NCBI GenBank assembly: GCA_030428945.1
Contig: JAUIEC010000005.1
Span: 186,001-250,000 of the forward strand
Direction: 5' to 3'
DNA: 64,000 nt
From: Phycisphaerae bacterium
GTDB lineage: Bacteria > Planctomycetota > Phycisphaerae > UBA1845 > Fen-1342
Below are positions 1-64,000 of this stretch, one piece after another. The notes below the pieces were generated by a model. That model was not told the origin of the DNA. It did no database searches and was given only the letters and a program-made list of their open reading frames with translations. The position numbers and the translations under genes are program-made. Within the stretch, counting starts at the first letter, position 1; each line of letters opens with the position of its first letter.

Positions 1-392
1 TCGACCTGCTGCATCCGGGGCACGTGGAACTGCTGGAGCGCTCGCGGGCGCTCGGCAGCCTGCTGGTGGTCGGGTTGAACAGCGACGCCAGCGTGCGGGC
101 CCAGGGCAAGGGTGACGATCGCCCGATCCGCAACGAGCGCGATCGCACGCGGATGCTGGCCGCCCTGGAAGCGGTCGATTACGTCGTGCTGTTCGACGAT
201 CCGTCGGTGCAGGGCCTGATCCAGCAGGTCGCCCCGGACGTGCTGGTCAAGGGTGGCGACTACGAGCTGCACGAAGTGGTCGGCGGCGACTTCGTCCAGG
301 GTCGCGGCGGGCGGGTCGAGATCATCCCGTTCGTCAGCGGGCACGGCACGACCGAGGAACTGCGTCGGATTCGCGCGATGGAGCTGCCATGA
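1..392 (+). CDS. rfaE2: D-glycero-beta-D-manno-heptose 1-phosphate adenylyltransferase (5' end missing)
   Basis: Would transfer AMP to heptose 1-phosphate, a step towards ADP-heptose for the LPS inner core in the cytoplasm. The frame is open at the window edge (codons from base 3), so the N-terminus is lost. The visible part opens with DLLHPGHVELL, the HxGH nucleotide-binding signature of the cytidylyltransferase fold. It then shows VKGGDYELHEVVGG and, near the end, EIIPFVSGHGTTE, as RfaE second domains do. Its stop overlaps the gmhA start (ATGA at 389-392), so the two are translationally coupled and belong to one pathway. Whether it is a free-standing RfaE2 or the C-terminal half of bifunctional HldE cannot be told from here. 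Confidence 0.88.
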   Translation, partial: DLLHPGHVELLERSRALGSLLVVGLNSDASVRAQGKGDDRPIRNERDRTRMLAALEAVDYVVLFDDPSVQGLIQQVAPDVLVKGGDYELHEVVGGDFVQGRGGRVEIIPFVSGHGTTEELRRIRAMELP

Positions 393-961
393 ACCCGCGC
401 CCCTGGAGCCAGGTGCACGCCGAGCACCTCGACGTGATCGGACAACTCGCCGCGGCCGGCCCGCTGCTGGACGAGATGGCCGCGTTGCTGATCGACTGCA
501 TCCGCGGCGGCGGGCGAATCTACCTCTTCGGCAACGGCGGCAGCGCGGCCGACGCCGAGCACATCGCGACGGAACTGCTCGGGCGGTTCAAGCTGGACCG
601 GCGGGCCCTGCCGGCGATCGCGCTGAGCGCGAACACCTCGACGATGACGGCGATCGGCAACGACCTGGGCTACGACCGGGTCTTCGCGCGGCAGCTCGAG
701 GGACTCATCACCGGCGGCGACGTGGCCTGGGCGATCAGCACCAGCGGCAACTCGCCGAATGTCCTGGCCGCGATCGAAGTCGCCCGCAGCGCCGACGCCC
801 GGGTGATCGGCTTCAGCGGACGCGGCGGCGGCGCGATGGCCGACGCCTGCGACCTGCTCCTGCGGGTGCCGCACGACAAGAGCGACCGGATCCAGGAAGG
901 ACACGAACTCGCCTATCACTACCTGTGCGAACGCATCGAGGCCAGCTTCGCTGGCCCGTGA
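389..961 (+). CDS. gmhA: Phosphoheptose isomerase (sedoheptulose 7-phosphate isomerase)
   Basis: Converts sedoheptulose 7-phosphate to D-glycero-D-manno-heptose 7-phosphate, the first committed step of ADP-heptose synthesis. The 190-aa length is normal for GmhA. It is a single SIS domain: LFGNGGSAADAEHIATEL (phosphosugar loop, about residues 48-65), SANTSTMTAIGNDLGY, STSGNSPNVLAAIE and, at the C-terminus, QEGHELAYHYLCE with the conserved E and H residues. The ATG overlaps the stop of the heptose adenylyltransferase gene. The stop TGA at 959-961 is itself part of a GTGAA-type tandem array that runs on downstream. Confidence 0.95.
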   Translation: MNPRPWSQVHAEHLDVIGQLAAAGPLLDEMAALLIDCIRGGGRIYLFGNGGSAADAEHIATELLGRFKLDRRALPAIALSANTSTMTAIGNDLGYDRVFARQLEGLITGGDVAWAISTSGNSPNVLAAIEVARSADARVIGFSGRGGGAMADACDLLLRVPHDKSDRIQEGHELAYHYLCERIEASFAGP

Positions 962-1040
962 ACAGGTGAATGGGTGAAAGCGTGAATGAGTACTTCGCGA
1001 TGCAAGCCTCCTTCACTCGTCCACGCCTTCACCTTTTCAC
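958..1040. repeat. GTGAA-type tandem array with complementary arm
   Basis: The left arm (958-990) consists of degenerate units GTGAACAG, GTGAATGG, GTGAAAGC, GTGAATGA. The right arm (about 1010-1040) is made of CTTCAC/TTTCAC units and is roughly its reverse complement, so the pair can fold into an imperfect stem of about 30 bp. The gmhA stop codon is the TGA of the first unit. It may act as a 3'-end or terminator structure; this is inference. Confidence 0.7.
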
Positions 1041-1053
1041 GGAACCGATCAGT

Positions 1054-1416
1054 TTGCTCGCACAGGATCCGCTCTTTGTTCGTGGCAACCAGGCCGAGGC
1101 CGCCGTCTGGTGGCTGATCGCGGCCGTGTTCGCCTGGTGCGCCTGGAGCCAGACGGGCGTGAAACGCAGGCAATGCCTGCAGGCCCTGGTGGTCTTCTTC
1201 GCGTTCGGGCTGTCGGACCTGGTCGAGATCCGCACCGGCGCCTGGTGGCGGCCGTGGTGGCTGCTGCTCTGGAAGACTGCCTGCGTCGTGGCGATGGTCT
1301 GGCTGCTCTGGAGTACCCGCAAGAAAGGGAGCGAGGGAGCGGGGGAGCGAGGGAGCGAGGAAGAGAGCGCAGCAGAGAGCGAGGGAACCGGGAACACGGA
1401 GCCGGGAACCGATTGA
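1054..1416 (+). CDS. Small membrane protein of unknown function
   Basis: I do not recognise a family. A TTG start at 1054 gives 120 aa. An upstream ATG at 970 is open but would run through the repeat hairpin, so I prefer TTG. Three hydrophobic segments follow in order: AVWWLIAAVFAWCAW, CLQALVVFFAFGL and a Trp-rich stretch WWLLLWKTACVVAMVWLLW, consistent with an inner-membrane protein. The last 30 or so residues (KKGSEGAGERGSEEE and on) are read straight out of a GGGAGCGA-type DNA array. This tail is probably a by-product of array growth rather than a selected domain. Confidence 0.5.
   Translation: MLAQDPLFVRGNQAEAAVWWLIAAVFAWCAWSQTGVKRRQCLQALVVFFAFGLSDLVEIRTGAWWRPWWLLLWKTACVVAMVWLLWSTRKKGSEGAGERGSEEESAAESEGTGNTEPGTD
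1321..1396. repeat. GGGAGCGA-type tandem array
   Basis: About five degenerate GGGAGCGA units, then AGAGCG and GGGAACC variants. The array lies in the 3' coding part of the preceding gene. A complementary CTCCCTCG array lies beyond the next gene at 2308-2378, so the pair flanks the gene at 1586-2119 in inverted orientation. Confidence 0.75.
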
Positions 1417-1472
1417 TTGCGGATCGCGGAGTTCGGAGTTCGGAGTTCCGGAATCGTGGGTGCGATCCCTGG

Positions 1473-1517
1473 CACCGGGTGCCCCGCCCTGGAGCGCAGC
1501 GGAAGGGTGGGGGACTG
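1473..1517. repeat. Element B hairpin repeat, copy 1
   Basis: CACCGGGTGCCCCGCCCT, then a short GAGCGCAGC core, then AAGGGTGGGGGACTG. The ends pair (GCCCCGCCCT with AGGGTGGGG, allowing G-T). It matches two longer copies at 23022-23074 and 23123-23175. Just before it, at about 1430-1452, a 7-bp unit GGAGTTC is repeated three times. Confidence 0.65.
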
Positions 1518-1585
1518 TCAGACCGCAAGGCGAAACGAACCGTCGCCGCCAATGCGGATCGATCCGCAACGAGAAGGGTGAGTCC

Positions 1586-2119
1586 TTGCGCAAGCCGTAC
1601 CGCGCGCTACTGATGATCCCGGCGTTCCTGCTTAACCTGGCCGGGTTCGGCATGTGCCTGTTGGTCTCTCTCATCCTCTGGAGCCTGGTCGGCACGAGCG
1701 AAGGCGACGGCCCGTGGTCATGGGTTCCGTCACTTCTGTTCGCGGTACCGTTCGGTTTGAACCTGTTCCTGTTTATCTGGTGCAACACGACTCGCTGGCG
1801 AGTCAGCCTGTTGCTCGCGTGGATTGGAAACCTGGGGCTGGCCGTAACGCTGGCTGCACTCCTGGCAGACGAGGTTCGCGACCTGCTCGCCGGCATGCCC
1901 TGGCGTGTCGGACGGGCTCGGCCGGTGCCGCTGTGGTTCGCCCTCGCACCGGTCCTCTCGCTACTGGTCCTGCACCTTGCGCCTCCTGGCAGCCAGAATG
2001 TCGAAGACCGCTGCGCATGCGGCTACGATCTGACCGGCAACACGAGCGGTGTCTGCCCGGAGTGCGGTGCCACGATGGGGCCAGCGCATGCCTTGCCTGA
2101 CGAAGCTTGCAACGAGTGA
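1586..2119 (+). CDS. Membrane protein with C-terminal CGYDL zinc ribbon
   Basis: No enzymatic role can be assigned. The start is taken as TTG 1586, preceded by GAGAAGGG as ribosome binding site; ATG 1613 is an alternative. This gives 177 aa. There are about four hydrophobic helices (LLMIPAFLLNLAGFGMCLLV, then LLFAVPFGLNLFLFIW, VSLLLAWIGNLGLAVTLAAL, FALAPVLSLLVLHLA). A short C-terminal zinc ribbon follows: CACGYDLTGNTSGVCPECG, i.e. CxCGYDLTG...CPEC. This ribbon is common on planctomycete membrane proteins, as I recall the family. It is bracketed by inverted GGGAGCGA/CTCCCTCG arrays. Confidence 0.7.
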   Translation: MRKPYRALLMIPAFLLNLAGFGMCLLVSLILWSLVGTSEGDGPWSWVPSLLFAVPFGLNLFLFIWCNTTRWRVSLLLAWIGNLGLAVTLAALLADEVRDLLAGMPWRVGRARPVPLWFALAPVLSLLVLHLAPPGSQNVEDRCACGYDLTGNTSGVCPECGATMGPAHALPDEACNE

Positions 2120-2151
2120 ATCCGAAGATGATGCCAACAACGGAGAAATCC

Positions 2152-2457
2152 ATGATCGTGGCTCGCTCGGGTTGGCTCGCCGCTCTCTTCCTTCTGTTGA
2201 CACCGGCCACGACGCGTGCCGAGACTGAAAAAGAAGGCGTTCTTCGTCATGCAGGAGTTCTACCGGAAGATAGCCGGCGACGCCGAATGACCCGCACCGT
2301 GGTTCCGGCCTCCCTCGCCCTCTCGCTCCCTCGCTCCCTCGCTCCCTGGCTCCCTCTCCTTGCTCCCTCGCTCCCTCTTCACCGCGTCAGCGCATACAGC
2401 ACGATGTTCGCCGTCAGCTTTCGCGCGTCACTGTCGAGCAGGCCCTGGCAGTTGTAG
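2152..2457 (+). other. Doubtful short exported reading frame, probably broken
   Basis: ATG 2152 opens a signal-peptide-like stretch (MIVARSGWLAALFLLL, then TPATTRAE). After an A-rich run near 2228, the protein-like continuation KKAFFVMQEFYRKIAGDAE, ending at a TGA near 2290, lies in another frame. The original frame instead runs into the CTCCCTCG array and then antisense into the next gene. It may be a short secreted peptide gene broken by a frameshift, or chance. Confidence 0.2.
2308..2378. repeat. CTCCCTCG-type tandem array at a gene 3' end
   Basis: About eight CTCCCTCG/GCTCCCTGG units ending directly at the stop codon (2379) of the minus-strand DUF4159 gene. On that gene's strand the array reads GGGAGCGA immediately after TGA. 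Confidence 0.8.
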
Positions 2458-4598
2458 CAGGTGTGCCCGTCCAGGCCGCAGCCCAGTGCGTACGGCGAGT
2501 ACACCACCGCGAGCCGCCCGTCGACTTCCAGCCCCCACAACACCGGCTCTTCCAGCGACGGCTCACGCTGCCGTACCGCTTCCTTGTAGCCGACCGTCTC
2601 GATCGGAAAGCCCGGCTGGCCGCGGAAGATCGGGTGCTCCAGGTCCAGCCGCCGCAGTTCCGCCTCCGGAAACGCCTGCTTCAGCAGCGCCCGGAAACTG
2701 CGGTCGAACTCTCCCCGCCCGCAGCACGCGTCCGCCAGCAGGAATCCACCCCGCCGCAGGTGCTCGGCCAGGGCCTTCCGCTCCGCCACCTCCAGTTCGA
2801 ACGAGTAATGCCCGGTCATGTACAGCAACGGGAACTGGTACAGCGTGCCGCCCGTCAGTGACACCGGCTGCGGATCGGCCGCCACCTCCATCTGCAACTG
2901 CCCGCGCAGAAACGTCGCGAAGTTCCGCAGCGCGTGCGGGTCCGGCCGCCAGTCGCCGCGATAGAAGACCTGCCCGATCCGCAGCGCATCGTCGGCCGGC
3001 AGTTCGCCGTCGCCGTCGGTCCGGATCCGCGGCACGACCACCACGTCGAGCCGGTCGCGCAGCGCCTGCCGGCCGGTCGCGAACGCCGCGATGTTCGTGC
3101 CAAGCTTGAAGGCCGCTTCGCTGAGCAGTTCGACATCCCGCTGCTCCCACAGGCACGAGAGATCCTGCGGGCTGTAGAGCAGGCTCGTCCGGCAGCCGAC
3201 CTCCAGGCCGTACAGCCCGCGGCCCGGCAGGTCGTAGAACGCGCTGTAGACCGGGTGCCCGTCGTCCAGCTTTCGCAGCGGCTGGCTCGGGAATGCCTCG
3301 CGGGCGAAAGCCTGCATCCCCGCCTGGAAACGCTCGTCCCCGCAGCAGGCCTCGAGCAGCAGCGTGCCCCCCTGCTGCAGGTACGCGATCACCTTCTCAC
3401 GCTCGGGCGGTGACCAGGCCGGGAATTCGTGCCCCTGCACGTACAGCAGCGGCGCCGCCAGCCAGTCCTCGAGCGGCTGCGAGAACGAGACGATCTGCCA
3501 GGCCGTCGGCTCGCCCAGCTTGTCGCCGATGAAGTCCACCAGGTGCTTGACGTCGTGCCGGTCCGGATTCCAGCGCTCGTCCTCGGCCCATTGCAGCTTC
3601 TGCACCAGCAGCGGCTTGTGACCCTTGGCCAGGAACAGGACCGCGAAGGCCGTGTCGGTCAGCCGGGCCGAGCGACTGCCCCACGATCCATCGCCGTTCT
3701 GCCGCCGCACCAGTTCACGCACGCCCGCCCGGTACCAGTCGTGCCGCCCGAAGTACTGCCGCCCCGACAGGATCCCGGCCCGCTCGACCGCGTACAGCCA
3801 GTAGAACTGGAACGAGGCCCCCCGCCGCGGATTCTCGTCGGCCGCGAAGTGCCGGCTGAGCCAGGCGAAGCCCTCCAGCAACGGACGGTTCGCGCGGTAG
3901 ACGCCGCAGCGCCGCGCCCGCCCGTTCTCGAAGCCGGACTCGACCGGCAGCGCGACCGTGCTGCCGAGAATCACCAGGTTGCTGACGTTCGCGGCCGTCA
4001 TGCTGCCGTAGCTCTCGCCGGTCGAGCGATACCGCCAGCCGCCGTCGTCCGCCTGCGAACGAATCACCGCCGCCCGGGCCCGCTGCCAGACGCCGGCCGG
4101 GACGCGCACGCCGGCCTCGGCCGCCGCGTGCAGTCCCAGCAGGGCGTACTGCGTGTTGGAATGGTCCCAGGCCTCGTCCCCCAACTGGTAGCCCCAGAGT
4201 CCCGAGCGGGTCTGCGCCTGGGCCAGCCAGCGGGCGGCCTCGCGGATCTGGTCGCGATAGGCCTGCGGATCGGCGGCGGCGAAGACCATCGCCTTGAGTC
4301 CGACCACGTAGGTGTGCCGGTTCCGGACCTGCTCGAGGAACGCCAGGGCGCTGCGGATCGCGCGGCTGCGGGGTGACTCGCCGGCCTGCAGCAGCGCCAG
4401 GGTCGCAAGCGCGGTCTCCCCGCCGGTCTTGTTGCTGGTCTCGCGCCAGCTTCCCCCGGCGGTCTGCATCCGGCGGAGGAAACGGGTACCGCGTTCGACC
4501 GCCCGGTCGACGGCCGCCCCGTCGGGCTGCGCGACGGCGGCCGGCGGCGGTGCAGTCAGGATCAGGCCCAGCATCAGGATGGGCAGCGTGCGGCGCAT
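2379..4598 (-). CDS. Secreted DUF4159 protein with N-terminal alpha-toroid repeats
   Basis: 739 aa from ATG 4598, which has a GGGGAA ribosome binding site and begins a signal peptide (MRRTLPILMLGLILTAPPPA). Residues of about 35-350 look like terpenoid-cyclase/prenyltransferase-type alpha-toroid repeats: GTRFLRRMQTAGGSWRE, RSGLWGYQL, SQADDGGWRYR, RRQNGDGSWGS. Residues of about 390-739 contain two DUF4159-like halves, each with a LLYVQGHEFPAWS- or LLYMTGHYSFEL-type motif followed by GGTLLLEACCGDERF or GGFLLADACCGRGEF. Planctomycetes carry many such proteins; I know of no proven role. The C-terminal CYNCQGLLDSDARKLTANIV is also typical. Confidence 0.85.
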   Translation of the reverse strand: MRRTLPILMLGLILTAPPPAAVAQPDGAAVDRAVERGTRFLRRMQTAGGSWRETSNKTGGETALATLALLQAGESPRSRAIRSALAFLEQVRNRHTYVVGLKAMVFAAADPQAYRDQIREAARWLAQAQTRSGLWGYQLGDEAWDHSNTQYALLGLHAAAEAGVRVPAGVWQRARAAVIRSQADDGGWRYRSTGESYGSMTAANVSNLVILGSTVALPVESGFENGRARRCGVYRANRPLLEGFAWLSRHFAADENPRRGASFQFYWLYAVERAGILSGRQYFGRHDWYRAGVRELVRRQNGDGSWGSRSARLTDTAFAVLFLAKGHKPLLVQKLQWAEDERWNPDRHDVKHLVDFIGDKLGEPTAWQIVSFSQPLEDWLAAPLLYVQGHEFPAWSPPEREKVIAYLQQGGTLLLEACCGDERFQAGMQAFAREAFPSQPLRKLDDGHPVYSAFYDLPGRGLYGLEVGCRTSLLYSPQDLSCLWEQRDVELLSEAAFKLGTNIAAFATGRQALRDRLDVVVVPRIRTDGDGELPADDALRIGQVFYRGDWRPDPHALRNFATFLRGQLQMEVAADPQPVSLTGGTLYQFPLLYMTGHYSFELEVAERKALAEHLRRGGFLLADACCGRGEFDRSFRALLKQAFPEAELRRLDLEHPIFRGQPGFPIETVGYKEAVRQREPSLEEPVLWGLEVDGRLAVVYSPYALGCGLDGHTCYNCQGLLDSDARKLTANIVLYALTR

Positions 4599-4686
4599 TC
4601 GATTCCCCGGTCCGGTTCCCCCGCGGAACAGTATACGGCCCGGCGAATATGTCGGTCGTGGCCGCCGGGCGTTACAATCGCGGAGC

Positions 4687-5580
4687 ATGGAAGCGGCGCA
4701 GACATGGACGGTCGCCAGGCTGCTGACCTGGACGCGCGAGTATTTCGAGCAGCGAGGCCTCGAATCGGCCCGGCTGTGCGCGGAGATCCTGCTCGCCGAC
4801 GTGCTCGGCTGCCAGCGGATCGAACTCTACACCCGCCACGAGATGGCCCCCGACGCCGAGGCGCTGCAGCGCTACCGCGGGCACGTCCGGGCGGCCGCCG
4901 AGGGGACGCCGATCGCGTACCTGATCGGATACAAGGAGTTCTTCTCGCTGCGGTTCAAGGTCACCAGCGCCGTCCTGATTCCGCGGCCGGAGACCGAACT
5001 GCTGGTCGAGAAGGTCACCTACCTGGCCCGTGGCAGCGAGCGGGTGGAGCGAGTGCTGGACATCGGAACCGGCAGCGGGTGCATCGCGGTCGCGCTGGCC
5101 ACGCAGTTGCCCGAGGCGTGCATCAGCGCCAGCGACCTGTCGCCGGAGGCCCTGGCGATCGCGGCCGAGAACGCCGCGACGCACGGCGTGGCGGAGCGGA
5201 TCGAGTTTCGGCAGGGCGACCTGCTGGGGCCGTGGGACGGGGCCGAACCGTTCGACGTGCTGGTCAGCAACCCGCCCTACGTGGCGACGCGGGACGCCGA
5301 GACGCTGCCGAAAAGTGTCCGCGCGCATGAGCCGCACGCGGCCCTGTTCGCCGGCGAGGACGGCCTCGACGTCGTCCGCCGCCTGATCGACGGAGCCGGT
5401 CGGCTGCTGCGCCCGGGCGGGCATCTGCTGATGGAGATCGCCTACGACCAGGGACCGCGAACGCGGGCGCTGCTGGAAGCGGCGGGCTGGCACGATATCG
5501 TTGGGTACAAGGACCTGGGGCGGCATGAGCGGGTCGTGCATGCCCGGCCCGGCTCGACCGGGAACAGCCAGGTGGCATAG
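4687..5580 (+). CDS. prmC: Peptide chain release factor N5-glutamine methyltransferase
   Basis: Methylates the glutamine of the GGQ motif in release factors RF1/RF2 using S-adenosylmethionine. 297 aa. The N-terminal helical domain is followed by IPRPETELLVE (about 99-109), the SAM-binding loop LDIGTGSGCIAVALA (about 122-136), and the catalytic NPPY motif in VSNPPYVATRD (about 192-202), which binds the target glutamine amide. ATG 4687 stands 88 bases from the divergent DUF4159 start. murA follows after 17 bases, suggesting one transcript, although the two functions are unrelated. Confidence 0.94.
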   Translation: MEAAQTWTVARLLTWTREYFEQRGLESARLCAEILLADVLGCQRIELYTRHEMAPDAEALQRYRGHVRAAAEGTPIAYLIGYKEFFSLRFKVTSAVLIPRPETELLVEKVTYLARGSERVERVLDIGTGSGCIAVALATQLPEACISASDLSPEALAIAAENAATHGVAERIEFRQGDLLGPWDGAEPFDVLVSNPPYVATRDAETLPKSVRAHEPHAALFAGEDGLDVVRRLIDGAGRLLRPGGHLLMEIAYDQGPRTRALLEAAGWHDIVGYKDLGRHERVVHARPGSTGNSQVA

Positions 5581-5597
5581 CAGCAGAGGAACAGGGC

Positions 5598-6881
5598 GTG
5601 GGACTTCCCTACTTTCGAATTGACGGCGGAACGCGGCTGCGCGGATCGGTGCGAATCGACGGCGCGAAGAACGCGGCGCTTCCGATCATGGCCGCTTCGC
5701 TGCTGTGCGACGGCGAAGTGATCCTGCACGACGTCCCGGATGTCAGCGACGTGCGCTTCCTGGCGGAACTGCTGACCAAGCTGGGCTCCGAGGTCGAGCG
5801 TCGCCCGGACGGCTCGATGCGCCTGGTGGTCCGCGACGAGATGTCGAGCCACGCCGAGTACGACGTGGTCCGCAAGATGCGGGCCTCGATCTGCGTGCTG
5901 GGCCCGCTGATCGCCAAGCGCCGCAAGGCCCAGGTGGCCCTGCCCGGCGGCTGCGCGATCGGGGATCGCCCGGTCGACATCCACGTGCGGGCGATGCAGC
6001 GCCTCGGCGCCGACGTCGACCTGGTCAGCGGCGACATCATCGCCAAGGCCAAGAAACTCCGCGGGGCCGAGATGTTCCTCGGCGGACCGTTCGGCTCGAC
6101 CGTGCTCGGCACCGCCAACGCGATGATGGCCGCCTGCCTGGCCGAAGGCGTCAGCGTGATCGAAATGGCCGCCTGCGAGCCCGAGGTCGTCGACCTGGCC
6201 AACTTCCTGAACAAGTGCGGCGCCTCGATCAGCGGACACGGAACCCCGCGAATCGTGATCGAAGGCGTCAGGGAACTGAAGGGCTGCGAGTACCGCGTGA
6301 TCGCCGACCGGATCGAAGCCGGAACCTTCATGGTCGCGGCCGCGATCACCAACGGCGACGTCAAGATCGAGAACTGCCGCCTGGATCACCTGGTGGCGTT
6401 CGCCGACCGGCTGGCGGCCATCGGCGTCAACGTCGAACGGAACAACGACACCGACGTGGTCACGGTCTCGTCATCGCGCCGGCTCGAACCGGTCGACGTC
6501 ACGACGCAGCCGTTCCCCGGCATGCCGACCGACCTGCAGGCCCAGTTGATGACCCTGCTGTGCCTGGCCGATGGCAACAGCATCGTGACCGAAAAGATCT
6601 TCCCCGACCGCTTCCTGCACGTGGCCGAGCTGAACCGGATGGGCGCGCACCTGCGCAAGGAAGGCCCGACCGTCATCGTGCAGGGTGTCAAGAAACTGGT
6701 CGGCGCCCCGGTGATGGCCAGCGACCTGCGGGCCAGCGCCGCCCTCGTCCTGGCCGGACTCGCCGCCCGCGGCACGACGATCATCAACCGCATCTACCAC
6801 ATCGACCGCGGCTACTGCCGCATCGACGAGAAACTCCGCGAACTCGGCGGGGACATTCAGCGACTCGAAGCGGACGACTGA
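5598..6881 (+). CDS. murA: UDP-N-acetylglucosamine 1-carboxyvinyltransferase
   Basis: Transfers enolpyruvate from PEP to UDP-GlcNAc, the first committed step of peptidoglycan synthesis in the cytoplasm. 427 aa, full length, with a GTG start and AGAGGAAC upstream. DGAKNAALPIMAASLL near the N-terminus holds the catalytic Lys-Asn pair. PGGCAIGDRPVDIH places the PEP-loop cysteine at about residue 119, so the fosfomycin-target Cys is present. FPGMPTDLQAQ and TEKIFPDRFLHVAEL are further family motifs. It shows that this organism makes a PEP-derived wall precursor, in line with murB, murC and ddl elsewhere in the window. Confidence 0.97.
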   Translation: MGLPYFRIDGGTRLRGSVRIDGAKNAALPIMAASLLCDGEVILHDVPDVSDVRFLAELLTKLGSEVERRPDGSMRLVVRDEMSSHAEYDVVRKMRASICVLGPLIAKRRKAQVALPGGCAIGDRPVDIHVRAMQRLGADVDLVSGDIIAKAKKLRGAEMFLGGPFGSTVLGTANAMMAACLAEGVSVIEMAACEPEVVDLANFLNKCGASISGHGTPRIVIEGVRELKGCEYRVIADRIEAGTFMVAAAITNGDVKIENCRLDHLVAFADRLAAIGVNVERNNDTDVVTVSSSRRLEPVDVTTQPFPGMPTDLQAQLMTLLCLADGNSIVTEKIFPDRFLHVAELNRMGAHLRKEGPTVIVQGVKKLVGAPVMASDLRASAALVLAGLAARGTTIINRIYHIDRGYCRIDEKLRELGGDIQRLEADD

Positions 6882-6920
6882 ACGGTGCAGGAGCAGGGGG
6901 ACGAGAGCCCCGGCCTGCCC

Positions 6921-6951
6921 CGCCTTCACCCTTTCACACATTCACCTTTTC
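6921..6951. repeat. GTGAA-type array (minus-strand sense) at a gene 3' end
   Basis: CTTCACCC, TTTCACACA, TTCACCTTTT units. Read on the minus strand these are GTGAA units, and the stop codon of the GyrI-like gene (6934-6936) is inside them. It sits between the convergent murA and GyrI-like genes. Confidence 0.65.
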
Positions 6952-7431
6952 AGATCCCCTGACCGGCCAGACCAGTTCCGTTCGAAGTTCGGCGATGTCC
7001 TCGGTCTGCGACGGGTCGACCCAGTAGATCTCCCACCGCGGTCCGTCCGGGGTCAGGTCCCGGCCGCGGAGCCAGGTCTCGAACTCGGTCCACGCGCCCG
7101 CCAGGCCGTCGTACGGCCCCCAGTGCAGAACCGTCGCGGCCGCCCCGGCCGGGAGGTGCGTGACGGCGATCCGGTCGGTCGACGGGACGTCCTCATCCCC
7201 GACCGGAAAGCCGGCCTCGACCTGGATCGCTTCGCCCGGGCTGACGCCGTGGTAGCGGACGATCGCCGGGCCGACGCTGACGCTCGGCTGCTGGTTCAGG
7301 TGTTTCCAGACCTCTTCGAGCATCTTCGCCAGGGCCGCCCCGACCTGGTCGGCCGGGATGGTGGCCCGCTGCGAAACGTAACGTTGCGGCGTGAGCGTCT
7401 TGAGCCTGTAACGCGTGTCGGTGTCGCTGAT
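6934..7431 (-). CDS. GyrI-like (effector-binding) domain protein, near-cognate start
   Basis: The single domain resembles GyrI/SbmC-type small-molecule-binding modules: YVSQRATIPADQVGAALAKM, GPAIVRYHG, HLPAGAAATVLHWGPYDGL, PRWEIYWVDPS, ELRTELVWPV. The first ATG (7323) lies inside the domain and would remove its first strand and helix. In-frame sequence continues upstream to a TAG at 7468-7470, with no ATG, GTG or TTG in between. The best start is ATC at 7429-7431 (ISDTDTRYRLKTL...), preceded by GGAAG at a normal distance; this gives 165 aa. The upstream TAG is the stop of the neighbouring DUF4097 gene, in the same frame. Real near-cognate initiation, stop readthrough and a sequence error are all possible. 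Confidence 0.6.
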   Translation of the reverse strand: MSDTDTRYRLKTLTPQRYVSQRATIPADQVGAALAKMLEEVWKHLNQQPSVSVGPAIVRYHGVSPGEAIQVEAGFPVGDEDVPSTDRIAVTHLPAGAAATVLHWGPYDGLAGAWTEFETWLRGRDLTPDGPRWEIYWVDPSQTEDIAELRTELVWPVRGSEKVNV

Positions 7432-7467
7432 GGCCTTGCTTCCGTTGAGGTGCCTGGTTGCCGAAGC

Positions 7468-8343
7468 CTACTCGAAACGCAGCCGAACGCTGCCGTTTGA
7501 CGTGCGGGCCTCGAGTTTGTGCCCGCCGCCGTTCACGACCGCCTGGTAAGCATGCCTGGAATGCTTCTGTCCCGTGACGGGCAGTCCGCCGGTCTCGACC
7601 GTCACCGATCCGTTGCTGGTCCGGGCCTCGACCTCGGCCTGCAGCGTGGTCGGCAGGTCGGCCGTGATCGAACCGTTGCTGCTCTGGAAGACGATATCGC
7701 GGCTCTCCCCGCCCAGCGCCCGGGCGACGATGCGGCCGTTGGACGTCCGGATGTCCAGCGCCCCGCGCACACCGCTCAGCGCGACGCTGCCGTTGGTCGT
7801 CCTGCCGCGACAGGCCCCGCCCAGGTCTTCGAGCGTCAGCGAACCGTTCGAGGTCTTCGCATCCGTGTCGCCGGCGATCTTCCGCAGCGTCACCGATCCG
7901 TTCGAACTGACGACCTCGGCCGCCTCCATCTGCTCGATCCGCACGCTGCCGTTGCTGGTCTCGACGACGAGCGCGCACGGCGCCGGCAGGGCAATCTGCA
8001 GGCTCGCCCCGTACGGCGTCGCGGCCGGCGCGTCGGACTCGACCAGGACTTCGAGCGTGTCGGCCGCATCGGCGGCCGGCCCGGCGACCAGTCGGACCTG
8101 CCCCAGCCGCGCGTTGGCCTCGTCGATGGTCGCGCCTTTGGCCCACTTCTTCCCGGAAATGCCGGCGGTCTCGCCCGGCACCTGCTCGACCGCGACGCTG
8201 CCGTTGCGGGTCCGGACGTGGACCCGGGCATAGTCGCTCCAGGCGATGTCTTCATCCAGGGTCGCGGTCGCCCGGACCGACGACGAACAACCGCCGGCCA
8301 GCAGCAGGACGGCCAGGCTCAACAGGCAGGCGACGTTACGCAT
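7468..8343 (-). CDS. DUF4097-type beta-repeat lipoprotein
   Basis: 291 aa. The N-terminus MRNVACLLSLAVLLLAGGC is a lipoprotein signal with lipobox LAGGC, so it is predicted to be membrane-anchored in the periplasm. The rest is a beta-helix-like series with the phrase TSNGSV or close variants about ten times (TRNGSV, TSNGSVRIEQ, SSNGSVTLRK, TSNGSLTLED, TTNGSVALSG, TSNGRIVAR, SSNGSITAD). This is typical of DUF4097 adhesin-like proteins. Function unknown. It lies upstream of, and in frame with, the GyrI-like gene on the same strand, so the two are probably co-transcribed. Confidence 0.8.
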   Translation of the reverse strand: MRNVACLLSLAVLLLAGGCSSSVRATATLDEDIAWSDYARVHVRTRNGSVAVEQVPGETAGISGKKWAKGATIDEANARLGQVRLVAGPAADAADTLEVLVESDAPAATPYGASLQIALPAPCALVVETSNGSVRIEQMEAAEVVSSNGSVTLRKIAGDTDAKTSNGSLTLEDLGGACRGRTTNGSVALSGVRGALDIRTSNGRIVARALGGESRDIVFQSSNGSITADLPTTLQAEVEARTSNGSVTVETGGLPVTGQKHSRHAYQAVVNGGGHKLEARTSNGSVRLRFE

Positions 8344-8470
8344 GACGTTCTCCCCGGGGGCGAAGGTTCATGTTCCCGCGGCGATTATTGCGGATCGACC
8401 ACGATCCGGGAACCCGGACCGGTCTGAGTGTCTTCTCCGCGCCCGGACGCCGCGCAGGGCCATCCCCGCG

Positions 8471-8507
8471 CAAACGAAACGGGCCCGACCGCATTGGCCG
8501 GGCCCGT
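8471..8507 (-). terminator. Intrinsic terminator of the ribosomal operon
   Basis: On the minus strand: ACGGGCCCG, an 11-base loop, CGGGCCCGT, then TTTCGTTTG. This is a 9-bp GC stem followed by a T-rich run, 32 bases after the rplL stop. It separates the operon from the DUF4097 gene, so rpoBC are not downstream. Confidence 0.75.
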
Positions 8508-8539
8508 GTGTTCGCGTTGAAGCTGCGGGTGGTGCGGGT

Positions 8540-8947
8540 CTACTTGACTTCGACCTTGGCACCGGCGGCTTCGAGTTCCTTCTGCCACTTCTCGCAGTCT
8601 TCCTTGCTGGCACCCTCGAGCAGCGGGCTCGGGGCCGAGTCGACCAGCGCCTTGGCTTCCTTCAGGCCCAGGTCGCTGCGGGCGGCCCGGACGACCTTGA
8701 TGACCTGCAGCTTCTTGTCGCCGGCGGCGGCAATCACGAGGTCGAACTCGGTCTTCTCTTCGGCCGCGGCGCCGGCTTCGGCCGGGGCAGCCATCATCAC
8801 CGCGCCACCACCGGCGGCCGGTTCAATGTTGTAGGTTTCCTTGAGGTAGTCGGCCAGCTCGGTCGCCTGCAGCAGCGAGAGTCCGACAATCTTGTCCCCG
8901 AGATCCTTGATCTCGGCCGCGAATTCCTTCGCCGGGGCTTCAGCCAT
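8540..8947 (-). CDS. rplL: 50S ribosomal protein L7/L12
   Basis: Stalk protein of the large subunit; its dimers recruit EF-Tu, EF-G and other GTPases. 135 aa. The N-terminal dimerisation helices ([20 protein letters not shown]) are followed by an Ala/Gly-rich hinge (about 45-65). The C-terminal factor-binding domain has [20 protein letters not shown] and [20 protein letters not shown]. It is the last gene of the operon. The 174-base gap to rplJ holds a small inverted repeat that could tune its higher expression. Confidence 0.97.
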
Positions 8948-8987
8948 GGTTCCATCTCCGTCCCAAACGTTACTGGCGTCCGGTAGC

Positions 8988-9006
8988 TGTGACCCCCTTG
9001 GTCACA
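8988..9006. promoter_or_regulatory. Inverted repeat in the rplL leader
   Basis: TGTGACC, a 5-base loop, GGTCACA: a perfect 7-bp inverted repeat 41-59 bases upstream of the rplL start, within the unusually long rplJ-rplL gap. It may be an mRNA hairpin or a protein-binding site; its role is inferred from position only. Confidence 0.4.
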
Positions 9007-9121
9007 TTTGATCCTTGCGGAGCAGCCGAACCGTCCCAGGATTTCACAATCCAACTCGCACGGGTCCGCGGCAGGTCAAGGCGTTTCCGCTCCCCCTGCG
9101 CCCGCGTCCCTGCGCCGTGTC

Positions 9122-9661
9122 TCAGGCAGCCTTGATCTCTTCGCCGCCTTCGAGCTTCTCGATCATCGCCTTCAGGCAGCCCGCCAGCTTCGCGCCGGGC
9201 GAGATCGCCGCCCCGACCAGCTTGGCACCCGGGCTGAGCACCGCCCCGGCGACCCGGGCCTGCATGTCGGCCTTGGTGGCCATCTTGTGCAGGCCCTGGA
9301 CCTTGTCGGTGTCGAGGTACTCGCCTTCGAGCACGGCGCTCTTCAGCTTGAGCCCTTCGACCTTGGCCTTCCACTCGTCGACCAGCTTGGCGACGTCGAT
9401 CAGCGACTCGCCACCGGTCAGCAGGGCCGAGGGACCCTTCAGGTCACCGCCCAGCGCCGAGAGCGGCCCTTCGGCGATCGCACGCCGGGCGAGGCTGTTC
9501 TTGACGATCTCGAGGCGGATGTCCTGCTTGCGCAGGGCGCCGCGGAACTCGTTGCTGGTGTTGCCGTCGACCCCGACGAACTCGACCAGCAGGGCGCTGT
9601 CCAGCTCGTTGTAGCGCCCGTTCAGCGCGTCGGTGATCAGGCCTTTGACCATCTTGCTCAT
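9122..9661 (-). CDS. rplJ: 50S ribosomal protein L10
   Basis: Anchors L7/L12 dimers to 23S rRNA in the ribosomal stalk. 179 aa. The N-terminal rRNA-binding domain is visible (MVKGLITDAL, NEFRGALRKQDIRLEIVKNS, LARRAIAEGPLSAL, GPSALLTGGE). The C-terminal helix AGCLKAMIEKLEGGEE is where L12 dimers attach. It starts 3 bases after the rplA stop, so there is no room for the L10-binding leader found between rplA and rplJ in well-studied bacteria. Confidence 0.96.
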   Translation of the reverse strand: MSKMVKGLITDALNGRYNELDSALLVEFVGVDGNTSNEFRGALRKQDIRLEIVKNSLARRAIAEGPLSALGGDLKGPSALLTGGESLIDVAKLVDEWKAKVEGLKLKSAVLEGEYLDTDKVQGLHKMATKADMQARVAGAVLSPGAKLVGAAISPGAKLAGCLKAMIEKLEGGEEIKAA

Positions 9662-9664
9662 CGC

Positions 9665-10366
9665 TTACTCCAATCCGCCGGTCGCGGTCGACACGGCCAG
9701 TCGCACGGAGGGGGTCATCGTCCCGCTCATGTGCACGCTCTTCAGGAACGTGCCCTTCGCGGACGAGGGCTTCAGCTTGAAAATGTGCTCGACGAAGGCC
9801 CGCACGTTTTCCTGCAGCCTGTCGTCATCGAAACTCAGCTTGCCGACGACCGCGTGCACGTTGCCGCTCTTGTCGTTGCGGAACTCGAGCTTGCCGGCGC
9901 TGTAGTCCTTGACCGCCTGCACGACGTCCGGGGCCACCGTGCCGCTCTTCGGCGACGGCATCTTGCCCTGCGGACCAAGCACGCGGCCGAGCTTGCCGAC
10001 CTTGCCCATCATCGACGGATGCGAGACCGCCACGTCGAAGTCGAGCCAGCCGTCGCCGACCTTCTTGACCAGCTCATCGCCACCGGCCTCGATCGCGCCG
10101 GCCGCCAGGCAGGCCTCCGCGTCGGCATCGCTGCAGAAGGCGATCACCTTCTTGCTCTTGCCGATCCCGTTCGGAAGACTGACCGAGCCGCGGATCATCT
10201 GGTCCGCCTGCGTCGGGTCGATTCCAAGGTGCATCACCAGGTCAACCGACTGGTCGAACCTGGTCTTCGAGAATCCACGCAGCACGCCGAGCGCGTCCGC
10301 CAGGGGCCTGGCTTCGTCCGGCCGCTTCGACAGATCCTTCCGAATCCGCTTGCCATTCTTCGGCAT
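9665..10366 (-). CDS. rplA: 50S ribosomal protein L1
   Basis: Binds 23S rRNA at the L1 stalk near the exit site. 233 aa from ATG 10366, with GGGAGG 7 bases upstream. Family motifs: RFDQSVDLVMHLGIDPTQAD (about 37-56), RGSVSLPNGIGKSKKVIAF, MGKVGKLGRVLGPQGKMPSP (about 118-137), KGTFLKSVHMSGTMTPSVRL near the end. In many bacteria L1 represses its own operon. Here a 76-aa unknown gene sits between rplK and rplA, which is unusual. Confidence 0.96.
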   Translation of the reverse strand: MPKNGKRIRKDLSKRPDEARPLADALGVLRGFSKTRFDQSVDLVMHLGIDPTQADQMIRGSVSLPNGIGKSKKVIAFCSDADAEACLAAGAIEAGGDELVKKVGDGWLDFDVAVSHPSMMGKVGKLGRVLGPQGKMPSPKSGTVAPDVVQAVKDYSAGKLEFRNDKSGNVHAVVGKLSFDDDRLQENVRAFVEHIFKLKPSSAKGTFLKSVHMSGTMTPSVRLAVSTATGGLE

Positions 10367-10449
10367 CAGTTGCCTCCCACTGTTCCGGCCCGTGGTCAGG
10401 CCCTCGAGAAATCGCGACGCGCCCAACGCGCATCGTCGTCCGCTGGCGA

Positions 10450-10679
10450 TCAACCCTTGCCGGGGCGATCCCAGCCGGTTCGCAGCATCCCGCTCTTCGC
10501 GTCGAAGTAGACGGTCGCATCGTGCCGCAGGATCGACTGCAGCACCGGCACCTCTTCCCCGTCCCGGAGCGTCAGCTCGTGCTTCGCGCCGTCGTCGGTT
10601 TCGAGACCGCACGACCAGCTCACCACGCCATCGGTGAACCGGGCGGCGAACTGGTACTTCTGGATCGCGCGACCGGTCA

Positions 10680-10680
<1 letters not shown>
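10450..10680 (-). CDS. Unknown 76-aa protein between rplK and rplA
   Basis: I do not recognise this protein. It starts with ATG 10680 overlapping the rplK stop (ATGA), so it is translationally coupled to L11. The sequence is soluble and mixed alpha/beta: MTGRAIQKYQFAARFTDGVV, then SWSCGLETDDGAKHELTLRDG, and later HDATVYFDAKSGMLRTGW. There are no membrane segments or metal motifs. Its in-operon position and coupling suggest a gene that is expressed and linked to ribosomes or translation, which is inference. The 83 bases to rplA show no gene. Confidence 0.65.
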
Positions 10681-11105
<425 letters not shown>

Positions 11106-11186
11106 GTCTGCTTTCCGGTCCTGTCGCTATTCACTCGGCCGGACGCCCAACGGCCGGCTCGGGGTTCTCCGCCCGCGGGCGGCGCT

Positions 11187-11882
11187 CTAGAGCAGTTCCA
11201 CCTGCCAGTACTCGATCTCGATCGGCGTCTCGCGCCCGAAGATCGTCGCGATCACCCGCACGGTGCCCTTCTGCGAGTTGATCTCGTCGACGACACCTTC
11301 GAAGTTCTCGAACGGGCCCTCGGTCACCTTGACCCGGTCGCCCGGGTTGAACGCCAGGTTGGCGAGCTGCGGCGACTCCTCGGCCGAGATGCTGGCCGCC
11401 AGCATCTTCTCGACGTCGTGCATCGGCATCGGCGAGGGCTTGCCGCCGGACCCGATGAAGTCACCGACGCCCATCGTCTCCTTGACCACGAACCAGACCG
11501 ATTCGGGAATCCGCCCGTCGTCCTCGGTCTTCATCTCGACGAACACGTAGCCGGGGTACAGCTTGCGGTGCACCACCCGGGCCACGCCGTTGCGCAGCCG
11601 CTTCTCCTTCAGCGTCGGAACCAGGATCCGGTTGATCCGTTCCTCGAGCTGCTCGATCTTGACCTTCCGTTCGAGCGTCTCGCGGACCTTGTCTTCCTTG
11701 TTGGAAGCCACCCGCAGGACGTACCAGTCAAAGCCCGGACGGACGATGTCCTCGCTCGGCTTCTCAACGGGCGCTGTCCCGTTGCCGTTCTCGCCGTTGC
11801 CGGCGTCGCCGTCATCGTGCGCGCCGTCGCCGTTCGCGTCCGCTTGCGTGTTGTCCAGCTCTTCGGTCATGAGGGCATCCAT
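11187..11882 (-). CDS. nusG: Transcription termination/antitermination protein NusG
   Basis: Binds RNA polymerase to suppress pausing and links transcription to translation or Rho. 231 aa, longer than the usual 175-180 because of an acidic Asn/Gly/Asp-rich N-terminal extension (about 1-48). The NGN domain follows (WYVLRVASNKEDKVRETLE, KLYPGYVFVEM, WFVVKETMGVGDFIGSGGKP). It ends in a KOW domain: FNPGDRVKVTEGPFENFEGV. Starts at 11882 or 11870 are possible. secE lies 19 bases upstream, the classical secE-nusG arrangement. Confidence 0.95.
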   Translation of the reverse strand: MDALMTEELDNTQADANGDGAHDDGDAGNGENGNGTAPVEKPSEDIVRPGFDWYVLRVASNKEDKVRETLERKVKIEQLEERINRILVPTLKEKRLRNGVARVVHRKLYPGYVFVEMKTEDDGRIPESVWFVVKETMGVGDFIGSGGKPSPMPMHDVEKMLAASISAEESPQLANLAFNPGDRVKVTEGPFENFEGVVDEINSQKGTVRVIATIFGRETPIEIEYWQVELL

Positions 11883-11901
11883 TGCCTGCTGCTTGTACCT
11901 T

Positions 11902-12405
11902 CTAGCCTTCCCCGCCCCCGAACAGGTTGCCGAGGATGTTGATCCGCACCACCCCCAGCCCGCTGAAGATCAGGATGAACAGAATGTCGGCGAGGAACAG
12001 GAAGAAGCTCATCGCGATCGTCGTCACGATCACCACCTTCGTGGCACCCAGCACTTCACGCCGGGTCGACCAGTTGACCTTCTTCATCTCGCCTTCGGTC
12101 GCGATGCAGAAGTCGACCATCTTGCGATACTGCCCCACCAGCAGGAAGATCCCGTAGGCCGACAGCACCATCATCGCGACCGGCACCAGCACCTTGATCC
12201 ACTGGTTGTTGAAGACCGACAGCTCCTCGAACAGGAAATTGCCGAACGCCAGGGTCATCACCCCCAGCCCGGCCGCGGTGCCCCAGCGGACCACCTGCCC
12301 CTGCCCGGGCTTGTAAAGATGCCACAGCGACGTGCTCGGGGCCGGACGCTGCTGCCCGGGCCCGGGTCGCTGACCACCGCCCTTGGGGGACAGTTCATCC
12401 GACAT
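11902..12405 (-). CDS. secE: Preprotein translocase subunit SecE
   Basis: Inner-membrane subunit that clamps SecY in the Sec channel. ATG 12405 has AAGGA 7 bases upstream and is preferred; ATG 12435 is the alternative. 167 aa. A Pro/Gly-rich N-terminus is followed by two hydrophobic segments (around GTAAGLGVMTLAFGNFLF and IKVLVPVAMMVLSAYGIFLL). The conserved amphipathic helix EMKKVNWSTRREVLGATKVV and a last membrane helix then form the SecE core. The three-helix layout resembles long proteobacterial SecE. Confidence 0.93.
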   Translation of the reverse strand: MSDELSPKGGGQRPGPGQQRPAPSTSLWHLYKPGQGQVVRWGTAAGLGVMTLAFGNFLFEELSVFNNQWIKVLVPVAMMVLSAYGIFLLVGQYRKMVDFCIATEGEMKKVNWSTRREVLGATKVVIVTTIAMSFFLFLADILFILIFSGLGVVRINILGNLFGGGEG

Positions 12406-12717
12406 CGGTTTGTCCTTGCTGGCCGTCACACTCATCCGTTTTCACCATTCATCGCCCGGTCCGGCGCAGCGCGCCCCGGGCGGGCTGTTGCTGACCCGCC
12501 GCCTCCGGTGGTCGCCGGCACCCTCGCTCGCGGCAACATCCGCCACCGCAAGCAGATACACGGGGACTGGCGCCCGGACCGGAATCGGAACCCGAGAGCG
12601 TAGCTCATGCCCGCCCGACCTGCAACCCCGCCAGCCCCGAAATGACCGGCACAGCCCGCCGCGCACACCGCAAGCCCGGGCGGGACCGGGGACGTCTGAC
12701 TGGAAACACGGGGGAAA

Positions 12718-12791
12718 CAGGGGCGGAGAGACTCGAACTCCCAACCTGCTGATTTGGAATCAGCTGCTCTGCCAAATTGAGCTACGCCCCT
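12718..12791 (-). tRNA. tRNA-Trp (CCA anticodon)
   Basis: 74 nt. Acceptor AGGGGCG pairs with CGCCCCT, discriminator G. D-arm GCTC/GAGC. Anticodon stem GCTGA/TCAGC with loop TTCCAAA, so the anticodon is CCA. T-arm GGGAG, TTCGAGT, CTCTC. No encoded CCA end. The tRNA-Trp gene between tuf and secE is a classical bacterial arrangement. Confidence 0.97.
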
Positions 12792-12792
12792 A

Positions 12793-12875
12793 CACGAGTG
12801 AAAACGTGGAAGAGTGAACAGGTGAAAGAGACTCGATCTCCTCTTTCACGCCTTCACTCTTTCACTTTTCCACTT
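12793..12875. repeat. GTGAA-type arrays forming a hairpin between rpmG and tRNA-Trp
   Basis: The left arm (about 12797-12829) has units GTGAAAAC, GTGGAAGA, GTGAACAG, GTGAAAGA. The right arm (12842-12873) has CTTTCACG, CCTTCACT, CTTTCACT, TTTCCAC. The arms are nearly complementary across a 12-base centre. On the minus strand the array begins 5 bases after the rpmG stop. It lies inside an operon whose next genes, tRNA-Trp and secE, must still be expressed. Confidence 0.75.
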
Positions 12876-12878
12876 CTG

Positions 12879-13052
12879 CTAGGCTTTGCGCTTCAGCTTG
12901 TGCACGGTCCGCTTGCGGAGCCGCGGGCTGTACTTCTTCAGCGTGATCTTCGGGAAGCCGCCCTGCACGTTGACCGTCGTGCGATAGTTCAGATCGCCGG
13001 TCTCGGTGCACTGCAGCCACACGTATTCGCGCTTCAGGCCTTTCTTTGCCAT
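12879..13052 (-). CDS. rpmG: 50S ribosomal protein L33, zinc-free type
   Basis: 57 aa, found by translating the gap between tuf and tRNA-Trp. It begins MAKKGLKREYVWLQCTETG, continues NYRTTVNVQGG, and has the L33 motif KKYSPRLRKRTVHKLKRK. Zinc-binding L33 has CxxC twice; here only one Cys remains and the second pair is replaced by SPRL, so this is the zinc-independent form. It follows tuf by 88 bases and precedes tRNA-Trp, as in many bacteria. Confidence 0.93.
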   Translation of the reverse strand: MAKKGLKREYVWLQCTETGDLNYRTTVNVQGGFPKITLKKYSPRLRKRTVHKLKRKA

Positions 13053-13140
13053 CTCTTCGATCCTGAGACGATCGGCGGTCGGGCTCTCCGCGAGAACCCG
13101 ACCACCTGGGTTTCATCCGCCGCGGAACCTGCCGCGGGAC

Positions 13141-14373
13141 CTATTCGATGATCTTGGTCACGACGCCCGAGCCGACCGTCCGGCCGCCCTCGCGAATCGC
13201 GAACCGAAGACCCTCTTCCATCGCAACCGGGTTGATGATCTCAACCAGCATCTGGATGTTGTCGCCCGGCATGCACATGTCGGCCTTGCCGCCGTCACGG
13301 GCCTGCAGCTCCAGCACCTGACCGGTGATGTCGGTCGTCCGCATGTAGAACTGCGGACGGTACTTCGGGAAGAACGGCGTGTGCCGGCCACCCTCGTCCT
13401 TGGTCAGGACGTAGACCTCACCCAGGAACTTGGTGTGCGGGGTGATCGACCCCGGCTTGGCCAGCACCTGGCCACGCTCCAGTTCCTTCTTCTCAACGCC
13501 GCGAAGCAGCAGGCCGACGTTGTCACCCGCCTGGCCGTCTTCGAGCGTCTTGTTGAACATCTCGACGCCGGTCACGACCGTCTTGCGGCCCTTCTCGGCG
13601 TTCAGGCCGATCACTTCGACTTCTTCGCCGACCTTGATCTTGCCACGCTCGATCCGGCCGGTGCCGACGGTACCACGACCCTTGATGCTGAAGACGTCTT
13701 CGACCGGCATCAGGAAGGGCTTGTCGCTCTCACGCTCCGGCTCCGGAATGTGCGAGTCGAGCGCTTCCATCAGCTCGGCGATGCTCTTCATCTTCTCGTC
13801 GTTCTTCTCGACCGCGCCCTCGAGGGCCAGCGTGGCCGAACCCTTGATGACCGGGACGTTGTCGCCGTCGAAGTCGTAGGTGCTGAGCAGCTCGCGAACT
13901 TCCATCTCGACCAGGTCGAGCAGTTCGGGGTCATCGACCAGGTCGACCTTGTTCAGGAACACGACCAGGTTCGGCACGTTCACCTGACGGGCGAGCAGGA
14001 CGTGCTCGCGGGTCTGCGGCATCGGGCCGTCGGCGGCGCTGACCACCAGGATCGCTCCGTCCATCTGGGCGGCGCCGGTAATCATGTTCTTGACGTAGTC
14101 CGCGTGACCCGGGCAGTCGATGTGTGCGTAGTGCCGCGTCTCGCTCTCGTACTCGACGTGCGAGGTCGCGATCGTCACGATCTTGGTCGGGTCGCGGCGG
14201 CCGTCCGATTCCGAGGCCTTGGCGACCTGGTCATAGCTGACGGGTTCCGCGAGACCGCGGGCGGCCTGTACCGCCGTGATCGCAGCCGTGAGGGTCGTCT
14301 TGCCATGGTCGACGTGGCCAATCGTGCCGACGTTGACGTGCGGCTTCGTGCGCTCAAATACACCCTTCGCCAT
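13141..14373 (-). CDS. tuf: Elongation factor Tu
   Basis: GTPase that delivers aminoacyl-tRNA to the ribosome. 410 aa, with all three domains. P-loop GHVDHGKTT (19-27), DCPGH (86-90), NKVDL and SA(A/T)-type guanine loops, and [14 protein letters not shown] in domain 2. The switch I region is atypical: where most bacteria have KARGITI, this protein reads [17 protein letters not shown] (about 61-77). I recall similar sequence in other planctomycetes. Only this tuf copy is in the window. The leader promoter is at 14650-14677. Confidence 0.97.
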
Positions 14374-14475
14374 TCTCAGTTCTCTCCACAGTTTGCTTCG
14401 AGGCGACTCGCCCCGCAGGTCACCCTGACCCGATCACTCGCTTGAAACAACGCCTCTAATCCGCAAAAGCCTGAG

Positions 14476-14547
14476 AGCTGCTGGTGGGGATTGAACCCAC
14501 GACCTCTTCCTTACCAAGGAAGCGCTCTACCACTGAGCTACAGCAGC
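14476..14547 (-). tRNA. tRNA-Thr (GGT anticodon)
   Basis: 72 nt. Acceptor GCTGCTG pairs with CAGCAGC, discriminator T. D-arm GCTC/GAGC. Anticodon stem CTTCC/GGAAG with loop TTGGTAA, so the anticodon is GGT. T-arm GTGGG, TTCAATC, CCCAC. It is the first gene after the operon promoter, upstream of tuf as in many bacteria. No encoded CCA. Confidence 0.97.
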
Positions 14548-14649
14548 TTCGCTCCCGGCAGCCAGCCCACCACAGCCCGGCAACGCGAAAAACGCCGCTG
14601 GCGCTGCCCTGCGGGCATACGCGGACCGCCCGACAAAGTCGGATTGAGC

Positions 14650-14677
14650 ATTGTAGTGGGCCTCCCCCTCTTGTCAA
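14650..14677 (-). promoter_or_regulatory. Sigma70-type promoter of the tRNA-Thr/tuf/ribosomal operon
   Basis: On the minus strand: TTGACA (14677-14672), 16-base spacer, TACAAT (14655-14650). The -35 box is perfect and the -10 box is 5 of 6. Transcription would begin near 14643, about 95 bases before tRNA-Thr. It is the best promoter in the window and fits a highly expressed operon. Confidence 0.85.
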
Positions 14678-14919
14678 CGACTCCACGCCAGGAGGCAACC
14701 ACGCCAACCACGAACCCCGGACGCACCCCCACCCGCGGAGCCCATCCGGACCCCACATCCCGATCCGCAGCCTCCCGCTCAACGTCCGATAAGCATCCTA
14801 CCCCGCCAGCCCCCAGGCCCCCGGACCGGCAGCCCCGCGGAAACGAACGCAGAATGGTAAACCCCGAAAGGTCAGCCCCCGACAACGCATCGATCCCGCG
14901 CTGCCCCGCTGACGTGTGG
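14678..14919. other. Intergenic stretch, no gene seen
   Basis: About 240 bases between the operon promoter and the tandem array. It is Pro-codon-rich and GC-rich in all frames; no start with a convincing ribosome binding site and no RNA gene was found. Confidence 0.5.
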
Positions 14920-14973
14920 ACGTGCTGACGTGCCGACTTGCTTGCTTACTTGCTCACTTGCTTACTTGCTTGT
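14920..14973. repeat. CTTGCTTACTTG-type array at a gene 3' end
   Basis: GACGTGCT-like units pass into CTTGCTTA, CTTGCTCA, CTTGCTTA, CTTGCTTG units, ending at the stop codon (14974) of the minus-strand membrane-protein gene. On the sense strand it reads AAGTAAGC/AAGTGAGC right after the stop. Confidence 0.75.
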
Positions 14974-15822
14974 TCAGGCCGCCGCCGGAAGCGGATCCTC
15001 GGCCGAGGCCTTCTTCTTCGGCTTGCCGGTCATCATCGAGTACAGGAACGCGCCCAGCCACAGCGTGCCGACGATCACCCAGCCCGCCTGCGGGTTCGCC
15101 GTCAGCCACTCCAGCGTGCTCGGCGAGTAATGCTGCAGCAGACCCGCCATCCCCATGCCGACCGCCATCGTCCCGCCCGTCGCGACCCACAACGCCCGCG
15201 ACGCACGCGGCCACAGCAGGCCGAACACCAGCCCGACCAGGCCCGACGAGCCCAGCACCGAGAACAGCGTCGCCTGGAAATTCGGCACGTTCGCGTTCAG
15301 GTGATCCCACAGGCCCCGGGCCTCGACACCCACACCCGCCAGTCGCGTCCGCCAGTCGACCGTCTCCGTCGCCGCCGCAACCGCCGGGGCGGCCGCCTCG
15401 AGCGAGAAGACGATGTCGTCGGCCGGAGGTCCTTCGGTCCAGGCCTGGATCTCGGGCGTCAGGTAACCCACCGTGTAGAACCCCACCGCGACCGTCATCG
15501 CGATGCCGGCCAACAGCGCCGCCTGCCACAGGCGGAAGAGGGCGAAACCGAGCACTGCGGCCACGACGCCGACGATCCCGGCCGACAGGATCGGCTCGTA
15601 GCCGTTGGCCTGTCCCAGGAACCACCCGCCGACGCCGCCGGCCAGCAGGAATCCGAAGGCATAGCTGCCGCGGGCCCAGCGGGCGCCCCGCAGAATCGTG
15701 ACCAGGCCGCCCAGCACGGCGACGAACGCGCCGGCGACCGGCAGCCAGGACAGTTCCTCGGGAATTCGGAGCTGGGTCATCATCGTCTTGAAGAAGCCCA
15801 GCAGCAGGTCAGCGTTATTCAT
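14974..15822 (-). CDS. Polytopic membrane protein of unknown function
   Basis: 282 aa from ATG 15822, with GGGAGG 5 bases before it (a GTG six bases further upstream is the alternative). Hydrophobic segments: WLPVAGAFVAVLGGLVTIL, GSYAFGFLLAGGVGGWFLG, a long pair AGIVGVVAAVLGFALFRLW and LAGIAMTVAVGFYTVGYL, LGSSGLVGLVFGLLW, WVATGGTMAVGMGMAGLL, WVIVGTLWLGAFLYSMMTG. A short basic tail KPKKKASAED follows. It lies 30 bases after the ftsQ-like gene on the same strand, so it may be part of the wall/division operon. I do not recognise the family. Confidence 0.7.
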   Translation of the reverse strand: MNNADLLLGFFKTMMTQLRIPEELSWLPVAGAFVAVLGGLVTILRGARWARGSYAFGFLLAGGVGGWFLGQANGYEPILSAGIVGVVAAVLGFALFRLWQAALLAGIAMTVAVGFYTVGYLTPEIQAWTEGPPADDIVFSLEAAAPAVAAATETVDWRTRLAGVGVEARGLWDHLNANVPNFQATLFSVLGSSGLVGLVFGLLWPRASRALWVATGGTMAVGMGMAGLLQHYSPSTLEWLTANPQAGWVIVGTLWLGAFLYSMMTGKPKKKASAEDPLPAAA

Positions 15823-15852
15823 GCGCACCTCCCGGCCGATCCTGGCGGCGGG

Positions 15853-16758
15853 TTATTCCGAGCCCGAGATGAACGTGATCTCGGGGGCGTTGGAGACGCG
15901 AAACGGCCACGGCGCCTGCATGCCCCACTTCTTGTAGAGCGACTGCAGGGCTTCGAGCTTCTGTTCGGCCGAAGCCTCCACACCATATCCTTCCCCGGGG
16001 ACGTGCCCCCAGTAAATATAACTTCCGCTCTCTTTCGGAAAGATTCGCAGTCCGCCGATCTTTTCGTCGTAATTCGAGACGTCGATCGCGTCGAGTTCGG
16101 CCAGGTACGGGACCTTGCCCTCCTCGGCGGCGACGTACAGGTAGCTGGCCAGCGCCAACCCGGCCTGCACGTCGGTTCCGATAAAACGCTCGCCCGTTCC
16201 CGGCAATCGGGTACGCGCCCCGCGAACCCGCAGCCAGGCCAGCCCATCGGGCTCGAACTCCGAACCCCACGAACGCGGCAGACGCACCCCCGACGAATCC
16301 ACCAGGTGGGCCCGCCGCAGGTGTTCGACCACCGCGAACGGCGCCCGGAACGTCGCGTGAATCCGCACCCGCCCGTCCCGTAATTTGACGACTTTTTCGA
16401 CGTGCCGGATCCATGGCGAACGCGACACGACGTAGTGCACGTACGTGCAGACCTGGTCATCGTGGATGTTCGTGTCGGGATAGACCAGCGGGGCCGGGCG
16501 CTCCATGTGCTGGCCCTGCTCGATCTCCTGCAGCGCGGTGGCCCACAGCGGGTCCTGCAGCCACTCCGGCAGGTCGACCCACTCGATCCGCGTGATCGGC
16601 GGCGGCGCTCCCAGCACGTGCGCCTCCAGTTGCCGGGCACCGATCACGATCGACGCCAGCAGCCCCGTCCAGCCCAGCAGCACCAGCACCACCCGCGTCG
16701 GAAACGGCGGACGTACCGCCCGCGCCGCAGCCCGCTTGCCCTTCCGTGGTCGCGCCAT
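15853..16758 (-). CDS. ftsQ: FtsQ/DivIB-like cell division protein
   Basis: 301 aa from ATG 16758, one base after the ddl stop. A basic cytoplasmic head (MARPRKGKRAAARA) and one membrane helix (VVLVLLGWTGLLASIVIGAR) precede a periplasmic part. That part contains a POTRA-like stretch (ITRIEWVDLPEWLQDPLW) and a beta-like region with WIRHVEKVVKLRDGRVRIHA and FAVVEHLRRAHLVDSSGVRL, the usual FtsQ phrases (poor conservation overall). The order murC-murB-ddl-ftsQ is the classical dcw order, which is the strongest argument. No ftsA or ftsZ follows. Confidence 0.72.
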   Translation of the reverse strand: MARPRKGKRAAARAVRPPFPTRVVLVLLGWTGLLASIVIGARQLEAHVLGAPPPITRIEWVDLPEWLQDPLWATALQEIEQGQHMERPAPLVYPDTNIHDDQVCTYVHYVVSRSPWIRHVEKVVKLRDGRVRIHATFRAPFAVVEHLRRAHLVDSSGVRLPRSWGSEFEPDGLAWLRVRGARTRLPGTGERFIGTDVQAGLALASYLYVAAEEGKVPYLAELDAIDVSNYDEKIGGLRIFPKESGSYIYWGHVPGEGYGVEASAEQKLEALQSLYKKWGMQAPWPFRVSNAPEITFISGSE

Positions 16759-16759
16759 C

Positions 16760-17644
16760 TCAAGCCTCCAACGGCATCCTTGCCAGTTGATCACAAAGCT
16801 GCACGAACGAAATCCCGACCCGCGCCGCAGCCTTCGGAAGCAGCGAACTGGCCGTGAATCCCGGCAGCGTATTCACCTCCAGCAGCCAGTGCTGCTGATC
16901 CGCGTCCAGCATCCAGTCGACCCGCGCCAGGTGCCGCGTGCCGATTCGCTCGACCAGTCGCAGGCTGTCCGCCTGCACCCGCGCCTGCACGTCGGCCGGC
17001 AGCGTGTCGAACAGGTACTGCGTCCGGCCCGTCTCGTACTTGGCGGCGAAGTCGTACGACTCGCCCTCCGGCCGAATCTGAATCACCGGCAGCGCCCGTC
17101 GGTCGAGCAGCCCGCAGGTCAGTTCCGGGCCGACGATCCGCGCCTCCACCAGGGCCGCGCCGCAGGCCTGCACGCAGGCCGCCACGGCCGCATCACGCTC
17201 GGCGACCGTCCCCGGCATCGCCAGCAGCACGCTGCTGCCCTCGGCCACCGGTTTGACCACGCAGGGCGGCGCGAGCGTCGCGACCTGCCCAGCCGTCACC
17301 TGTTCGAACGCCGGCGTCCGCAGACCAATCTCCTCGGCGCAGCGCTTCGTGGCCACCTTGTCGATCGCCAGCGCCGAAGCGGCCTGCTCGGATCCGACGA
17401 ACTTCAGACCGCGGCGAGCCAGTTCCGCCTGCAGATGTCCGTCCTCTCCGAACGTGCCGTGCAGAGCCGGGAAGACCACGTCGGCCGGCAGATCCAGCGC
17501 GGCCAGATCGCCCGGTCCGATGTCGGCCTGCGTAACCGTGTGCCCGGACTGCCGCAGGGCCGCGGTGATCGCCGCCCCGGACGCGAGACTGACCTCGCGC
17601 TCCGCCCCGGGACCGCCGGCCAGCACGGTGATCCGCAGGCTCAC
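16760..17644 (-). CDS. ddl: D-alanine--D-alanine ligase
   Basis: Makes the D-Ala-D-Ala dipeptide of peptidoglycan in an ATP-dependent reaction. 294 aa, ATP-grasp fold. The N-terminus ITVLAGGPGAEREVSLASG matches the Ddl start. FPALHGTFGEDGHLQAEL, CVVKPVAEGSSVLL, TQYLFDTLPADVQARVQ and WLLEVNTLPGFTASSLLPKA (metal and ATP ligands E and N) are all present. The GTG start overlaps the murB stop (GTGA), and ftsQ follows after one base. Confidence 0.95.
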   Translation of the reverse strand: MSLRITVLAGGPGAEREVSLASGAAITAALRQSGHTVTQADIGPGDLAALDLPADVVFPALHGTFGEDGHLQAELARRGLKFVGSEQAASALAIDKVATKRCAEEIGLRTPAFEQVTAGQVATLAPPCVVKPVAEGSSVLLAMPGTVAERDAAVAACVQACGAALVEARIVGPELTCGLLDRRALPVIQIRPEGESYDFAAKYETGRTQYLFDTLPADVQARVQADSLRLVERIGTRHLARVDWMLDADQQHWLLEVNTLPGFTASSLLPKAAARVGISFVQLCDQLARMPLEA

Positions 17645-18522
17645 AGGACGCGGACCTCGAGTTGCAGATCCACGCCGGTCCGGTCGAGCACGCGGGCGTG
17701 GGCGAACTCGATCAGTTGCAGCACATCCCGGGCGGTCGCGTCGGGACCGGCCACGATGAAGTTGGCGTGCTTGGAACTGATCTGGGCCCCACCGACCGCG
17801 GCCTGCTTGAGCCCGGCCTGGTCGAGCAGTCGCCCGGCGCTGTCACCGGGCGGGTTCTTGAAGACGCACCCGGCCGAGCGCTGGCGGAGGGCAGGCTGGG
17901 CGGCCGACTTCTCCTGCCAGATCTGCTTGTAGCGGGCCCGGGCCTGCTCCGGATCGTCGCGTCCCAGCCGCAACGTGGCGGCGACGACGACCTCGTCCCG
18001 CAGGTTCGTTTCGCGATAGGCAAAGCCGAGTTGTTCCGCCGGCCGGGTCTCGCACACGCCGTCGGGCGTGACGACGTGCACCGAATCGACGAAGTCGGCG
18101 ATCTGTCCGTAGCGTCCGCCCGCGTTCATCCGAACGATGCCGCCCAGCGTGCCCGGAATGCCGGCCAGGGCTTCCAGCCCGGTCAGTCCGACATCGAGGC
18201 ACTTGAGAATCAGGCGGGTGAAGTCCAGCCCGGCGCCGGCGACGACGGTCTGGCCGGAGACGCCGCAGCCTTTGAAGTGCGGATGCTCGAGTTGAATGAC
18301 GGCCCCGTCGAAGCCCTCGTCGCGGACCAGCAGGTTCGCGCCGCGGCCGAGTACGGCGCAGCGGACATTCTCAGCCTTGCAGCGCTGCAGCAGGCGGGCG
18401 AGTTCGTCGGTGTCGCGCGGCGTGAACAGCCAGCGGGCCGCCCCGCCGAGCTTGTACCAGGTGCGGTCCGCCAGCGGCGCGTCAGCCTGGCAGATTTCCG
18501 CGAAGTCTTGCAGCCAAGTCAT
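17641..18522 (-). CDS. murB: UDP-N-acetylenolpyruvoylglucosamine reductase
   Basis: NADPH- and FAD-dependent reduction of the MurA product to UDP-MurNAc. 293 aa from ATG 18522 (MTWLQDFAEI). FAD-binding phrases: NVRCAVLGRGANLLVRDEGF and LEALAGIPGTLGGIVRMNAG. The catalytic region has FAYRETNLRD and RQRSAGCVFKNPPGDSAG, then LLDQAGLKQAAVGGAQISSK and HANFIV. It overlaps murC by 41 bases and ddl by 4 bases, so the operon is tightly coupled. Confidence 0.95.
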   Translation of the reverse strand: MTWLQDFAEICQADAPLADRTWYKLGGAARWLFTPRDTDELARLLQRCKAENVRCAVLGRGANLLVRDEGFDGAVIQLEHPHFKGCGVSGQTVVAGAGLDFTRLILKCLDVGLTGLEALAGIPGTLGGIVRMNAGGRYGQIADFVDSVHVVTPDGVCETRPAEQLGFAYRETNLRDEVVVAATLRLGRDDPEQARARYKQIWQEKSAAQPALRQRSAGCVFKNPPGDSAGRLLDQAGLKQAAVGGAQISSKHANFIVAGPDATARDVLQLIEFAHARVLDRTGVDLQLEVRVL

Positions 18523-19927
18523 GTGCGACCTTTCCGATATCGCCGGCACCCATCGTGATGACGAGATCGCCGGAGCGAACCTGGCCGGCCAGGCGGTCGA
18601 CCAGGTCGGGGAATTCGGGCAGAAACTCCGCATCGCCACCCTGCGCCGCGATGCGTTCGACCAGGTCCGAGGCGTGAATCGCCTCGCGCTCCCCGGCACT
18701 GTCGCGGACGAAGTAGATCCGCGACATCAGGACCTGGTCCGCGCCGGAAAAGCTCGTCGCGAAATCCTCGAGCAGGAAACGCGTCCGCGAATGCTGGTGC
18801 GGCTGAAACACGCAGATCAGCCGCTGCGGGGCGAAGCGCTCGCGCGCGGCCGCCAGCGTCGCCTGAATCTCGACCGGATGATGCGCGTAGTCGTCGACCA
18901 CCTGCACCTCGTTCACCCGGGCGACATCCTCCAGCCGACGCTGCGCCCCGCGGAACGTGCCCAGACCCCGGGCGATCGACGGCCAGTCCGCCCCCGCCTC
19001 GTACGCCAGGGCCGCCACCGCCAGGCCGTTGCTCAGGTTGTGCCGCCCCGAAAGCTCCAGGTGCACCCGCCCGAACAACTGCCCCCGATACGAAATGTCC
19101 GCCTCGGGCCGCCCGTCCACCACCGCGACATTCGTCGCCCGCCAGTCACAGTCATCCCGCAGACCGTAGGTCTCGACCCGCGTCCGAGCCGCGGCCGCCA
19201 CGCGCCGGGCCCGCTCGCAGTCCCCGCTGCACAGCAGGTAGCCGTCGGAACGCACCTGCCCCGCGAACGAGGCAAAGGCGGCTTCGATCTCGGCAACATC
19301 GCGATAACAGTCCAGGTGATCCTCGTCGATATTCAGAATCACGGCCGAGGCCGGCCGCAGGTTCAGGAACGAGCGGTCGAATTCGCAGGACTCGACGACG
19401 AAGTGCCGACCGCTGCCGGTCGCGCTGCCGCTGCCAAGCTGATCGCAGTTCGCCCCGACGATGTAGTTCGGATCCAGCCCCGCCAGCCGCAGGGTGTACG
19501 CCAGCCACGCCGTGGTCGTGCTCTTGCCGTGCGTCCCGGCCACGGCAATCCCCTCGTACCGATCCAGCAGCACGCCGAGCATGCGGGCGTACTTGAGGAT
19601 CGGCAGGTCGCGGGACCGGGCCGCTTCGAGTTCGGCATGCTGGTGCGGGATCGCGGCCGAGGCGACGAGGACGTCGCTCGCGGCCGGAATCGCCGGCGGG
19701 TGCTGTTCGTAGCGAACGTCGGCACCGGCGCGGCGCAGTTCCTCGGTCGCCGGCGATGCGCAGCGATCGGTGCCCGAAACGCCAGCGCCATGCTGAAGCA
19801 GCAGTCGGGCCAGTCCGGCCATGCCGCTGCCGCCGATTCCCACCAGGTGAACGTGGGTGGATCGCAGATCGGCAGGCGGAATCCATTCCGGAGTGCCGCG
19901 CGGGTTGGTACTCAATGTGACATCCAT
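18482..19927 (-). CDS. murC: UDP-N-acetylmuramate--L-alanine ligase
   Basis: Adds L-Ala to UDP-MurNAc, the first peptide-stem step. 481 aa from ATG 19927 (MDVTLSTNPRG). Mur ligase domains in order: nucleotide-sugar domain with HLVGIGGSGMAGLARLLLQH (about 28-47), ATP-binding GTHGKSTTTAWLAYTLRLAG, central FNIDEDHLD-like region (ILNIDEDHLDCYRDVAEIEA), GRHNLSNGLAVAALA, and DDYAHHPVEIQATLAAARER in the C-terminal domain. It is the first gene of the murC-murB-ddl-ftsQ run and is divergent from the O-antigen-ligase-like gene with a 139-base gap. Confidence 0.96.
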   Translation of the reverse strand: MDVTLSTNPRGTPEWIPPADLRSTHVHLVGIGGSGMAGLARLLLQHGAGVSGTDRCASPATEELRRAGADVRYEQHPPAIPAASDVLVASAAIPHQHAELEAARSRDLPILKYARMLGVLLDRYEGIAVAGTHGKSTTTAWLAYTLRLAGLDPNYIVGANCDQLGSGSATGSGRHFVVESCEFDRSFLNLRPASAVILNIDEDHLDCYRDVAEIEAAFASFAGQVRSDGYLLCSGDCERARRVAAAARTRVETYGLRDDCDWRATNVAVVDGRPEADISYRGQLFGRVHLELSGRHNLSNGLAVAALAYEAGADWPSIARGLGTFRGAQRRLEDVARVNEVQVVDDYAHHPVEIQATLAAARERFAPQRLICVFQPHQHSRTRFLLEDFATSFSGADQVLMSRIYFVRDSAGEREAIHASDLVERIAAQGGDAEFLPEFPDLVDRLAGQVRSGDLVITMGAGDIGKVAHDLAARLRGNLPG

Positions 19928-20066
19928 GACACGTCCGAAAAGATACTGTCCGCGGAACGGACAAACAACCAAAACTCCCGCCAAGCGGCGCGAATCGGTT
20001 GCACAATGCGCGATCCGACGGCAACCTGCGGCGTACAACCGGCAGTCTGACGTCGATCGAGATGCC

Positions 20067-22925
20067 ATGCAAACCGCGCCATCGCTCGTCACACCCGAAT
20101 CTTCGCCGGCCCGCTGGCGCAGTCGCCTGTCCCTGGCTGCGCTGCTGCTGGCCATCGCCCTGCTGCTGAGCAACGCCGTCCTGATCAGCCCGCCGCCGGC
20201 ACCCAGCTACCCCGGCGCGATCGAGTGGCACCCCGATTCGCTGCTCCGCCCGCTGATCGACGCGCTCTCCCTTTTCGGGGCCCTGCAGACCGTCCGCGGC
20301 GTCGAGATCAAGGATGTCGCCCTGCACGTGGCCGTCGCCCTGCTGATGATCCTCCTCGCCATCCGCGCCGTCGTCTCCGGCCTGCTGCCGCCCGACCGCC
20401 GCACCGCCCGCGGGGCATGGTTCTCGGCCGAGGTGCTGTTCGTCGGCTGGGTCGTCTGCTCGGCGCTCAGCGCCCTGTGGTCCGGCGACGCGCAGCTTGC
20501 GCTCACCCAGTCCACGCTGTTCGGCCTCAATGTCGCCTGGGCGATCGGCCTGTCGTGGATTCTCGAAGGCCGCGACGTGCCGCGCCTGATCTGGGGCTAC
20601 ATCGCCGCGGCCACGATCTGCGCCGGGCTGTGCATCTGGTACTACCACGAGCGCAACCCGTTTCACCGTCCGGGGTTCCCGATCGGCAACCCGAGTTCCC
20701 TGGCCGGCGTCACCGTACCCGCCTTCCTGATCTGCGCGGTACTGGTCGCCGGCGGACTGGCCGGCTGGCTGCGGGGCGGAGAACGCGTCTCCCGCGCCTG
20801 GATCGGCGCCGCGGCCATCGCCCTGGTCCCGCTCGGCTACACGCTGCACCTGACCTCGTCACGGGCCGCGATCGTCGGCGGCGTGCTCGGAATTGCCGGC
20901 GTGCTGTTCCTGACGGTCACCCGACGGGCCCGCCTGGCCATCCTCGTCACGCTCGGGGTCCTCGCCCTCGCGGGCGTCTGGCGGCTGTCCGCCTCGATGG
21001 AAGAAGTCGCCATGGCCCGCGGCGCCACCGTCCGCTTCCGCCTGTACACCTGGCAGTACGCGGCCGAAATGTGGAGCCGCCGCCCGATCAGCGGTAACGG
21101 CGCCGGCTGCTTCCCCCGGGCCGCCAGCGGATTGTCGACCACCCACCAGAAACTCGACCCGGCCGCCTTTCTCGGCGAGAAGATCGCCCACGTCCACAAC
21201 GAGTTCTTCGAAGTCCTGGCCGAGATCGGCCTGATCGGCGGACTGACCTTCGTCGGCGGCGTCGTCGCCACGCTGGTCGCGGCCAGCGGCATGCTGCAGT
21301 CGAGTTTCTCGCGGCAGCGGTTCCTGGTGATCCTGGGACTGGTCGCGGGATTCCTGGCGCTGCTCGGCGACAGCCTGTTCGGCGTCGGACTGCGCCTGCC
21401 CGGAATGCCGCCGGTGTTCTACACGCTGCTCGGGGCGCTCTGGGCCCAGTGCCGGGCCGTCTCGAAGCAGCACGGCCCGCCCGCTGAAAACAGCAACTGG
21501 CTCCGCGACATGGTCGGACGCCGCTTCGGACTCGCCGCCCTCGCCCTGCTGGCGGCCGGGATGGCGGCCTGGTTCGGCAGCAGCAACCTCCGCGGATTGC
21601 GCGGCGAAGTCGCGGCGATCACGGCCGCCCACGACGCCCGCTACGAGGACGCGATCCGCCTGAACCGGGCGGCGGCCGAGCGCCTGCTCGATCCGATCCG
21701 GATCCTGCTGGCACGCGAGCGGGTCATCTACGCCCTGGCCTACGCGGCCGAACAGGAGGCCGAACTGGCGTTTGATGTCCTGTATGACAAGGACGCCGAT
21801 CCCGATGTCCGTCGCGAACTGGTCTCGACCGCCATCCGGTTGAACGAGCGGGCCTATCGGGCGGCCGAAGCCTTCCACCAGAAGACGCCCGGCTTCGGAC
21901 GGGCGGCCGCGATCGGCGGACGCTCGGCGGACATTCTGGCGCAACTGGCGACGCCGCACGATTCGCAGTGGGCGGCGATCTGGCGCGAGCGGGCCTGGCA
22001 GGCGTGGCGGCTGCAGCGGTTGTTCAACCCGTACGAGCGCGGCACGCTGCTGGCGCTGCTGAGCTTTCCGATGCCGATCGGCGATCAGTTGGGTCTGCTC
22101 CGCGATGCCCTGCGGGCCGGGGCCGCCGACGCGGACTGGCTGAACGCCCTGCAGCAGATCTCCAACCACCCGCAGTTCGCGGAGACCCTCGCCGGTCTGA
22201 CCGCGACCGTCACGCCCTACACGACCGAGTCCCGCCGCGACGCCCTGATGATCAGCGCCGCGCCCGAGATGTTCCGCCTGCGCGGCATCTGGCGGCACAA
22301 CCAGGGAGACTCGGCCGGCGCGGCCGGCGACGCGGCACATGCCGCCGATCTGTACCAGCCGCTCCGCTCACGCGTGCCGACGCTCGAGAGCGTCGCGCTG
22401 TCCGAGCAGGCCGAGTACGAGTTCAGCGCCGACAACGCCGACGCCGCCCGCGCCATCGAAACGGCGCGGCGGGCACTCGAGCGGCTGCCGCAGATCCAGG
22501 CTCAGCAGTACGACAAGCTCGCGGCCCCCTTCCGCCAGCGCCTGGCCCGCTACCTGCTGACGGCCGGCCGGCGGGACGAAGCCGCCGAGATCCTCGACCT
22601 GCTCTATCCCGACGCAACCGAGGCCCGCGGCGCGTTCATCGTGCAGGCCCTCGAAACCACGTTGAACACGTTCGGCTGGCGCGACCCGGCCGAGCGTCCG
22701 CCGCTGACGGCGTGGATCGAGGCCCTGCTGGAACTGGCCCCGCAGAACAGTTCGGCCTGGTACTGGCGCAGCCTCCTGGTAGCCGAGCAGGGACCCGAGG
22801 CGGCCCGGGCATACCTCGACAGCCTGCCGACGCTGACGCCACCGGCCCGCGAAGCCGTCTCGGCCGCCCTGTGCGACGTGCTGCCCGAAGCCTGCCAGCC
22901 CGGCCCGCCGGCGCCGGCGGAGTAA
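20067..22925 (+). CDS. O-antigen ligase-like polymerase with C-terminal helical repeats
   Basis: 952 aa from ATG 20067. The first about 470 residues hold some 10-12 membrane segments, starting with LSLAALLLAIALLLSNAVLI. The Wzy_C/WaaL signature lies near 330-390: TWQYAAEMWSRRPISGNGAG and then EKIAHVHNEFFEVLAEIGLI, where the H-N-x-x-x-E pattern is the family hallmark. The second half (about 500-950) is soluble, Ala/Arg/Glu-rich and helical, like TPR-type repeats. The predicted role is polymerising or transferring a surface polysaccharide. Downstream, 535 bases contain only repeats. Confidence 0.75.
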   Translation: MQTAPSLVTPESSPARWRSRLSLAALLLAIALLLSNAVLISPPPAPSYPGAIEWHPDSLLRPLIDALSLFGALQTVRGVEIKDVALHVAVALLMILLAIRAVVSGLLPPDRRTARGAWFSAEVLFVGWVVCSALSALWSGDAQLALTQSTLFGLNVAWAIGLSWILEGRDVPRLIWGYIAAATICAGLCIWYYHERNPFHRPGFPIGNPSSLAGVTVPAFLICAVLVAGGLAGWLRGGERVSRAWIGAAAIALVPLGYTLHLTSSRAAIVGGVLGIAGVLFLTVTRRARLAILVTLGVLALAGVWRLSASMEEVAMARGATVRFRLYTWQYAAEMWSRRPISGNGAGCFPRAASGLSTTHQKLDPAAFLGEKIAHVHNEFFEVLAEIGLIGGLTFVGGVVATLVAASGMLQSSFSRQRFLVILGLVAGFLALLGDSLFGVGLRLPGMPPVFYTLLGALWAQCRAVSKQHGPPAENSNWLRDMVGRRFGLAALALLAAGMAAWFGSSNLRGLRGEVAAITAAHDARYEDAIRLNRAAAERLLDPIRILLARERVIYALAYAAEQEAELAFDVLYDKDADPDVRRELVSTAIRLNERAYRAAEAFHQKTPGFGRAAAIGGRSADILAQLATPHDSQWAAIWRERAWQAWRLQRLFNPYERGTLLALLSFPMPIGDQLGLLRDALRAGAADADWLNALQQISNHPQFAETLAGLTATVTPYTTESRRDALMISAAPEMFRLRGIWRHNQGDSAGAAGDAAHAADLYQPLRSRVPTLESVALSEQAEYEFSADNADAARAIETARRALERLPQIQAQQYDKLAAPFRQRLARYLLTAGRRDEAAEILDLLYPDATEARGAFIVQALETTLNTFGWRDPAERPPLTAWIEALLELAPQNSSAWYWRSLLVAEQGPEAARAYLDSLPTLTPPAREAVSAALCDVLPEACQPGPPAPAE

Positions 22926-23021
22926 CGTCGCAGGCGTCACGGATCGGCGCTGCAATCCGCCCGCGGTCGTCGATCAACACCGGGAGCAAGTGTCGATCGA
23001 CGCGGGGGGAAGAAGACACTG

Positions 23022-23074
23022 CACCGGGTGCCCCATCGTTGAGCGAGCGCAGCGAGCGGAACGGTGGGGGACTG
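23022..23074. repeat. Element B hairpin repeat, copy 2
   Basis: CACCGGGTGCCCCATCGTT, core GAGCGAGCGCAGCGAGCG, then GAACGGTGGGGGACTG. The ends pair (CCCCATCGTT with AACGGTGGGG), giving a hairpin. It is preceded by AGAAGACACTGC, which recurs at 23079-23090. It is a tandem neighbour of copy 3. Confidence 0.7.
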
Positions 23075-23122
23075 GGTAAGAAGACACTGCGAAGATCGAC
23101 GAAGATCGCAGTGACACACGCG

Positions 23123-23175
23123 CAACGGGTGCCCTACCCTTGAGCGAGCGTAGCGAGCGGAAGGGTGGGGGACTG
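23123..23175. repeat. Element B hairpin repeat, copy 3
   Basis: CAACGGGTGCCCTACCCTT, core GAGCGAGCGTAGCGAGCG, then GAAGGGTGGGGGACTG. CCCTACCCTT pairs with AAGGGTGGGG. The changes relative to copy 2 keep pairing in both arms (TCGTT/AACGG versus CCCTT/AAGGG), suggesting selection on the hairpin or independent copies of a mobile palindrome. Confidence 0.7.
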
Positions 23176-23206
23176 CGCAACGTCTCGCCCGCACCTGGCT
23201 CCCTGG

Positions 23207-23390
23207 CCAAGCGGTGCGGCATCGACGCCTGAGGCTTCCGCAAAAAACAGAATCGTGGACGGCCGCGTCGATGACGCACCCTACGGACCGCAAGAAACAA
23301 ATCGTGGACGGCCGCGTCGATGACGCACCCTACGGACTGCAAGAAACAAAACCGTGGACGGCTGCATCGATGACGCACCCTACGGACTGC
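23207..23390. repeat. Element A copy 1 (reverse) plus two extra half-units in tandem
   Basis: A full inverted element at 23207-23287 (GCGGTGCGGCATCGACGC ... GCGTCGATGACGCACC, then CTACGGA) is followed by two more copies of only its right half (GTGGACGGCYGCRTCGATGA... then CGCACCCTACGGACT). The spacing is 49 and 50 bases. The half-units have lost their pairing partner, which looks like local tandem duplication. Confidence 0.7.
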
Positions 23391-23410
23391 CCCCCGGCCC
23401 CCGCGCTCCC

Positions 23411-23459
23411 TGCCCCCTTCTTGCTCCCTCGCTCCCTCGCTCCCTCGCTCCCTTCCCAG
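23411..23459. repeat. CTCCCTCG-type array at a gene 3' end
   Basis: TTGCTCCCTCG, then CTCCCTCG repeated and CTCCCTTCCC, ending 1-4 bases before the stop codon of the minus-strand coiled-coil membrane-protein gene. On that strand it reads GGGAGCGA after the stop. Confidence 0.8.
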
Positions 23460-23460
23460 G

Positions 23461-25272
23461 CTATTCATCCTCCGCCGGTGCCGGGGCGTCTTCGCCGGTC
23501 GGTGCTTCGGCCGGGGGGGCCAGGCCGGCCATGCTTTCGGTGAACTCGCGGACGACCTTCCAGTACTGCCGCGGGATTTCCTTGCGATCGATCGCTTCGG
23601 TCGCGTCGCGCTGCGCGGCGGCGATCGCGTCCTTGGCTTCGACGCCGACTTCACCCTTGAGTTGCGGGCCGTCGATCAGCATCTGCCCGATGATCTCGCC
23701 CTGCTGCAGCTTGCCGCGGACCTTCTGCGACTTGTGCCCGAAGGCGGCCGTCTTCTTGCCCGTTTTCGCGCCGTAGCCGAGCCCCTCCTGGGGTCCCTGC
23801 CCGCCGATCTGGTCCGAGTCGAACGGCTTGCGCTGATTCCCCGGCTGACCGTTGCCGCCCTGGCAGACACCCGCCTTGAGGTCCTCCAGTTCGGCCAACT
23901 GCGCCTCCAGGTCGTTCATCATCTGCTCGGCCATCTCGAGGTCGGACATCATCTCCATCGCCCCCGCGACCCCGGCCGCCCCGGGCTGGCCCTCGCCGCC
24001 CCGCCCGTCGCCGGGCTGCTGGCAGGACTGGGCGGCCTGCTGCATCGCCTGGGCCATGTCCTGCATCTTCTGCTTGAGTTCCTGGTTCTCGGCCATCTTC
24101 CGGGCAAGTTTCTCCAACTGCTCGGGGCTGATCTTGGCGCCGGCCTCGGACAGAGCCTTCTGCAGGGCTTTCTGCAGGTCCTTGGGGTCCATGTTCTTCA
24201 TCTGTTCGAGCAGTTTCTTCGCCTGCTCCGGCGTCAGCCCGGCCTTGTTCTCGAGTTCCTTCTGCATCCGCTGGTTGTCGGCCAGCTTGCCGATCTGCTT
24301 GGAAAGGTCTTCGAGCTTCTCCTTCATCGCGTTCATCTGGGCCTTCTGCTCGGGCGTCAGCGATTCGCTCTCGCTGGCCTGGTCGATCTGCTTCTTGAGG
24401 TCCGACATGGCGGACTTGGCAAGCTGCATGTCGCCCTGCTGCAGCGCCTGGGCCAGCTTCGAGGCGTTGTCGTCTCCATCCGGGGTCTCGAGCTTGGCGA
24501 GGTCGCGCTTGAGCGCGTCGAGCAGTTTCATCTCGTCGTTGTCGAGTCGGGCCCGCAACTGGCTGGTGGCGCTCTCGACCTTCTTGACCACGTCGCGGCG
24601 CAGGTCCTCGGGAGTCAGGTCGGACTGGTCGTCAGCGGTCAGCGCGTCGAGGTCGCCGATCAGGTTCTGCAGCCGCGGATTGTCCTTGACCTGCTCGGCC
24701 AGGCGCGCCTGCGTCTCCTTGACCGCAATCTCGATCTGCTTCTTCTCGGTCGCCTGCCGCTGCGTGTCACGGGTCGACTCGGGCGCCACCGACGCCAGCA
24801 GGTTCCACTGCGGCAGCAAACCGTAGAGCAGCACCGCCACCGCCACGACCGCCAGCGTCCACGGCCAGTTGCCCGGCGCGTGCAACGGGACGTGCGTCGG
24901 AACGTGCACCGCGCGGGCGGCCTGAACCGCATCGCTGCAGGTCGCCCGCGCGAACGGGTCACTGCTGGTTTCGAATGCCAGGGCGGAACTGACGCGCTCC
25001 TTCAGGCCGGCCGCCCGATCGATCATCACGGCCGCCACGTAGTCGTTGGCCCGCCGCAGGTACGAGCGCGTCACCGCGATCAGGACCGCCACGCCACCGG
25101 CGGCCGCGCAGGCGGTCATCAGCGGAATGCCGAACTGGAACAGGCGTTCGAGCAGGACGACCAGCGCCCAGCCCGCGGCGGCGATCAGCACGCCCAGGAC
25201 CAGGGCTTCGAGGAACCGGTTCAGGTTCAGCCGGCGGCGAACCTGCTGAACACGCTGCTGGACTTCGCCCAT
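23461..25272 (-). CDS. Two-TM membrane protein with long coiled coil, unknown function
   Basis: 603 aa from ATG 25272 (MGEVQQRVQQVRRRLNLNRF; GGGAGATG upstream). Two membrane segments near the N-terminus (ALVLGVLIAAAGWALVVLL and GIPLMTACAAAGGVAVLIAV) and a third around 155 (WTLAVVAVAVLLYGLLP). Residues of about 185-440 are charged, Gln/Lys/Glu-rich coiled coil with LTPEQKAQMNAMKEKLEDLS and LTPEQAKKLLEQMKNMDPKD. A Gly/Gln-rich stretch with QGGNGQPGNQRKPFDSDQ follows, then a conserved-looking tail KVRGKLQQGEIIGQMLIDGP and IPRQYWKVVREFTESM. It resembles uncharacterised planctomycete proteins of DUF4175-like organisation; I cannot assign a role. A promoter precedes it. Confidence 0.7.
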   Translation of the reverse strand: MGEVQQRVQQVRRRLNLNRFLEALVLGVLIAAAGWALVVLLERLFQFGIPLMTACAAAGGVAVLIAVTRSYLRRANDYVAAVMIDRAAGLKERVSSALAFETSSDPFARATCSDAVQAARAVHVPTHVPLHAPGNWPWTLAVVAVAVLLYGLLPQWNLLASVAPESTRDTQRQATEKKQIEIAVKETQARLAEQVKDNPRLQNLIGDLDALTADDQSDLTPEDLRRDVVKKVESATSQLRARLDNDEMKLLDALKRDLAKLETPDGDDNASKLAQALQQGDMQLAKSAMSDLKKQIDQASESESLTPEQKAQMNAMKEKLEDLSKQIGKLADNQRMQKELENKAGLTPEQAKKLLEQMKNMDPKDLQKALQKALSEAGAKISPEQLEKLARKMAENQELKQKMQDMAQAMQQAAQSCQQPGDGRGGEGQPGAAGVAGAMEMMSDLEMAEQMMNDLEAQLAELEDLKAGVCQGGNGQPGNQRKPFDSDQIGGQGPQEGLGYGAKTGKKTAAFGHKSQKVRGKLQQGEIIGQMLIDGPQLKGEVGVEAKDAIAAAQRDATEAIDRKEIPRQYWKVVREFTESMAGLAPPAEAPTGEDAPAPAEDE

Positions 25273-25348
25273 CAGAGCATCTCCCTCGGTCCGAGTACAT
25301 CCCGGGCCGGCCTGTTCGGTCGTCCGTTGCGACCGGACTCCGTACAGG

Positions 25349-25377
25349 ATGATAAATCGGCGTTTTTGCGGGGACAA
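25349..25377 (-). promoter_or_regulatory. Predicted sigma70-type promoter of the coiled-coil protein gene
   Basis: Minus strand: TTGTCC (25377-25372), 17-base spacer, TATCAT (25354-25349). The -10 box is 5 of 6, the -35 box 4 of 6. It lies in an A/T-rich island 76 bases before ATG 25272. Confidence 0.55.
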
Positions 25378-25450
25378 AACAAATCGGAAAAGCGCTCAGG
25401 CCGGGCGACGCGGACGCCCGACGTCGGTTGCGCTCCCCGGGGGAACGGCG

Positions 25451-25481
25451 AAAGGCGGCCGGGGTGCGTCCCGGACCGCCT
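25451..25481 (-). terminator. Hairpin downstream of the DUF1579 gene
   Basis: Minus strand: AGGCGGTCCGGG, 6-base loop, CCCGGCCGCCT, then TTCGCC. A strong GC stem with a weak T-run, 52 bases after the DUF1579 stop. Plausible terminator. Confidence 0.45.
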
Positions 25482-25532
25482 CTCGCTCATCGTCCGTTTA
25501 CCGGCCCGCCCGACTGGCGTCCGGGATCCTGG

Positions 25533-26192
25533 TCAACTGGCCTGGTCGTCGCCGGCCGTGACGCGCTCGTAGGTCAGTTCCATGACCTTGGTCATTTCGT
25601 CCTGGCCGGGCATCGCGTGGTACATGACCATCACGTGCTTGTTGTTGTCGATCACGCGGAGGACGGTCCGGGACTTGACCTTGCCCATCTCCGGCATGAC
25701 GAAGTGGCCCTTGTAGTTGAACGTCTTGCTGGATTCGTCATAGCTGCCGGCATCCATCATCGGCTGCGTGCTCATGTTGTCGATCCAGATGTTGAAGTAC
25801 CGCTTCTGGGCCCGGTCGTAGCCGGAAATGCCCTCGCCCTGGAAGGGCTGCCCCATGAAGTCGGCCTTGTAGGTCGCCCGCAGATAGCGGCCGCCGAGGA
25901 TCCACTCGTTCGTGCAGGTGCCTTCCGAGACGCTCGGCTCGGCCCCCGGTTCCATCCAGTGCTTCGAGGTCGTCTTCCACTTGCCGACCAGCACCTGCAT
26001 GTGCTTGTGCTCGGGCCCCGGGGCGGCCGTCGCCATCCAGGCCTCCATCATCGCGTCCTGGTCCATCTCCGCGGTCCTCGCCTTGTCCTGTGCGTGACCA
26101 TGGTCGTGACCATCGTGATCGTGCTTGTGGCCGTCCTGCCCGAAGCTGGCCGCGACCAGACAGTACATCGCCAGCACTGCGTAGCGTTTCAT
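25533..26192 (-). CDS. Secreted DUF1579 family protein with His-rich N-terminus
   Basis: 219 aa. A signal peptide (MKRYAVLAMYCLVAASFG) is followed by a His/Asp-rich stretch QDGHKHDHDGHDHGHAQDK, which could bind metal. The DUF1579 core comes next (LVGKWKTTSKHWMEPGAE, CTNEWILGGRYLRATYKADF, GISGYDRAQKRYFNIWIDN, HVMVMYHAMPGQDEMTKVME). DUF1579 proteins are small beta-barrel-like secreted proteins without a proven role. The gene is monocistronic, with its own predicted promoter 81-109 bases upstream. Confidence 0.8.
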   Translation of the reverse strand: MKRYAVLAMYCLVAASFGQDGHKHDHDGHDHGHAQDKARTAEMDQDAMMEAWMATAAPGPEHKHMQVLVGKWKTTSKHWMEPGAEPSVSEGTCTNEWILGGRYLRATYKADFMGQPFQGEGISGYDRAQKRYFNIWIDNMSTQPMMDAGSYDESSKTFNYKGHFVMPEMGKVKSRTVLRVIDNNKHVMVMYHAMPGQDEMTKVMELTYERVTAGDDQAS

Positions 26193-26272
26193 CCGTCTCT
26201 CCTTTGTCCTGCGTTCGCCGTTGCCCGATCGCGCTTCGGGTCCGTTCCCAGCGCGACCTCGAGAACGGCGAA

Positions 26273-26301
26273 ATGTTAGGTCTTTGTACTGGTGCGGTCA
26301 A
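26273..26301 (-). promoter_or_regulatory. Predicted sigma70-type promoter of the DUF1579 gene
   Basis: Minus strand: TTGACC (26301-26296), 17-base spacer, TAACAT (26278-26273). The -35 box is 5 of 6, the -10 box 4 of 6. It lies in the divergent space between this gene and gyrA. On the plus strand a TAAAAT at about 26397 may be the gyrA -10 box, but no -35 box is visible. Confidence 0.55.
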
Positions 26302-26463
26302 CAAAAATGCGCCGGCCGTTTTTGAAGTGCTCGCAACTGCCTGCGGGGGTGTCACTTGTGCGCCCCGCGCGGGCTCGGAATCGCGGTCGTTTGCGGCTAA
26401 AATGCCGGCTGGCTGAATGGCGCGGATCCCACCTCACGGATGGCTAGCGAGGACTGTTGCAGG

Positions 26464-29037
26464 ATGTCTGAAGAGATTCCCCAGAACCAGCTGACCCCCA
26501 TCGCCCACGAGATGGAGGAGTCGTACCTGACCTACGCGATGAGCGTGATCATGGCCCGGGCCCTGCCCGACGTCCGCGACGGGCTGAAGCCCTCGCAGCG
26601 CCGCATCCTCGTCGCGATGAACGACCTCAACCTCCGACCGACCGCCAAGCACCGCAAGTGCGCCAAGATCTGCGGCGACACCAGCGGCAACTACCACCCG
26701 CACGGCGAAGGCGTGATCTACCCGACGCTCGTCCGCATGGGCCAGGAATGGAGCATGCGGCACGAACTGGTCGACTCGCAGGGCAACTTCGGCAGCATCG
26801 ACGGCGACCCACCCGCCGCCATGCGGTACACCGAGGCCCGCCTCGCCCGACCCGCCGAGGAAATGCTGACCGACCTCGACAAGGAAACGGTCGACTTCGA
26901 GGAAAACTACGACGGCACCCGCCAGGAACCGACCGTCCTGCCCAGCCGCTTCCCCAACCTGCTGATCAACGGCTCGGAAGGCATCGCCGTCGGCATGGCC
27001 ACCCGCCTGCTGCCCCACAACCTCGGCGAAATCTGCGACGCGACCGTCGCCCTGATCGACAACCCCGAAATGACGGTCGAGGAACTGATGCAGATCGTTC
27101 CCGGCCCGGACTTCCCGACCGGCGGCGTGATCCGCGGCCGCAAGGGCATCTACGACGCCTTCAGCACCGGACGCGGTTCGCTGCCGGTCCAGGGCAGGAT
27201 CCACACCGAGGAGACCCGGAGCGGGCAGATCCATGTCGTCGTCGACGAGATCCCCTACGGCGTGCTGCTGCCGACGATCAAGGAGAAGATCGTCGACTGC
27301 GTGCAGAACGGCACGATCAAGGGCATCGCCGACATGCGCGACGAGTCCGGGCGGACCGCCCTCGTCCGGCTGGTGATCGTCCTGAAGAAGGACGCCAACC
27401 CGGACGTGGTCATCAATCAGCTCTGGAAGTACACGCCGCTGCAGAGCAACATCCACGCCCTGAACATCGTGCTGGTCAACCGGGCGCCGAAGACCCTCAA
27501 CCTCAAGCAACTGATCGAACACTTCATCGATCACCGCAAGGTCGTCATCCGCCGCCGGACCCAGTACCTGCTCCGCAAGGCCCGCCAGCGGGCCCACATT
27601 CTCGAAGGCCTGATCCTGGCCGTGGCCGACATCGACGAGATCATCCAGCTCATCCGCACCTCGCCCGATGTCGACACCGCCCGCGAGCGGCTGATGAACA
27701 AGCCGTTGCGCCTGAGCGAGGCCGCGACCGTCGCCCGCCTGCTGCCCGAGGTCTTCCTGCGGCGCGTCACGACCGCCGACCAGCACCTGACCCGCCCGCA
27801 GGCCGACGCGATCCTGGCGATGCAGCTTCGCAAGCTGACCGGGCTCGAGATCGAGCAACTGGCCGGCGAATACGGCAAGCTGACCGAGGAGATCGCCGAC
27901 TTCGAACTGATCCTCGGCGACGAACGCCGCGTGCTCGACATCATTTCGGACGACATGATCGAGATCAAGGAGAAGTACGCCCAGCCGCGGCGGACCGAGA
28001 TCGCGGCCGCGGCCGACGACATCGAGATGCTCGACCTGATCGAGCAGGAAGACGTGATCGTCACGATCTCGCACGAGGGCTACATCAAGCGGGTGCCGAT
28101 CGACACCTATCGCAGCCAGGGGCGCGGCGGCAAGGGCATCCGCGGCACCGACGCGAAGGACGGCGACTTCACCGAACACCTGCGGATCGCCAACACGCAC
28201 GACTACCTGCTGTTCTTCACCGACCACGGACGGGTCTACTGGCTGCGGGTCTACGACATCCCGAGCATGGGCCGCACCAGTCGCGGGCGGAACCTGGTCA
28301 ACGTGCTGACCATGCAGGAGGGCGAACGCCACATGGCCGTCCTGCCGGTCAGCGAGTTCGAAGAGAAGTTCGTCCTGTTCGCCACCGAGCAGGGCGTCGT
28401 CAAGAAGACCCCGCTGTCGGCCTTCTCGCGTCCGCGTCCGAGCGGCATCCAGGCGATCACGCTGGTCGACGACGACAAGCTGATCGGCGTGCGACTGACC
28501 AGCGGCAGCGACCAGGTCGTGCTCGGCACCCGCGGCGGGATGGCCTGCCGCTTCGTCGAGGACGACGTCCGGGCGATGGGCCGCACGGCCCGCGGCGTCC
28601 GCGGCATCGAGCTGAAGACCGACGACCGCGTGGTCGACATGGCCGTGATTCAGCCGGGCATGAGCCTGCTGACCGTCTGCGAAAACGGGATGGGCAAGCG
28701 GACGGACATCGACGAGTACCGGCTGACCCGCCGCGGCGGCAAGGGTGTCATCAACATCCGGATCACCGACAAGAACGGCCCGGTCGTCGCCCTGCGGGCG
28801 GTGACCGACGAAGACGAACTGATGATGATCACCGCCAAAGGCACGCTCCTGCGGACCCGCCTCGACCAGATCCGCATGATCGGCCGGGCGACCCAGGGCG
28901 TCCGCCTGATCCGCGTCGACGACGAGGATCGCGTGGTGGCCGTCGCCAAGGTGCTCAGCGAAGACGAAGAGGACAAGGCGGCCGACAGCGGTCCGGAGCG
29001 TGACCCGGACGATTCCGGCCCCGCCCCGTCGGAGTGA
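26464..29037 (+). CDS. gyrA: DNA gyrase subunit A
   Basis: Cleaves and rejoins DNA in gyrase. ATG 26464 follows GAGGA; ATG 26440 is the alternative. 857 aa. The breakage-reunion domain has [40 protein letters not shown] and the active tyrosine in [11 protein letters not shown] (Y122 from this start). The C-terminal DNA-wrapping domain has the GyrA box QGRGGKG and six blade-like repeats, so it is GyrA rather than ParC. From this start, residues 83 and 87, the quinolone contacts Ser and Asp in E. coli, are Gly and Pro. gyrB is not adjacent. The 3' end is part of a 45-bp tandem repeat. Confidence 0.95.
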
Positions 29038-29138
29038 GTCTGACCGGGCCCGGACGGTTCCGGCCCCGACCCGTCGGAGTGAGTCTGACCGGGCCCGGAC
29101 GGTTCCGACGCCGGCCCTTCGAGTGAGTTTGACCGGGC
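28994..29138. repeat. 45-bp tandem repeat covering the gyrA stop codon
   Basis: Units beginning GAGTGAGTCTGACCGGGC start at 29032, 29077 and 29121 (spacing 45 and 44). The last 15 or so codons of gyrA form a more diverged first unit. Because 45 is divisible by 3, the second unit repeats the same reading frame with its own TGA. The duplication therefore copied the end of the gene together with its stop. Confidence 0.8.
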
Positions 29139-29254
29139 GGCATGGTTGCCCCGCGCCGTCCTGTGCCCGATACTTCGAACCGACAGCGTGGGCCGCGCGG
29201 CCGCGCAGCGACAGGTCCACAACCGCGTCAGGTTCACAGAAGCGGAGAGAGAAC

Positions 29255-29608
29255 ATGCCACACGTCGTCACAGGACGTTGCGTCGACTGCCGATATACCG
29301 ACTGCTGTGCGGTCTGCCCGGTCGATTGCTTCTACCAGATCGAAGAACCGAAGATGCTCGTGATCGACCCGGACACGTGCATTGACTGCCAGTTGTGCGT
29401 CCCCGAGTGCCCGGTGCACGCGATCTACGAGGACGAGGAAGTGCCCGAAGCCTACGCCGAGTGGACCGCCAAGAACGAGGAACTGTTCGGCGACGGCGAA
29501 CAGGTCAGCGAAAAGGTCGACGCCCTGCCCGGCGCCAAGACGCTCGAACAGGTCCAGGCCGAGGAAAAGGCCAAGGGCCTCGACGTCAGCGAACCTCGCA
29601 ACGCCTGA
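29255..29608 (+). CDS. fdxA: 7Fe ferredoxin, FdxA type
   Basis: Small electron carrier with one [3Fe-4S] and one [4Fe-4S] cluster. 117 aa from ATG 29255, with GGAGAGAG upstream. CVDCRYTDCCAVCPVDCFYQ (about 8-27) and CIDCQLCVPECPVHAIYEDE (about 43-62) reproduce the Azotobacter-type FdxA pattern. That pattern includes C-x2-C-x4-C-x3-C-P in the first cluster region and a charged C-terminal tail. Redox partner unknown; the neighbours give no hint. A hairpin terminator follows. Confidence 0.93.
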   Translation: MPHVVTGRCVDCRYTDCCAVCPVDCFYQIEEPKMLVIDPDTCIDCQLCVPECPVHAIYEDEEVPEAYAEWTAKNEELFGDGEQVSEKVDALPGAKTLEQVQAEEKAKGLDVSEPRNA

Positions 29609-29645
29609 CCGGCCCCCCCCACGGGGGCGGTGAAAGAGTGGAAAC

Positions 29646-29701
29646 GTGAAAGGGTGAAAGAGGGTCCGTTCGGGGCCGCTTTCGCCCTTTCCGCTTTTTT
29701 T
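29646..29701 (+). terminator. Intrinsic terminator built from GTGAAAG-type repeat
   Basis: GTGAAAGGGTGAAAGAGGG, a short centre, then GGGGCCGCTTTCGCCCTTT, CCGC and a run of seven T. The purine arm is a GTGAAAG tandem array that starts at about 29626 after the ferredoxin stop; the other arm is its complement. It is the clearest case of an array arm serving as a terminator stem. Confidence 0.75.
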
Positions 29702-29716
29702 GCGAGGGAAGCCAGG

Positions 29717-29829
29717 GAAAAGGGAGCGAGGGAGCGAGGGAGCCAGGGAGCGAGGTAATTCGAGGGAGCTTGGGAGCCAGATTCGGAGCCAGGGGGATAC
29801 TTAGGGGGGCGGGGAGCCAGGGAGCGGGA
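29717..29829. repeat. GGGAGCGA/GGGAGCCA tandem array
   Basis: About ten degenerate units GGGAGCGA, GGGAGCCA, GGGAGCTT with interruptions. It lies directly before element A copy 2. No complementary CTCCCTCG array follows here; the next gene (nadC) has a CTTGCTTA-type array instead. Confidence 0.75.
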
Positions 29830-29831
29830 CC

Positions 29832-29910
29832 GTAGGGTGCGTCATCGACGCGGCCGCCCGCGGTCACGTTCGTGGCGGAACCCCCGGGCGTCGATGCCGC
29901 ACCGCCTGGC
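29832..29910. repeat. Element A cruciform repeat, copy 2
   Basis: GTAGGGTGCGTCATCGACGC ... GGGCGTCGATGCCGCACC, then GCCTGGC. The outer arms pair over about 16 bp with one mismatch; the inner part differs from copies 3 and 4. The following 45 bases (CCGCTGGTCGA ... CTCGCGCGGA) resemble those after copy 3, so the mobile unit may be longer. Confidence 0.7.
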
Positions 29911-30019
29911 AACTCCGCTGGTCGAAGGGCACCTCGCGCGGAGAGGACAGTATCTTCTCTCCAGGCGTCGATCGGATCGCCGCGATCTACGCAGCAACGC
30001 GACCGCCGTGCCAGCGCGC

Positions 30020-30045
30020 CACGGCTCTTGAGCTCTTGAGCCGTG
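30020..30045. repeat. Palindrome CACGGCTC...GAGCCGTG
   Basis: CACGGCTCTT, GAGCTC, TTGAGCCGTG: 8-bp arms around an inner GAGCTC palindrome, followed by TCTTCTCGCC. The same TGTCTTC tag follows element A copy 4 and flanks the element B copies. The region 29911-30122 otherwise shows no gene. Confidence 0.5.
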
Positions 30046-30122
30046 TCTTCTCGCCACGACCGGATCGAGTCGCACAAGGGTCGCCCCGCGAATCGACCGA
30101 AACGCCTGCTGCGCGCCGCCCT

Positions 30123-30185
30123 CCTTGCTTACCTGCTTACTTGCTTACCTGCTCACTTGCTCACTTGCTTACTTGCTCACTTGCC
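30123..30185. repeat. CTTGCTTACTTG-type array overlapping the nadC 3' end
   Basis: Eight or so units CTTGCTTA, CCTGCTTA, CTTGCTCA. On the minus strand they read AAGTGAGC/AAGTAAGC. The last seven codons and the TGA stop of nadC (30161-30163) are part of this array. Confidence 0.8.
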
Positions 30186-31084
30186 ACATCCAGCCCGAAA
30201 TCGAAATTCACCGCCGAATGCGTCAGCGCCCCCACCGAGATCCGGTCGACCCCCGTCCCCGCGATCGCCGCGATCGTCTCGAGCGTCACGCCCCCCGAGG
30301 CCTCCAGCAGCACTTCGCTGTCACGCTGATCGCGGGTCGTCACCGCCGCCCGCAGGTCGTCCAGCGCGAAGTTGTCCAGCAGGATGATGTCGATCCCGGC
30401 CACGCCCAGCGCAACGCCGAACTGCGCCAGCGTATCGACCTCGACCTGCAGGAAACCCGCCTCGACCGGGCGGGCCGCCACGATCTCTTCGAGCCGCGCA
30501 CGCAGCCCATCCCCGACCAGGCCGGCCAGGTGGTTGTCCTTCACCAGCACGGCGTCGTACAGGCCCCGGCGGTGGTTCGTCCCCCCGCCGCAGGTCACCG
30601 CGTACTTGTCCAGCAGGCGCCAGCCCGGCAGCGTCTTCCGCGTGTCGAGCACCTGCACCCCCGGATTGCCGCCGCGTGCGGCCGCCACGTGGCGGGCCGT
30701 GTGACTGGCCACGCCGCTCATCCGACCCAGCACGTTCAGCAGCGTCCGCTCGGCCGAGAGAATCAGACCCGCGTCACCCTGGATCGTGGCCACCCGCTGC
30801 CCGGCCTCGCAGGTTCCTCCGTCGCCGGCGTGCAGCGTCATCCGTTCGATCCGCCCGCCAAGCCGCCTGCGGGCCGCCGCCAGGATCGGATCGATCAGCA
30901 CCAGGCCCGCCAGCGTGCCCGCCTGTCGCGCCACGACGCTCGCCCGCAGCGTTCCGGTCGGCGCGGCCACGCGAGCCGTCAGATCCCCGACCGTGCCCAG
31001 ATCCTCGTCCAGCCCCGCCTCGATCAACCGGGCCGTGGCCGGATCGGACAACACCTCATCAGCCGTAACCTGCGAAATCAACAC
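30161..31084 (-). CDS. nadC: Nicotinate-nucleotide pyrophosphorylase (carboxylating)
   Basis: Converts quinolinate and PRPP to nicotinate mononucleotide in de novo NAD synthesis. 307 aa from GTG 31084 (AGGG nearby); TTG 31111 is open too. Family motifs: EDLGTVGDLTARV, AERTLLNVLGRMSGVASHTA, VLDTRKTLPGWRLLDKYAVT, GGGTNHRRGLYDAVLVKDNH, LLDNFALDDLRAAV, EASGGVTLETIAAIAGTGVD and RISVGALTHSAVNFDFGLD. The terminal residues ASEQVSK are encoded by a tandem array and replace whatever the original end was. nadA and nadB are not nearby. Confidence 0.94.
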   Translation of the reverse strand: MLISQVTADEVLSDPATARLIEAGLDEDLGTVGDLTARVAAPTGTLRASVVARQAGTLAGLVLIDPILAAARRRLGGRIERMTLHAGDGGTCEAGQRVATIQGDAGLILSAERTLLNVLGRMSGVASHTARHVAAARGGNPGVQVLDTRKTLPGWRLLDKYAVTCGGGTNHRRGLYDAVLVKDNHLAGLVGDGLRARLEEIVAARPVEAGFLQVEVDTLAQFGVALGVAGIDIILLDNFALDDLRAAVTTRDQRDSEVLLEASGGVTLETIAAIAGTGVDRISVGALTHSAVNFDFGLDVASEQVSK

Positions 31085-31145
31085 GCTTGCCCTGCCGATC
31101 AACGGAAGCAAGTCAGCAGCAGGGCGCCGACGGCCTTCGTGGCAC

Positions 31146-31186
31146 GCCTGGCTCCCTCGCTCCCTCGCTCCCTGGCTCCCTGGCGA
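31146..31186. repeat. CTCCCTCG-type array at a gene 3' end
   Basis: GCTCCCTCG twice, GCTCCCTGG twice, ending 2-6 bases before the stop (31188) of the minus-strand epoxyphenylacetyl-CoA-isomerase-like gene. On that strand it is GGGAGCGA after the stop. Confidence 0.75.
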
Positions 31187-31187
31187 A

Positions 31188-31997
31188 CTACTTTCCCTCG
31201 AAGGACGGCTTGCGCTTCTCGGCGAACGCCATCACGCCCTCGCGATGATCGGCGGTGTTGCCGGCGGTGTGCTGGAGGAACGCTTCGTATTCGAGTTGAT
31301 CCTCGAAGGTGCTGGTCCAGGCGTGCCGCAGCGCCCGCTTGGTCAGCCCGATCGCGCGGGTCGGCATGCCGGCAAGCTGACCGGCCCACTCCTGCGTCGC
31401 GACCCGCAACTCGGCCTCGTCCTGTACCAGGCGATTGACCAGCCCGACGTGCTGCGCCTCCGAAGCCGGCAGCTTCTGGCCGAAGAAGCACAACTCCGCC
31501 GCCCGCCCGTAGCCGACGTGCTGCACCAGCGTCTGGGTCGCGCCCGAATCGGGAACCAGCCCGACATTGACGAACGCCATCATGAACGAGGCGTTCTTCG
31601 TCGCGATCCGCAGATCGCAGGCAAACGCGAAACTGGCACCCGCCCCGGCCGCCACGCCGTTGACGGCCGCGATGACCGGCTTCTCGAGCGTCCGCAGACG
31701 CTGCACGACGCCGTTGTATTTCTTCCGCAGGTGCGTGCCGAAGTCCAGGTCGTCGCCGACCCGCGTGCCCTCGTACCGGCCGCGGATGTCGGCCAGGTCC
31801 TGCCCGCTGCAGAACGCCTTGCCCGCGCCGGTCAGCACCAGGCAGCGGACCGCGTCGTCGCGGGTCGCCGTCCGCAGGGCCGTCCCGAGTTCGACGCTCA
31901 TCTGGTCGTTGAAGGCGTTGTAGCTCTCCGGACGGTTCAGCGTGATCGTCATCACGCCGTCCGCCGCGGCCACGTCAATCGTTTCGAAGGTGCTCAT
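31188..31997 (-). CDS. Enoyl-CoA hydratase/isomerase, PaaG-like
   Basis: 269 aa from ATG 31997 (MSTFETIDVA). Crotonase fold: GVMTITLNRPESYNAFNDQM, GAGKAFCSGQDLADIRG (oxyanion loop 1), PVIAAVNGVAAGAGASFAFA (oxyanion loop 2, about 104-123), FMMAFVNVGLVPDSGATQTL, and ADHREGVMAFAEKRKPSFEG at the end. The GQDL and VNVGLVPDSG phrases resemble PaaG (1,2-epoxyphenylacetyl-CoA isomerase) more than ordinary hydratases. It follows a PaaF-like paralogue by 5 bases. Other paa genes are absent here, so a general beta-oxidation role is equally possible. Confidence 0.85.
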   Translation of the reverse strand: MSTFETIDVAAADGVMTITLNRPESYNAFNDQMSVELGTALRTATRDDAVRCLVLTGAGKAFCSGQDLADIRGRYEGTRVGDDLDFGTHLRKKYNGVVQRLRTLEKPVIAAVNGVAAGAGASFAFACDLRIATKNASFMMAFVNVGLVPDSGATQTLVQHVGYGRAAELCFFGQKLPASEAQHVGLVNRLVQDEAELRVATQEWAGQLAGMPTRAIGLTKRALRHAWTSTFEDQLEYEAFLQHTAGNTADHREGVMAFAEKRKPSFEGK

Positions 31998-32002
31998 CGC
32001 GG

Positions 32003-32773
32003 TTACTTTCCGGTGAAGACGGGCTGGCGTTTCTCGAGGAAGGCGGCCATGCCCTCCCGCTGATCCTGCGTGGCGAACAGCATGTAGAACAGCTTGCGTT
32101 CGTACTCGAGCCCCTCCGACAGCGTCGTGTCGAACGCCTTCAGCACCGCCTCCTTGGCGTGCTGCAGGGCCAGCGGACTCTTGTCGGCCAGTTCGTGACA
32201 GACCCGCAGGGCCTCGTCCAGGTAGTGCTCGTCCGGGACCACCCGGCTGACCAGACCGGCCTGGCAGGCCTCGGTCGCGGCGAGCATTCGCCCGGTCAGA
32301 ACCATGTCCATCGCCCGGGCCTTGCCGATCGAGCGCGTCGTCCGCTGCGTCCCGCCCGCCCCCGGCATCACCCCGATGTTGATCTCCGGCTGGCCGAACC
32401 GGGCCGACTCGGCCGCGACGACGATGTCGCAGTGCATCACCAGTTCGCACCCGCCGCCCAGGGCGTAGCCGCTGACGGCCGCCACGATCGGCTTCTTGAC
32501 GCGCCGGATCCGCTCCCACTTGGAGAACTGATCGCGACGGATCATCTCGACCATCGAGGCGTCCGACATCTCGCCGATGTCCGCCCCGGCCGCAAAGGCC
32601 CGCTCGCTGCCGGTCAGCAGCATGCAGCGCACCTCTGGGTCGCGGTCAAAGCCGGTCAGCGCCGCAACCAGCCCGTCCATCGTCGCCAGGTTCAGCGCAT
32701 TGAGCTTGTCCGGCCGATTGATCCGAACGATCCCGACTTGCGCACGCGTTTCGGTAAGAACTTCATTCGCCAT
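32003..32773 (-). CDS. Enoyl-CoA hydratase, PaaF-like
   Basis: 256 aa from ATG 32773 (MANEVLTETR). Crotonase fold: VGIVRINRPDKLNALNLATM, ERAFAAGADIGEMSD, KKPIVAAVSGYALGGGCELV and CDIVVAAESARFGQPEINIG. The catalytic-site phrase MPGAGGTQRTTRSIGKARAM follows, with REGMAAFLEKRQPVFTGK at the end. Both catalytic Glu positions of hydratases seem present (GGGCELV, GQPEINIG region). It would hydrate 2-enoyl-CoA in beta-oxidation. It is the first of two genes with the PaaG-like paralogue and shares a divergent space with the formyltransferase gene. Confidence 0.88.
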   Translation of the reverse strand: MANEVLTETRAQVGIVRINRPDKLNALNLATMDGLVAALTGFDRDPEVRCMLLTGSERAFAAGADIGEMSDASMVEMIRRDQFSKWERIRRVKKPIVAAVSGYALGGGCELVMHCDIVVAAESARFGQPEINIGVMPGAGGTQRTTRSIGKARAMDMVLTGRMLAATEACQAGLVSRVVPDEHYLDEALRVCHELADKSPLALQHAKEAVLKAFDTTLSEGLEYERKLFYMLFATQDQREGMAAFLEKRQPVFTGK

Positions 32774-32795
32774 GCCCCGCATGGTAGCCGAAGAC

Positions 32796-32909
32796 AAGGG
32801 AGCGAGGGAGCGAGGGAGCAAGGGAGCATGGGAGCAAGGAAGAGAACAGGGATCGAAGTGTCCGACGCTTTCCTCGCTCCCTCGCTCCCTGGCTCCCTTG
32901 CTCCCTTCC
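32796..32909. repeat. Paired GGGAGCGA and CTCCCTCG arrays in a divergent intergenic space
   Basis: The left arm (32796-32840) has GGGAGCGA, GGGAGCAA, GGGAGCAT units. The right arm (32869-32909) has CTCCCTCG, CTCCCTGG, CTCCCTTG units. The arms can pair across a 28-base centre. Unlike most arrays it lies between two gene starts, so here it cannot be a simple 3'-end structure for either neighbour. Confidence 0.8.
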
Positions 32910-32977
32910 CCCGAAGAATTTGTCCGTCCCGGCGGCATGGTCTACGATCGATCCTGTCACCAGCAGGAGTCCCTTCG

Positions 32978-33976
32978 ATGCGAGTCGCTCTGATCGGCAG
33001 CGTCAGTTCGAGTTGGCATGCCGTCCGCGGCCTGCTCGACGGCGGCGTCGAAGTCTGCGGCGTCCTCGGACTGGCCCCGGCGCATGCCGCCGGCGTCAGC
33101 GACTACCGCGACCTCGCCCCGCTCGCCGCCGAGCATGACCTGCCCTACTGCCCGTTCCACAAGGTCACCGATCCCGAGGTGGCCGCTTTTCTCGACCGCC
33201 AGACGCCCGACCTGCTGCTGGTCATCGGACTTTCGCAGATCGTCCCCGATGACCTGCTCGCGCGAACCCCGCACGGCGGAATCGGTTTCCACCCGACCCT
33301 CCTGCCCGAGGGCCGCGGCCGCGCGCCGGTCGCCTGGACGATCCTGCTGAATCAGCCGGCCGCGGTGAACCTGTTCTACCTGACGGCCGACGCCGACGCG
33401 GGTGACCTGATCGCGCAGGTCCCGGTCCCCGTGCAGCCCGACGACACGGCCCAGTCGCTGATCACGCGAACGAATGAAGTCCTCGAAGGAACGCTGGCAT
33501 CGCTCGGCCCGGCGCTGCGCAAGGGAAAGCTGCCGCGTATTCCGCAGGATCCGCGCCGCGCCACCTGGTACGGCGCCCGCCGACCCGAGGACGGCCGGAT
33601 CGACTGGCGCGAACCGGCGATGCAGATCGATCGGCTCGTGCGGGCGGCCGGGCACCCCTACCCCGGTGCGTTCACGCACGACCGCGGGCAGAAGCGGATC
33701 ATCTGGCGGTCCGAGATCGTGCCGGGCGGACGCTGGCACGGAACACTCGGGCAGGTCCTCGAGGTCGATCCCGTGCGCGGTGTGCTGGTGCAGTGCGGCA
33801 GCGGCCACCTGCGGCTGATCGAGGTCAGCGGCCCGGACGGGCACCCGGTTCCGCGCGACGCGTTCCGGGTCGGCGTGCGGCTGGGGCACGCGGTCGAGGC
33901 CGAACTGGAGCAACTCGCCGCCCGCGTGGCGGATCTCGAATCGGAACTGGCCCGCCTGCGCGAGGGACACGCATGA
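32978..33976 (+). CDS. Formyltransferase family protein (Fmt/ArnA-like fold)
   Basis: 332 aa from ATG 32978, with CAGGAG upstream. Predicted to use 10-formyl-tetrahydrofolate to N-formylate an amine. N-terminal Rossmann fold MRVALIGSVSSSWHAVRGLL, then HPTLLPEGRGRAPVAWTIL (about 107-125) and YLTADADAGDLIAQ with the conserved Asp. In Fmt and ArnA the catalytic triad is Asn-x-His...Asp; here the Asn position is Gly (GFH). The C-terminal part (about 205-310) resembles the Fmt/ArnA OB-like domain, followed by a short coiled coil. It overlaps the next gene, a PIG-L deacetylase, suggesting amino-sugar deacetylation then formylation. Confidence 0.8.
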   Translation: MRVALIGSVSSSWHAVRGLLDGGVEVCGVLGLAPAHAAGVSDYRDLAPLAAEHDLPYCPFHKVTDPEVAAFLDRQTPDLLLVIGLSQIVPDDLLARTPHGGIGFHPTLLPEGRGRAPVAWTILLNQPAAVNLFYLTADADAGDLIAQVPVPVQPDDTAQSLITRTNEVLEGTLASLGPALRKGKLPRIPQDPRRATWYGARRPEDGRIDWREPAMQIDRLVRAAGHPYPGAFTHDRGQKRIIWRSEIVPGGRWHGTLGQVLEVDPVRGVLVQCGSGHLRLIEVSGPDGHPVPRDAFRVGVRLGHAVEAELEQLAARVADLESELARLREGHA

Positions 33977-34638
33977 ACGTACTGGTGATCGCCCCGCATC
34001 CCGACGACGAGGTCCTCGGCTGCGGCGGCACGATCCGGCGACTGGCCGACGAGGGTCACGACGTCCACGTCGCGATCGCGACCCGCGGCTGGGAACCGCT
34101 CTTCCCGGCCGCCCAAGTCGAACAGGTCCGCGGCGAAGCCCGGGCCGCCAGCGCGGCGCTCGGCACGAAGCAACTGCACTTCCTCGACCTGCCGGTGACG
34201 CGCCTGGTCGAACTGCCCGAGCACGAACTGAACGGGGCCGTCTCGAAGATCGTGTCCGAGACGAATCCGCGCTGGGTGCTGCTGCCGTTCCGCAGCGACC
34301 TGCACGAGGATCACAAGCAGCTTTTCGACGCGGCCGAGGTGGCGCTGCGTCCGCTGCCGGGGCGGCTCGATGTCGAGCGGATCCTCTGCTACGAAACGCT
34401 CTCCGAGACGCACTGGCACGCCCCGGGCGTCGAACCGGCCTTCACGCCGCACCTGTACATCGACATCAGCGCGCAACTGCCGGCCAAGCTGACGGCGATG
34501 CAGTGCTACCGGTCCCAGCTCAAGGACGCCCCCAACGCCCGCTCGCTCGATTCAATCGAGGCCCTCGCGAAATTCCGCGGCATGACCATTCACCGCCACG
34601 CGGCCGAAGCCTTCATGGTGATGCGCGAGACATATTGA
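33973..34638 (+). CDS. PIG-L family N-acetyl-sugar deacetylase
   Basis: 221 aa. ATG overlaps the formyltransferase stop (ATGA). Zinc-dependent deacetylase of the PIG-L/LmbE fold: VLVIAPHPDDEVLGCGGTIR (zinc ligands H, D and catalytic D), RGEARAASAALGTKQLHFLD, PFRSDLHEDHKQLFDAAEVA (third zinc His) and YRSQLKDAPNARSLDSIEAL. Such enzymes remove acetyl groups from GlcNAc-type substrates (BshB, MshB, LPS sugars). The coupling with a formyltransferase points to a common amino-sugar substrate; its identity is unknown. Confidence 0.88.
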   Translation: MNVLVIAPHPDDEVLGCGGTIRRLADEGHDVHVAIATRGWEPLFPAAQVEQVRGEARAASAALGTKQLHFLDLPVTRLVELPEHELNGAVSKIVSETNPRWVLLPFRSDLHEDHKQLFDAAEVALRPLPGRLDVERILCYETLSETHWHAPGVEPAFTPHLYIDISAQLPAKLTAMQCYRSQLKDAPNARSLDSIEALAKFRGMTIHRHAAEAFMVMRETY

Positions 34639-34641
34639 TGG

Positions 34642-34684
34642 AGAGGGAACAGGGAACAGGGAACAGAGGACAGAGGACAGAGGA
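34642..34684. repeat. GGGAACA / GAGGACA tandem array at a gene 3' end
   Basis: GGGAACA three times, then GAGGACA three times (7-base units), starting 5 bases after the PIG-L stop. The two successive unit types differ by single changes, suggesting one array that mutated and re-amplified. Confidence 0.8.
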
Positions 34685-34723
34685 CAGCTTCCCCAACCCC
34701 TGGTGCCACTGCGCTGGAGACCC

Positions 34724-34803
34724 GTAGGGTGCGTCATCGACGCGGCAGTCCGCGCTCCCATCCCGACGCGGACGCAACAGGCGTCGATGCCGCACCGCCT
34801 GGC
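34724..34803. repeat. Element A cruciform repeat, copy 3
   Basis: 80 bp. Outer arms GGTGCGTCATCGACGC and GCGTCGATGCCGCACC pair with one mismatch. Inner arms GTCCGCG and CGCGGAC pair around CTCCCATCCCGA. Nearly identical to copy 4, 125 bp downstream; the 45-bp linker begins CACGCCGCTGGTCGATGC. Confidence 0.85.
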
Positions 34804-34848
34804 CACGCCGCTGGTCGATGCGACAACTCGCGCGGATAAGACTGACCC

Positions 34849-34928
34849 GTAGGGTGCGTCATCGACGCGGCGGTCCGCGCTCCCATCCCGACGCGGACGC
34901 AACAGGCGTCGATGCCGCACCGCCTGGC
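34849..34928. repeat. Element A cruciform repeat, copy 4
   Basis: 80 bp, in the same orientation as copy 3 and identical except at the position after GACGCGGC. It is followed by TTGAGCAGTGTCTTCGCGCC, a tag also seen near other repeats. The two copies together occupy most of the 343-base gap between the PIG-L and BNR-protein genes. Confidence 0.85.
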
Positions 34929-34981
34929 TTGAGCAGTGTCTTCGCGCCGCCGCCGTCGGGCGCGGTGGACACGACCCGACC

Positions 34982-37564
34982 TCAGCAGGTCTGGCCGAAC
35001 GCCGCCAGCAGCGCCGCCAGGTCGCTCAGATCGACGTCGCCATCGCCGTCGAGGTCGCCCTGCGACGAGGTCGCCTCCGTGCTGCCGAAGTTGGCCAGCA
35101 GCGTCGCCAGGTCGCTCAGGTCGACCACCCCGTCGCCGTTCGTGTCGGCCGGCAGCAGGCAGACGCTGGTCTGCAGCACGCCGCGGCCATGCGTGAACGC
35201 CACCAGGGTCTGGTCGTCCAGCCAGACGAAGTTCTCGACCGGAACCGGCGGCATGCCGGCCGTGTCGGGCTGCCAGTTGACCCCGTCATCCAGGCTGACG
35301 AAGACGCCCAGGTCGGTGCCGGCGTACAGCACGCGGTCGTCGAGCGGGTTGATCGCCACCGTGTTGATCGGAATGTCGGGGATCCGGTTCGGCGGCGTGC
35401 CGGTGATGTTCGTCCAGCTTGCGCCGCCGTCACTCGTGCGATAGATCTTGTTGCCGCCGAAGGTCGAGTAGGTCGCGTACGCCCGCAGCGGATCGGTCGG
35501 GTGCACCGTGATCCAGCTCAGGAAGGCGGTCCCGGCCCGCGGCGGGTGAATCGGCGTCCAGGTCGGGGCGGGGCCGAGCGCATCGTCACTGCGGTACGCG
35601 TACCCGTCCGAGAAGCCGAGATACACGGTCCGCGGCTGCGACGGCGCGATCGCGATCGCGCTGATGTGGAAGCCGGGGTCGAAGTCGGGACTGACTCCGA
35701 CCCAGTTGATCGCCCGGTTCTTCGTCCGCCACGCCCGCGTGCCGCCGGTCCACAGGCGGGTCGAATCCACCGGGTCCATCGCGATCGGCGCGATGAACAG
35801 CCCGCCGCCGTCATCGATCCCCTCGTTGGCCGACGTGAAGTTCGCCCCGCCGTCAACGGACTTGCGAATGTTCGGGAAGAACTGCGTCTCGACATACAGC
35901 CGGTTCGGCATGACCGGATCGATCGCGCAGTAGCCGCCGTCCCCGCCGAAGACCTGCGCCCAGTTGTTGAGCGCGCCGTCCGTCGTCATCAGCGAACCGT
36001 TGTCCTGGGCCCCGCCCAGGATCCGCAGCGGGCTGCCGAGCGCGGCGCCGTGGTAGAACTGAATCGTCCCGTACGACTGGTTAAGGTTCGTGAAGGTCAC
36101 CTCCGACGGCGGATCCCACGTGCAGACCGCGGTCGTCGTCGCCGCACGGACGTTGTCGCTGCGATAGACCCCGCCGTCGCTGCAGACGTACATCGTCTGG
36201 TTCAGGTTGCCGTCATAGTCCGGATGCAGCCGCAGCGTGTGAATGTCCGCGTGGCAGTAGTTCGGCCCACCCGGCGTCAGGTACGGCTTCTGCCACCAGG
36301 CACTCGCCAGCCCCCACGTCACGCCCCCGTCGTCACTCCGGAACAGGTCGATCCCCGCCAGGAACACCACGTCGCTGTCGGTCGGATCCACCAGCAGCGC
36401 GTGGTCGTACCAGCCCTGGCTGTAGTCCTCGTCCAGGCAGATGCCGGCCAGCGGATTGCTCAGCAGCGACTGGTGCAGCGTCACGTCCAGATTGACCCGC
36501 TGCGCCCACGTGTCGCCGCCGTCCAGGCTGCGATAGACGCCCTTCAGCTTGCCGGCCGTTCCGTTGAAGTTCTCCGCGATGCTGGCGTAGATGATGTCCT
36601 GGTTGCCCGGCGCGATCGCGATCTCGATCCGCCCCTGCTGCGCGGTCGGCAAACCGCTCGTCAGCTTCTGGAACGTCCGGCCGTTGTCGGTCGAGCGATA
36701 CAGTCCGTCCGGCAGAAAGCTGCCCATCCCCGCGAAGACCGTCGGCGGATCCGTGTCGGTCCGGATCGCCAGCTCCAGGCAGCCCACCAGCGAATTCCCC
36801 TGCGCCGCCAGACGCCGCCCCCACGTCACGCCCCCGTTCAGCGAACGCCAGACCCCGGTCGACGTGGCCGCGAACAGGTGCTGGCTGTTGGCCGGGCTGA
36901 CGATGATCTCGTTGACCCAGTGGAAGTCGGGCGTGTCGGTGGCCGGGATCTGGTTCCAGGTCGCGCCGCCATCGACGCTCTGAAAGATCCCGTTTCCGCG
37001 CAGGAACGTGTCTTCGGTGTTGGGGTTGTTGACGACCGGGTAGTAGCCCTCGCCGGTCGCCGCGTAGAGCACGTCGCTGTCGCCCGGGTCGAAGACGATG
37101 TCGGTGATGCCGATGTTCGGCAGCATGTCGTCGACCACCTGCCAGTTCTGCCCGGCGTCGACGCTCTTCCAGATGCCACCCGTCACGCCGCCGACGAAGA
37201 TCACGTCGGGATTGTCGGGATGAAACGCGAAGGCCCGCGTCCGTCCCCCGACGTTGCCCGGCCCGATCTCCTGCCAGCCCTGCAGACCGCCCGGGCCGGC
37301 CCCCCGCAGCGCCGCCGGGCGCTGCGCGAGCCACTGCCGCGCGGCCACGTACCGCTCGACCGGCACGGGTTCACCGAACGGCGCCCGCTGCGCGGCAAAG
37401 AACAACGCCGCCTCGGCCGGCTTGTCGAACGGCTTCGGCGGCCGGTTGATCTTCTCGGCCAGCGCCGCCCGGGCGGCCGGCGGCATCGTCGGGGCGGGAG
37501 CGGCCAGCCACGCCGCGGCCAGCAGCGCGCTTCCGGCGGCGGCGACGATCACGTCGAGCTTCAT
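34982..37564 (-). CDS. Secreted BNR/sialidase-type beta-propeller protein with dockerin-like C-terminus
   Basis: 860 aa. Signal peptide MKLDVIVAAAGSALLAAAWL. Many Asp-box (BNR) motifs of form S-x-D-x-G-x-x-W: SVDAGQNWQVV, SVDGGATWNQI, SLNGGVTWGRR, STDNGRTFQKL, SLDGGDTWAQR, SDDGGVTWGLA, TSDGGASWTNI, SLDDGVNWQPD. This indicates seven- or ten-bladed propellers as in VPS10/sialidase-like secreted proteins. The C-terminus has two EF-hand-like dockerin repeats (DTNGDGVVDLSDLATLLANF and DLDGDGDVDLSDLAALLAAF), each with a Ca-binding DxNxDG loop. It is predicted extracellular; a glycosidase activity is not proven by these repeats. Confidence 0.85.
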   Translation of the reverse strand: MKLDVIVAAAGSALLAAAWLAAPAPTMPPAARAALAEKINRPPKPFDKPAEAALFFAAQRAPFGEPVPVERYVAARQWLAQRPAALRGAGPGGLQGWQEIGPGNVGGRTRAFAFHPDNPDVIFVGGVTGGIWKSVDAGQNWQVVDDMLPNIGITDIVFDPGDSDVLYAATGEGYYPVVNNPNTEDTFLRGNGIFQSVDGGATWNQIPATDTPDFHWVNEIIVSPANSQHLFAATSTGVWRSLNGGVTWGRRLAAQGNSLVGCLELAIRTDTDPPTVFAGMGSFLPDGLYRSTDNGRTFQKLTSGLPTAQQGRIEIAIAPGNQDIIYASIAENFNGTAGKLKGVYRSLDGGDTWAQRVNLDVTLHQSLLSNPLAGICLDEDYSQGWYDHALLVDPTDSDVVFLAGIDLFRSDDGGVTWGLASAWWQKPYLTPGGPNYCHADIHTLRLHPDYDGNLNQTMYVCSDGGVYRSDNVRAATTTAVCTWDPPSEVTFTNLNQSYGTIQFYHGAALGSPLRILGGAQDNGSLMTTDGALNNWAQVFGGDGGYCAIDPVMPNRLYVETQFFPNIRKSVDGGANFTSANEGIDDGGGLFIAPIAMDPVDSTRLWTGGTRAWRTKNRAINWVGVSPDFDPGFHISAIAIAPSQPRTVYLGFSDGYAYRSDDALGPAPTWTPIHPPRAGTAFLSWITVHPTDPLRAYATYSTFGGNKIYRTSDGGASWTNITGTPPNRIPDIPINTVAINPLDDRVLYAGTDLGVFVSLDDGVNWQPDTAGMPPVPVENFVWLDDQTLVAFTHGRGVLQTSVCLLPADTNGDGVVDLSDLATLLANFGSTEATSSQGDLDGDGDVDLSDLAALLAAFGQTC

Positions 37565-37626
37565 GATTCGACCTCCCAGCTTCGTTCAGTGTAGCCACTG
37601 GGCGTTTCGCGCGGTCAGTCCAAAAA

Positions 37627-37673
37627 CCGTGACAGCCACCTGTTTCCGTTCAGAAAACAGGTGGCTGGCACGG
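37627..37673 (-). terminator. Strong hairpin with T-run (minus strand)
   Basis: CCGTGACAGCCACCTGTTT, short loop, AAACAGGTGGCTGGCACGG: a 19-bp stem with one mismatch. On the minus strand it is followed by TTTTTGG. It lies 58 bases after the PEP-CTERM gene stop and ends that transcript. The core GACAGCCAC recurs in the hairpin at 43626. Confidence 0.75.
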
Positions 37674-37731
37674 ATTGAACGATGACGAGGGGAGAACGGG
37701 TGGCTGTTCCGATCGAAGGCAATCCGGGAAG

Positions 37732-38430
37732 CTATCGCCCCGGTCGGCCGAGCAGCACGCCGCCGACCACCAGCAGCAGCAACGTGGCCGGTTCCGGCAC
37801 CACGATGAACGCGGCGTCCGAACCGAACTCGACCTGCACGCCGTTCTCGGCCAGGAAGGCCAGGTCCGGCAGCGGAGTATCGAGCGCCAGCGTCGCGACG
37901 ATTTCGTCCTCGATCGCGCCGAGCCCACCGATCGGAACGATCGGCGTCGCCGAGATCAGGCCGCCCTGCGGTCCGCTCAGGTTGACCGGGCCATCCAGGT
38001 TCGCCCCGCCGAACGGAGTCGCCTGGGCCGTGTTGCCGGAGACGAAGTTCGTCATCTGCCCCGAACCGCCGCCGTTGCCGAAGCCGAACTCACCGCTCAC
38101 ATCGGTGCCCGGCCCGTACGATCCGGTCGAGAAGTTGACGGTCTGGCTGCTCGCACCGATCACGACCGAACCACCGGTGATCTCGACCGTGTCCATCCCG
38201 ACTTCCGGGAATTCCCACGAGACCCCGGTCAGCAACTGGTCGGCCGAATCAAAACCGACCGGCGCCGCCGTCGACGTGTTCCGCGCCCGCACGACCAGCG
38301 TCATCGGATCTACCAGCGTGAACTCGACTTCGGCCGAAAGACCGCTCGGGTCGTCGAACTGGAACGTCTCGCCGGCCGACGCGAAAGCGGCAAAAGCCGC
38401 CACGGCGGCCACGGGAAGAAACCGGTGCAT
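37732..38430 (-). CDS. PEP-CTERM sorting-domain protein
   Basis: 232 aa from ATG 38430, with GAGGCAG upstream. Signal peptide MHRFLPVAAVAAFAAFASA. The middle is a low-complexity, Gly/Ser/Thr-rich beta-type exoprotein (FQFDDPSGLSAEVEFTLVDP, TGSYGPGTDVSGEFGFGNGG). The end, VVPEPATLLLLVVGGVLLG followed by RPGR, is a PEP-CTERM signal: VPEP motif, hydrophobic helix, basic tail. Such proteins are processed by an exosortase in EPS-forming bacteria; no exosortase gene is in the window. Function beyond sorting unknown. Confidence 0.85.
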   Translation of the reverse strand: MHRFLPVAAVAAFAAFASAGETFQFDDPSGLSAEVEFTLVDPMTLVVRARNTSTAAPVGFDSADQLLTGVSWEFPEVGMDTVEITGGSVVIGASSQTVNFSTGSYGPGTDVSGEFGFGNGGGSGQMTNFVSGNTAQATPFGGANLDGPVNLSGPQGGLISATPIVPIGGLGAIEDEIVATLALDTPLPDLAFLAENGVQVEFGSDAAFIVVPEPATLLLLVVGGVLLGRPGR

Positions 38431-38731
38431 GCGCTGCCTCCTGAAGACGCGCAGACCGTTTCTCCGCTGCGCTGCCAATGCTAGGTCGGCAGAACTTCGG
38501 AAGGCAAACAACCGAGCCCGTCCCGGCGGCGGGAAGGTCCGATCATCCGCGCACCAACCCCGTCTGGCCCCGCCAAAGGCCCGTGGACAACAATCTGGGG
38601 CCGGATTTCGAACCCGGACCCGGCGACCGATAACGTCAGGATGCGGGATGAACGCAACGGGAGCGCGGACCGGCGCCGCGCCAAGAGAAGGACCTGCGCC
38701 GCAACGCAGGCGCCTCATCAGCGACGCAACA
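38431..38731. other. Intergenic stretch, no gene seen
   Basis: About 300 bases upstream of the PEP-CTERM gene. Frames are open but Arg/Pro-rich and lack ribosome binding sites. It probably contains the promoter of the PEP-CTERM gene; I see no clear -35/-10 pair. Confidence 0.4.
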
Positions 38732-38896
38732 TCACGCGTAGCACTGACCGGCGGTCCGTTGAGACCCGATGCGCGGTGTCAGGTAACCGAGAATCTGCTG
38801 AAGGTCGGCCCGGGTTTGCGGGGTGAGCCGATCGCCACTCACGTCCCCTTCGCGGAACGCCGCCGAATCCGCGACACCAGGCCGGCCAGCACTTCG
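38732..38896 (-). pseudogene. Possible dockerin-like remnant
   Basis: Directly downstream of, and in frame with, the BatA-like gene's TGA there are 54 open codons without an ATG. The protein-like part reads FREGDVSGDRLTPQTRADL, then QQILGYLTPRIGSQ. This is reminiscent of the dockerin pattern GDVNGDGxVxxxDLxxILxYL with decayed Ca ligands. It may be the tail of a lost gene or a readthrough extension; chance is possible. Confidence 0.25.
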
Positions 38897-40999
38897 TCAC
38901 CGTCCAGCAACTGCCCCCGCCTTCTCACCCGACGAGGCCGCCCGCCACTCGCTCAGCACCAGTTCCAGCGCCAGCAGCAGCAGCAGCCCCGCCGCCAGCC
39001 ATCCGCCCGGGCGGGCCAGGGCTGACGACCAGCCCGAACCGCCCCCTTCCGTGTCGCGGCCACGCAGCAGAACCTCGGACACCCCCAGCACCCGCGCCAG
39101 GCCCGGCCCGTCGATCTCGGCCAGGTCCGACTCCTCCGCCGGCCAGTTCAGCGCGATCAGCCGCTGGCTGCCATCCGCCACCTGCAAGCGCAACAGCCCC
39201 GGCGCATCGGTCGGCCAGGCCGCCGTGTTGTTCATCCGCAGGCTGACGGGCGGGCCGCCGTCCGGTGGCGTCACGCGGACCGTCCCCTGCTCCGGCAGAC
39301 GGGCGAGGCCTGGCTTCACGAGCGTACCGACCGGCACCTGCGCCACCTGCAGTCCGTCGGTCCCCCCGGCCTGTGCGAGTTCCAGCAGCCACCCCAGCAG
39401 CCCGAGGGCCCGCGCCCCCAGCGTGCTCCAGGCCGGATCCGGCGAAGTCGTCAGCAGGTGCAGGCTGCCACGCCCGAACGTTCGCCGCAGGACCCCCGGC
39501 GCACCGTCGGCGTAGCGTGCCTCGACCCGCACACCCTCGGCCAGTTCGAACAGCCCCACCCGCACGTCCACCACGCAGCGATCCAGCGCCGCCCGCACCT
39601 CGCCCGACACGCCACTGTCCGCGTCCCAGTTCAGCCGACTCGGCTCGGCCAGTTCCTCGCGGGCCACCCGCGCCGCGAAATACCGCCGCAGCCCCGGCCA
39701 CTCGATCCGCGTCCCGGCCGCCGCGATCAGCACCATCCGGGCGCCGCGCTCGACCAGGTCACGCAGCCGCCCGCGGGCCGAATCCGACAACGGCACGCCG
39801 CTCGGAACCAGGATCAGCGCCGGCGGCGCGGCCGCCTCGGGGACATCCTCGGCCGGGATCCGCCGCAGCGCGACCAGTTGCTGCTCGGGCAGCAGGGTCG
39901 GCGGGGCGAGCAGGTTCTCGAGCAGGTGTCCGGTCAGGCTGCGGGCCTGGGCCACGCCCGGTTCGAGCAGCCAGACCTCCGGCGGCGGTCCGACCTCGAA
40001 GGCGACATAGCGCTCCTGGTCGAACGGCAGCCGATCGGTCGGTTCCAGCGTGACCTGCAACCCGTGCACACCCCGCGGAAAGCGCGGCAGGGTGTAGCGC
40101 TCCTCGACCACCTGGCCGGCCGGCAGATCCAGCGGCGTGCTTCGCAGCAGGACCCGGTCGCCGCTGCGCACCACCAGCACCCCCCGGGCCGCGGCGCCCT
40201 CCGCCCGCAGCCGGACCCGCAGGGGAACCGACGCCGTCTCGGCCAGCAGCCCCGCGGGCACTTCGGCCGAGAGGATCGCCAGATTGGTCCGCGTCACGCC
40301 CGGCCCGGCCAGCACGGTCACTTCCAGGTCCCGAATGCCGTCCAGCAGGTCGCCGCTGACATCGCGGACGGCATGCCCGGCCATGTCCGTCAACAGGATC
40401 AGCCGCCGCCGCGACTGCCCGGCCGAGCGGAGCCACTCGCCGGCCTGCCGCACGGCGTCGCGCAGCGTGCGGGCGTGCGGGCGGACATCCCGCAACTGCT
40501 GCAACTGGTCCTCGACCCGCTCGAACTGGGCGGTCGGCGGAATCGCCTCGAGGGCACCGCCGGCCGCGATCAGGCCCAGCGTCGATCCCGGCGGCCAGTC
40601 GCGGGCCTCGGCCACGACCCCGAGTGCCGCCGTCCGGAGTTGATCCAGCACGGCCTGGTCCTCGGTCGCGCGGTAGGCACTGCTCCAGGCGTCATCACAG
40701 ACCAGCACGGCCGCCAGCGGACGCTGGTCGGTTCCGACGTCGGCCGTGGACCGACAGGTCGGCCCGGCCAGCAGCCCGGCCACCACGATCAGCCCCAGCG
40801 CCCGGACCAGCAGCAGCCACAGGTTCCGCAGGCGCTGCGCCTTCTGGCCCTCCGCCAGGGCGCGCTGCAGCAGGAAGGTGGCCGGAAAGAGCACCTTCTG
40901 CGGACGCGGTCGCAGCATCCAGTGGATCAGGAACGGCAGCCCCGCGGCAAGCGCGCCCCACCACAGCAGCGGTGATGTAAAGGTCAGTCCTTCGAACAT
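38897..40999 (-). CDS. BatA-like membrane protein with VWA-type domain
   Basis: 700 aa. The N-terminus FEGLTFTSPLLWWGALAAGL, PFLIHWMLRPRPQKVLFPAT and FLLQ is the two-helix aerotolerance-regulator (BatA) anchor, with the second helix LWLLLVRALGLIVVAGLLAG. A von Willebrand factor A-like region follows at about 75-200 (LAAVLVCDDAWSSAYRATED, SRRRLILLTDMAGHAV). Its metal-site motif DxSxS is degraded to DDAWSS. A long periplasmic part comes next and a last membrane helix (GGWLAAGLLLLLALELVLS) near the C-terminus. Planctomycete genomes carry such genes beside MoxR/DUF58 genes; those partners are not here. Confidence 0.8.
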   Translation of the reverse strand: MFEGLTFTSPLLWWGALAAGLPFLIHWMLRPRPQKVLFPATFLLQRALAEGQKAQRLRNLWLLLVRALGLIVVAGLLAGPTCRSTADVGTDQRPLAAVLVCDDAWSSAYRATEDQAVLDQLRTAALGVVAEARDWPPGSTLGLIAAGGALEAIPPTAQFERVEDQLQQLRDVRPHARTLRDAVRQAGEWLRSAGQSRRRLILLTDMAGHAVRDVSGDLLDGIRDLEVTVLAGPGVTRTNLAILSAEVPAGLLAETASVPLRVRLRAEGAAARGVLVVRSGDRVLLRSTPLDLPAGQVVEERYTLPRFPRGVHGLQVTLEPTDRLPFDQERYVAFEVGPPPEVWLLEPGVAQARSLTGHLLENLLAPPTLLPEQQLVALRRIPAEDVPEAAAPPALILVPSGVPLSDSARGRLRDLVERGARMVLIAAAGTRIEWPGLRRYFAARVAREELAEPSRLNWDADSGVSGEVRAALDRCVVDVRVGLFELAEGVRVEARYADGAPGVLRRTFGRGSLHLLTTSPDPAWSTLGARALGLLGWLLELAQAGGTDGLQVAQVPVGTLVKPGLARLPEQGTVRVTPPDGGPPVSLRMNNTAAWPTDAPGLLRLQVADGSQRLIALNWPAEESDLAEIDGPGLARVLGVSEVLLRGRDTEGGGSGWSSALARPGGWLAAGLLLLLALELVLSEWRAASSGEKAGAVAGR

Positions 41000-41115
41000 G
41001 GCAACTCGACCGGTCGCGGTCTCGCGCCCGGCCGCATGGTCGGGTCTGTACAGAGCGCTCCGAGAGAGATAGTCTACGGTCGTCAGGCACCTTACGAAAA
41101 CGAGGGACCAGCAGC

Positions 41116-41586
41116 ATGGCGTTTGAGCCGCTCGACACGATGGAAGGGCAGGACTACCCCCTTTGTCGCCAGCTTTCGGTGTTCCTGGAGAATCGACTCG
41201 GACAACTGCTGCGACTGACCCGCCTGTTCGAGCGCGAAGCCGTGCACATCCTCGGTGTCACGGTCGACAACTCCGTCGACTGCGCGATCACCCGCTTCAT
41301 CGTCGACGACCCGGACGCCGCCAGCACGATGATCCGCGGGGCCGGCTTCGCCTGCTCCGAGAACGAGATCCTGGTGGTCGAACTGCCGGCCGGCAAACGC
41401 GGCATCATGACCGTCTGCATCGCGCTGCTGACCGGCGAGATCAACCTGAACTACACCTACCCCCTGCTGCCCGGCCGCGACCGCGGCGCCTGCCTGGCGA
41501 TCTCGGTCGATGACATGGCCGGCGCGGCCGAAGTGCTGAACTCGAAGAACTTCCGCGTGATCGACCAGTCCGAACTGGGCTTCTGA
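41116..41586 (+). CDS. ACT-domain protein
   Basis: 156 aa. Two ACT-like halves: LCRQLSVFLENRLGQLLRLT, LFEREAVHILGVTVDNSVDC, AITRFIVDDPDAA, then a second half with RGACLAISVDDMAGAAEVLN and NFRVID. ACT domains bind amino acids and regulate metabolic enzymes; stand-alone tandem ACT proteins probably act as sensors or subunits. The neighbours give no target. It is divergent from the BatA-like gene; GAGGGA upstream fits the ATG. Confidence 0.8.
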   Translation: MAFEPLDTMEGQDYPLCRQLSVFLENRLGQLLRLTRLFEREAVHILGVTVDNSVDCAITRFIVDDPDAASTMIRGAGFACSENEILVVELPAGKRGIMTVCIALLTGEINLNYTYPLLPGRDRGACLAISVDDMAGAAEVLNSKNFRVIDQSELGF

Positions 41587-41600
41587 AGCGGCCGGCTCCG

Positions 41601-42461
41601 ATGCGCCCGCCGCTGCTGCCTCCCCACGACGAAACCTGGACACTTCCGGACGGCTACCAGGCCCGCGGTTCGTGGTTCGCCCCTGAACAGCCCCCGCGCG
41701 GGCTGCTGCTGTACCTGCACGGAATTCAGTCGCATGGTGGCTGGTACCGGCATTCCGCCAGCCTGCTCGCCCGCCAGGGGCACGTCGTCCTGCAACCCGA
41801 CCGCCGCGGCAGCGGCCTGAATGAACGCGACCGCGGAGACGTCGCCGGCCCGCAGGTCTGGCTCGATGATCTGAGCGCCCTGATCGAGTGGGCCGGCACG
41901 CGCTTCGGTCCGCTGCCGGTCGGGCTGGTGGGGGTCAGTTGGGGCGGCAAACTGGCGGCGGCCTACGCGCTGGCCCATCCCGAGCGGGTGGCCGGCCTGC
42001 TGCTGATCGCGCCCGGCATCTTCCCCGGCGTCAGCGTCCCGCTGCACGAGCGCCTGCGGATCGCGGCCACGTGGGCGGCCGGGGGGCGGACGCGTTTCGA
42101 GATCCCGCTTTCCGACCCCGGCCTGTTCACCGGGAACCCGGACGGGCAACGGTTCGTGGCCGAGGATCCGCACCGGCTGACGCACGCGACGGCGCGATTT
42201 CTGGTGCATTCGACGCGTCTTGACCGGCAGGTGCGGCGGGCTCGGCCGGGCGCGCTTACGGCGGTACAGGCGAGCCTGTTGCTGGCGAGCGACGATCGGA
42301 TCATCGACAACGCCGCGACGCGCCGCTGGGCGACCCGCTGCGGGCTGCGAGACATCACGGAACTCGATGCAGGACATACACTTGAGTTCGAAACCGACCC
42401 CTCCGCCTTCCTCGCCCGGGTGACCGCGTTCGGCCGTGCGTTCCCGAGCCGGCCGGGCTGA
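41601..42461 (+). CDS. Alpha/beta hydrolase, monoacylglycerol-lipase-like
   Basis: 286 aa, starting 14 bases after the ACT gene. Alpha/beta fold: GLLLYLHGIQSHGGWYRHSA (oxyanion HG), VVLQPDRRGSGLNERDRGDV, nucleophile elbow GLVGVSWGGKLAAAYALAHP (GxSxG, Ser about 115), the acid in LLASDDRIIDNAATRRW, and the histidine in DAGHTLEFE. The triad is complete. Substrate unknown; the N-terminal HGIQSHGGWY resembles monoglyceride lipases and lysophospholipases. Cytoplasmic, no signal peptide. Confidence 0.85.
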   Translation: MRPPLLPPHDETWTLPDGYQARGSWFAPEQPPRGLLLYLHGIQSHGGWYRHSASLLARQGHVVLQPDRRGSGLNERDRGDVAGPQVWLDDLSALIEWAGTRFGPLPVGLVGVSWGGKLAAAYALAHPERVAGLLLIAPGIFPGVSVPLHERLRIAATWAAGGRTRFEIPLSDPGLFTGNPDGQRFVAEDPHRLTHATARFLVHSTRLDRQVRRARPGALTAVQASLLLASDDRIIDNAATRRWATRCGLRDITELDAGHTLEFETDPSAFLARVTAFGRAFPSRPG

Positions 42462-42547
42462 TCGGGCGCGGTCGGACACCACCGCCGGGGGAAGCCGTCG
42501 CGGCCGCGAAAAGCCCGTCGCGCGATCACCTCCCCCGCATCGACGGG

Positions 42548-42576
42548 TTGTTTGGCGTGTAGGTACCTCATAGAAT
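42548..42576 (+). promoter_or_regulatory. Predicted promoter of the DUF1571 gene
   Basis: TTGTTT (42548-42553), 17-base spacer, TAGAAT (42571-42576). The -10 box is 5 of 6, the -35 box weak. It is a local A/T-rich island about 148 bases before TTG 42724. Confidence 0.4.
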
Positions 42577-42723
42577 TCTGGCAACCCACCAGGGAGGCGG
42601 CGATTTTGGGTGTCGCCCTTCCCCGCGAGAGCGAATCAGTCTGAAGAACATGGACTGGTGCTGACGATGCTAAGGATGGCGAATGTCGGCTGGCAGACTG
42701 CGCTCGACCAAAGGAGTTTGACG

Positions 42724-43599
42724 TTGTCAATCCGTCCCAGGACCTCGGCCCTGTTTACGAGCATGGCCTGCGCGGCCGCTGTGTTCTATCTCGGCGGCGT
42801 GCAGTTGATTCCCGCGGCGCTTCCTCAGGATGAGCAGCGTGGCGGGCCGGTCGTGCTGGTCGAAGCCGTGACCCCGGCCGCCGCGACCGCCGCCCCGCGG
42901 GCCGCCCTGCTCGAGCAGGTCCGCCGCAACCCGGGCTGGCTGGCCGAAGAGGGTCTTCGCCGGTACAGCGAGAATGTCGCGGCGTACACCTGCACGTTCT
43001 GGAAGCAGGAGCGGATCAAGGGCAAGCTCCGCAAGATGGAGAAGATCGCGGTCACCTATGCCGAGGCGCCGCACAGCGTCTTCATGCGATGGCTCTCGGG
43101 CGCCGACCAGGCCAAGCGGGTCCTGTGGCGCGACCACCCGGACTTCGTCAGCGGCCGCGGCGAGAAACTCGCCAAGGTGGAACCGAACGGCGCGATCGTG
43201 CGCCTGCTGGTTTCGGAAGTCGAAATGCCGATCCACGGCAGTCGCGCCAAGAACGCCAGCCGGGCCCCGATCGATCAGTTCGGCTTCCGCAAGGCGCTGG
43301 AACTCTTCCTGGCCGACAACGCCCGCGGGCAGAGCGAGGGCGTGCTCGACCTCCGCTATGAAGGCGAAGGCGAAGTCGACGACCGTGCAACCTTCAAGCT
43401 CGTCCGCTACCTGCCTTACGAAGGCGACGGCGGACGCTGGCCGAACGCCAAGCTGGTCATGCACATCGACCAGGAGTGGCTGCTGCCGACGGCCGTCTAC
43501 GGCTACACCGACCGCGACGGCCGCGAACTGCTCTGCAGCTACGTCTACACCGACATCACCCTGAACCCCGACCTGGACGCCTCGGCGTTTAGGTTTTAG
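42724..43599 (+). CDS. Secreted DUF1571 family protein
   Basis: 291 aa from TTG 42724, chosen because AAAGGAG lies 7 bases upstream and the protein then starts with a signal peptide (MSIRPRTSALFTSMACAAAV). Upstream ATGs at 42610 and 42667 would bury the signal. The DUF1571 core: AAYTCTFWKQERIKGKLRKM, HSVFMRWLSGADQAKRVLWR, PIHGSRAKNASRAPIDQFGF, PTAVYGYTDRDGRELLCSYV. DUF1571 is planctomycete-typical and LolA-like in pattern, so a role at the outer membrane is possible but unproven. Confidence 0.82.
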   Translation: MSIRPRTSALFTSMACAAAVFYLGGVQLIPAALPQDEQRGGPVVLVEAVTPAAATAAPRAALLEQVRRNPGWLAEEGLRRYSENVAAYTCTFWKQERIKGKLRKMEKIAVTYAEAPHSVFMRWLSGADQAKRVLWRDHPDFVSGRGEKLAKVEPNGAIVRLLVSEVEMPIHGSRAKNASRAPIDQFGFRKALELFLADNARGQSEGVLDLRYEGEGEVDDRATFKLVRYLPYEGDGGRWPNAKLVMHIDQEWLLPTAVYGYTDRDGRELLCSYVYTDITLNPDLDASAFRF

Positions 43600-43625
43600 G
43601 GAACCGCCTTCGGCGGGGGAACCAG

Positions 43626-43659
43626 AAAAGAGGGACAGCCACGTGCCTGTCCCCCTTTA
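43626..43659 (+). terminator. Hairpin after the DUF1571 gene
   Basis: AAAGAGGGACAG, loop CCACGTGC, CTGTCCCCCTTT: 11 of 12 bases pair. It lies 27 bases after the DUF1571 stop. Its GGGACAGCCAC core resembles the hairpin at 37627. Confidence 0.6.
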
Positions 43660-43680
43660 TGAGGGAACGGCCTTCGGCCG

Positions 43681-43786
43681 GGGAACAGGGAACGGGGAAC
43701 AGGGAACAGGAAATGCAAAGAGCCCGCGGCCGTCACCCGGCGCCGCGGGCTCTTTCTGTTCCCTGTTCCCTGTTCCCTGTTCCCTT
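43681..43786. terminator. Nested bidirectional hairpin: GGGAACA arrays around a classical stem
   Basis: Outer arms are GGGAACA-type arrays (43681-43711) and TGTTCCC-type arrays (43757-43786). The inner stem is AAAGAGCCCGCGGC with GCCGCGGGCTCTTT (43717-43755). Between convergent DUF1571 and EF-G-like genes it can terminate both strands. Confidence 0.8.
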
Positions 43787-43789
43787 CCC

Positions 43790-45829
43790 CTACTCGTCAT
43801 CATCCGTGGCCGTGTAGCTGGCCACGATCTGTTGCTGGACGTTTCCGGGGACGGGCTCGTAGTGGCTGAGCTCCATCATGTAGCTGCCCTGGCCGGCGGT
43901 GGCGCTCTTCAGTTGCGAACTGTAGTTGGCGACCTCGGCCAGCGGGACCGTCGCGTGGATCACCATCTGGTTGCCCGGCAACTGGTCCTGGCCGACGACC
44001 TGGCCGCGCTTGCCCGAGATGTCGCGCGAGATCTCGCCGACCGAATCGGCCGGGATCGTCACTTCGAGGTTGACCATCGGTTCCAGCAGGACCGGCTTGG
44101 CCTGGGCGATCGCCTTCTTGAAGGCCTGGCGACCGGCGGTCTGGAACGCGACGTCCTTGCTGTCGACCGGGTGCGTCTTGCCGTCGACCAGCGTCACCTT
44201 GACGTCGACGACCGGGAAGCCCGCCACGACGCCGAGTGCCATCTGGGCCCGGATGCCCTTGTCGACGCTCGGCCGGTAGGCCAGGTCGATCGCCCCGCCG
44301 TAGATCTTGTCCTCGAACTCGTAGCCTTCGCCGCGCGGCAGCGGTTCGATGTCGATCACGACCTTGGCGAACTGGCCGGATCCGCCGCTCTGCTTCTTGT
44401 GGGTGTACTCGATGCCCTTGGCCGAACCGGCGATGGTCTCGAGGTACGGGACCTTCGGGGGGTGCGTTTCGATTTCGAGCTTGAAGTAGCGCTTCATCTT
44501 GCTGCGGATCAGGTGCAGGTGCTCGTCGCCCAGGCCGGTCATGACCAGTTCGTGCGTCTGGTCGTCGCGGTGGTATTCGAAGCAGGGGTCCTCGTCGACG
44601 AACCGCCGCAGGACGGTGGTGATCTTGTCGGCATCGCCGCGTGACTTCGGCTCGGCCGCCAGGGCGAACATCGGCTTCGGGAAGCGTGGCAGCGTCAGCT
44701 TGCCTTCGCCCGGCTTGGTCCGCAGGATGTCGCCGATGTGCAGTTCGAGCTTGGCGAAGGCGATGATGTCACCGGCGATCGCCCGTTCCACCTCGATGTG
44801 ATCCGCACCGCGCAGCTTGAACAGGTGCCCGATCCGGTGCGGCTTCTGATCACCGATCGCCATCGTGTCGTCGGCCGTGACCGCGCCGGACAGGATCCGG
44901 GCACAGGTGTAGCGGATGTTGCTCTTCGGGTCCGAGGTGACCTTGAAGACGACCGCCAGGAACTCGCCGTCGGGATCCACCTCGATCGGGTGCTCCTCGT
45001 GCGCGTCGCCTTCGCCGATCTCGAGCGTGTGCGGGTGCGCCTGCCCGGGGTCGGCCATCGTGTCGATGATCCCGTCCAGCAGCTCGGTGACGCCCATGTC
45101 GTGCTTGGCGTCCGTGAAGAACACCGGGATGACGTGCCCGCTGACGACCGCCTGCCCGATCGCCGGGGCCAGCTTGTCGTACGAAATCGTACCGGTCTCC
45201 ATGTAGCCTTCCATCAGACGCTCGTCCGTCTCGACGATCGCGTCGATCAGTTCCGTGTGCTTGCCGGCCACCTCGAAGATGTCCGACTCGCCCGAGGTGT
45301 GTTTCAGCACGTCGGCCACGGCCGTCGCGCCGCCGGCCGGCAGGTTGACCGGATGGCATTCGACCCCGAAGGACTCACGGACGACGTTGAACGTCTCGGC
45401 CAGGTCGATGTTCTCGGCCTGGCAGTGGTTGATCACGATCGCCCGCGCCAGGCCGTACTCGCCGGCCATGCGGAACAGGCGGCGGGCGTTCGCGTGCACG
45501 CCCGAAACGGCCGAGACCACCAGCACGACCGTGTCGGCCGCGATCAGGGCCGCGAAGGCCTGCCCGGCGTAGTCCGGCGTGCCCGGCGTATCGACCAGGT
45601 TGATCAGGGTGTCGTTGTGCTCGAAGTAGGTCACCGAGGACTGCGTGCTGCGCTTCCGCTCGCGCGACTCCTCGTCGTAGTCAAGCACGCTGGTGCCTTC
45701 GTCGACCGAGCCCAGCCGGTTCGTCAGCCCGGCCTTGAACAGCATCGCTTCCGCCAGGGTCGTCTTTCCCGCACCCGCATCGCCGATGAGGGTAACGTTC
45801 CGAATCTCCCTGACGGTTTTGGCAGCCAT
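43790..45829 (-). CDS. EF-G-like translational GTPase with degenerate G4 motif
   Basis: 679 aa from ATG 45829, with GAGGAAC upstream. EF-G domain order: P-loop GDAGAGKTTLAEAMLFKAG (about 14-32), switch-region YDEESRERKRSTQSSVTYFE, DTPGTPDYAGQAFAALIAAD, domain II KVTSDPKSNIRYTCARILSG. Domain IV has PSVDKGIRAQMALGVVAGFP, and domain V has GEISRDISGKRGQVVGQDQ. It belongs to the EF-G-like (EF-G2/FusA paralogue) branch rather than canonical FusA. The guanine-specificity motif NKxD is replaced by NHCQ (INHCQAENIDL), so GTP preference may be altered. Its stop is 3-6 bases from the repeat hairpin. Confidence 0.85.
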   Translation of the reverse strand: MAAKTVREIRNVTLIGDAGAGKTTLAEAMLFKAGLTNRLGSVDEGTSVLDYDEESRERKRSTQSSVTYFEHNDTLINLVDTPGTPDYAGQAFAALIAADTVVLVVSAVSGVHANARRLFRMAGEYGLARAIVINHCQAENIDLAETFNVVRESFGVECHPVNLPAGGATAVADVLKHTSGESDIFEVAGKHTELIDAIVETDERLMEGYMETGTISYDKLAPAIGQAVVSGHVIPVFFTDAKHDMGVTELLDGIIDTMADPGQAHPHTLEIGEGDAHEEHPIEVDPDGEFLAVVFKVTSDPKSNIRYTCARILSGAVTADDTMAIGDQKPHRIGHLFKLRGADHIEVERAIAGDIIAFAKLELHIGDILRTKPGEGKLTLPRFPKPMFALAAEPKSRGDADKITTVLRRFVDEDPCFEYHRDDQTHELVMTGLGDEHLHLIRSKMKRYFKLEIETHPPKVPYLETIAGSAKGIEYTHKKQSGGSGQFAKVVIDIEPLPRGEGYEFEDKIYGGAIDLAYRPSVDKGIRAQMALGVVAGFPVVDVKVTLVDGKTHPVDSKDVAFQTAGRQAFKKAIAQAKPVLLEPMVNLEVTIPADSVGEISRDISGKRGQVVGQDQLPGNQMVIHATVPLAEVANYSSQLKSATAGQGSYMMELSHYEPVPGNVQQQIVASYTATDDDE

Positions 45830-45954
45830 GACTGTTCCTCCGATGATTTGAACTGAATCGCCCCCCGCCGGGCGGCCGGCCGGGCCCCGCAGTCTATCGC
45901 ACCCATCGCCGGAGCAGCAAGCGACCGGGCCCGTCGCATGATTGCGACGGGGGA
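45830..45954. other. Intergenic stretch upstream of the EF-G-like gene
   Basis: Presumed promoter region of the EF-G-like gene. No consensus boxes stand out and no gene was seen. Confidence 0.35.
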
Positions 45955-46208
45955 AAAAGTGGAAACGTGAAGGAGTGAAGGAGGGCGGCCGGGCACGGGA
46001 TTCGCCGTTCACACTTCCGCTGGCCGCGGTCTGGCTTCCGGGGCGAATGACCGGTCGGCCGAATCAGGGCGACAACGCTCGCGGCTGGGTGGGCCCGGAT
46101 GGCAGGCGCCCCCCGCCTGCCACGCGTGCGAGGATGGAAAACCTGAAGGAGTGAAGGAGGGGCGGCTGCGGCGCGGTTCCGGCTCCCTTTCACCCATTCA
46201 GACCCTCA
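45955..46208. repeat. Two GTGAAGGA-type array segments and a complementary arm
   Basis: Purine segments at 45955-45990 and about 46133-46165 (GTGAAGGA, GTGGAAAC, CTGAAGGA units) and a pyrimidine arm at about 46186-46212 (TTTCACCC, ATTCAGACC, CTCACGG, TTCACC). The stop TGA of the M16-like gene (46213-46215) is the TGA of the last GTGAA unit on the minus strand. Between the segments no gene was seen. Confidence 0.65.
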
Positions 46209-46212
46209 CGGT

Positions 46213-47472
46213 TCACCGGCCCCCGGCCAGTTCGACCGGGCCGACCGTGGTGACGCACAGGCGGTCCCGCGGCATGCGGGCCACGTAGGCGGCCACGTCG
46301 TCGACCCGGACGGCGGCGATCCGTTCGATCCGGGCGGCCGAGCCGATCGGGCGTCCGTGGTGGAACAGGTCATCGCTCATCGTCATGGCGCGGGCCCGCG
46401 TCAGGTCGTCCTCGGTCCGGGCATGGGCGAGCAACTGGTTGCGGGCCCGGTCGGTCTCGGCGGCGGTCAGGTCCTCGCCGATCCGCTCCAGTTCACGCAG
46501 CAGCGTCTCGTAGGTCTGCTGGACGCGCTCGGGGGTCGTGCTGGCGGCCATGTGCAGCAGGCCGGCCCCGCGCGGCTGTTCGTGCCAGGCGCCGACCGAG
46601 TACGCCAGGCCCTGCTTCTCGCGGACCTCGCTGAACAGGCGCCCGCTCATCCCGCCGGAGAGGATCGCCAGCAGGACCCGCTCCACCGGGTCGTCGGCCG
46701 AGTCACGGGCCGCCCCCGGCAGGCTGACGGCGACGTGCTCCTGCTTCAGGTCCTTGTGGCGATGCGAACGGCCGGGCTGGTAGTCGAAGTCGGCCGGGTC
46801 GCGCTGATCCTGCGTGGCCGTCCCGAACCCGGCGAAGCCGGCCTCGAGTCGGGCCTCGACCGGCACGCCGGCGAGCGGACCGGCCAGGGCGACCTGCAAC
46901 CGGCCGGCCCGGTAGTGCTGCTTCCAGTGGGCCCGGACCGCGTCGGGCGTGATCCGGTCGAGCGTTTCGAGCGTGCCGGTCGGGTCGCGTCCCAGTCGCG
47001 GGCCGAGCACGAGGCGCTGCATGTCCAGTCGCAGCAGGTCGCCGGGTTCGTCTTCGAGGTGCCGGATCTCCTCGCGGGCCAGTTGCATGCCGACCTCGAT
47101 CGCGTCGTCGCGCAGGGCGGGCTGGGTCAGCAGTTCGGCCACCAGGTCGATCGTTTCGCCGACGTACTCGGGCAGGCACAGGCAGCGGACCAGCATCGAC
47201 TGCCGCCCGGTGACGGTGCCCCACTGGATGCCGTAGCGATCGAACGCGTCGGCCAGGGCGGGTCCGTCGCGGTGCAGCGTTCCGCGCGAGAGCGTCCGTT
47301 CGACCAGTCCGCTCAGGCCGGTCTGTTCGAGCGGGTCGAGCGAGACGCCGCCGAGCATGCGGAAGTACAGGGCGACCGTCTGTCGCGACGGAAGCGGATC
47401 GAGGGCCAGTTCGACGCCGCAGTCGAGTTGGTGGTGCTCGAACATGCTGACGGGTGCGGCCGGGGTCGCCAT
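46213..47472 (-). CDS. M16 peptidase-like protein lacking the zinc motif
   Basis: 419 aa. ATG overlaps the phosphomannomutase stop (ATGA). M16/processing-peptidase organisation: VALYFRMLGGVSLDPLEQTG at the N-terminal domain, LQVALAGPLAGVP mid-way, and the C-terminal half with HRHKDLKQEHVAVSLPGAAR, LAILSGGMSGRLFSEVREKQ, GLAYSVGAWHEQPRGAGLLH. In active enzymes the HxxEH zinc motif sits after GVAHFLEHM; here the same place reads LSGLVERTL, so both histidines are lost (GLVER). It is therefore probably a non-catalytic M16 subunit or chaperone. No active partner is adjacent. Confidence 0.82.
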   Translation of the reverse strand: MATPAAPVSMFEHHQLDCGVELALDPLPSRQTVALYFRMLGGVSLDPLEQTGLSGLVERTLSRGTLHRDGPALADAFDRYGIQWGTVTGRQSMLVRCLCLPEYVGETIDLVAELLTQPALRDDAIEVGMQLAREEIRHLEDEPGDLLRLDMQRLVLGPRLGRDPTGTLETLDRITPDAVRAHWKQHYRAGRLQVALAGPLAGVPVEARLEAGFAGFGTATQDQRDPADFDYQPGRSHRHKDLKQEHVAVSLPGAARDSADDPVERVLLAILSGGMSGRLFSEVREKQGLAYSVGAWHEQPRGAGLLHMAASTTPERVQQTYETLLRELERIGEDLTAAETDRARNQLLAHARTEDDLTRARAMTMSDDLFHHGRPIGSAARIERIAAVRVDDVAAYVARMPRDRLCVTTVGPVELAGGR

Positions 47473-49055
47473 CAGTGCTCCTCGGCCGGTTCGCCGAGCA
47501 GGGGCGTCAGTTCGGCCATCTGCCGGGCGAGCGTCTCGGCGGTGTCGGCTTCCATGTTGAGCCGCAGGAGCGGTTCGGTGTTCGAGGCCCGGACGTTGAA
47601 CCACCAGTCGGGGTACTGGACGGTGACGCCGTCGAGGTGGTCGATCTCGGCATCGGCGTAGCGCTGCTCGATCTGGGCGAAGGTGCCTTCCTTGTCGTCG
47701 TTGACGAAGTTCTGCTCGCCGCTGGCGTGATAGCGCTGCAGCGGCTTGAGCAGTTCCGAGAGTTTCGCGTCGCGCTTGGTCAGCACGTTCAGCACGGCCG
47801 CCAGGGCGATCATGCCCGAGTCGCAGTAGGCGTTGTCGCGGAAGTAGAAGTGCCCGCTCAGTTCGCCGCCGAAGATGCCGTCGCTCTCGGCCATCGCCCG
47901 CTTCATGAAGACGTGACCGACCCGCTGGCGGCGGGGTTTGCCGCCGGCGGCGGTGATCACGTCGGGGACGATCCGGCTGGAGCGCAGGTCGTAGACGATC
48001 GTGCTGCCGGGACTGGCTTCGAGGAAGTCGCCGGCCAGCAGCGCGGTCAGCAGGTCGCACGGGACGATGTCGGTGTTCTCGTCGACCAGCATGCAGCGGT
48101 CGGCATCGCCGTCGAAACAGGCCCCGAGGTCGGCGTCGTGTTCGCGGACGGCGGCCCGCAGTTGTTCCAGGTTGGCCGGCACGAGCGGGTTCGGCGGATG
48201 CACGAAGGTGCCGTCGTGTTCGAAGTTCAGTTCGATCACCTCGAGGTTCTCGACCTTGTCGAACAGGCGCGGGAACCAGCGGCCGGCCATGCCGTTGGAG
48301 GCATCGACGACGAGTTTCAGCGGGCGGATCGGCTTGAGGAAGCCGCGGACGAAGGTGCGGTACTCGCCGGTCAGGTCGCGTGATTCGACCAGGTCGAGCG
48401 AATCGACCTTGTGCCGGGCGATCTTGGTGGCGATCCGCTCGATTTCCTTGAGGCCCGAGTCCGAGCCGATCGGCTTGCCGTTCGGTCCGCAGATCTTGAA
48501 GCCGTTGTAGTTCTCGGGGTTGTGCGAGGCGGTCACCTGGACGCCGCCGCAGCACTTCAGGTGCCGGGTGGCGAAGTAGATCTGCGACGTGTCGATCATC
48601 CCGATGTTGACCACCGGCGTTCCCGTCGCGACCGCGCCCTCGATGAAGGCCTGCGTCAGCATCGGGCTGTGCGTCCGCATGTCGTAGCCGATCACGAGCT
48701 TGTTCATCTCGCCGTCGCTGCGGTCATAGCCGCTCAGGTTCGTCCGCAGGAACTGGGCCGTCGCGTTGCCGATCCGCCAGGCGACTTCCTCGTTGAGCGG
48801 ATCCGGAACGGTCGCCCGCACGTCGTAGGCCTTGAACACCTTCTCGATCATCAGGTTCTCACTCTTCTCCGGCACGTGCGCCTGGGGACGTTCGACCACC
48901 AGTTGGGCCGTATACCCCGCCGCGCCGCGCTCGTCATCGTTGAACTGGCAGCCGGGACACTTCTTGAAGTTCGCCCGCCGGCGCCCCAGGCAGATCGCGT
49001 CGGAAATCCGGATCGATTCCTCGCCCGGGCAGTATCGTTCGTACTCGCCAGCCAT
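47472..49055 (-). CDS. Phosphomannomutase/phosphoglucomutase with N-terminal Cys module
   Basis: 527 aa. Alpha-D-phosphohexomutase core from about residue 69 (MIEKVFKAYDVRATVPDPLN): VQVTASHNPENYNGFKICGP with the phosphoserine, ACFDGDADRCMLVDENTD for the metal site, GGELSGHFYFRDNAYCDSGM for sugar recognition, and WWFNVRASNTEPLLRLNMEA for phosphate binding. It supplies mannose or glucose 1-phosphate for surface polysaccharides. The first 68 residues are an extension with four cysteines (C9, C22, C33, C36; KKCPGCQF) that looks like a small zinc-binding module. It is co-transcribed with the M16-like gene. Confidence 0.9.
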   Translation of the reverse strand: MAGEYERYCPGEESIRISDAICLGRRRANFKKCPGCQFNDDERGAAGYTAQLVVERPQAHVPEKSENLMIEKVFKAYDVRATVPDPLNEEVAWRIGNATAQFLRTNLSGYDRSDGEMNKLVIGYDMRTHSPMLTQAFIEGAVATGTPVVNIGMIDTSQIYFATRHLKCCGGVQVTASHNPENYNGFKICGPNGKPIGSDSGLKEIERIATKIARHKVDSLDLVESRDLTGEYRTFVRGFLKPIRPLKLVVDASNGMAGRWFPRLFDKVENLEVIELNFEHDGTFVHPPNPLVPANLEQLRAAVREHDADLGACFDGDADRCMLVDENTDIVPCDLLTALLAGDFLEASPGSTIVYDLRSSRIVPDVITAAGGKPRRQRVGHVFMKRAMAESDGIFGGELSGHFYFRDNAYCDSGMIALAAVLNVLTKRDAKLSELLKPLQRYHASGEQNFVNDDKEGTFAQIEQRYADAEIDHLDGVTVQYPDWWFNVRASNTEPLLRLNMEADTAETLARQMAELTPLLGEPAEEH

Positions 49056-49133
49056 CGCGGGACGGTCTCCTGATCCCGCGGCGATGCTAGCCGAGCCTCG
49101 CGCGATCGGCTACCCTGCCCGCGGAAGATCGAC

Positions 49134-50213
49134 ATGAGCCGCAGCCTCGGACTGGCCATTCCACTCTGGTTTCTGCACGATTCCACCGACCCGCTCGAAC
49201 GGGCCCTCGGGGAAGTCGGCCCCCAGCACGTCACCGCCACCGTCGTCGCCGGACCGCAGACCACCATCCGACTCCGCGGACCCGCGCCCCACGTGATCAC
49301 CCTTCGCGGCGGATGGCAGTACCCGCCCGACAACGCCGCCTACACCGATGCCGGGCTGAAACCGCCCCGCGAGGCCGCCCTCGGAAAACGAAACCTGCTC
49401 GCCCGCCTGCGCGACCTGCTCGGCCGCTACGACATCCCGCTGGTCGCCCGCCTGCACCCGACCGTCGCCGGACTCGCCGAAGCCCACCCGCACCTGGCCG
49501 GCAAGACCGCCTGGGGCGAGGCCCTCCCCGGACGACCGGCCTGCCCCGCCCACCCCGAGACCCGGGCCCTGCTGCTCGACCTGGTCGGCGAACTCCGGCA
49601 GTACGAGATCGCCGGGCTGCAACTCGGACACTGGCTGATCGATCCACCGCTTCCGCCCGCCGGCGCCCTGGCCGCCAACGCCCCGGCCCGCGAACTGCTC
49701 GGCCTGTGCTTCTGCCCCGCGTGCCAGCAGATCGCCCGCTCGGCCGGGGCCGACCCCGACGCCGCCGTCGAGGTCGCCCGCAGCGCACTCGCCCGGACCG
49801 CCGTCGAAACCGTCAGCGTCCCCGCCGACGGACCGCTGGCCGACTACCGCAGCGCCCGCCGGGCCGAAGCCCGCACGTGGCTGCAGGTCCTCCGCCAGCG
49901 GACCGGCGACCTCGGCCTGCACCTGCTGCTCGACCCCGGGCAAAACGCCCCCGCCAGCGAGATCCCCCTGCAGTTGAATCTCGCCGGCGCCCCGGCCCCG
50001 CTCGACACCGCCACCTGGTTCCACGACGCCGGCGCCGTCAGCCTGCCGATCCTGCGGCCGCACATTCCGCAGCCCGACGCCCTGGTCCGCATCACGCTGC
50101 AACTGCTGCAGCACGGCGTGCACCGGATCGACTTCGACGGCCTCGCCGCCGACCCCGCCCCGGCCACGACCACCAGCGTCCGGCAGGCCATTCGCTACGC
50201 GCAGCGAACCTAG
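49134..50213 (+). CDS. Unknown protein with CFCPAC motif
   Basis: 359 aa, not recognised. Phrases such as HVITLRGGWQYPPDNAAYTD, IPLVARLHPTVAGLA, LLLDLVGELRQYEIAGLQLG, LGLCFCPACQQIARSAGADP and HRIDFDGLAADPAP suggest a beta/alpha-barrel-like protein, with alternate strands (LHLLLDPG, IPLQLNLAG, VSLPILRPH) ending in polar residues. CFCPAC may bind metal. No signal peptide or membrane segment. It is the first of five plus-strand genes; the next starts 91 bases on. A glycoside-hydrolase-like barrel is one possibility, weakly held. Confidence 0.6.
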   Translation: MSRSLGLAIPLWFLHDSTDPLERALGEVGPQHVTATVVAGPQTTIRLRGPAPHVITLRGGWQYPPDNAAYTDAGLKPPREAALGKRNLLARLRDLLGRYDIPLVARLHPTVAGLAEAHPHLAGKTAWGEALPGRPACPAHPETRALLLDLVGELRQYEIAGLQLGHWLIDPPLPPAGALAANAPARELLGLCFCPACQQIARSAGADPDAAVEVARSALARTAVETVSVPADGPLADYRSARRAEARTWLQVLRQRTGDLGLHLLLDPGQNAPASEIPLQLNLAGAPAPLDTATWFHDAGAVSLPILRPHIPQPDALVRITLQLLQHGVHRIDFDGLAADPAPATTTSVRQAIRYAQRT

Positions 50214-50304
50214 CGGGTTGCGTGGTGGTTCGCCGGGCCTCGGGAACGCGGGCCCGGCGCTGCACAATCGCCGCGCGGCGCCCTTTCGGCTAGCATTCGC
50301 TTCC

Positions 50305-50916
50305 ATGTGCATTCGAACCCTGTCTGCCCTGCTGGCCGCGACCGTGCTGCTGGGGATGGCCGCCGGCTGTGACCGCAAGGACGAGCCCGCGGAGACACCC
50401 GCCGACCTGGCCGAACTGGCCCAGGACACGCCCCCGCTGCCGCACTACGACATCCCGGCCCCGCTTCAGCAGAAGTACCCGGAGGTCGTCGGCTTCCTCC
50501 GCCGATTTCTCGAGACCTGCCTGGCCAACGACTACAACGGCTACCGCGCGATGGTCAGCCACCGTTTCGAACCCGAAACGCGCGACCGCTTCGAGACCAT
50601 GTACCAGGCGATCCGCTCGGTCAGCATCGAGAGCATCGAACCGCTCAAGCTCGGGGCCCTGCCCGAACCGACCTATCGCGTCGTCAGCGAAATCCACCTG
50701 GACCCCGAACACCCCGTCGGTCAGCGACACGCCGATCGCAAGATCGCCATCCTCGTCTTCCCCGAAGGCGACCCGCAGTCCGGATCGCCCTGGCGCATGG
50801 TCCAGGCGCCGCCCCGACTGCAACCCGCCCTGAAAAGCAAGCAGCCGACCACCACCGCGCCGACCAGCCAGCCCCGCAAACCGGATTACCCATGGGACGC
50901 CAGCGGCGACGACTGA
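50305..50916 (+). CDS. Predicted lipoprotein, unknown function
   Basis: 203 aa from ATG 50305. MCIRTLSALLAATVLLGMAA followed by GC is a lipoprotein signal with the lipid-modified Cys at 22. The mature part begins acidic and Pro-rich, then VVGFLRRFLETCLANDYNGY and RAMVSHRFEPETRDRFE, a helical-plus-sheet domain of NTF2-like size (not proven), and a disordered TTTAPTSQPRKPDYP tail. It overlaps the next gene by 25 bases, so the two are coupled. Confidence 0.7.
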   Translation: MCIRTLSALLAATVLLGMAAGCDRKDEPAETPADLAELAQDTPPLPHYDIPAPLQQKYPEVVGFLRRFLETCLANDYNGYRAMVSHRFEPETRDRFETMYQAIRSVSIESIEPLKLGALPEPTYRVVSEIHLDPEHPVGQRHADRKIAILVFPEGDPQSGSPWRMVQAPPRLQPALKSKQPTTTAPTSQPRKPDYPWDASGDD

Positions 50917-51671
50917 TGCTCCTCTGCGCCTGCGCCGTCGCCTCCCTGGCCGCGCAATCCGAGACCGCCCCCGGCGAACTGCCGGCCGAACTCCAGCGGC
51001 AACTGGCCGACCTGCGCGATTACGAACTGAACTTCGGACAGCCGCCGTTCTACGCGCTGCTCGCGCACCTGCAGCACAGCCCGGCCGCACCCGGACGCTA
51101 CCAGCAGCCACTGACGGTTGAAGCCATCCCCGACCTGCTCGCCCGGCCCGGCGACTACCGCGGCTTTCCCGTCCGGCTGCGCGGCACGGTCGGACGCTCC
51201 TCCAGTTGGCAGCGGACCGAGGGCCTGGCGGCCGGGCGACCCGTCTGGCAGCTTGAACTCCAGGTGCCGGGCAGCCCGGTGGCCGCCACGCTGATCCTGA
51301 CCGAACCCGCGGCCGACCTGCCGCTCGGGGCGGAGATCGACGTGACGGCCTACTTCGCGATGGTCCGCAGCTACTACGACACCCGGCAGCGCCTGCGGCA
51401 CGCCCCGCTGCTGGTCGGACACGCCCCCGGAGAGGTCACCCTGCGGGCGGCACGCACCAGCTCGCCGCGATCCAACTGGCCGGCCGGCGTCATCATCGCG
51501 ACCGCCGCGGCCGCGATCCTCTGGGTGCTGGTTCGTCGCTGGGCCCGGCAGCGCCGCCCGGCCGCCGGCCCGCCCGCACCGAAGCCGGCCGCCTTCAGCG
51601 TGGCCGACGAATTCCGCGCCTGGGCCGCCAAGAACGAAACCGACGCGCCCGACGAGAACCGCTCCGGATGA
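50892..51671 (+). CDS. Exported protein with C-terminal membrane anchor, unknown
   Basis: 259 aa. Signal-like start MGRQRRRLMLLCACAVASLA. The periplasmic part, about 25-190, contains VEAIPDLLARPGDYRGFPVR and LRGTVGRSSSWQRTEG, which look like a small OB-type beta domain. A membrane helix at about 198-215 (WPAGVIIATAAAAILWVLV) is followed by a basic, Pro-rich cytoplasmic tail. It overlaps the lipoprotein gene (25 bases) and the amidohydrolase gene (ATGA). I do not recognise the family. Confidence 0.65.
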   Translation: MGRQRRRLMLLCACAVASLAAQSETAPGELPAELQRQLADLRDYELNFGQPPFYALLAHLQHSPAAPGRYQQPLTVEAIPDLLARPGDYRGFPVRLRGTVGRSSSWQRTEGLAAGRPVWQLELQVPGSPVAATLILTEPAADLPLGAEIDVTAYFAMVRSYYDTRQRLRHAPLLVGHAPGEVTLRAARTSSPRSNWPAGVIIATAAAAILWVLVRRWARQRRPAAGPPAPKPAAFSVADEFRAWAAKNETDAPDENRSG

Positions 51672-52765
51672 TCATCGACCTGCACTGCCACTACACGTTC
51701 ACCGACCGGGCGGCCGACCCGGAGGGCCGCTTCGCCTTCGAGCCGGCTCGCGAGAATCCGTGGCGTGACGCGTGCGTTTCGCCGCGGATGCGCCGCGGGC
51801 TGATGTTCGGCCTGCTGCGCCGCAAGCTCGGCCTGCGCCGCGACGAGGACCCGGATCGCGGACTCGAACGCGTCTATCAGCGGCACCTGCTCGAAGCCGC
51901 CGACATCGACCGCTTCGTGCTGCTGGCGTTCGACCTGTACCGCGCGGCCGACGGAAGCTGCCCCCCGCTTCCGCAGCGTGCCCGCCAGCGGGGCAGCGAC
52001 GTGTACACCTCGAACAGCTTCGTCCGCGCCGCCTGTCGGGTACACCCGGACCGTTACCTGTTCGGGGCGTCGGTCCACCCCTACCGGCCGGCCGCGTGCG
52101 ACGCGATCGAAGAGGTCTTCGCGGGCGGGGCGTGCCTGCTGAAGTGGCTGCCGCTGCACCAGAACATCGAGATCGACGATCCGCGGACCGAGCGGGTGCT
52201 GGCGTGCTGCGCGCGGCTCGGGCTGCCGGTGCTGGTGCACTACGGGCCGGAGTTCACGCTGACGACCAACCACTGGGAGCAGGTTTCGATCGTGCCGCTG
52301 CTCGAGACGCTACGGCGCCTGCACCGGCGCGGCGACATGCCGACCGTGATCGTCGCGCACTGCGCGACGCCAACGACGCCGCTGGGCGACCGGCGCGACA
52401 TGAACCTGCTGCTGGCCGCCCTGCGCGGTCCGCTCCGCGGCACCCCGCTGTATGCCGACATCTCGGCCCTGACGACGCCGGGCAAGGCCCCGCTGGCCCG
52501 CTGGCTCGCCCAGCAGCAGGACCTGCACCACCGCATGCTGTTCGGCAGCGACTTCCCGGTGCCGGTCGCCCTGCCGTTCTTCGCGCGTCGACTGAGCCAC
52601 GAACTGCCGCGCGTCCGCGAACTGGCGTCCTGGCCGGCCCAGGCCCTGGCGATCTTCCGGGCGGTCGGCTTCGGAGAGATCGTCTTCCGCCGGGCGGCCG
52701 AACTGCTGCCGAACCTGAACCACTTCGCCCCGGCCACCGCGGGCGCTTCGGAGATGACCGCATGA
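51668..52765 (+). CDS. Amidohydrolase-family metal-dependent hydrolase
   Basis: 365 aa. The amidohydrolase-2 type TIM barrel opens with MIIDLHCHYTFTDRAAD, where HxH binds metal. YLFGASVHPYRPAACDAIEE and GGACLLKWLPLHQNIEIDDP follow, then VLVHYGPEFTLTTNHWEQ (third His), TVIVAHCATPTT (fourth His) and MLFGSDFPVPVALPFFARRL (catalytic Asp). The metal site looks complete. Substrate unknown. It overlaps both neighbours by ATGA, so it probably works in one pathway with the downstream PLP enzyme or is simply co-regulated. Confidence 0.85.
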   Translation: MIIDLHCHYTFTDRAADPEGRFAFEPARENPWRDACVSPRMRRGLMFGLLRRKLGLRRDEDPDRGLERVYQRHLLEAADIDRFVLLAFDLYRAADGSCPPLPQRARQRGSDVYTSNSFVRAACRVHPDRYLFGASVHPYRPAACDAIEEVFAGGACLLKWLPLHQNIEIDDPRTERVLACCARLGLPVLVHYGPEFTLTTNHWEQVSIVPLLETLRRLHRRGDMPTVIVAHCATPTTPLGDRRDMNLLLAALRGPLRGTPLYADISALTTPGKAPLARWLAQQQDLHHRMLFGSDFPVPVALPFFARRLSHELPRVRELASWPAQALAIFRAVGFGEIVFRRAAELLPNLNHFAPATAGASEMTA

Positions 52766-53988
52766 GCAGCGAACGCCCCCGTCCGTCGCGGGCCACCGGT
52801 TCCTGGGAGAAGCTCAAGCCCGACTTCCCGACCCGCGACCCGGTCGACGACCCGACCCCCGAGACGATCATCCAGCACCTCGGCGAGGACCGTCCGAACG
52901 AGTACGGCACGGTCGCCCCGCCGATCTACCAGACCTCGAACTTCTCGTACCCCGACATCGACGACTTCGCCGCCCGGCAGACCGAGGGCGAAAACCGCTA
53001 CGACTACTCGCGGGTCGGCAACCCGACCGTCCAACTGCTCGAAGCCAAGGTCGCCCGGCTGGAACGGGCCGAGTGGTGCGATGCCTTCGGCTCGGGCATG
53101 GGCGCGATCAGCGCCGCGCTGAACGCCTGCGTGCAGGCCGGCGACAGCATCGTCTCGGTCGCGCACTGCTACGGCCCGGCAAGCTGGTACATGAACCACC
53201 TGCGACGGTTCAACATCCGGACGCACTTCGTCAACAGCACCGAGACCGAGGACTTCATCAGGGCCTGTCAGCCCGGCACGCGCGTGCTGTATCTCGAAAG
53301 CCCGACCAGCGGACGCTTCGAGATGCTCGACATTCCGGCCCTGACCGCCTTCGCCCGCGAGAACGGAATCGTCACGATCTTCGACAACTCGTACGCGACG
53401 CCGCTGTTCTGCCGGCCGCTCGAACTGGGGATCGACCTGGTCGTGCACAGCGCGACCAAGTACCTGAACGGACACAGCGACGTCGTGGCCGGGCTGGTGG
53501 CCGGGCGCGACCGGACGATCCGGTCGCGGCTGTGGACCGAGGTCGAATTGTCGGGCGCGGCCCTCGACCCGTTCGCCGGCTGGCTGCTGCTGCGCGGCCT
53601 GAGAACCCTGCCGGTCCGCATGCAGCACCATCAGCGGGTCGGGCTTGAAGTCGCCCGCTTCCTCGACCAGCACCCGGCCGTCCGCCTGGTCCGCCACCCG
53701 GGCCTGCCGAGCCATCCGCAGCACGAACGGGCTGCGGCCCAGCTTGACGGCTTCAGCGGCCTGTTCAGCTTCGAACTGGTCGACCAGCAGCGGGCCGCGC
53801 TCGAGACGATGTTCCGCCGCCTGCGACTGTTCCGCCACGCCGTGAGCTGGGGCGGCTACGAAAGCCTGATCATCGGCGGCACGATGTTCAGCGACCGCCC
53901 CGACCGCCCCGAAAACCTGATCCGCGTCAGCATCGGCCTCGAAAGCGCCAGCGACCTGATCGCCGACCTGGAGCAGAGCCTGGCGTAA
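52762..53988 (+). CDS. Cys/Met-metabolism PLP-dependent enzyme (cystathionine synthase/lyase family)
   Basis: 408 aa from ATG 52762. Fold-type I PLP enzyme of the MetB/MetC/MGL family: YGTVAPPIYQTSNFSYPDID, RYDYSRVGNPTVQLLEAKVA, AFGSGMGAISAALNACVQAG, YLESPTSGRFEMLDIPALTA, IFDNSYATPLFCRPLELGID, LVVHSATKYLNGHSDVVAGL with the PLP lysine, and NLIRVSIGLESASDLIADLE. It catalyses beta/gamma-elimination or replacement on sulfur amino acids. Gamma-synthase, beta-lyase or methionine gamma-lyase cannot be separated by eye. A GGGAGCGA array follows. Confidence 0.9.
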   Translation: MSSERPRPSRATGSWEKLKPDFPTRDPVDDPTPETIIQHLGEDRPNEYGTVAPPIYQTSNFSYPDIDDFAARQTEGENRYDYSRVGNPTVQLLEAKVARLERAEWCDAFGSGMGAISAALNACVQAGDSIVSVAHCYGPASWYMNHLRRFNIRTHFVNSTETEDFIRACQPGTRVLYLESPTSGRFEMLDIPALTAFARENGIVTIFDNSYATPLFCRPLELGIDLVVHSATKYLNGHSDVVAGLVAGRDRTIRSRLWTEVELSGAALDPFAGWLLLRGLRTLPVRMQHHQRVGLEVARFLDQHPAVRLVRHPGLPSHPQHERAAAQLDGFSGLFSFELVDQQRAALETMFRRLRLFRHAVSWGGYESLIIGGTMFSDRPDRPENLIRVSIGLESASDLIADLEQSLA

Positions 53989-54018
53989 GCGGCGCGTGAT
54001 GAGGAAGCGGGGGAGCTT

Positions 54019-54372
54019 GAGGAGGGAGCGAGGGAGCAAGGGAGCGAGGGAGCGAGAAAAAGGAGGGGGATCGAATCGTTCGGAAGCCGCGTCGCCTGCC
54101 GGTGCCACTGCTCTTGTGCGGGATTGCCACGCGGTGCGGCATCGACGCCCGCAGCGCCCGCGTCGGATGCGAGCGCGGACCGCTGCGTCGATGACGCACC
54201 CTACAAGAATCAACTCCCTCGCTCCGTTGCTCTTCCCTCGCTCCCTCGCTCCCTCGCTCCCTCGCTCCCTTGCTCCCTCCTATGGCTCCCTTGCTCCCTC
54301 CCATGGCTCCCTTGCTCCCTCCCATGGCTCCCTTGCTCCCTCCGTGTCGCTTGCTCCCTGGCTCCCTTCTGA
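54019..54372. repeat. Composite: GGGAGCGA array, element A, CTCCCTCG array
   Basis: The left purine arm is at 54026-54060. Element A copy 5 is in the middle. A long right arm of CTCCCTCG, CTCCCTTG and CTCCCATGG units occupies 54210-54372, where a larger 19-21-base unit (ATGGCTCCCTTGCTCCCTCC) is itself repeated three to four times. The arms are complementary and enclose the cruciform. Apart from these repeats the 428-base space holds no gene. Confidence 0.85.
54129..54204. repeat. Element A cruciform repeat, copy 5 (reverse orientation)
   Basis: GCGGTGCGGCATCGACGC ... GCGTCGATGACGCACC, then CTAC. The inner arms CCCGCGTC and GAGCGCGG differ from copies 3 and 4, so only the outer 16-bp arms are shared by all copies. 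Confidence 0.75.
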
Positions 54373-54416
54373 CGATACTCGCCCGCAGATCGCCCCGGCC
54401 ACGACGAGGACACGCG

Positions 54417-55859
54417 TTGCCCGCCAACCAGCAGCTTGAGAAGGCCCGCTACGAGCATCCTCTGACGGCCCGCTACGCGTCGGTCGAGATGAGTCGGCTG
54501 TTCTCGCCGTACGTCCGGCACCACACCTGGCGGCGGATCTGGATCGCGCTGGCCGAGGCGCAGCACGAACTCGGGCTCGACATCACCGCCAAGCAGATCC
54601 GGGCCCTGAAGCGGGCCCACGATCGGATCGATTTCAGAGCCGCCGCCCGCTACGAGAAGCGGCTCCGCCACGACGTGATGGCCCACATTCACACCTTCGG
54701 CGACGCCGCCCCGGAAGCCCGCGCGATCCTCCACCTCGGCGCGACCAGCATGGACATCGTCGACAACGCCGACCTGCTGATCACCCGCGATGCGCTCGGT
54801 CTGCTGATCGGACGGGCCGTCACCGCCCTGCGGCCGCTGGCCGACTTCTGCGAGCGGTACGCGGATCAGCCGGCGCTCGGCTTCACGCACCTGCAGCCCG
54901 CGCAGCTCACCACGGTCGGCAAGCGGGCAAGCCTGTGGGCGGCCGACCTGCTGGCGGATCTGCAGCGATTGGTCGAACTGCACGATGGATTGCAGGCCCG
55001 CGGACTGCGCGGCGCCACCGGCACGCAGGCCTCGTTCCTGAAGCTGCTCGGCAGCGCGACCCGGGTCCGCCAACTCGAAAAGAAGTTCGCCGCGAAGCTC
55101 GGTTTCGGCAGTTGCGTACCGGTCTGCGGGCAGACGTATTCGCGCCGGACCGACAGCGACCTGATCCATGCCCTGTGCGCGTTCGGCGGCAGCGTGCAGC
55201 GGCTGTGCAACGACATTCGCGTCGGGGCGATGCTGAAGGAGATCGAAGAACCCTTCGGCAGAAAACAGGTCGGCAGCAGCGCGATGCCCTACAAGCGCAA
55301 CCCGATGCGCAGCGAACGGGCCACCGGCCTGGCCCGCTACCTGGTCAGCCTGGCCACCTCGCCGCCGATGACGCACGCCGCCCAGATCTTCGAACGCACG
55401 CTCGACGACAGCGCCAACAAGCGACTGGTCTTCCCCGAGGCCTTCCTGACGGCGGATGCGCTCTACATCCTGCTGACCAGCATCTTCGACGGACTCGTCG
55501 TCTACCCGGCCACGATCAACGCCCGGATCGAATCCGAACTGCCGTTCATCGCCAGCGAGGACATCCTGATGGCCGCCGTCCAGGCCGGCGGCGACCGCCA
55601 GGACCTGCACGAACGCATCCGCGACCACGCCCAGCAGGCCGGCCAGCAGGTCAAGCAGCACGGAAGACCGAACGATCTGATCGAGCGCCTGCGGGCTGAT
55701 CCGCACTTCGCGAAGGTCCGCCTCGACCAGGTTCTGAAGCCGGAGCGCTACGTCGGCCTGGCCCCGCAGCAGACGCGCGCCTTCATCAAGAAGCACGTTC
55801 GTCCCGCCCTGAAGAAGCACGCAAAGTGGGCAAAGACCGCCCCCGGCCTGCACGTTTGA
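54417..55859 (+). CDS. purB: Adenylosuccinate lyase
   Basis: Catalyses two fumarate-releasing steps of purine synthesis (SAICAR to AICAR, adenylosuccinate to AMP). 480 aa from TTG 54417, with GAGGA 7 bases upstream; no ATG lies between the array and the conserved start (YEHPLTARYASVEMSRLFSP). Motifs: ARAILHLGATSMDIVDNADL, LGFTHLQPAQLTTVGKRASL (catalytic His) and the fumarase-superfamily signature GSSAMPYKRNPMRSERATGL with the catalytic Ser. The Lys-rich C-terminal tail (KKHVRPALKKHAKWAK) is an addition. The preceding CTCCCTCG arm reaches within 45 bases of the start. Confidence 0.93.
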   Translation: MPANQQLEKARYEHPLTARYASVEMSRLFSPYVRHHTWRRIWIALAEAQHELGLDITAKQIRALKRAHDRIDFRAAARYEKRLRHDVMAHIHTFGDAAPEARAILHLGATSMDIVDNADLLITRDALGLLIGRAVTALRPLADFCERYADQPALGFTHLQPAQLTTVGKRASLWAADLLADLQRLVELHDGLQARGLRGATGTQASFLKLLGSATRVRQLEKKFAAKLGFGSCVPVCGQTYSRRTDSDLIHALCAFGGSVQRLCNDIRVGAMLKEIEEPFGRKQVGSSAMPYKRNPMRSERATGLARYLVSLATSPPMTHAAQIFERTLDDSANKRLVFPEAFLTADALYILLTSIFDGLVVYPATINARIESELPFIASEDILMAAVQAGGDRQDLHERIRDHAQQAGQQVKQHGRPNDLIERLRADPHFAKVRLDQVLKPERYVGLAPQQTRAFIKKHVRPALKKHAKWAKTAPGLHV

Positions 55860-55861
55860 AC

Positions 55862-55963
55862 AGTAAGCAGGTAAGCAAGTAAGCAAGTAAGCAAGTAAGC
55901 AAGCCAGCGCATCCGCCCAGCCTTGCTCACTTGCTCACTTGCTTACTTGCTTACTTGGTTGCT
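55862..55963. repeat. AAGTAAGC arrays forming a long hairpin
   Basis: The left arm (55862-55905) has GTAAGCAG, GTAAGCAA repeated. The right arm (55920-55960) has CTTGCTCA twice and CTTGCTTA units. Arms of about 35-40 bp are near-perfect complements around a 20-base loop. The left arm begins 2 bases after the purB stop. A further CTTGCTCACCTGC-type segment adjoins the DUF11 gene stop at 56066. Confidence 0.85.
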
Positions 55964-55967
55964 GATG

Positions 55968-56002
55968 AAAAAAACGGCCCCCGACCCGCAGGCCGAGGAC
56001 CG
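55968..56002 (-). terminator. Intrinsic terminator of the DUF11 gene
   Basis: Minus strand: CGGTCCTCGGCC, loop TGCG, GGTCGGGGGCCG, then seven T. A 12-bp stem (with two wobble pairs and one mismatch) and a T-run, about 64 bases after the stop. Confidence 0.8.
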
Positions 56003-56065
56003 CCACAAACCCCTCCAGCAACTTGGACAGGCAAGCCTTGCTCACCTGCTTGCTTGCTGACTGGC

Positions 56066-57520
56066 TTACTCGTAGAGACGCGTGCTCTCGGTCTCTTCGA
56101 CCGGCGAGTCGATCTCGTCGCTCCGCATCGAGGCCTTGAAGCGGACGTCACCGGCCGCGTTGGCCCGGATGACGATCTGGTAGCGGGCCTTCGCCTTCGG
56201 AGCCAGCGTCGGCAGCGGCTCGAACGTGATCACCTGGCCGTTGACCGAGTGCCCGGTCGGACCCTGGGCGCTGACGAAGCTCTGCTCGTTCGGCAGCGTG
56301 CAGACCAGCCGGATGTTGGTGTCGTTGGCCGATCCCTGGTTGGTGATCTCGATCACGTAGGTCTCGTTGCTGCCCAGCTCGATCGGGTCCTGCAGGTCGA
56401 TCACTTCCAGCAGGATCGCCGGAATGCCGCGGACCTCCATCACGCACTCGGCATCCGCGTCGGCACAGTACGCCGTCGCCCGGGCCGTGTTCCGGACCGT
56501 GCCGATCGCAAGCGTGCTGCACTCGACCGTCACCGTGCGGGCATCGCCCGGGTTCAGGTCACCCAGGGCCCACTCGACCCGGCGACCGCCGTAGCGACCT
56601 CCGTCGCTGGCCGACGCGAACTCGATCCCGTTCGGAATCGTGTCCACCAGCACCACGCTGCGGGCGACCGCGTCACCCGTGTTCGTCACCGTCAGCTCGT
56701 ACTTGGCCGGACGGTTCAGGAAGCGCATCTCCGGACAGTTCTTGACCAGCGTCAGTTCCGGGCTGCGGACGACCGTGCTGGCCGACGCGTCGGCGCTCAG
56801 CCCGCCCTCTTCGGTCGCGGTCGCGGTGTTCGTGAAGCTGCCCTTCCGCTCGGCCTTGGCCTGGATCGTGAACTCGCGCGACTGGCCGGCCCCGAGGTTG
56901 CCGGCGTTGAAGCTGACCTGGCGGCGGCCGTCCTGGGTGATCATCCCGTCCGGCAGGTTGTCGGTCACGACCACGTTGCGGGCCACGCCCGTCCCTGTGT
57001 TGGTGACCACCAGCTTGACCGGGATCGGATCGCACAGCGTCACCTCGGCCGGCAGCATCTTCTGCAGCGCCAGCGCCGGGGCGACCACCTTGGTCACCGC
57101 GCAGGCGGCCGTGTCGTAGCGGACCGACGCGCAGTAGTCGACCTGGGCGCTGGCCTTACCGGTGATGCGGACTTCGACCGTCTCACGCGGGGCCAGGCTC
57201 GGCCACTCCCAGCTCAGCGCCCCGCCGCTGCCGCTGGCCGACGGTTCGCTGCCGGAGACCTGCAGCCCGCTGCCGACGGTTTCGGTCAAGCTGACGCTGC
57301 CGAGTTCCAGCGGCGTCAGGTTGGTCAGCCGAATGGTGTAGGTGTATTCCGACCCGACCCGGACCTCGGCCGGCGTCATCCGTTCGAGCAGCACGACACT
57401 CGTGCCGCGGTTCCCGGTCGGGAACGCCTGCTCGCTGCGTACCATGCCCGCCTGCCCGAACAGCGGGGCCGCCAGCATCGGCAATACCAGTGCCAGCGCA
57501 AAAACTCTCCGTCCATGCAT
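56066..57520 (-). CDS. Secreted DUF11-repeat (OmcB-like) surface protein
   Basis: 484 aa from ATG 57520 (MHGRRVFALALVLPMLAAPL, signal peptide, cleavage near FGQ). Four DUF11-type beta-sandwich repeats, each with a T-x-T/V-N-x-G pattern: YTIRLTNLTPLELGSVSLTE, VKLVVTNTGTGVARNVVVTD, YELTVTNTGDAVARSVVLVD, YVIEITNQGSANDTNIRLVC. Pairs of cysteines occur in each (YCASV..CAVT, CDP, NCPE, CS..YC..EC), reminiscent of the chlamydial cysteine-rich OmcB. Probably a cell-wall or outer-surface structural protein. The stop TAA lies inside a GTAAGC-type array and a terminator follows. Confidence 0.85.
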   Translation of the reverse strand: MHGRRVFALALVLPMLAAPLFGQAGMVRSEQAFPTGNRGTSVVLLERMTPAEVRVGSEYTYTIRLTNLTPLELGSVSLTETVGSGLQVSGSEPSASGSGGALSWEWPSLAPRETVEVRITGKASAQVDYCASVRYDTAACAVTKVVAPALALQKMLPAEVTLCDPIPVKLVVTNTGTGVARNVVVTDNLPDGMITQDGRRQVSFNAGNLGAGQSREFTIQAKAERKGSFTNTATATEEGGLSADASASTVVRSPELTLVKNCPEMRFLNRPAKYELTVTNTGDAVARSVVLVDTIPNGIEFASASDGGRYGGRRVEWALGDLNPGDARTVTVECSTLAIGTVRNTARATAYCADADAECVMEVRGIPAILLEVIDLQDPIELGSNETYVIEITNQGSANDTNIRLVCTLPNEQSFVSAQGPTGHSVNGQVITFEPLPTLAPKAKARYQIVIRANAAGDVRFKASMRSDEIDSPVEETESTRLYE

Positions 57521-57777
57521 ACCTTGCATCTCCCTCGTACCAAACTGGTTAACAGAAACAACTCGCGCGTAAATCTCGTGGCAGGTCATCCACTCACTCG
57601 GCCGAATTCTAACCCTCGCCACCTGTCCCCTACGGGGGACCGAATCCGCGCGGAAAAAAACACGCCCGCGCCGGACCGGCCGCCGCGCATCCCACACGCC
57701 CGGAGCCGATGCGCCCGGCGTGAAACAGTCTCACCTGCCGCGTGGAACACGGCCCGCGGCCCGACCGGAACGCGCGA

Positions 57778-58911
57778 TCACCGACCCTTGTGCACAACCA
57801 GCGGACGCAGACGCCGCACCACCCGGATCGCCGCGCGCTGCCAGCGCAGCACCGCGGCCAGGTCCTTGTAGGCCTGCGGAGCCTCCTCGTGCAGTCCCGC
57901 CCCGCGACAGGCGTGCACGACGTCCGCCAGGCTGCGGGCCACCTCGCCGGAACGGAGCACGCGCCGGGCATCACGCCGCCGGACGCGACGCCCCGCACCG
58001 TGCGAACTGGAACACAGGCTCCCGGCCCAGCCACGCCCGACCACGTGCACGCTGAAGGTCCCCATCGAACCGGGGATCACGTTGGCCTGCGCCCGGTCGG
58101 CCTGGTTGGCGCCCTTGCGATGCACCCAGAGCCAGTCCTCCCCGTGCCGCTCGCGCTGCACATGATTGTGATCGCTCTCGCGCAGCCCGCTCCAGTCGGC
58201 CCGCACCGTGCACCGCCGCCCGAGGGCCTCGACCGCCGCGGCCAGCATCCGGCGACGACTCTCGGCCGCGTACGCCCGCGCCCAGGCCAGGTCGGACAGG
58301 TACGAATCAGCCGCCTCGGATTCCACCGGCAACCCCGCGAGCCCCTGCCCGACCGGCTCGGCCACTTCGAGGTGCAACCGGGTGACCGCCTGCCCGACGG
58401 CCCGCGACCCGCTGTGCACCAGCAGCCACAGCCGCCCGTCGTCGTCCGCCTGGATCTCGAGGAAGTGATTGCCGCTGCCCAGCGTGCCGAGTTCCAGCCA
58501 GCCATCGCGCCGCGCGGCCCGCCGCAGCCCTGGATTCGAAAGCGCCCGCGCATCCAGTTCGTCGCCAAACGGCGCCCGCGACAAGCCGCGCGCGAAGCGA
58601 CGGATCGGCACCGCCGTCCGCATGGCCGCCAGCGCGGCCCGACCGCGCGGCCCCGCGCGGACCGCGTCGGCCGACAGTTCAAGGGGCACGGTCGCGTAGC
58701 CGCACCCGATGTCCGCGCCGACCGCCTGCGGATACAGCCAGTCGCGGGTCGCCACCGCCAGGCCGTTGCAGATCCCGGGCGCCGGGTGGGCATCCGGCAG
58801 GACCACCACGCGGCAGACGCCCGGCGCGCGGACGATCCGCTGCACCGCCTGCCGGACCAGCGGATCGAAGTCCGCCCCCACCCAGGTCGCGGGTACCGGC
58901 TCAGTCGTCAT
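57778..58911 (-). CDS. rtcB: RNA ligase RtcB family protein
   Basis: Joins RNA 2',3'-cyclic phosphate or 3'-phosphate to 5'-OH using GTP and Mn. 377 aa from ATG 58911, somewhat shorter than E. coli RtcB (about 408). Metal and GMP sites are all visible: VGADIGCGYATV (C70), LGTLGSGNHFLEIQ (H149), WLLVHSGSRAVGQ (H166), DHNHVQRERHGEDW (about H250), VHRKGANQA, VIPGSMGTFSVHVVGRG, and SSSHGAGRRV, whose His (H304) is the guanylylated residue. It overlaps the RbfA-like gene by 11 bases, behind tRNA-Cys, with no rtcA or prfH nearby. Confidence 0.92.
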   Translation of the reverse strand: MTTEPVPATWVGADFDPLVRQAVQRIVRAPGVCRVVVLPDAHPAPGICNGLAVATRDWLYPQAVGADIGCGYATVPLELSADAVRAGPRGRAALAAMRTAVPIRRFARGLSRAPFGDELDARALSNPGLRRAARRDGWLELGTLGSGNHFLEIQADDDGRLWLLVHSGSRAVGQAVTRLHLEVAEPVGQGLAGLPVESEAADSYLSDLAWARAYAAESRRRMLAAAVEALGRRCTVRADWSGLRESDHNHVQRERHGEDWLWVHRKGANQADRAQANVIPGSMGTFSVHVVGRGWAGSLCSSSHGAGRRVRRRDARRVLRSGEVARSLADVVHACRGAGLHEEAPQAYKDLAAVLRWQRAAIRVVRRLRPLVVHKGR

Positions 58912-59314
58912 CGCCAGCCCTCCGCACGACCACGTCGAAGACCAGTTCCGGCGCCCGCCGGCGGTGAATCGCCTCGGCGATCTCCGTTCGCAGCCGCCCG
59001 GCCCGCAGCGCCAGAGCCGCCCGCGCCTCGGCCAGGGCGACCACGTCCGGCACCTCGATCCAGACCACCAGTCGCCCGGCGCACGCGGCCGGACGCACCT
59101 CGCGAACCACCGCCCGGGCGAACGCTTCGGCTTCGGGAATCCCACCCAGCGCCAGTTGCAGGGCGCGGGCGATCTGACTGCACAGTTGCCGCAGCTTGCG
59201 GCCGTCGCGACGCCGCGCGTCGCGGTTCCATTCACGGGGGTTGACCCCGTCATCCGGTCCGACCTCGCCGCACAACGCGCGCAGGTCGGCCGGCTTCCTC
59301 TTTCGGGAAGACAT
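58901..59314 (-). CDS. RbfA-like (ribosome-binding factor A) protein
   Basis: 137 aa from ATG 59314 (MSSRKRKPADLRALCGEVG). A basic N-terminus is followed by an RbfA-type KH fold: RKLRQLCSQIARALQLAL (the RVxxxIxxxL helix), VREVRPAACAGRLVVWIEVP, and the C-terminal hallmark RAGRLRTEIAEAIHRRRAPE then LVFDVV, matching the RbfA LRxELAxxLxLRxxPELxF pattern. It would bind the 30S subunit during 16S rRNA maturation. Coupling to rtcB (11-base overlap) instead of to infB or truB is unusual. The family match is by motif only; another small KH-like protein is possible. Confidence 0.65.
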   Translation of the reverse strand: MSSRKRKPADLRALCGEVGPDDGVNPREWNRDARRRDGRKLRQLCSQIARALQLALGGIPEAEAFARAVVREVRPAACAGRLVVWIEVPDVVALAEARAALALRAGRLRTEIAEAIHRRRAPELVFDVVVRRAGDDD

Positions 59315-59417
59315 AGCTGCTCCATGGCGACCGTCGGCGCGCAACGGCACCGCGGTCGAGAAGTTCGTTATTCAGACAAACATCGGAGACATGGCGCGGA
59401 AGGGCCGGGGATACGCG

Positions 59418-59468
59418 CTAGGCGCGCAGCACGGGAGGTTCCGCGATGTGTGTTGCACGGGGCAGCAT
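59418..59468 (-). CDS. 16-aa leader peptide candidate
   Basis: ATG 59468 is preceded by AAAGGAGGT, a perfect anti-Shine-Dalgarno match at a 4-base spacing, the best ribosome binding site I saw in the window. The peptide is MLPRATHIAEPPVLRA, then TAG, followed by a GC palindrome (GCGCGCCTAGCGCG) that overlaps the stop. It lies between tRNA-Cys and the rbfA-like/rtcB pair on the same strand, so it could be a regulatory leader of that operon. The strong site argues that it is translated; its function is inferred. Confidence 0.5.
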   Translation of the reverse strand: MLPRATHIAEPPVLRA

Positions 59469-59540
59469 GGGAACCTCCTTTCCACCATCTGACACGACGG
59501 CCCGGGCGACAGCGCGCCCGCCTGGCCGTTCGATGGGAAA

Positions 59541-59614
59541 AGGCGACGGCGGGATTCGAACCCGCGAATGCCGGTTTTGCAAACCGGTCCCTTAGACCAC
59601 TTGGGCACGTCGCC
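59541..59614 (-). tRNA. tRNA-Cys (GCA anticodon)
   Basis: 74 nt. Acceptor GGCGACG pairs with CGTCGCC, discriminator T (U73, a Cys identity base). Anticodon stem CCGGT/ACCGG with loop TTGCAAA, so the anticodon is GCA. T-arm GCGGG, TTCGAAT, CCCGC. No encoded CCA. Confidence 0.97.
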
Positions 59615-59756
59615 AGCAGGGGAGCACCGGAGCACTCCCCGGGCACCGTATTTTACCCGGGCGGATTCCACCCGGCAACATCCGGATTCCGCGGGGAAAG
59701 CGTGGACACGTGAGCAACCGGGCACCCGGAAACGTGTGCCCCGGTCCCGGTCGCTG

Positions 59757-61187
59757 TTACGGCGTGACCAGTTTCTGCAGTCCGACCACGTCCGCCAGGT
59801 CGACATCCGCGTCGGCGTTCGTGTCGAACGCGTCCAGGCAGTTGTCCAGGCAGACCGCCCGGCCCGGCTGCGGTGCCGCGTCGGGACCCGCCAGGCAGTC
59901 CGCCAGGCCGACCAGGTCACCGAACGCGACCAGGCCGTCGCCGTCGAAGTCGCCCGGTGCCGGCGGGTTGGCCGGCACGATCCGGTAGATCCGCCCGTTC
60001 AGACTGATGATGTAGAGCTCGCCCGCCTCGTCTTCGGCGAACGAACTGACACTGTTGGCCTGGCCGATGTCCGGCGGAAGGTCTCCGTTGCGACGCACCA
60101 CCGTGGCCGGGGCGTCATTCGGGTCCGGCGTGTCGATCGACCAGATGTTGTTGATCACGTTGTCGGCGAAGAAGTAGGTCCCCTGCATGCAACTGCGCAG
60201 CGCCGTCCCGCGATACACGTAGCCGCCCGTCACCGAGAAGCCCCCGAAGTTGCCGCTGTTGTGCGGATAGTCGTACACCGGCGGCGTCAGCGACGGATCG
60301 AAACACGGCGGGTTCCCGCCGGCCTGCGAATTGTCGAAGCAGTTGAACCCCTCCATCATCCGCCAGCCGTAGTTCTCGCCTCCCGCGCTGCCGGCCGGCT
60401 GAATGTCGATCTCCTCGCGCTGGTTCTGCCCGACGTCGCCGATGTACAGGTCGCCGGTCAGCCGGTCGAAACTGCACCGCCACGGGTTCCGCAGACCGTA
60501 CGCCCAGATCTCGTCGTCCCCGGTCACTCCGACGAACGGGTTGCTGGCCGGAATCGCGTAGTTTCGCAGCGGGTCGGCCGGGAAGTGATCGCCATCCACG
60601 TCGATCCGCAGCAGCTTGCCCAGCAGGTTGCCGGTGATGTCGTTCGCGTTGTTCTGCGGATCCCCGCCGCTGCCGCCGTCACCGGTCGCGATGTACAGGT
60701 ACCCGTCGTTCGGCCCGAACCCGATCCAGCCCCCGTTGTGATTGCTGAACGGCTGGTTGAACGTCAGGATCATCCGGGCGCTGCCCGGATCCGCGACAGC
60801 CGGATCGGACGAGACCTTGTACTCGCGGATCTGCGTATCGCCGCCCACCACCGTCACGTTGATGTAGAACAACCCGTTGCTGGCATAGTCCGGGTGAAAG
60901 GCCATCCCCAGCAGACCCTGCTCGTTCCCGGTCGCCAGACCGGTCACGTTCAGGAACAGCGTCCCGGACACCACCCCCGTGTTCAGATCGAGGATCTTGA
61001 TCGCCCCGCGCTGCTCGACAATGAACATCCGGTTCAGGTCTCCCGGCGGCGACGTCGCGAAGACCGGACGGGAAAGACCCGCCGCGACCCGCTGCGCCAC
61101 GCCGTACAGGGGCAGATCCTGCCCGAGGCTCCGCGGAACGAATACCAGCAGTCCGCCCATAACGATGTAGATCAGGTGCTTGTTCAT
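59757..61187 (-). CDS. Secreted glucose/sorbosone-dehydrogenase-like propeller with dockerin-like C-terminus
   Basis: 476 aa from ATG 61187. Signal peptide MNKHLIYIVMGGLLVFVPRS. The six-bladed propeller of PQQ-dependent sugar dehydrogenases: RMFIVEQRGAIKILDLNTG, NEQGLLGMAFHPDYASNG (catalytic-region His), NHNGGWIGFGPNDGYLYIAT, GDGGSGGDPQNNANDITGNL, DEIWAYGLRNPWRCSFDRLT and GDLYIGDVGQNQREEIDIQP. The C-terminus has dockerin-like repeats GDFDGDGLVAFGDLVGLADC and AFDTNADADVDLADVVGLQK. Predicted extracellular; cofactor and substrate unproven. Confidence 0.87.
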   Translation of the reverse strand: MNKHLIYIVMGGLLVFVPRSLGQDLPLYGVAQRVAAGLSRPVFATSPPGDLNRMFIVEQRGAIKILDLNTGVVSGTLFLNVTGLATGNEQGLLGMAFHPDYASNGLFYINVTVVGGDTQIREYKVSSDPAVADPGSARMILTFNQPFSNHNGGWIGFGPNDGYLYIATGDGGSGGDPQNNANDITGNLLGKLLRIDVDGDHFPADPLRNYAIPASNPFVGVTGDDEIWAYGLRNPWRCSFDRLTGDLYIGDVGQNQREEIDIQPAGSAGGENYGWRMMEGFNCFDNSQAGGNPPCFDPSLTPPVYDYPHNSGNFGGFSVTGGYVYRGTALRSCMQGTYFFADNVINNIWSIDTPDPNDAPATVVRRNGDLPPDIGQANSVSSFAEDEAGELYIISLNGRIYRIVPANPPAPGDFDGDGLVAFGDLVGLADCLAGPDAAPQPGRAVCLDNCLDAFDTNADADVDLADVVGLQKLVTP

Positions 61188-61445
61188 ACTCCACAGCATA
61201 GCGAACAACAGGCTCGCCCGCTCCCTCCAAAACCAGCCGGACCTCTCGCCCGTCCGATCCGGTCGCGCAACGTTCGCCGCGGGTCGGGTTCTCGGACCCG
61301 GACAGGCCCGAATCGCCGCGGACAGGCAATTCCATACTTGGGGAGTGCCCGGCCGACCGGCCGCGGACGGCAACTGGCGATCAAGTCCCCGTGGCCGCGG
61401 GCCGATGTACCGCTGTCGGGTTCACGCGGGAGACGGAAGCAACCA

Positions 61446-63218
61446 ATGCCCTCATCGCAGAAGAAACCAGCCAGCGCCAGCCGACTCTGGTCCGGCCTCG
61501 TTCCGGACGCGCTCGGCGTCGCCCTGCTGGTGGTGCTGGCTTCCGGAGCCCTCGCGATCGGCCTGCTCGCCGACCGGACCCTGCAGGGCTTCGCCCGACA
61601 GCAACTCGAAGACCTGCGTCCGGTAACCGGTCAACTGCTGGCGGCCGCGCTGGCGGACGAGCAGTCCGAACCGGCCGCGCTGCCGGACAACATCCCGGAC
61701 GGGCTGACGGCCTTCACGGTCCAGCGGGCCAACGGCGCGTCGACGCAGCGCTGGCATCGGGGCCCGGCCGGTGGATTCCAGCCGGCCGGTCCGGACGAGT
61801 TGCCGACCGCGTTGAACCAGCACGTCACCGCGATGCCCGGGGGCGGCGAACTGGTGACCTACTGGAACGAGCCGCTCCGCAGCACGCGCCTGGGCCTGAT
61901 CGCCTGGAGTTCGCTGATCCTGCTGGTGGCGCTGGGTTCGTACCTGCTGATCTACCGCCGCCTGCGCCGCCACGTCGAGCCGATGGAGGCGGTCGAGCGG
62001 AACCTGAACGCCCTCGCCAGCGGGGTCGAGCGCGAACTGTACGCCCTGAGCCTGAGCGACTCGCTCGGCAGCGTGGCCGATTCCTGGAACCACCTGATGC
62101 AGGAACTGGTCGACCTGCGAAGCCGCGGCGAATCGGGCGGCGGGCAGGGTGACCTGGCCGGGGCGGCCCTGCAGCGTTTCGAGACGCGCAACCTGCGGCA
62201 GGTGCTCGACCGCCTGCCGATCGGCGTGCTCCGCTGCCGGGCTGACGGACACGTGACCTACGCGAACGACTGCGCGATCGGCCTGCTGCGCCAGTCGACC
62301 CCGCCGACCGGCCGCTCGCTCGAGAGCGTCACCGGCGAGCAGGTCGCGACCGGGCTGCTCGGGGCCCTGCAGCGCGGGGCGACGACCGAGACGATCGACC
62401 ACCAGACCGGCAGCGGCGAGAACGACAGCACGCTGCGGTTCCGGCTGGTCCGTACCGGGGACAAGCCGGACGCCGAACTGCTGCTGACGCTCGAGGACGT
62501 GACCTACATCCGCGAGGCCGAGCGTTCGCGCGACAACTTCCTCTACCACGTCACGCACGAACTGCGGACGCCGCTGACCAACATTCACGCCTACGCGGAG
62601 ACGCTCAGCCGGCCCGACTTCGATGACGAGACGACCCGCAAGGAATGCTACAACGTGATCATCAGCGAGACCCGCCGCCTGTCGGCCCTGGTCGAGGACA
62701 TCCTGAGTGTCTCGCAGATGGAAGTCGGATCGATCCGGCTCGAACTGGCCGATGTCGACATCGTCCGGCTGGTCCGCGAACTGGTCCAGGACAACCTCGC
62801 CCACGCCGAGGACAAGCAGCTTGACCTGCGGCTGACGCTGCCGCCCAAGGCGCCCCGCGTCCGCGGCGACAAGCAGCGGCTCGCGATCCTGATCAACAAC
62901 CTGGTCGGCAACGCGATCAAGTACACGCAGGCGACCGGACAGATCCAGGTCTCGATGGAAGCCGAGGACGGCACCCTGCGCTTCTCGGTCACCGACAGCG
63001 GCGTCGGAATCGCCCCCGAGGACCAGAAGCACATTTTCGACAAGTTCTACCGGGCGGCCGACGACGAAGTGCAGGCCGTTTCCGGCACGGGCCTCGGACT
63101 CGCGATCGCCCGCGAGATCGCCCGGCTGCACGGCGGTGACATCACCGTCGAAAGTACCCTCGGCAAGGGCTCGACCTTTGCCGTTCAGCTTCCGGTTGTT
63201 CCGACAGCGGTAGCGTAG
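61446..63218 (+). CDS. Membrane sensor histidine kinase
   Basis: 590 aa from ATG 61446. Two membrane helices (DALGVALLVVLASGALAIGL at about 21-40 and LIAWSSLILLVALGSYLLIY at about 151-170) flank a periplasmic sensor of about 110 residues. A HAMP-like stretch is followed by a PAS-like domain (LPIGVLRCRADGHVTYANDC) and HisKA with H371 in HVTHELRTPLTNIHAYAE. The HATPase domain has NNLVGNAIKYTQATGQ (N box), VTDSGVGIAPEDQKHIFDKF (G1/F) and SGTGLGLAIAREIARLHGGD (G2). All catalytic motifs are intact. The response regulator starts 8 bases later. Signal unknown. Confidence 0.93.
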   Translation: MPSSQKKPASASRLWSGLVPDALGVALLVVLASGALAIGLLADRTLQGFARQQLEDLRPVTGQLLAAALADEQSEPAALPDNIPDGLTAFTVQRANGASTQRWHRGPAGGFQPAGPDELPTALNQHVTAMPGGGELVTYWNEPLRSTRLGLIAWSSLILLVALGSYLLIYRRLRRHVEPMEAVERNLNALASGVERELYALSLSDSLGSVADSWNHLMQELVDLRSRGESGGGQGDLAGAALQRFETRNLRQVLDRLPIGVLRCRADGHVTYANDCAIGLLRQSTPPTGRSLESVTGEQVATGLLGALQRGATTETIDHQTGSGENDSTLRFRLVRTGDKPDAELLLTLEDVTYIREAERSRDNFLYHVTHELRTPLTNIHAYAETLSRPDFDDETTRKECYNVIISETRRLSALVEDILSVSQMEVGSIRLELADVDIVRLVRELVQDNLAHAEDKQLDLRLTLPPKAPRVRGDKQRLAILINNLVGNAIKYTQATGQIQVSMEAEDGTLRFSVTDSGVGIAPEDQKHIFDKFYRAADDEVQAVSGTGLGLAIAREIARLHGGDITVESTLGKGSTFAVQLPVVPTAVA

Positions 63219-63226
63219 GAGAAGCG

Positions 63227-63625
63227 ATGAGTCGTATCGTGATCGCCGAAGACGATCCGCACATCCTGCGGGTCATCAGCCTGTGGCTCTCGCGCCAGGG
63301 ACACGAGGTCCTCGAGGCCCGCAACGGCCTGATCGGACTCGAGATGTTCATCGAACACGAGCCCGATATCCTCGTGACCGACGTCAACATGCCCGGCATG
63401 GACGGCATCGAACTGCTCGACCGGATCGATCAGCAGCCGCACGCCCCGGCCGGCATCGTCGTCCTGACCAACCGCTGGGACCACCGCGAAATCCACGACC
63501 GGATCGCCGCCAACCGCGACAACATCCACGTCGTCTCGAAACCGTTCAGCCCCAACGCGCTCGCGAACCTGATCGATGATCTCGTCGCCGCGGCCGACAA
63601 GCCCGGCCCGCAACCGCAACCGTAG
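63227..63625 (+). CDS. Single-domain response regulator (CheY-like)
   Basis: 132 aa. Receiver domain only: acidic pocket AEDDPHILRVISLWLSRQGH, phospho-acceptor D52 in ILVTDVNMPGMDGIELLDRI, T81 in IVVLTNRWDHREI, K105 in HVVSKPFSPNALANLIDDLV. There is no output domain, so it must act by protein contact or as a phosphorelay intermediate. It follows the kinase by 8 bases and precedes the partial gene by 11. Confidence 0.93.
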   Translation: MSRIVIAEDDPHILRVISLWLSRQGHEVLEARNGLIGLEMFIEHEPDILVTDVNMPGMDGIELLDRIDQQPHAPAGIVVLTNRWDHREIHDRIAANRDNIHVVSKPFSPNALANLIDDLVAAADKPGPQPQP

Positions 63626-63636
63626 AAGGTCCTGAC

Positions 63637-64000
63637 GTGCACGAATCGTCCGCCCATTCCGACGCCCCCCGCCACGGCACCCGCCGCAGCCTGACCGTGC
63701 TGCCGGTCGGCCAGGGCGGCGCGCCCGAACCCTGCCTGCAGCGCTGCCTCGACGGGCAGCCCGAGGCGCTCGCCGCCCGCGGCTGCGCCTGGCTGCGGGC
63801 CAGCCTGGCCGGCGGACCCGATCCCTCTCTGCTCGAGGACGGCCGGTGCCCGCAGGGACTCGCCGTGGCGGCCGAGGTCAGCGCCCTGCACGAACAGCCC
63901 GCTGTCGTCGTCTCGATGCTGACCCCCGACGACGAGACGCCCGCGGACCGGCAGGCCGGCGAACTGACCCAGTTGCGGGCCGAGAACGAGGCCCTGGCCG
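63637..64000 (+). CDS. N-terminal part of an unknown protein, third gene of the two-component operon
   Basis: GTG 63637, with AGAAGG upstream; open to the window end (121 codons). It begins MHESSAHSDAPRHGTRRSLT and continues VLPVGQGGAPEPCLQRCLD. RGCAWLRASLAGGPDPSLLE and EVSALHEQPAVVVSMLTPDD follow, with the start of a coiled coil at the visible end (ELTQLRAENEALA). Cytoplasmic so far. The operon context suggests a signalling protein such as a second kinase or a phosphatase with a coiled-coil linker; not identifiable yet. Confidence 0.6.
   Translation, partial: MHESSAHSDAPRHGTRRSLTVLPVGQGGAPEPCLQRCLDGQPEALAARGCAWLRASLAGGPDPSLLEDGRCPQGLAVAAEVSALHEQPAVVVSMLTPDDETPADRQAGELTQLRAENEALA

Follow-up and report, generated by a model that had tools for sequence, protein, structure and literature searches.

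An RbfA paralogue paired with an RtcB-type RNA ligase in Phycisphaerae and other bacteria: a probable kit to mend or finish ribosomal RNA

The only dedicated rRNA-mending unit in the literature searched is the RtcB2-PrfH operon of E. coli ATCC 25922. According to the portions of the source available, the cut made by colicin E3 lies between A1493 and G1494, and the ends are sealed by RtcB2 after PrfH has acted and the subunits have been split (PMC9223846). In the same portions RtcA appears as the cyclase by which ends are made ready for RtcB (PMC9223846). RbfA governs how helix 44 docks at the decoding centre, as far as the accessible part of another account goes (PMC8201178). No description of an RtcB and RbfA pair was found in the literature searched; RNA-repair systems have been surveyed by Burroughs and Aravind (2016, as cited in the available part of PMC6514570), a work that lies outside that search and may already list the pair.

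The window analysed here, meaning the whole stretch under study, comprises 64,000 nt of Phycisphaerae bacterium (GCA_030428945.1, contig JAUIEC010000005.1, positions 186,001-250,000). Its minus strand carries rbfA2, which encodes an N-terminally extended paralogue with the RbfA fold (137 aa, 58901-59314, assigned by family profile and fold), followed by an rtcB-like gene for an RNA ligase of the RbfA2-linked clade (377 aa, 57778-58911, assigned by Pfam RtcB). Read from 59314 to 58901 and then from 58911 to 57778, the genes overlap by 11 nt, as expected from a sequence-only reading that had described an intact RtcB overlapping an RbfA-like gene. The ATG at 59314 is the conserved start of rbfA2 and is preceded by GGAG; the mechanical open reading frame is longer (58901-59350, minus), and another of 515 aa (57778-59325) runs out of frame through rbfA2 and then into RtcB. 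A terminator-like hairpin with a T run lies 3' of rtcB (57664-57676, minus), a weak match with one found and 1.0 expected in shuffles. On the upstream side of rbfA2, at a distance of 226 nt, is a tRNA-Cys gene found by ARAGORN (59541-59614, minus), itself preceded by a sigma-70-like promoter match at 59678-59650 (minus). No terminator match was found between this promoter and rbfA2-rtcB, and the tRNA and the pair might share a transcript. Tandem repeats of 8 bp, resembling CTCCCTCG or CTTACTTG, form many short arrays scattered through the window, among them those at 2310-2377, 14937-14971, 23423-23453, 30124-30184, 54234-54367 and 55862-55957.

The window RtcB scores 229.3 bits against Pfam RtcB (cut-off 27) and is a member of that family. 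It has D67, C70, H166, H264 and H304, which are invariant in the 25 rows of A2, a profile of its clade, and also H149, which is kept in 24 of these rows. We take these six residues to be the metal-binding Asp, Cys and His and the guanylylated His of RtcB structures; judged by the alignment, the ligase active site is preserved. The predicted model (pLDDT 90.7) matches RtcB structures in PDB. The closest NCBIfam models are short RtcB types, and the protein scores below the cut-off of each. It reaches 168.1 with PRK09588 (cut-off 407) and 141.9 with release_rtcB (TIGR03073, cut-off 271.8). Its branch in the RtcB tree is long (1.27), and the planctomycete RtcBs linked to PrfH are found in another clade. 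PrfH above its cut-off is absent from the window genome and was detected in only 3 of 392 genomes. A PrfH-type RtcB is ruled out by the score, the clade and the missing PrfH, and the PrfH-coupled type to which the sequence-only reading had pointed is not what is found here.

With 16.9 bits against Pfam RBFA (cut-off 34.7), the window RbfA2 could not safely be labelled RbfA from this protein alone; among the RbfA2 places listed in relatives, 9 of 40 pass the cut-off. A family profile of ten rows (A1) recovers the canonical RbfA of the same genome at 35.2 bits (E 3.4e-8) and also matches the solved RbfA chains 1kkg and 7afl in PDB (E about 1e-3). A ubiquitin fusion on the top row of the PDB profile search was set aside, its score being only a sum of repeats. 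The AlphaFold model (pLDDT 84) has the predicted alpha-beta-beta-alpha-beta fold of RbfA. Its five best PDB matches are all RbfA structures, led by 7afq (TM 0.80 by target length), and its solved structural relatives include 30S-bound RbfA. Structure prediction, which had been proposed as a check on the suspected RbfA fold, therefore bears that fold out, and when family profile, PDB matches and predicted fold are taken together the RbfA identity is firm on sequence and modelling grounds. The core is preceded by an N-terminal tail, modelled with low confidence, that bears a conserved acidic motif, PDDG(V/I)(N/D)PR. This motif is commoner in RtcB-linked RbfA2 (34/39) than in unlinked RbfA2 (23/49), an enrichment that is given little weight because the pattern was picked after inspection and kinship is uncorrected.

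Both members of the pair have counterparts in the same genome: the contig of the window also bears a canonical rbfA, adjoining infB, and another contig encodes a second RtcB, which falls in a different RtcB clade. The window pair is therefore made up of paralogues. A displaced housekeeping rbfA is ruled out by the copy beside infB. RbfA2 is separated from canonical RbfA in a tree (SH-aLRT 98) from which rows shorter than 85 aa, near-copies and two truncated loci were left out; this tree and the RtcB tree are both quick ones without bootstrap. Of 42 genomes with RbfA2, 38 also yielded a separate canonical RbfA, and the remaining four are 80-86% complete.

RbfA2 is present in 10 of 60 relatives of the window genome, or 11 of 61 with that genome counted. 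RtcB directly follows it in all nine close-relative loci that could be judged, the tenth locus ending inside rbfA2. Scanning of named genomes brought up 67 RbfA2 loci, chiefly in Planctomycetota with some in Myxococcota and Acidobacteriota, a spread that is a lower bound because two short peptide patterns were used. One further label, Alphaproteobacteria, probably reflects mis-binning since the protein is identical to one from the order of the window genome. RtcB lies directly downstream in 29 of the 67 loci, 37 are without it and one ends inside rbfA2. Across 392 Planctomycetota genomes there are 35 RbfA2 places of at least 80 bits in 33 genomes, with 11 adjoining the RtcB clade and 24 not. 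The frequency of such unaccompanied copies (37/67 and 24/35) indicates that RbfA2 can act without this RtcB. Some RtcB is encoded elsewhere in 31 of 33 genomes with unlinked RbfA2 loci. RtcB occurs in 287 of the 392 Planctomycetota genomes and is thus common across the phylum, so its mere co-occurrence with RbfA2 (31/33 against 256/359, Fisher p 0.003, uncorrected for kinship) is weak evidence. No general alternative partner for orphan RbfA2 emerged from neighbour clustering.

This distribution bears on the possibility that the two proteins act in ordinary 16S processing, for example by ligating excised or circular pre-rRNA ends. The available part of PMC8201178 describes canonical RbfA as a maturation factor, and dN/dS of about 0.04-0.2 for both genes in seven comparisons shows that the two partners are under purifying selection. 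A housekeeping step would nevertheless fit poorly with a presence so patchy among the relatives and in the phylum, and canonical RbfA is still there in these genomes; such a maturation role appears unlikely.

The 33 linked RtcBs form one clade in a tree of 73 rows (SH-aLRT 99), apart from PrfH-linked, approximately 497-aa, proteobacterial and other types. Plasmid RtcBs served as outgroups; four loci with partial RtcB matches (L021, L031, L057, L173), near-copies and loci without an RtcB ORF of 200 aa were left out. When A2 was searched against the 392 Planctomycetota genomes, 11 genes scored 468-590 bits and three 378-399 bits, and no other exceeded 330 bits. An RbfA paralogue lies directly upstream of each of these 14 genes but of none at the 16 loci fetched with lower scores. 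Among 235 Myxococcota genomes the same holds for all seven RtcBs of at least 349 bits, and RbfA2 is near in 2 of the 23 lower-scoring loci fetched. This reverse comparison is partly circular because the rows of the profile include nine of the 14 genes and one or more of the seven; the independent part amounts to 5/5 in Planctomycetota and at most 6/6 in Myxococcota. Two Myxococcota loci, L258 (RbfA2 at 3485-3943, minus) and L244, have RbfA2 close to an RtcB whose score falls outside the main linked group. Three loci of the planctomycete family f61 (L208, L209, L210) show a shorter RbfA paralogue lacking the acidic tail, followed by a divergent member of the same RtcB clade, and one of the f61 genomes (G116) also has a PrfH-RtcB pair (L177).

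With starts placed by script, 32 of 39 linked loci show a gene overlap of 4, 8 or 11 nt; in the other seven the script placed a non-overlapping start or none. Pairwise distances among the RbfA2 proteins correlate with those among their RtcB partners over 33 pairs (Mantel r 0.62, 0 of 9999 permutations). A neighbourhood that is due to chance or merely operonic, with no joint function, would accommodate the many loci where RbfA2 stands alone, but it hardly accounts for a single RtcB clade, repeated gene overlap and reverse pairing in two phyla, and we regard it as very improbable. The two-gene module proposed from the sequence is real and is conserved well beyond the window genome, in close relatives, in named genomes and, viewed from RtcB, in two phyla. 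That proposal was to fall if the small protein lacked an RbfA/KH fold, or if a canonical rbfA existed beside infB and the pairing was not conserved. The fold holds; the canonical rbfA does exist, and the pairing is conserved nonetheless.

Other neighbours are less constant. A tRNA gene was found in 6 of the 29 RtcB-linked loci and tmRNA in one, and none of the tRNAs is tRNA-Cys. A module linked to tRNA-Cys is ruled out on that account, and the part that the sequence-only reading had given to this tRNA falls away. RtcA, the RNA 3'-terminal phosphate cyclase, is encoded directly beside RbfA2 with no RtcB linked in three loci (L037, 2629-3696; L039, 5490-6749; L040, 5485-6744, minus) and about 2.5 kb from it in a fourth (L085). 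It recurs in a few loci, two of them from Singulisphaera. Because RtcA prepares ends for RtcB, its place beside RbfA2 points to RNA repair. It would also suit repair of tRNA or of RNA in general, in which the RbfA/KH-type fold would be simply an RNA-binding adaptor with no link to the ribosome, and damaged tRNAs are described as regulators of an RtcB/RtcA operon in the available part of PMC7790460. We think this improbable, given that the partner is specifically an RbfA homologue, that its solved relatives include 30S-bound ones and that tRNA genes are not conserved neighbours. No RbfA2 was found on plasmids, and of the 25 plasmid RtcBs listed eight were inspected, six of them with annotation, none being annotated with an adjoining RbfA. 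The PADLOC defence models gave no match for RbfA2 or its RtcB.

The pair is probably a kit to mend or finish ribosomal RNA. Our main reading, a two-gene RNA-repair module in which RbfA2 guides RtcB to a break in 16S rRNA, is given a probability of about 0.5. It draws on the homology and fold of both proteins, the active site, co-inheritance, gene overlap, the separate canonical RbfA and the lack of PrfH. By analogy with what PrfH does for RtcB2, RbfA2 would attach to the small subunit of the ribosome (or to rRNA), pick out ribosomes that are damaged and expose the nick. It would then direct RtcB to the break, whose likeliest place is the 3' minor domain of 16S rRNA (helix 44, the decoding centre or the 3' end), and RtcB would rejoin the 2',3'-cyclic-phosphate and 5'-OH ends. 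Since RbfA controls helix 44 at the very site that colicin E3 cuts and RtcB2 reseals, we infer that RbfA2 may select or open damaged 30S subunits for RtcB. Binding of RbfA2 to the 30S subunit, contact between RbfA2 and RtcB, 16S rRNA as substrate and damage, not normal maturation, as the occasion would all follow from this reading.

A bolder version, to which we would give appreciably less than an even chance, is ribosome repair independent of PrfH in Planctomycetota, Myxococcota and Acidobacteriota. RbfA2 might recognise a 30S subunit cut near the decoding centre or the 3' end, lift helix 44/45 in the way that RbfA does in assembly and hand the nick to its dedicated RtcB, with the damaged subunit brought back to an assembly-like state. 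If this is true, there is a second rRNA-mending unit, built on a paralogue of an assembly factor, and cells can mend damaged subunits by returning them to an assembly-like state. It would also account for the second RbfA kept by many genomes of these phyla. The pair offers a direct bench test of how RtcB gets to buried breaks in rRNA.

The RtcB2-PrfH operon resembles the pair in having two genes, one for an RtcB paralogue and one for a paralogue of a ribosome factor, in its patchy distribution and in being additional to housekeeping copies. It differs in that PrfH is a release-factor homologue whereas the partner in the window is an RbfA paralogue, and in that the window RtcB, below the release_rtcB cut-off, does not group with the planctomycete RtcBs linked to PrfH. 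The RtcB-RtcA-RtcR operon shares the RtcB ligase family and, through the three loci where RtcA adjoins RbfA2, a second component; however, no RtcA or RtcR was seen beside the window pair, where an RbfA paralogue is found instead. Canonical RbfA has the fold of RbfA2 and is homologous in sequence, but RbfA2 forms a separate clade, carries an N-terminal extension and is an additional copy encoded away from infB.
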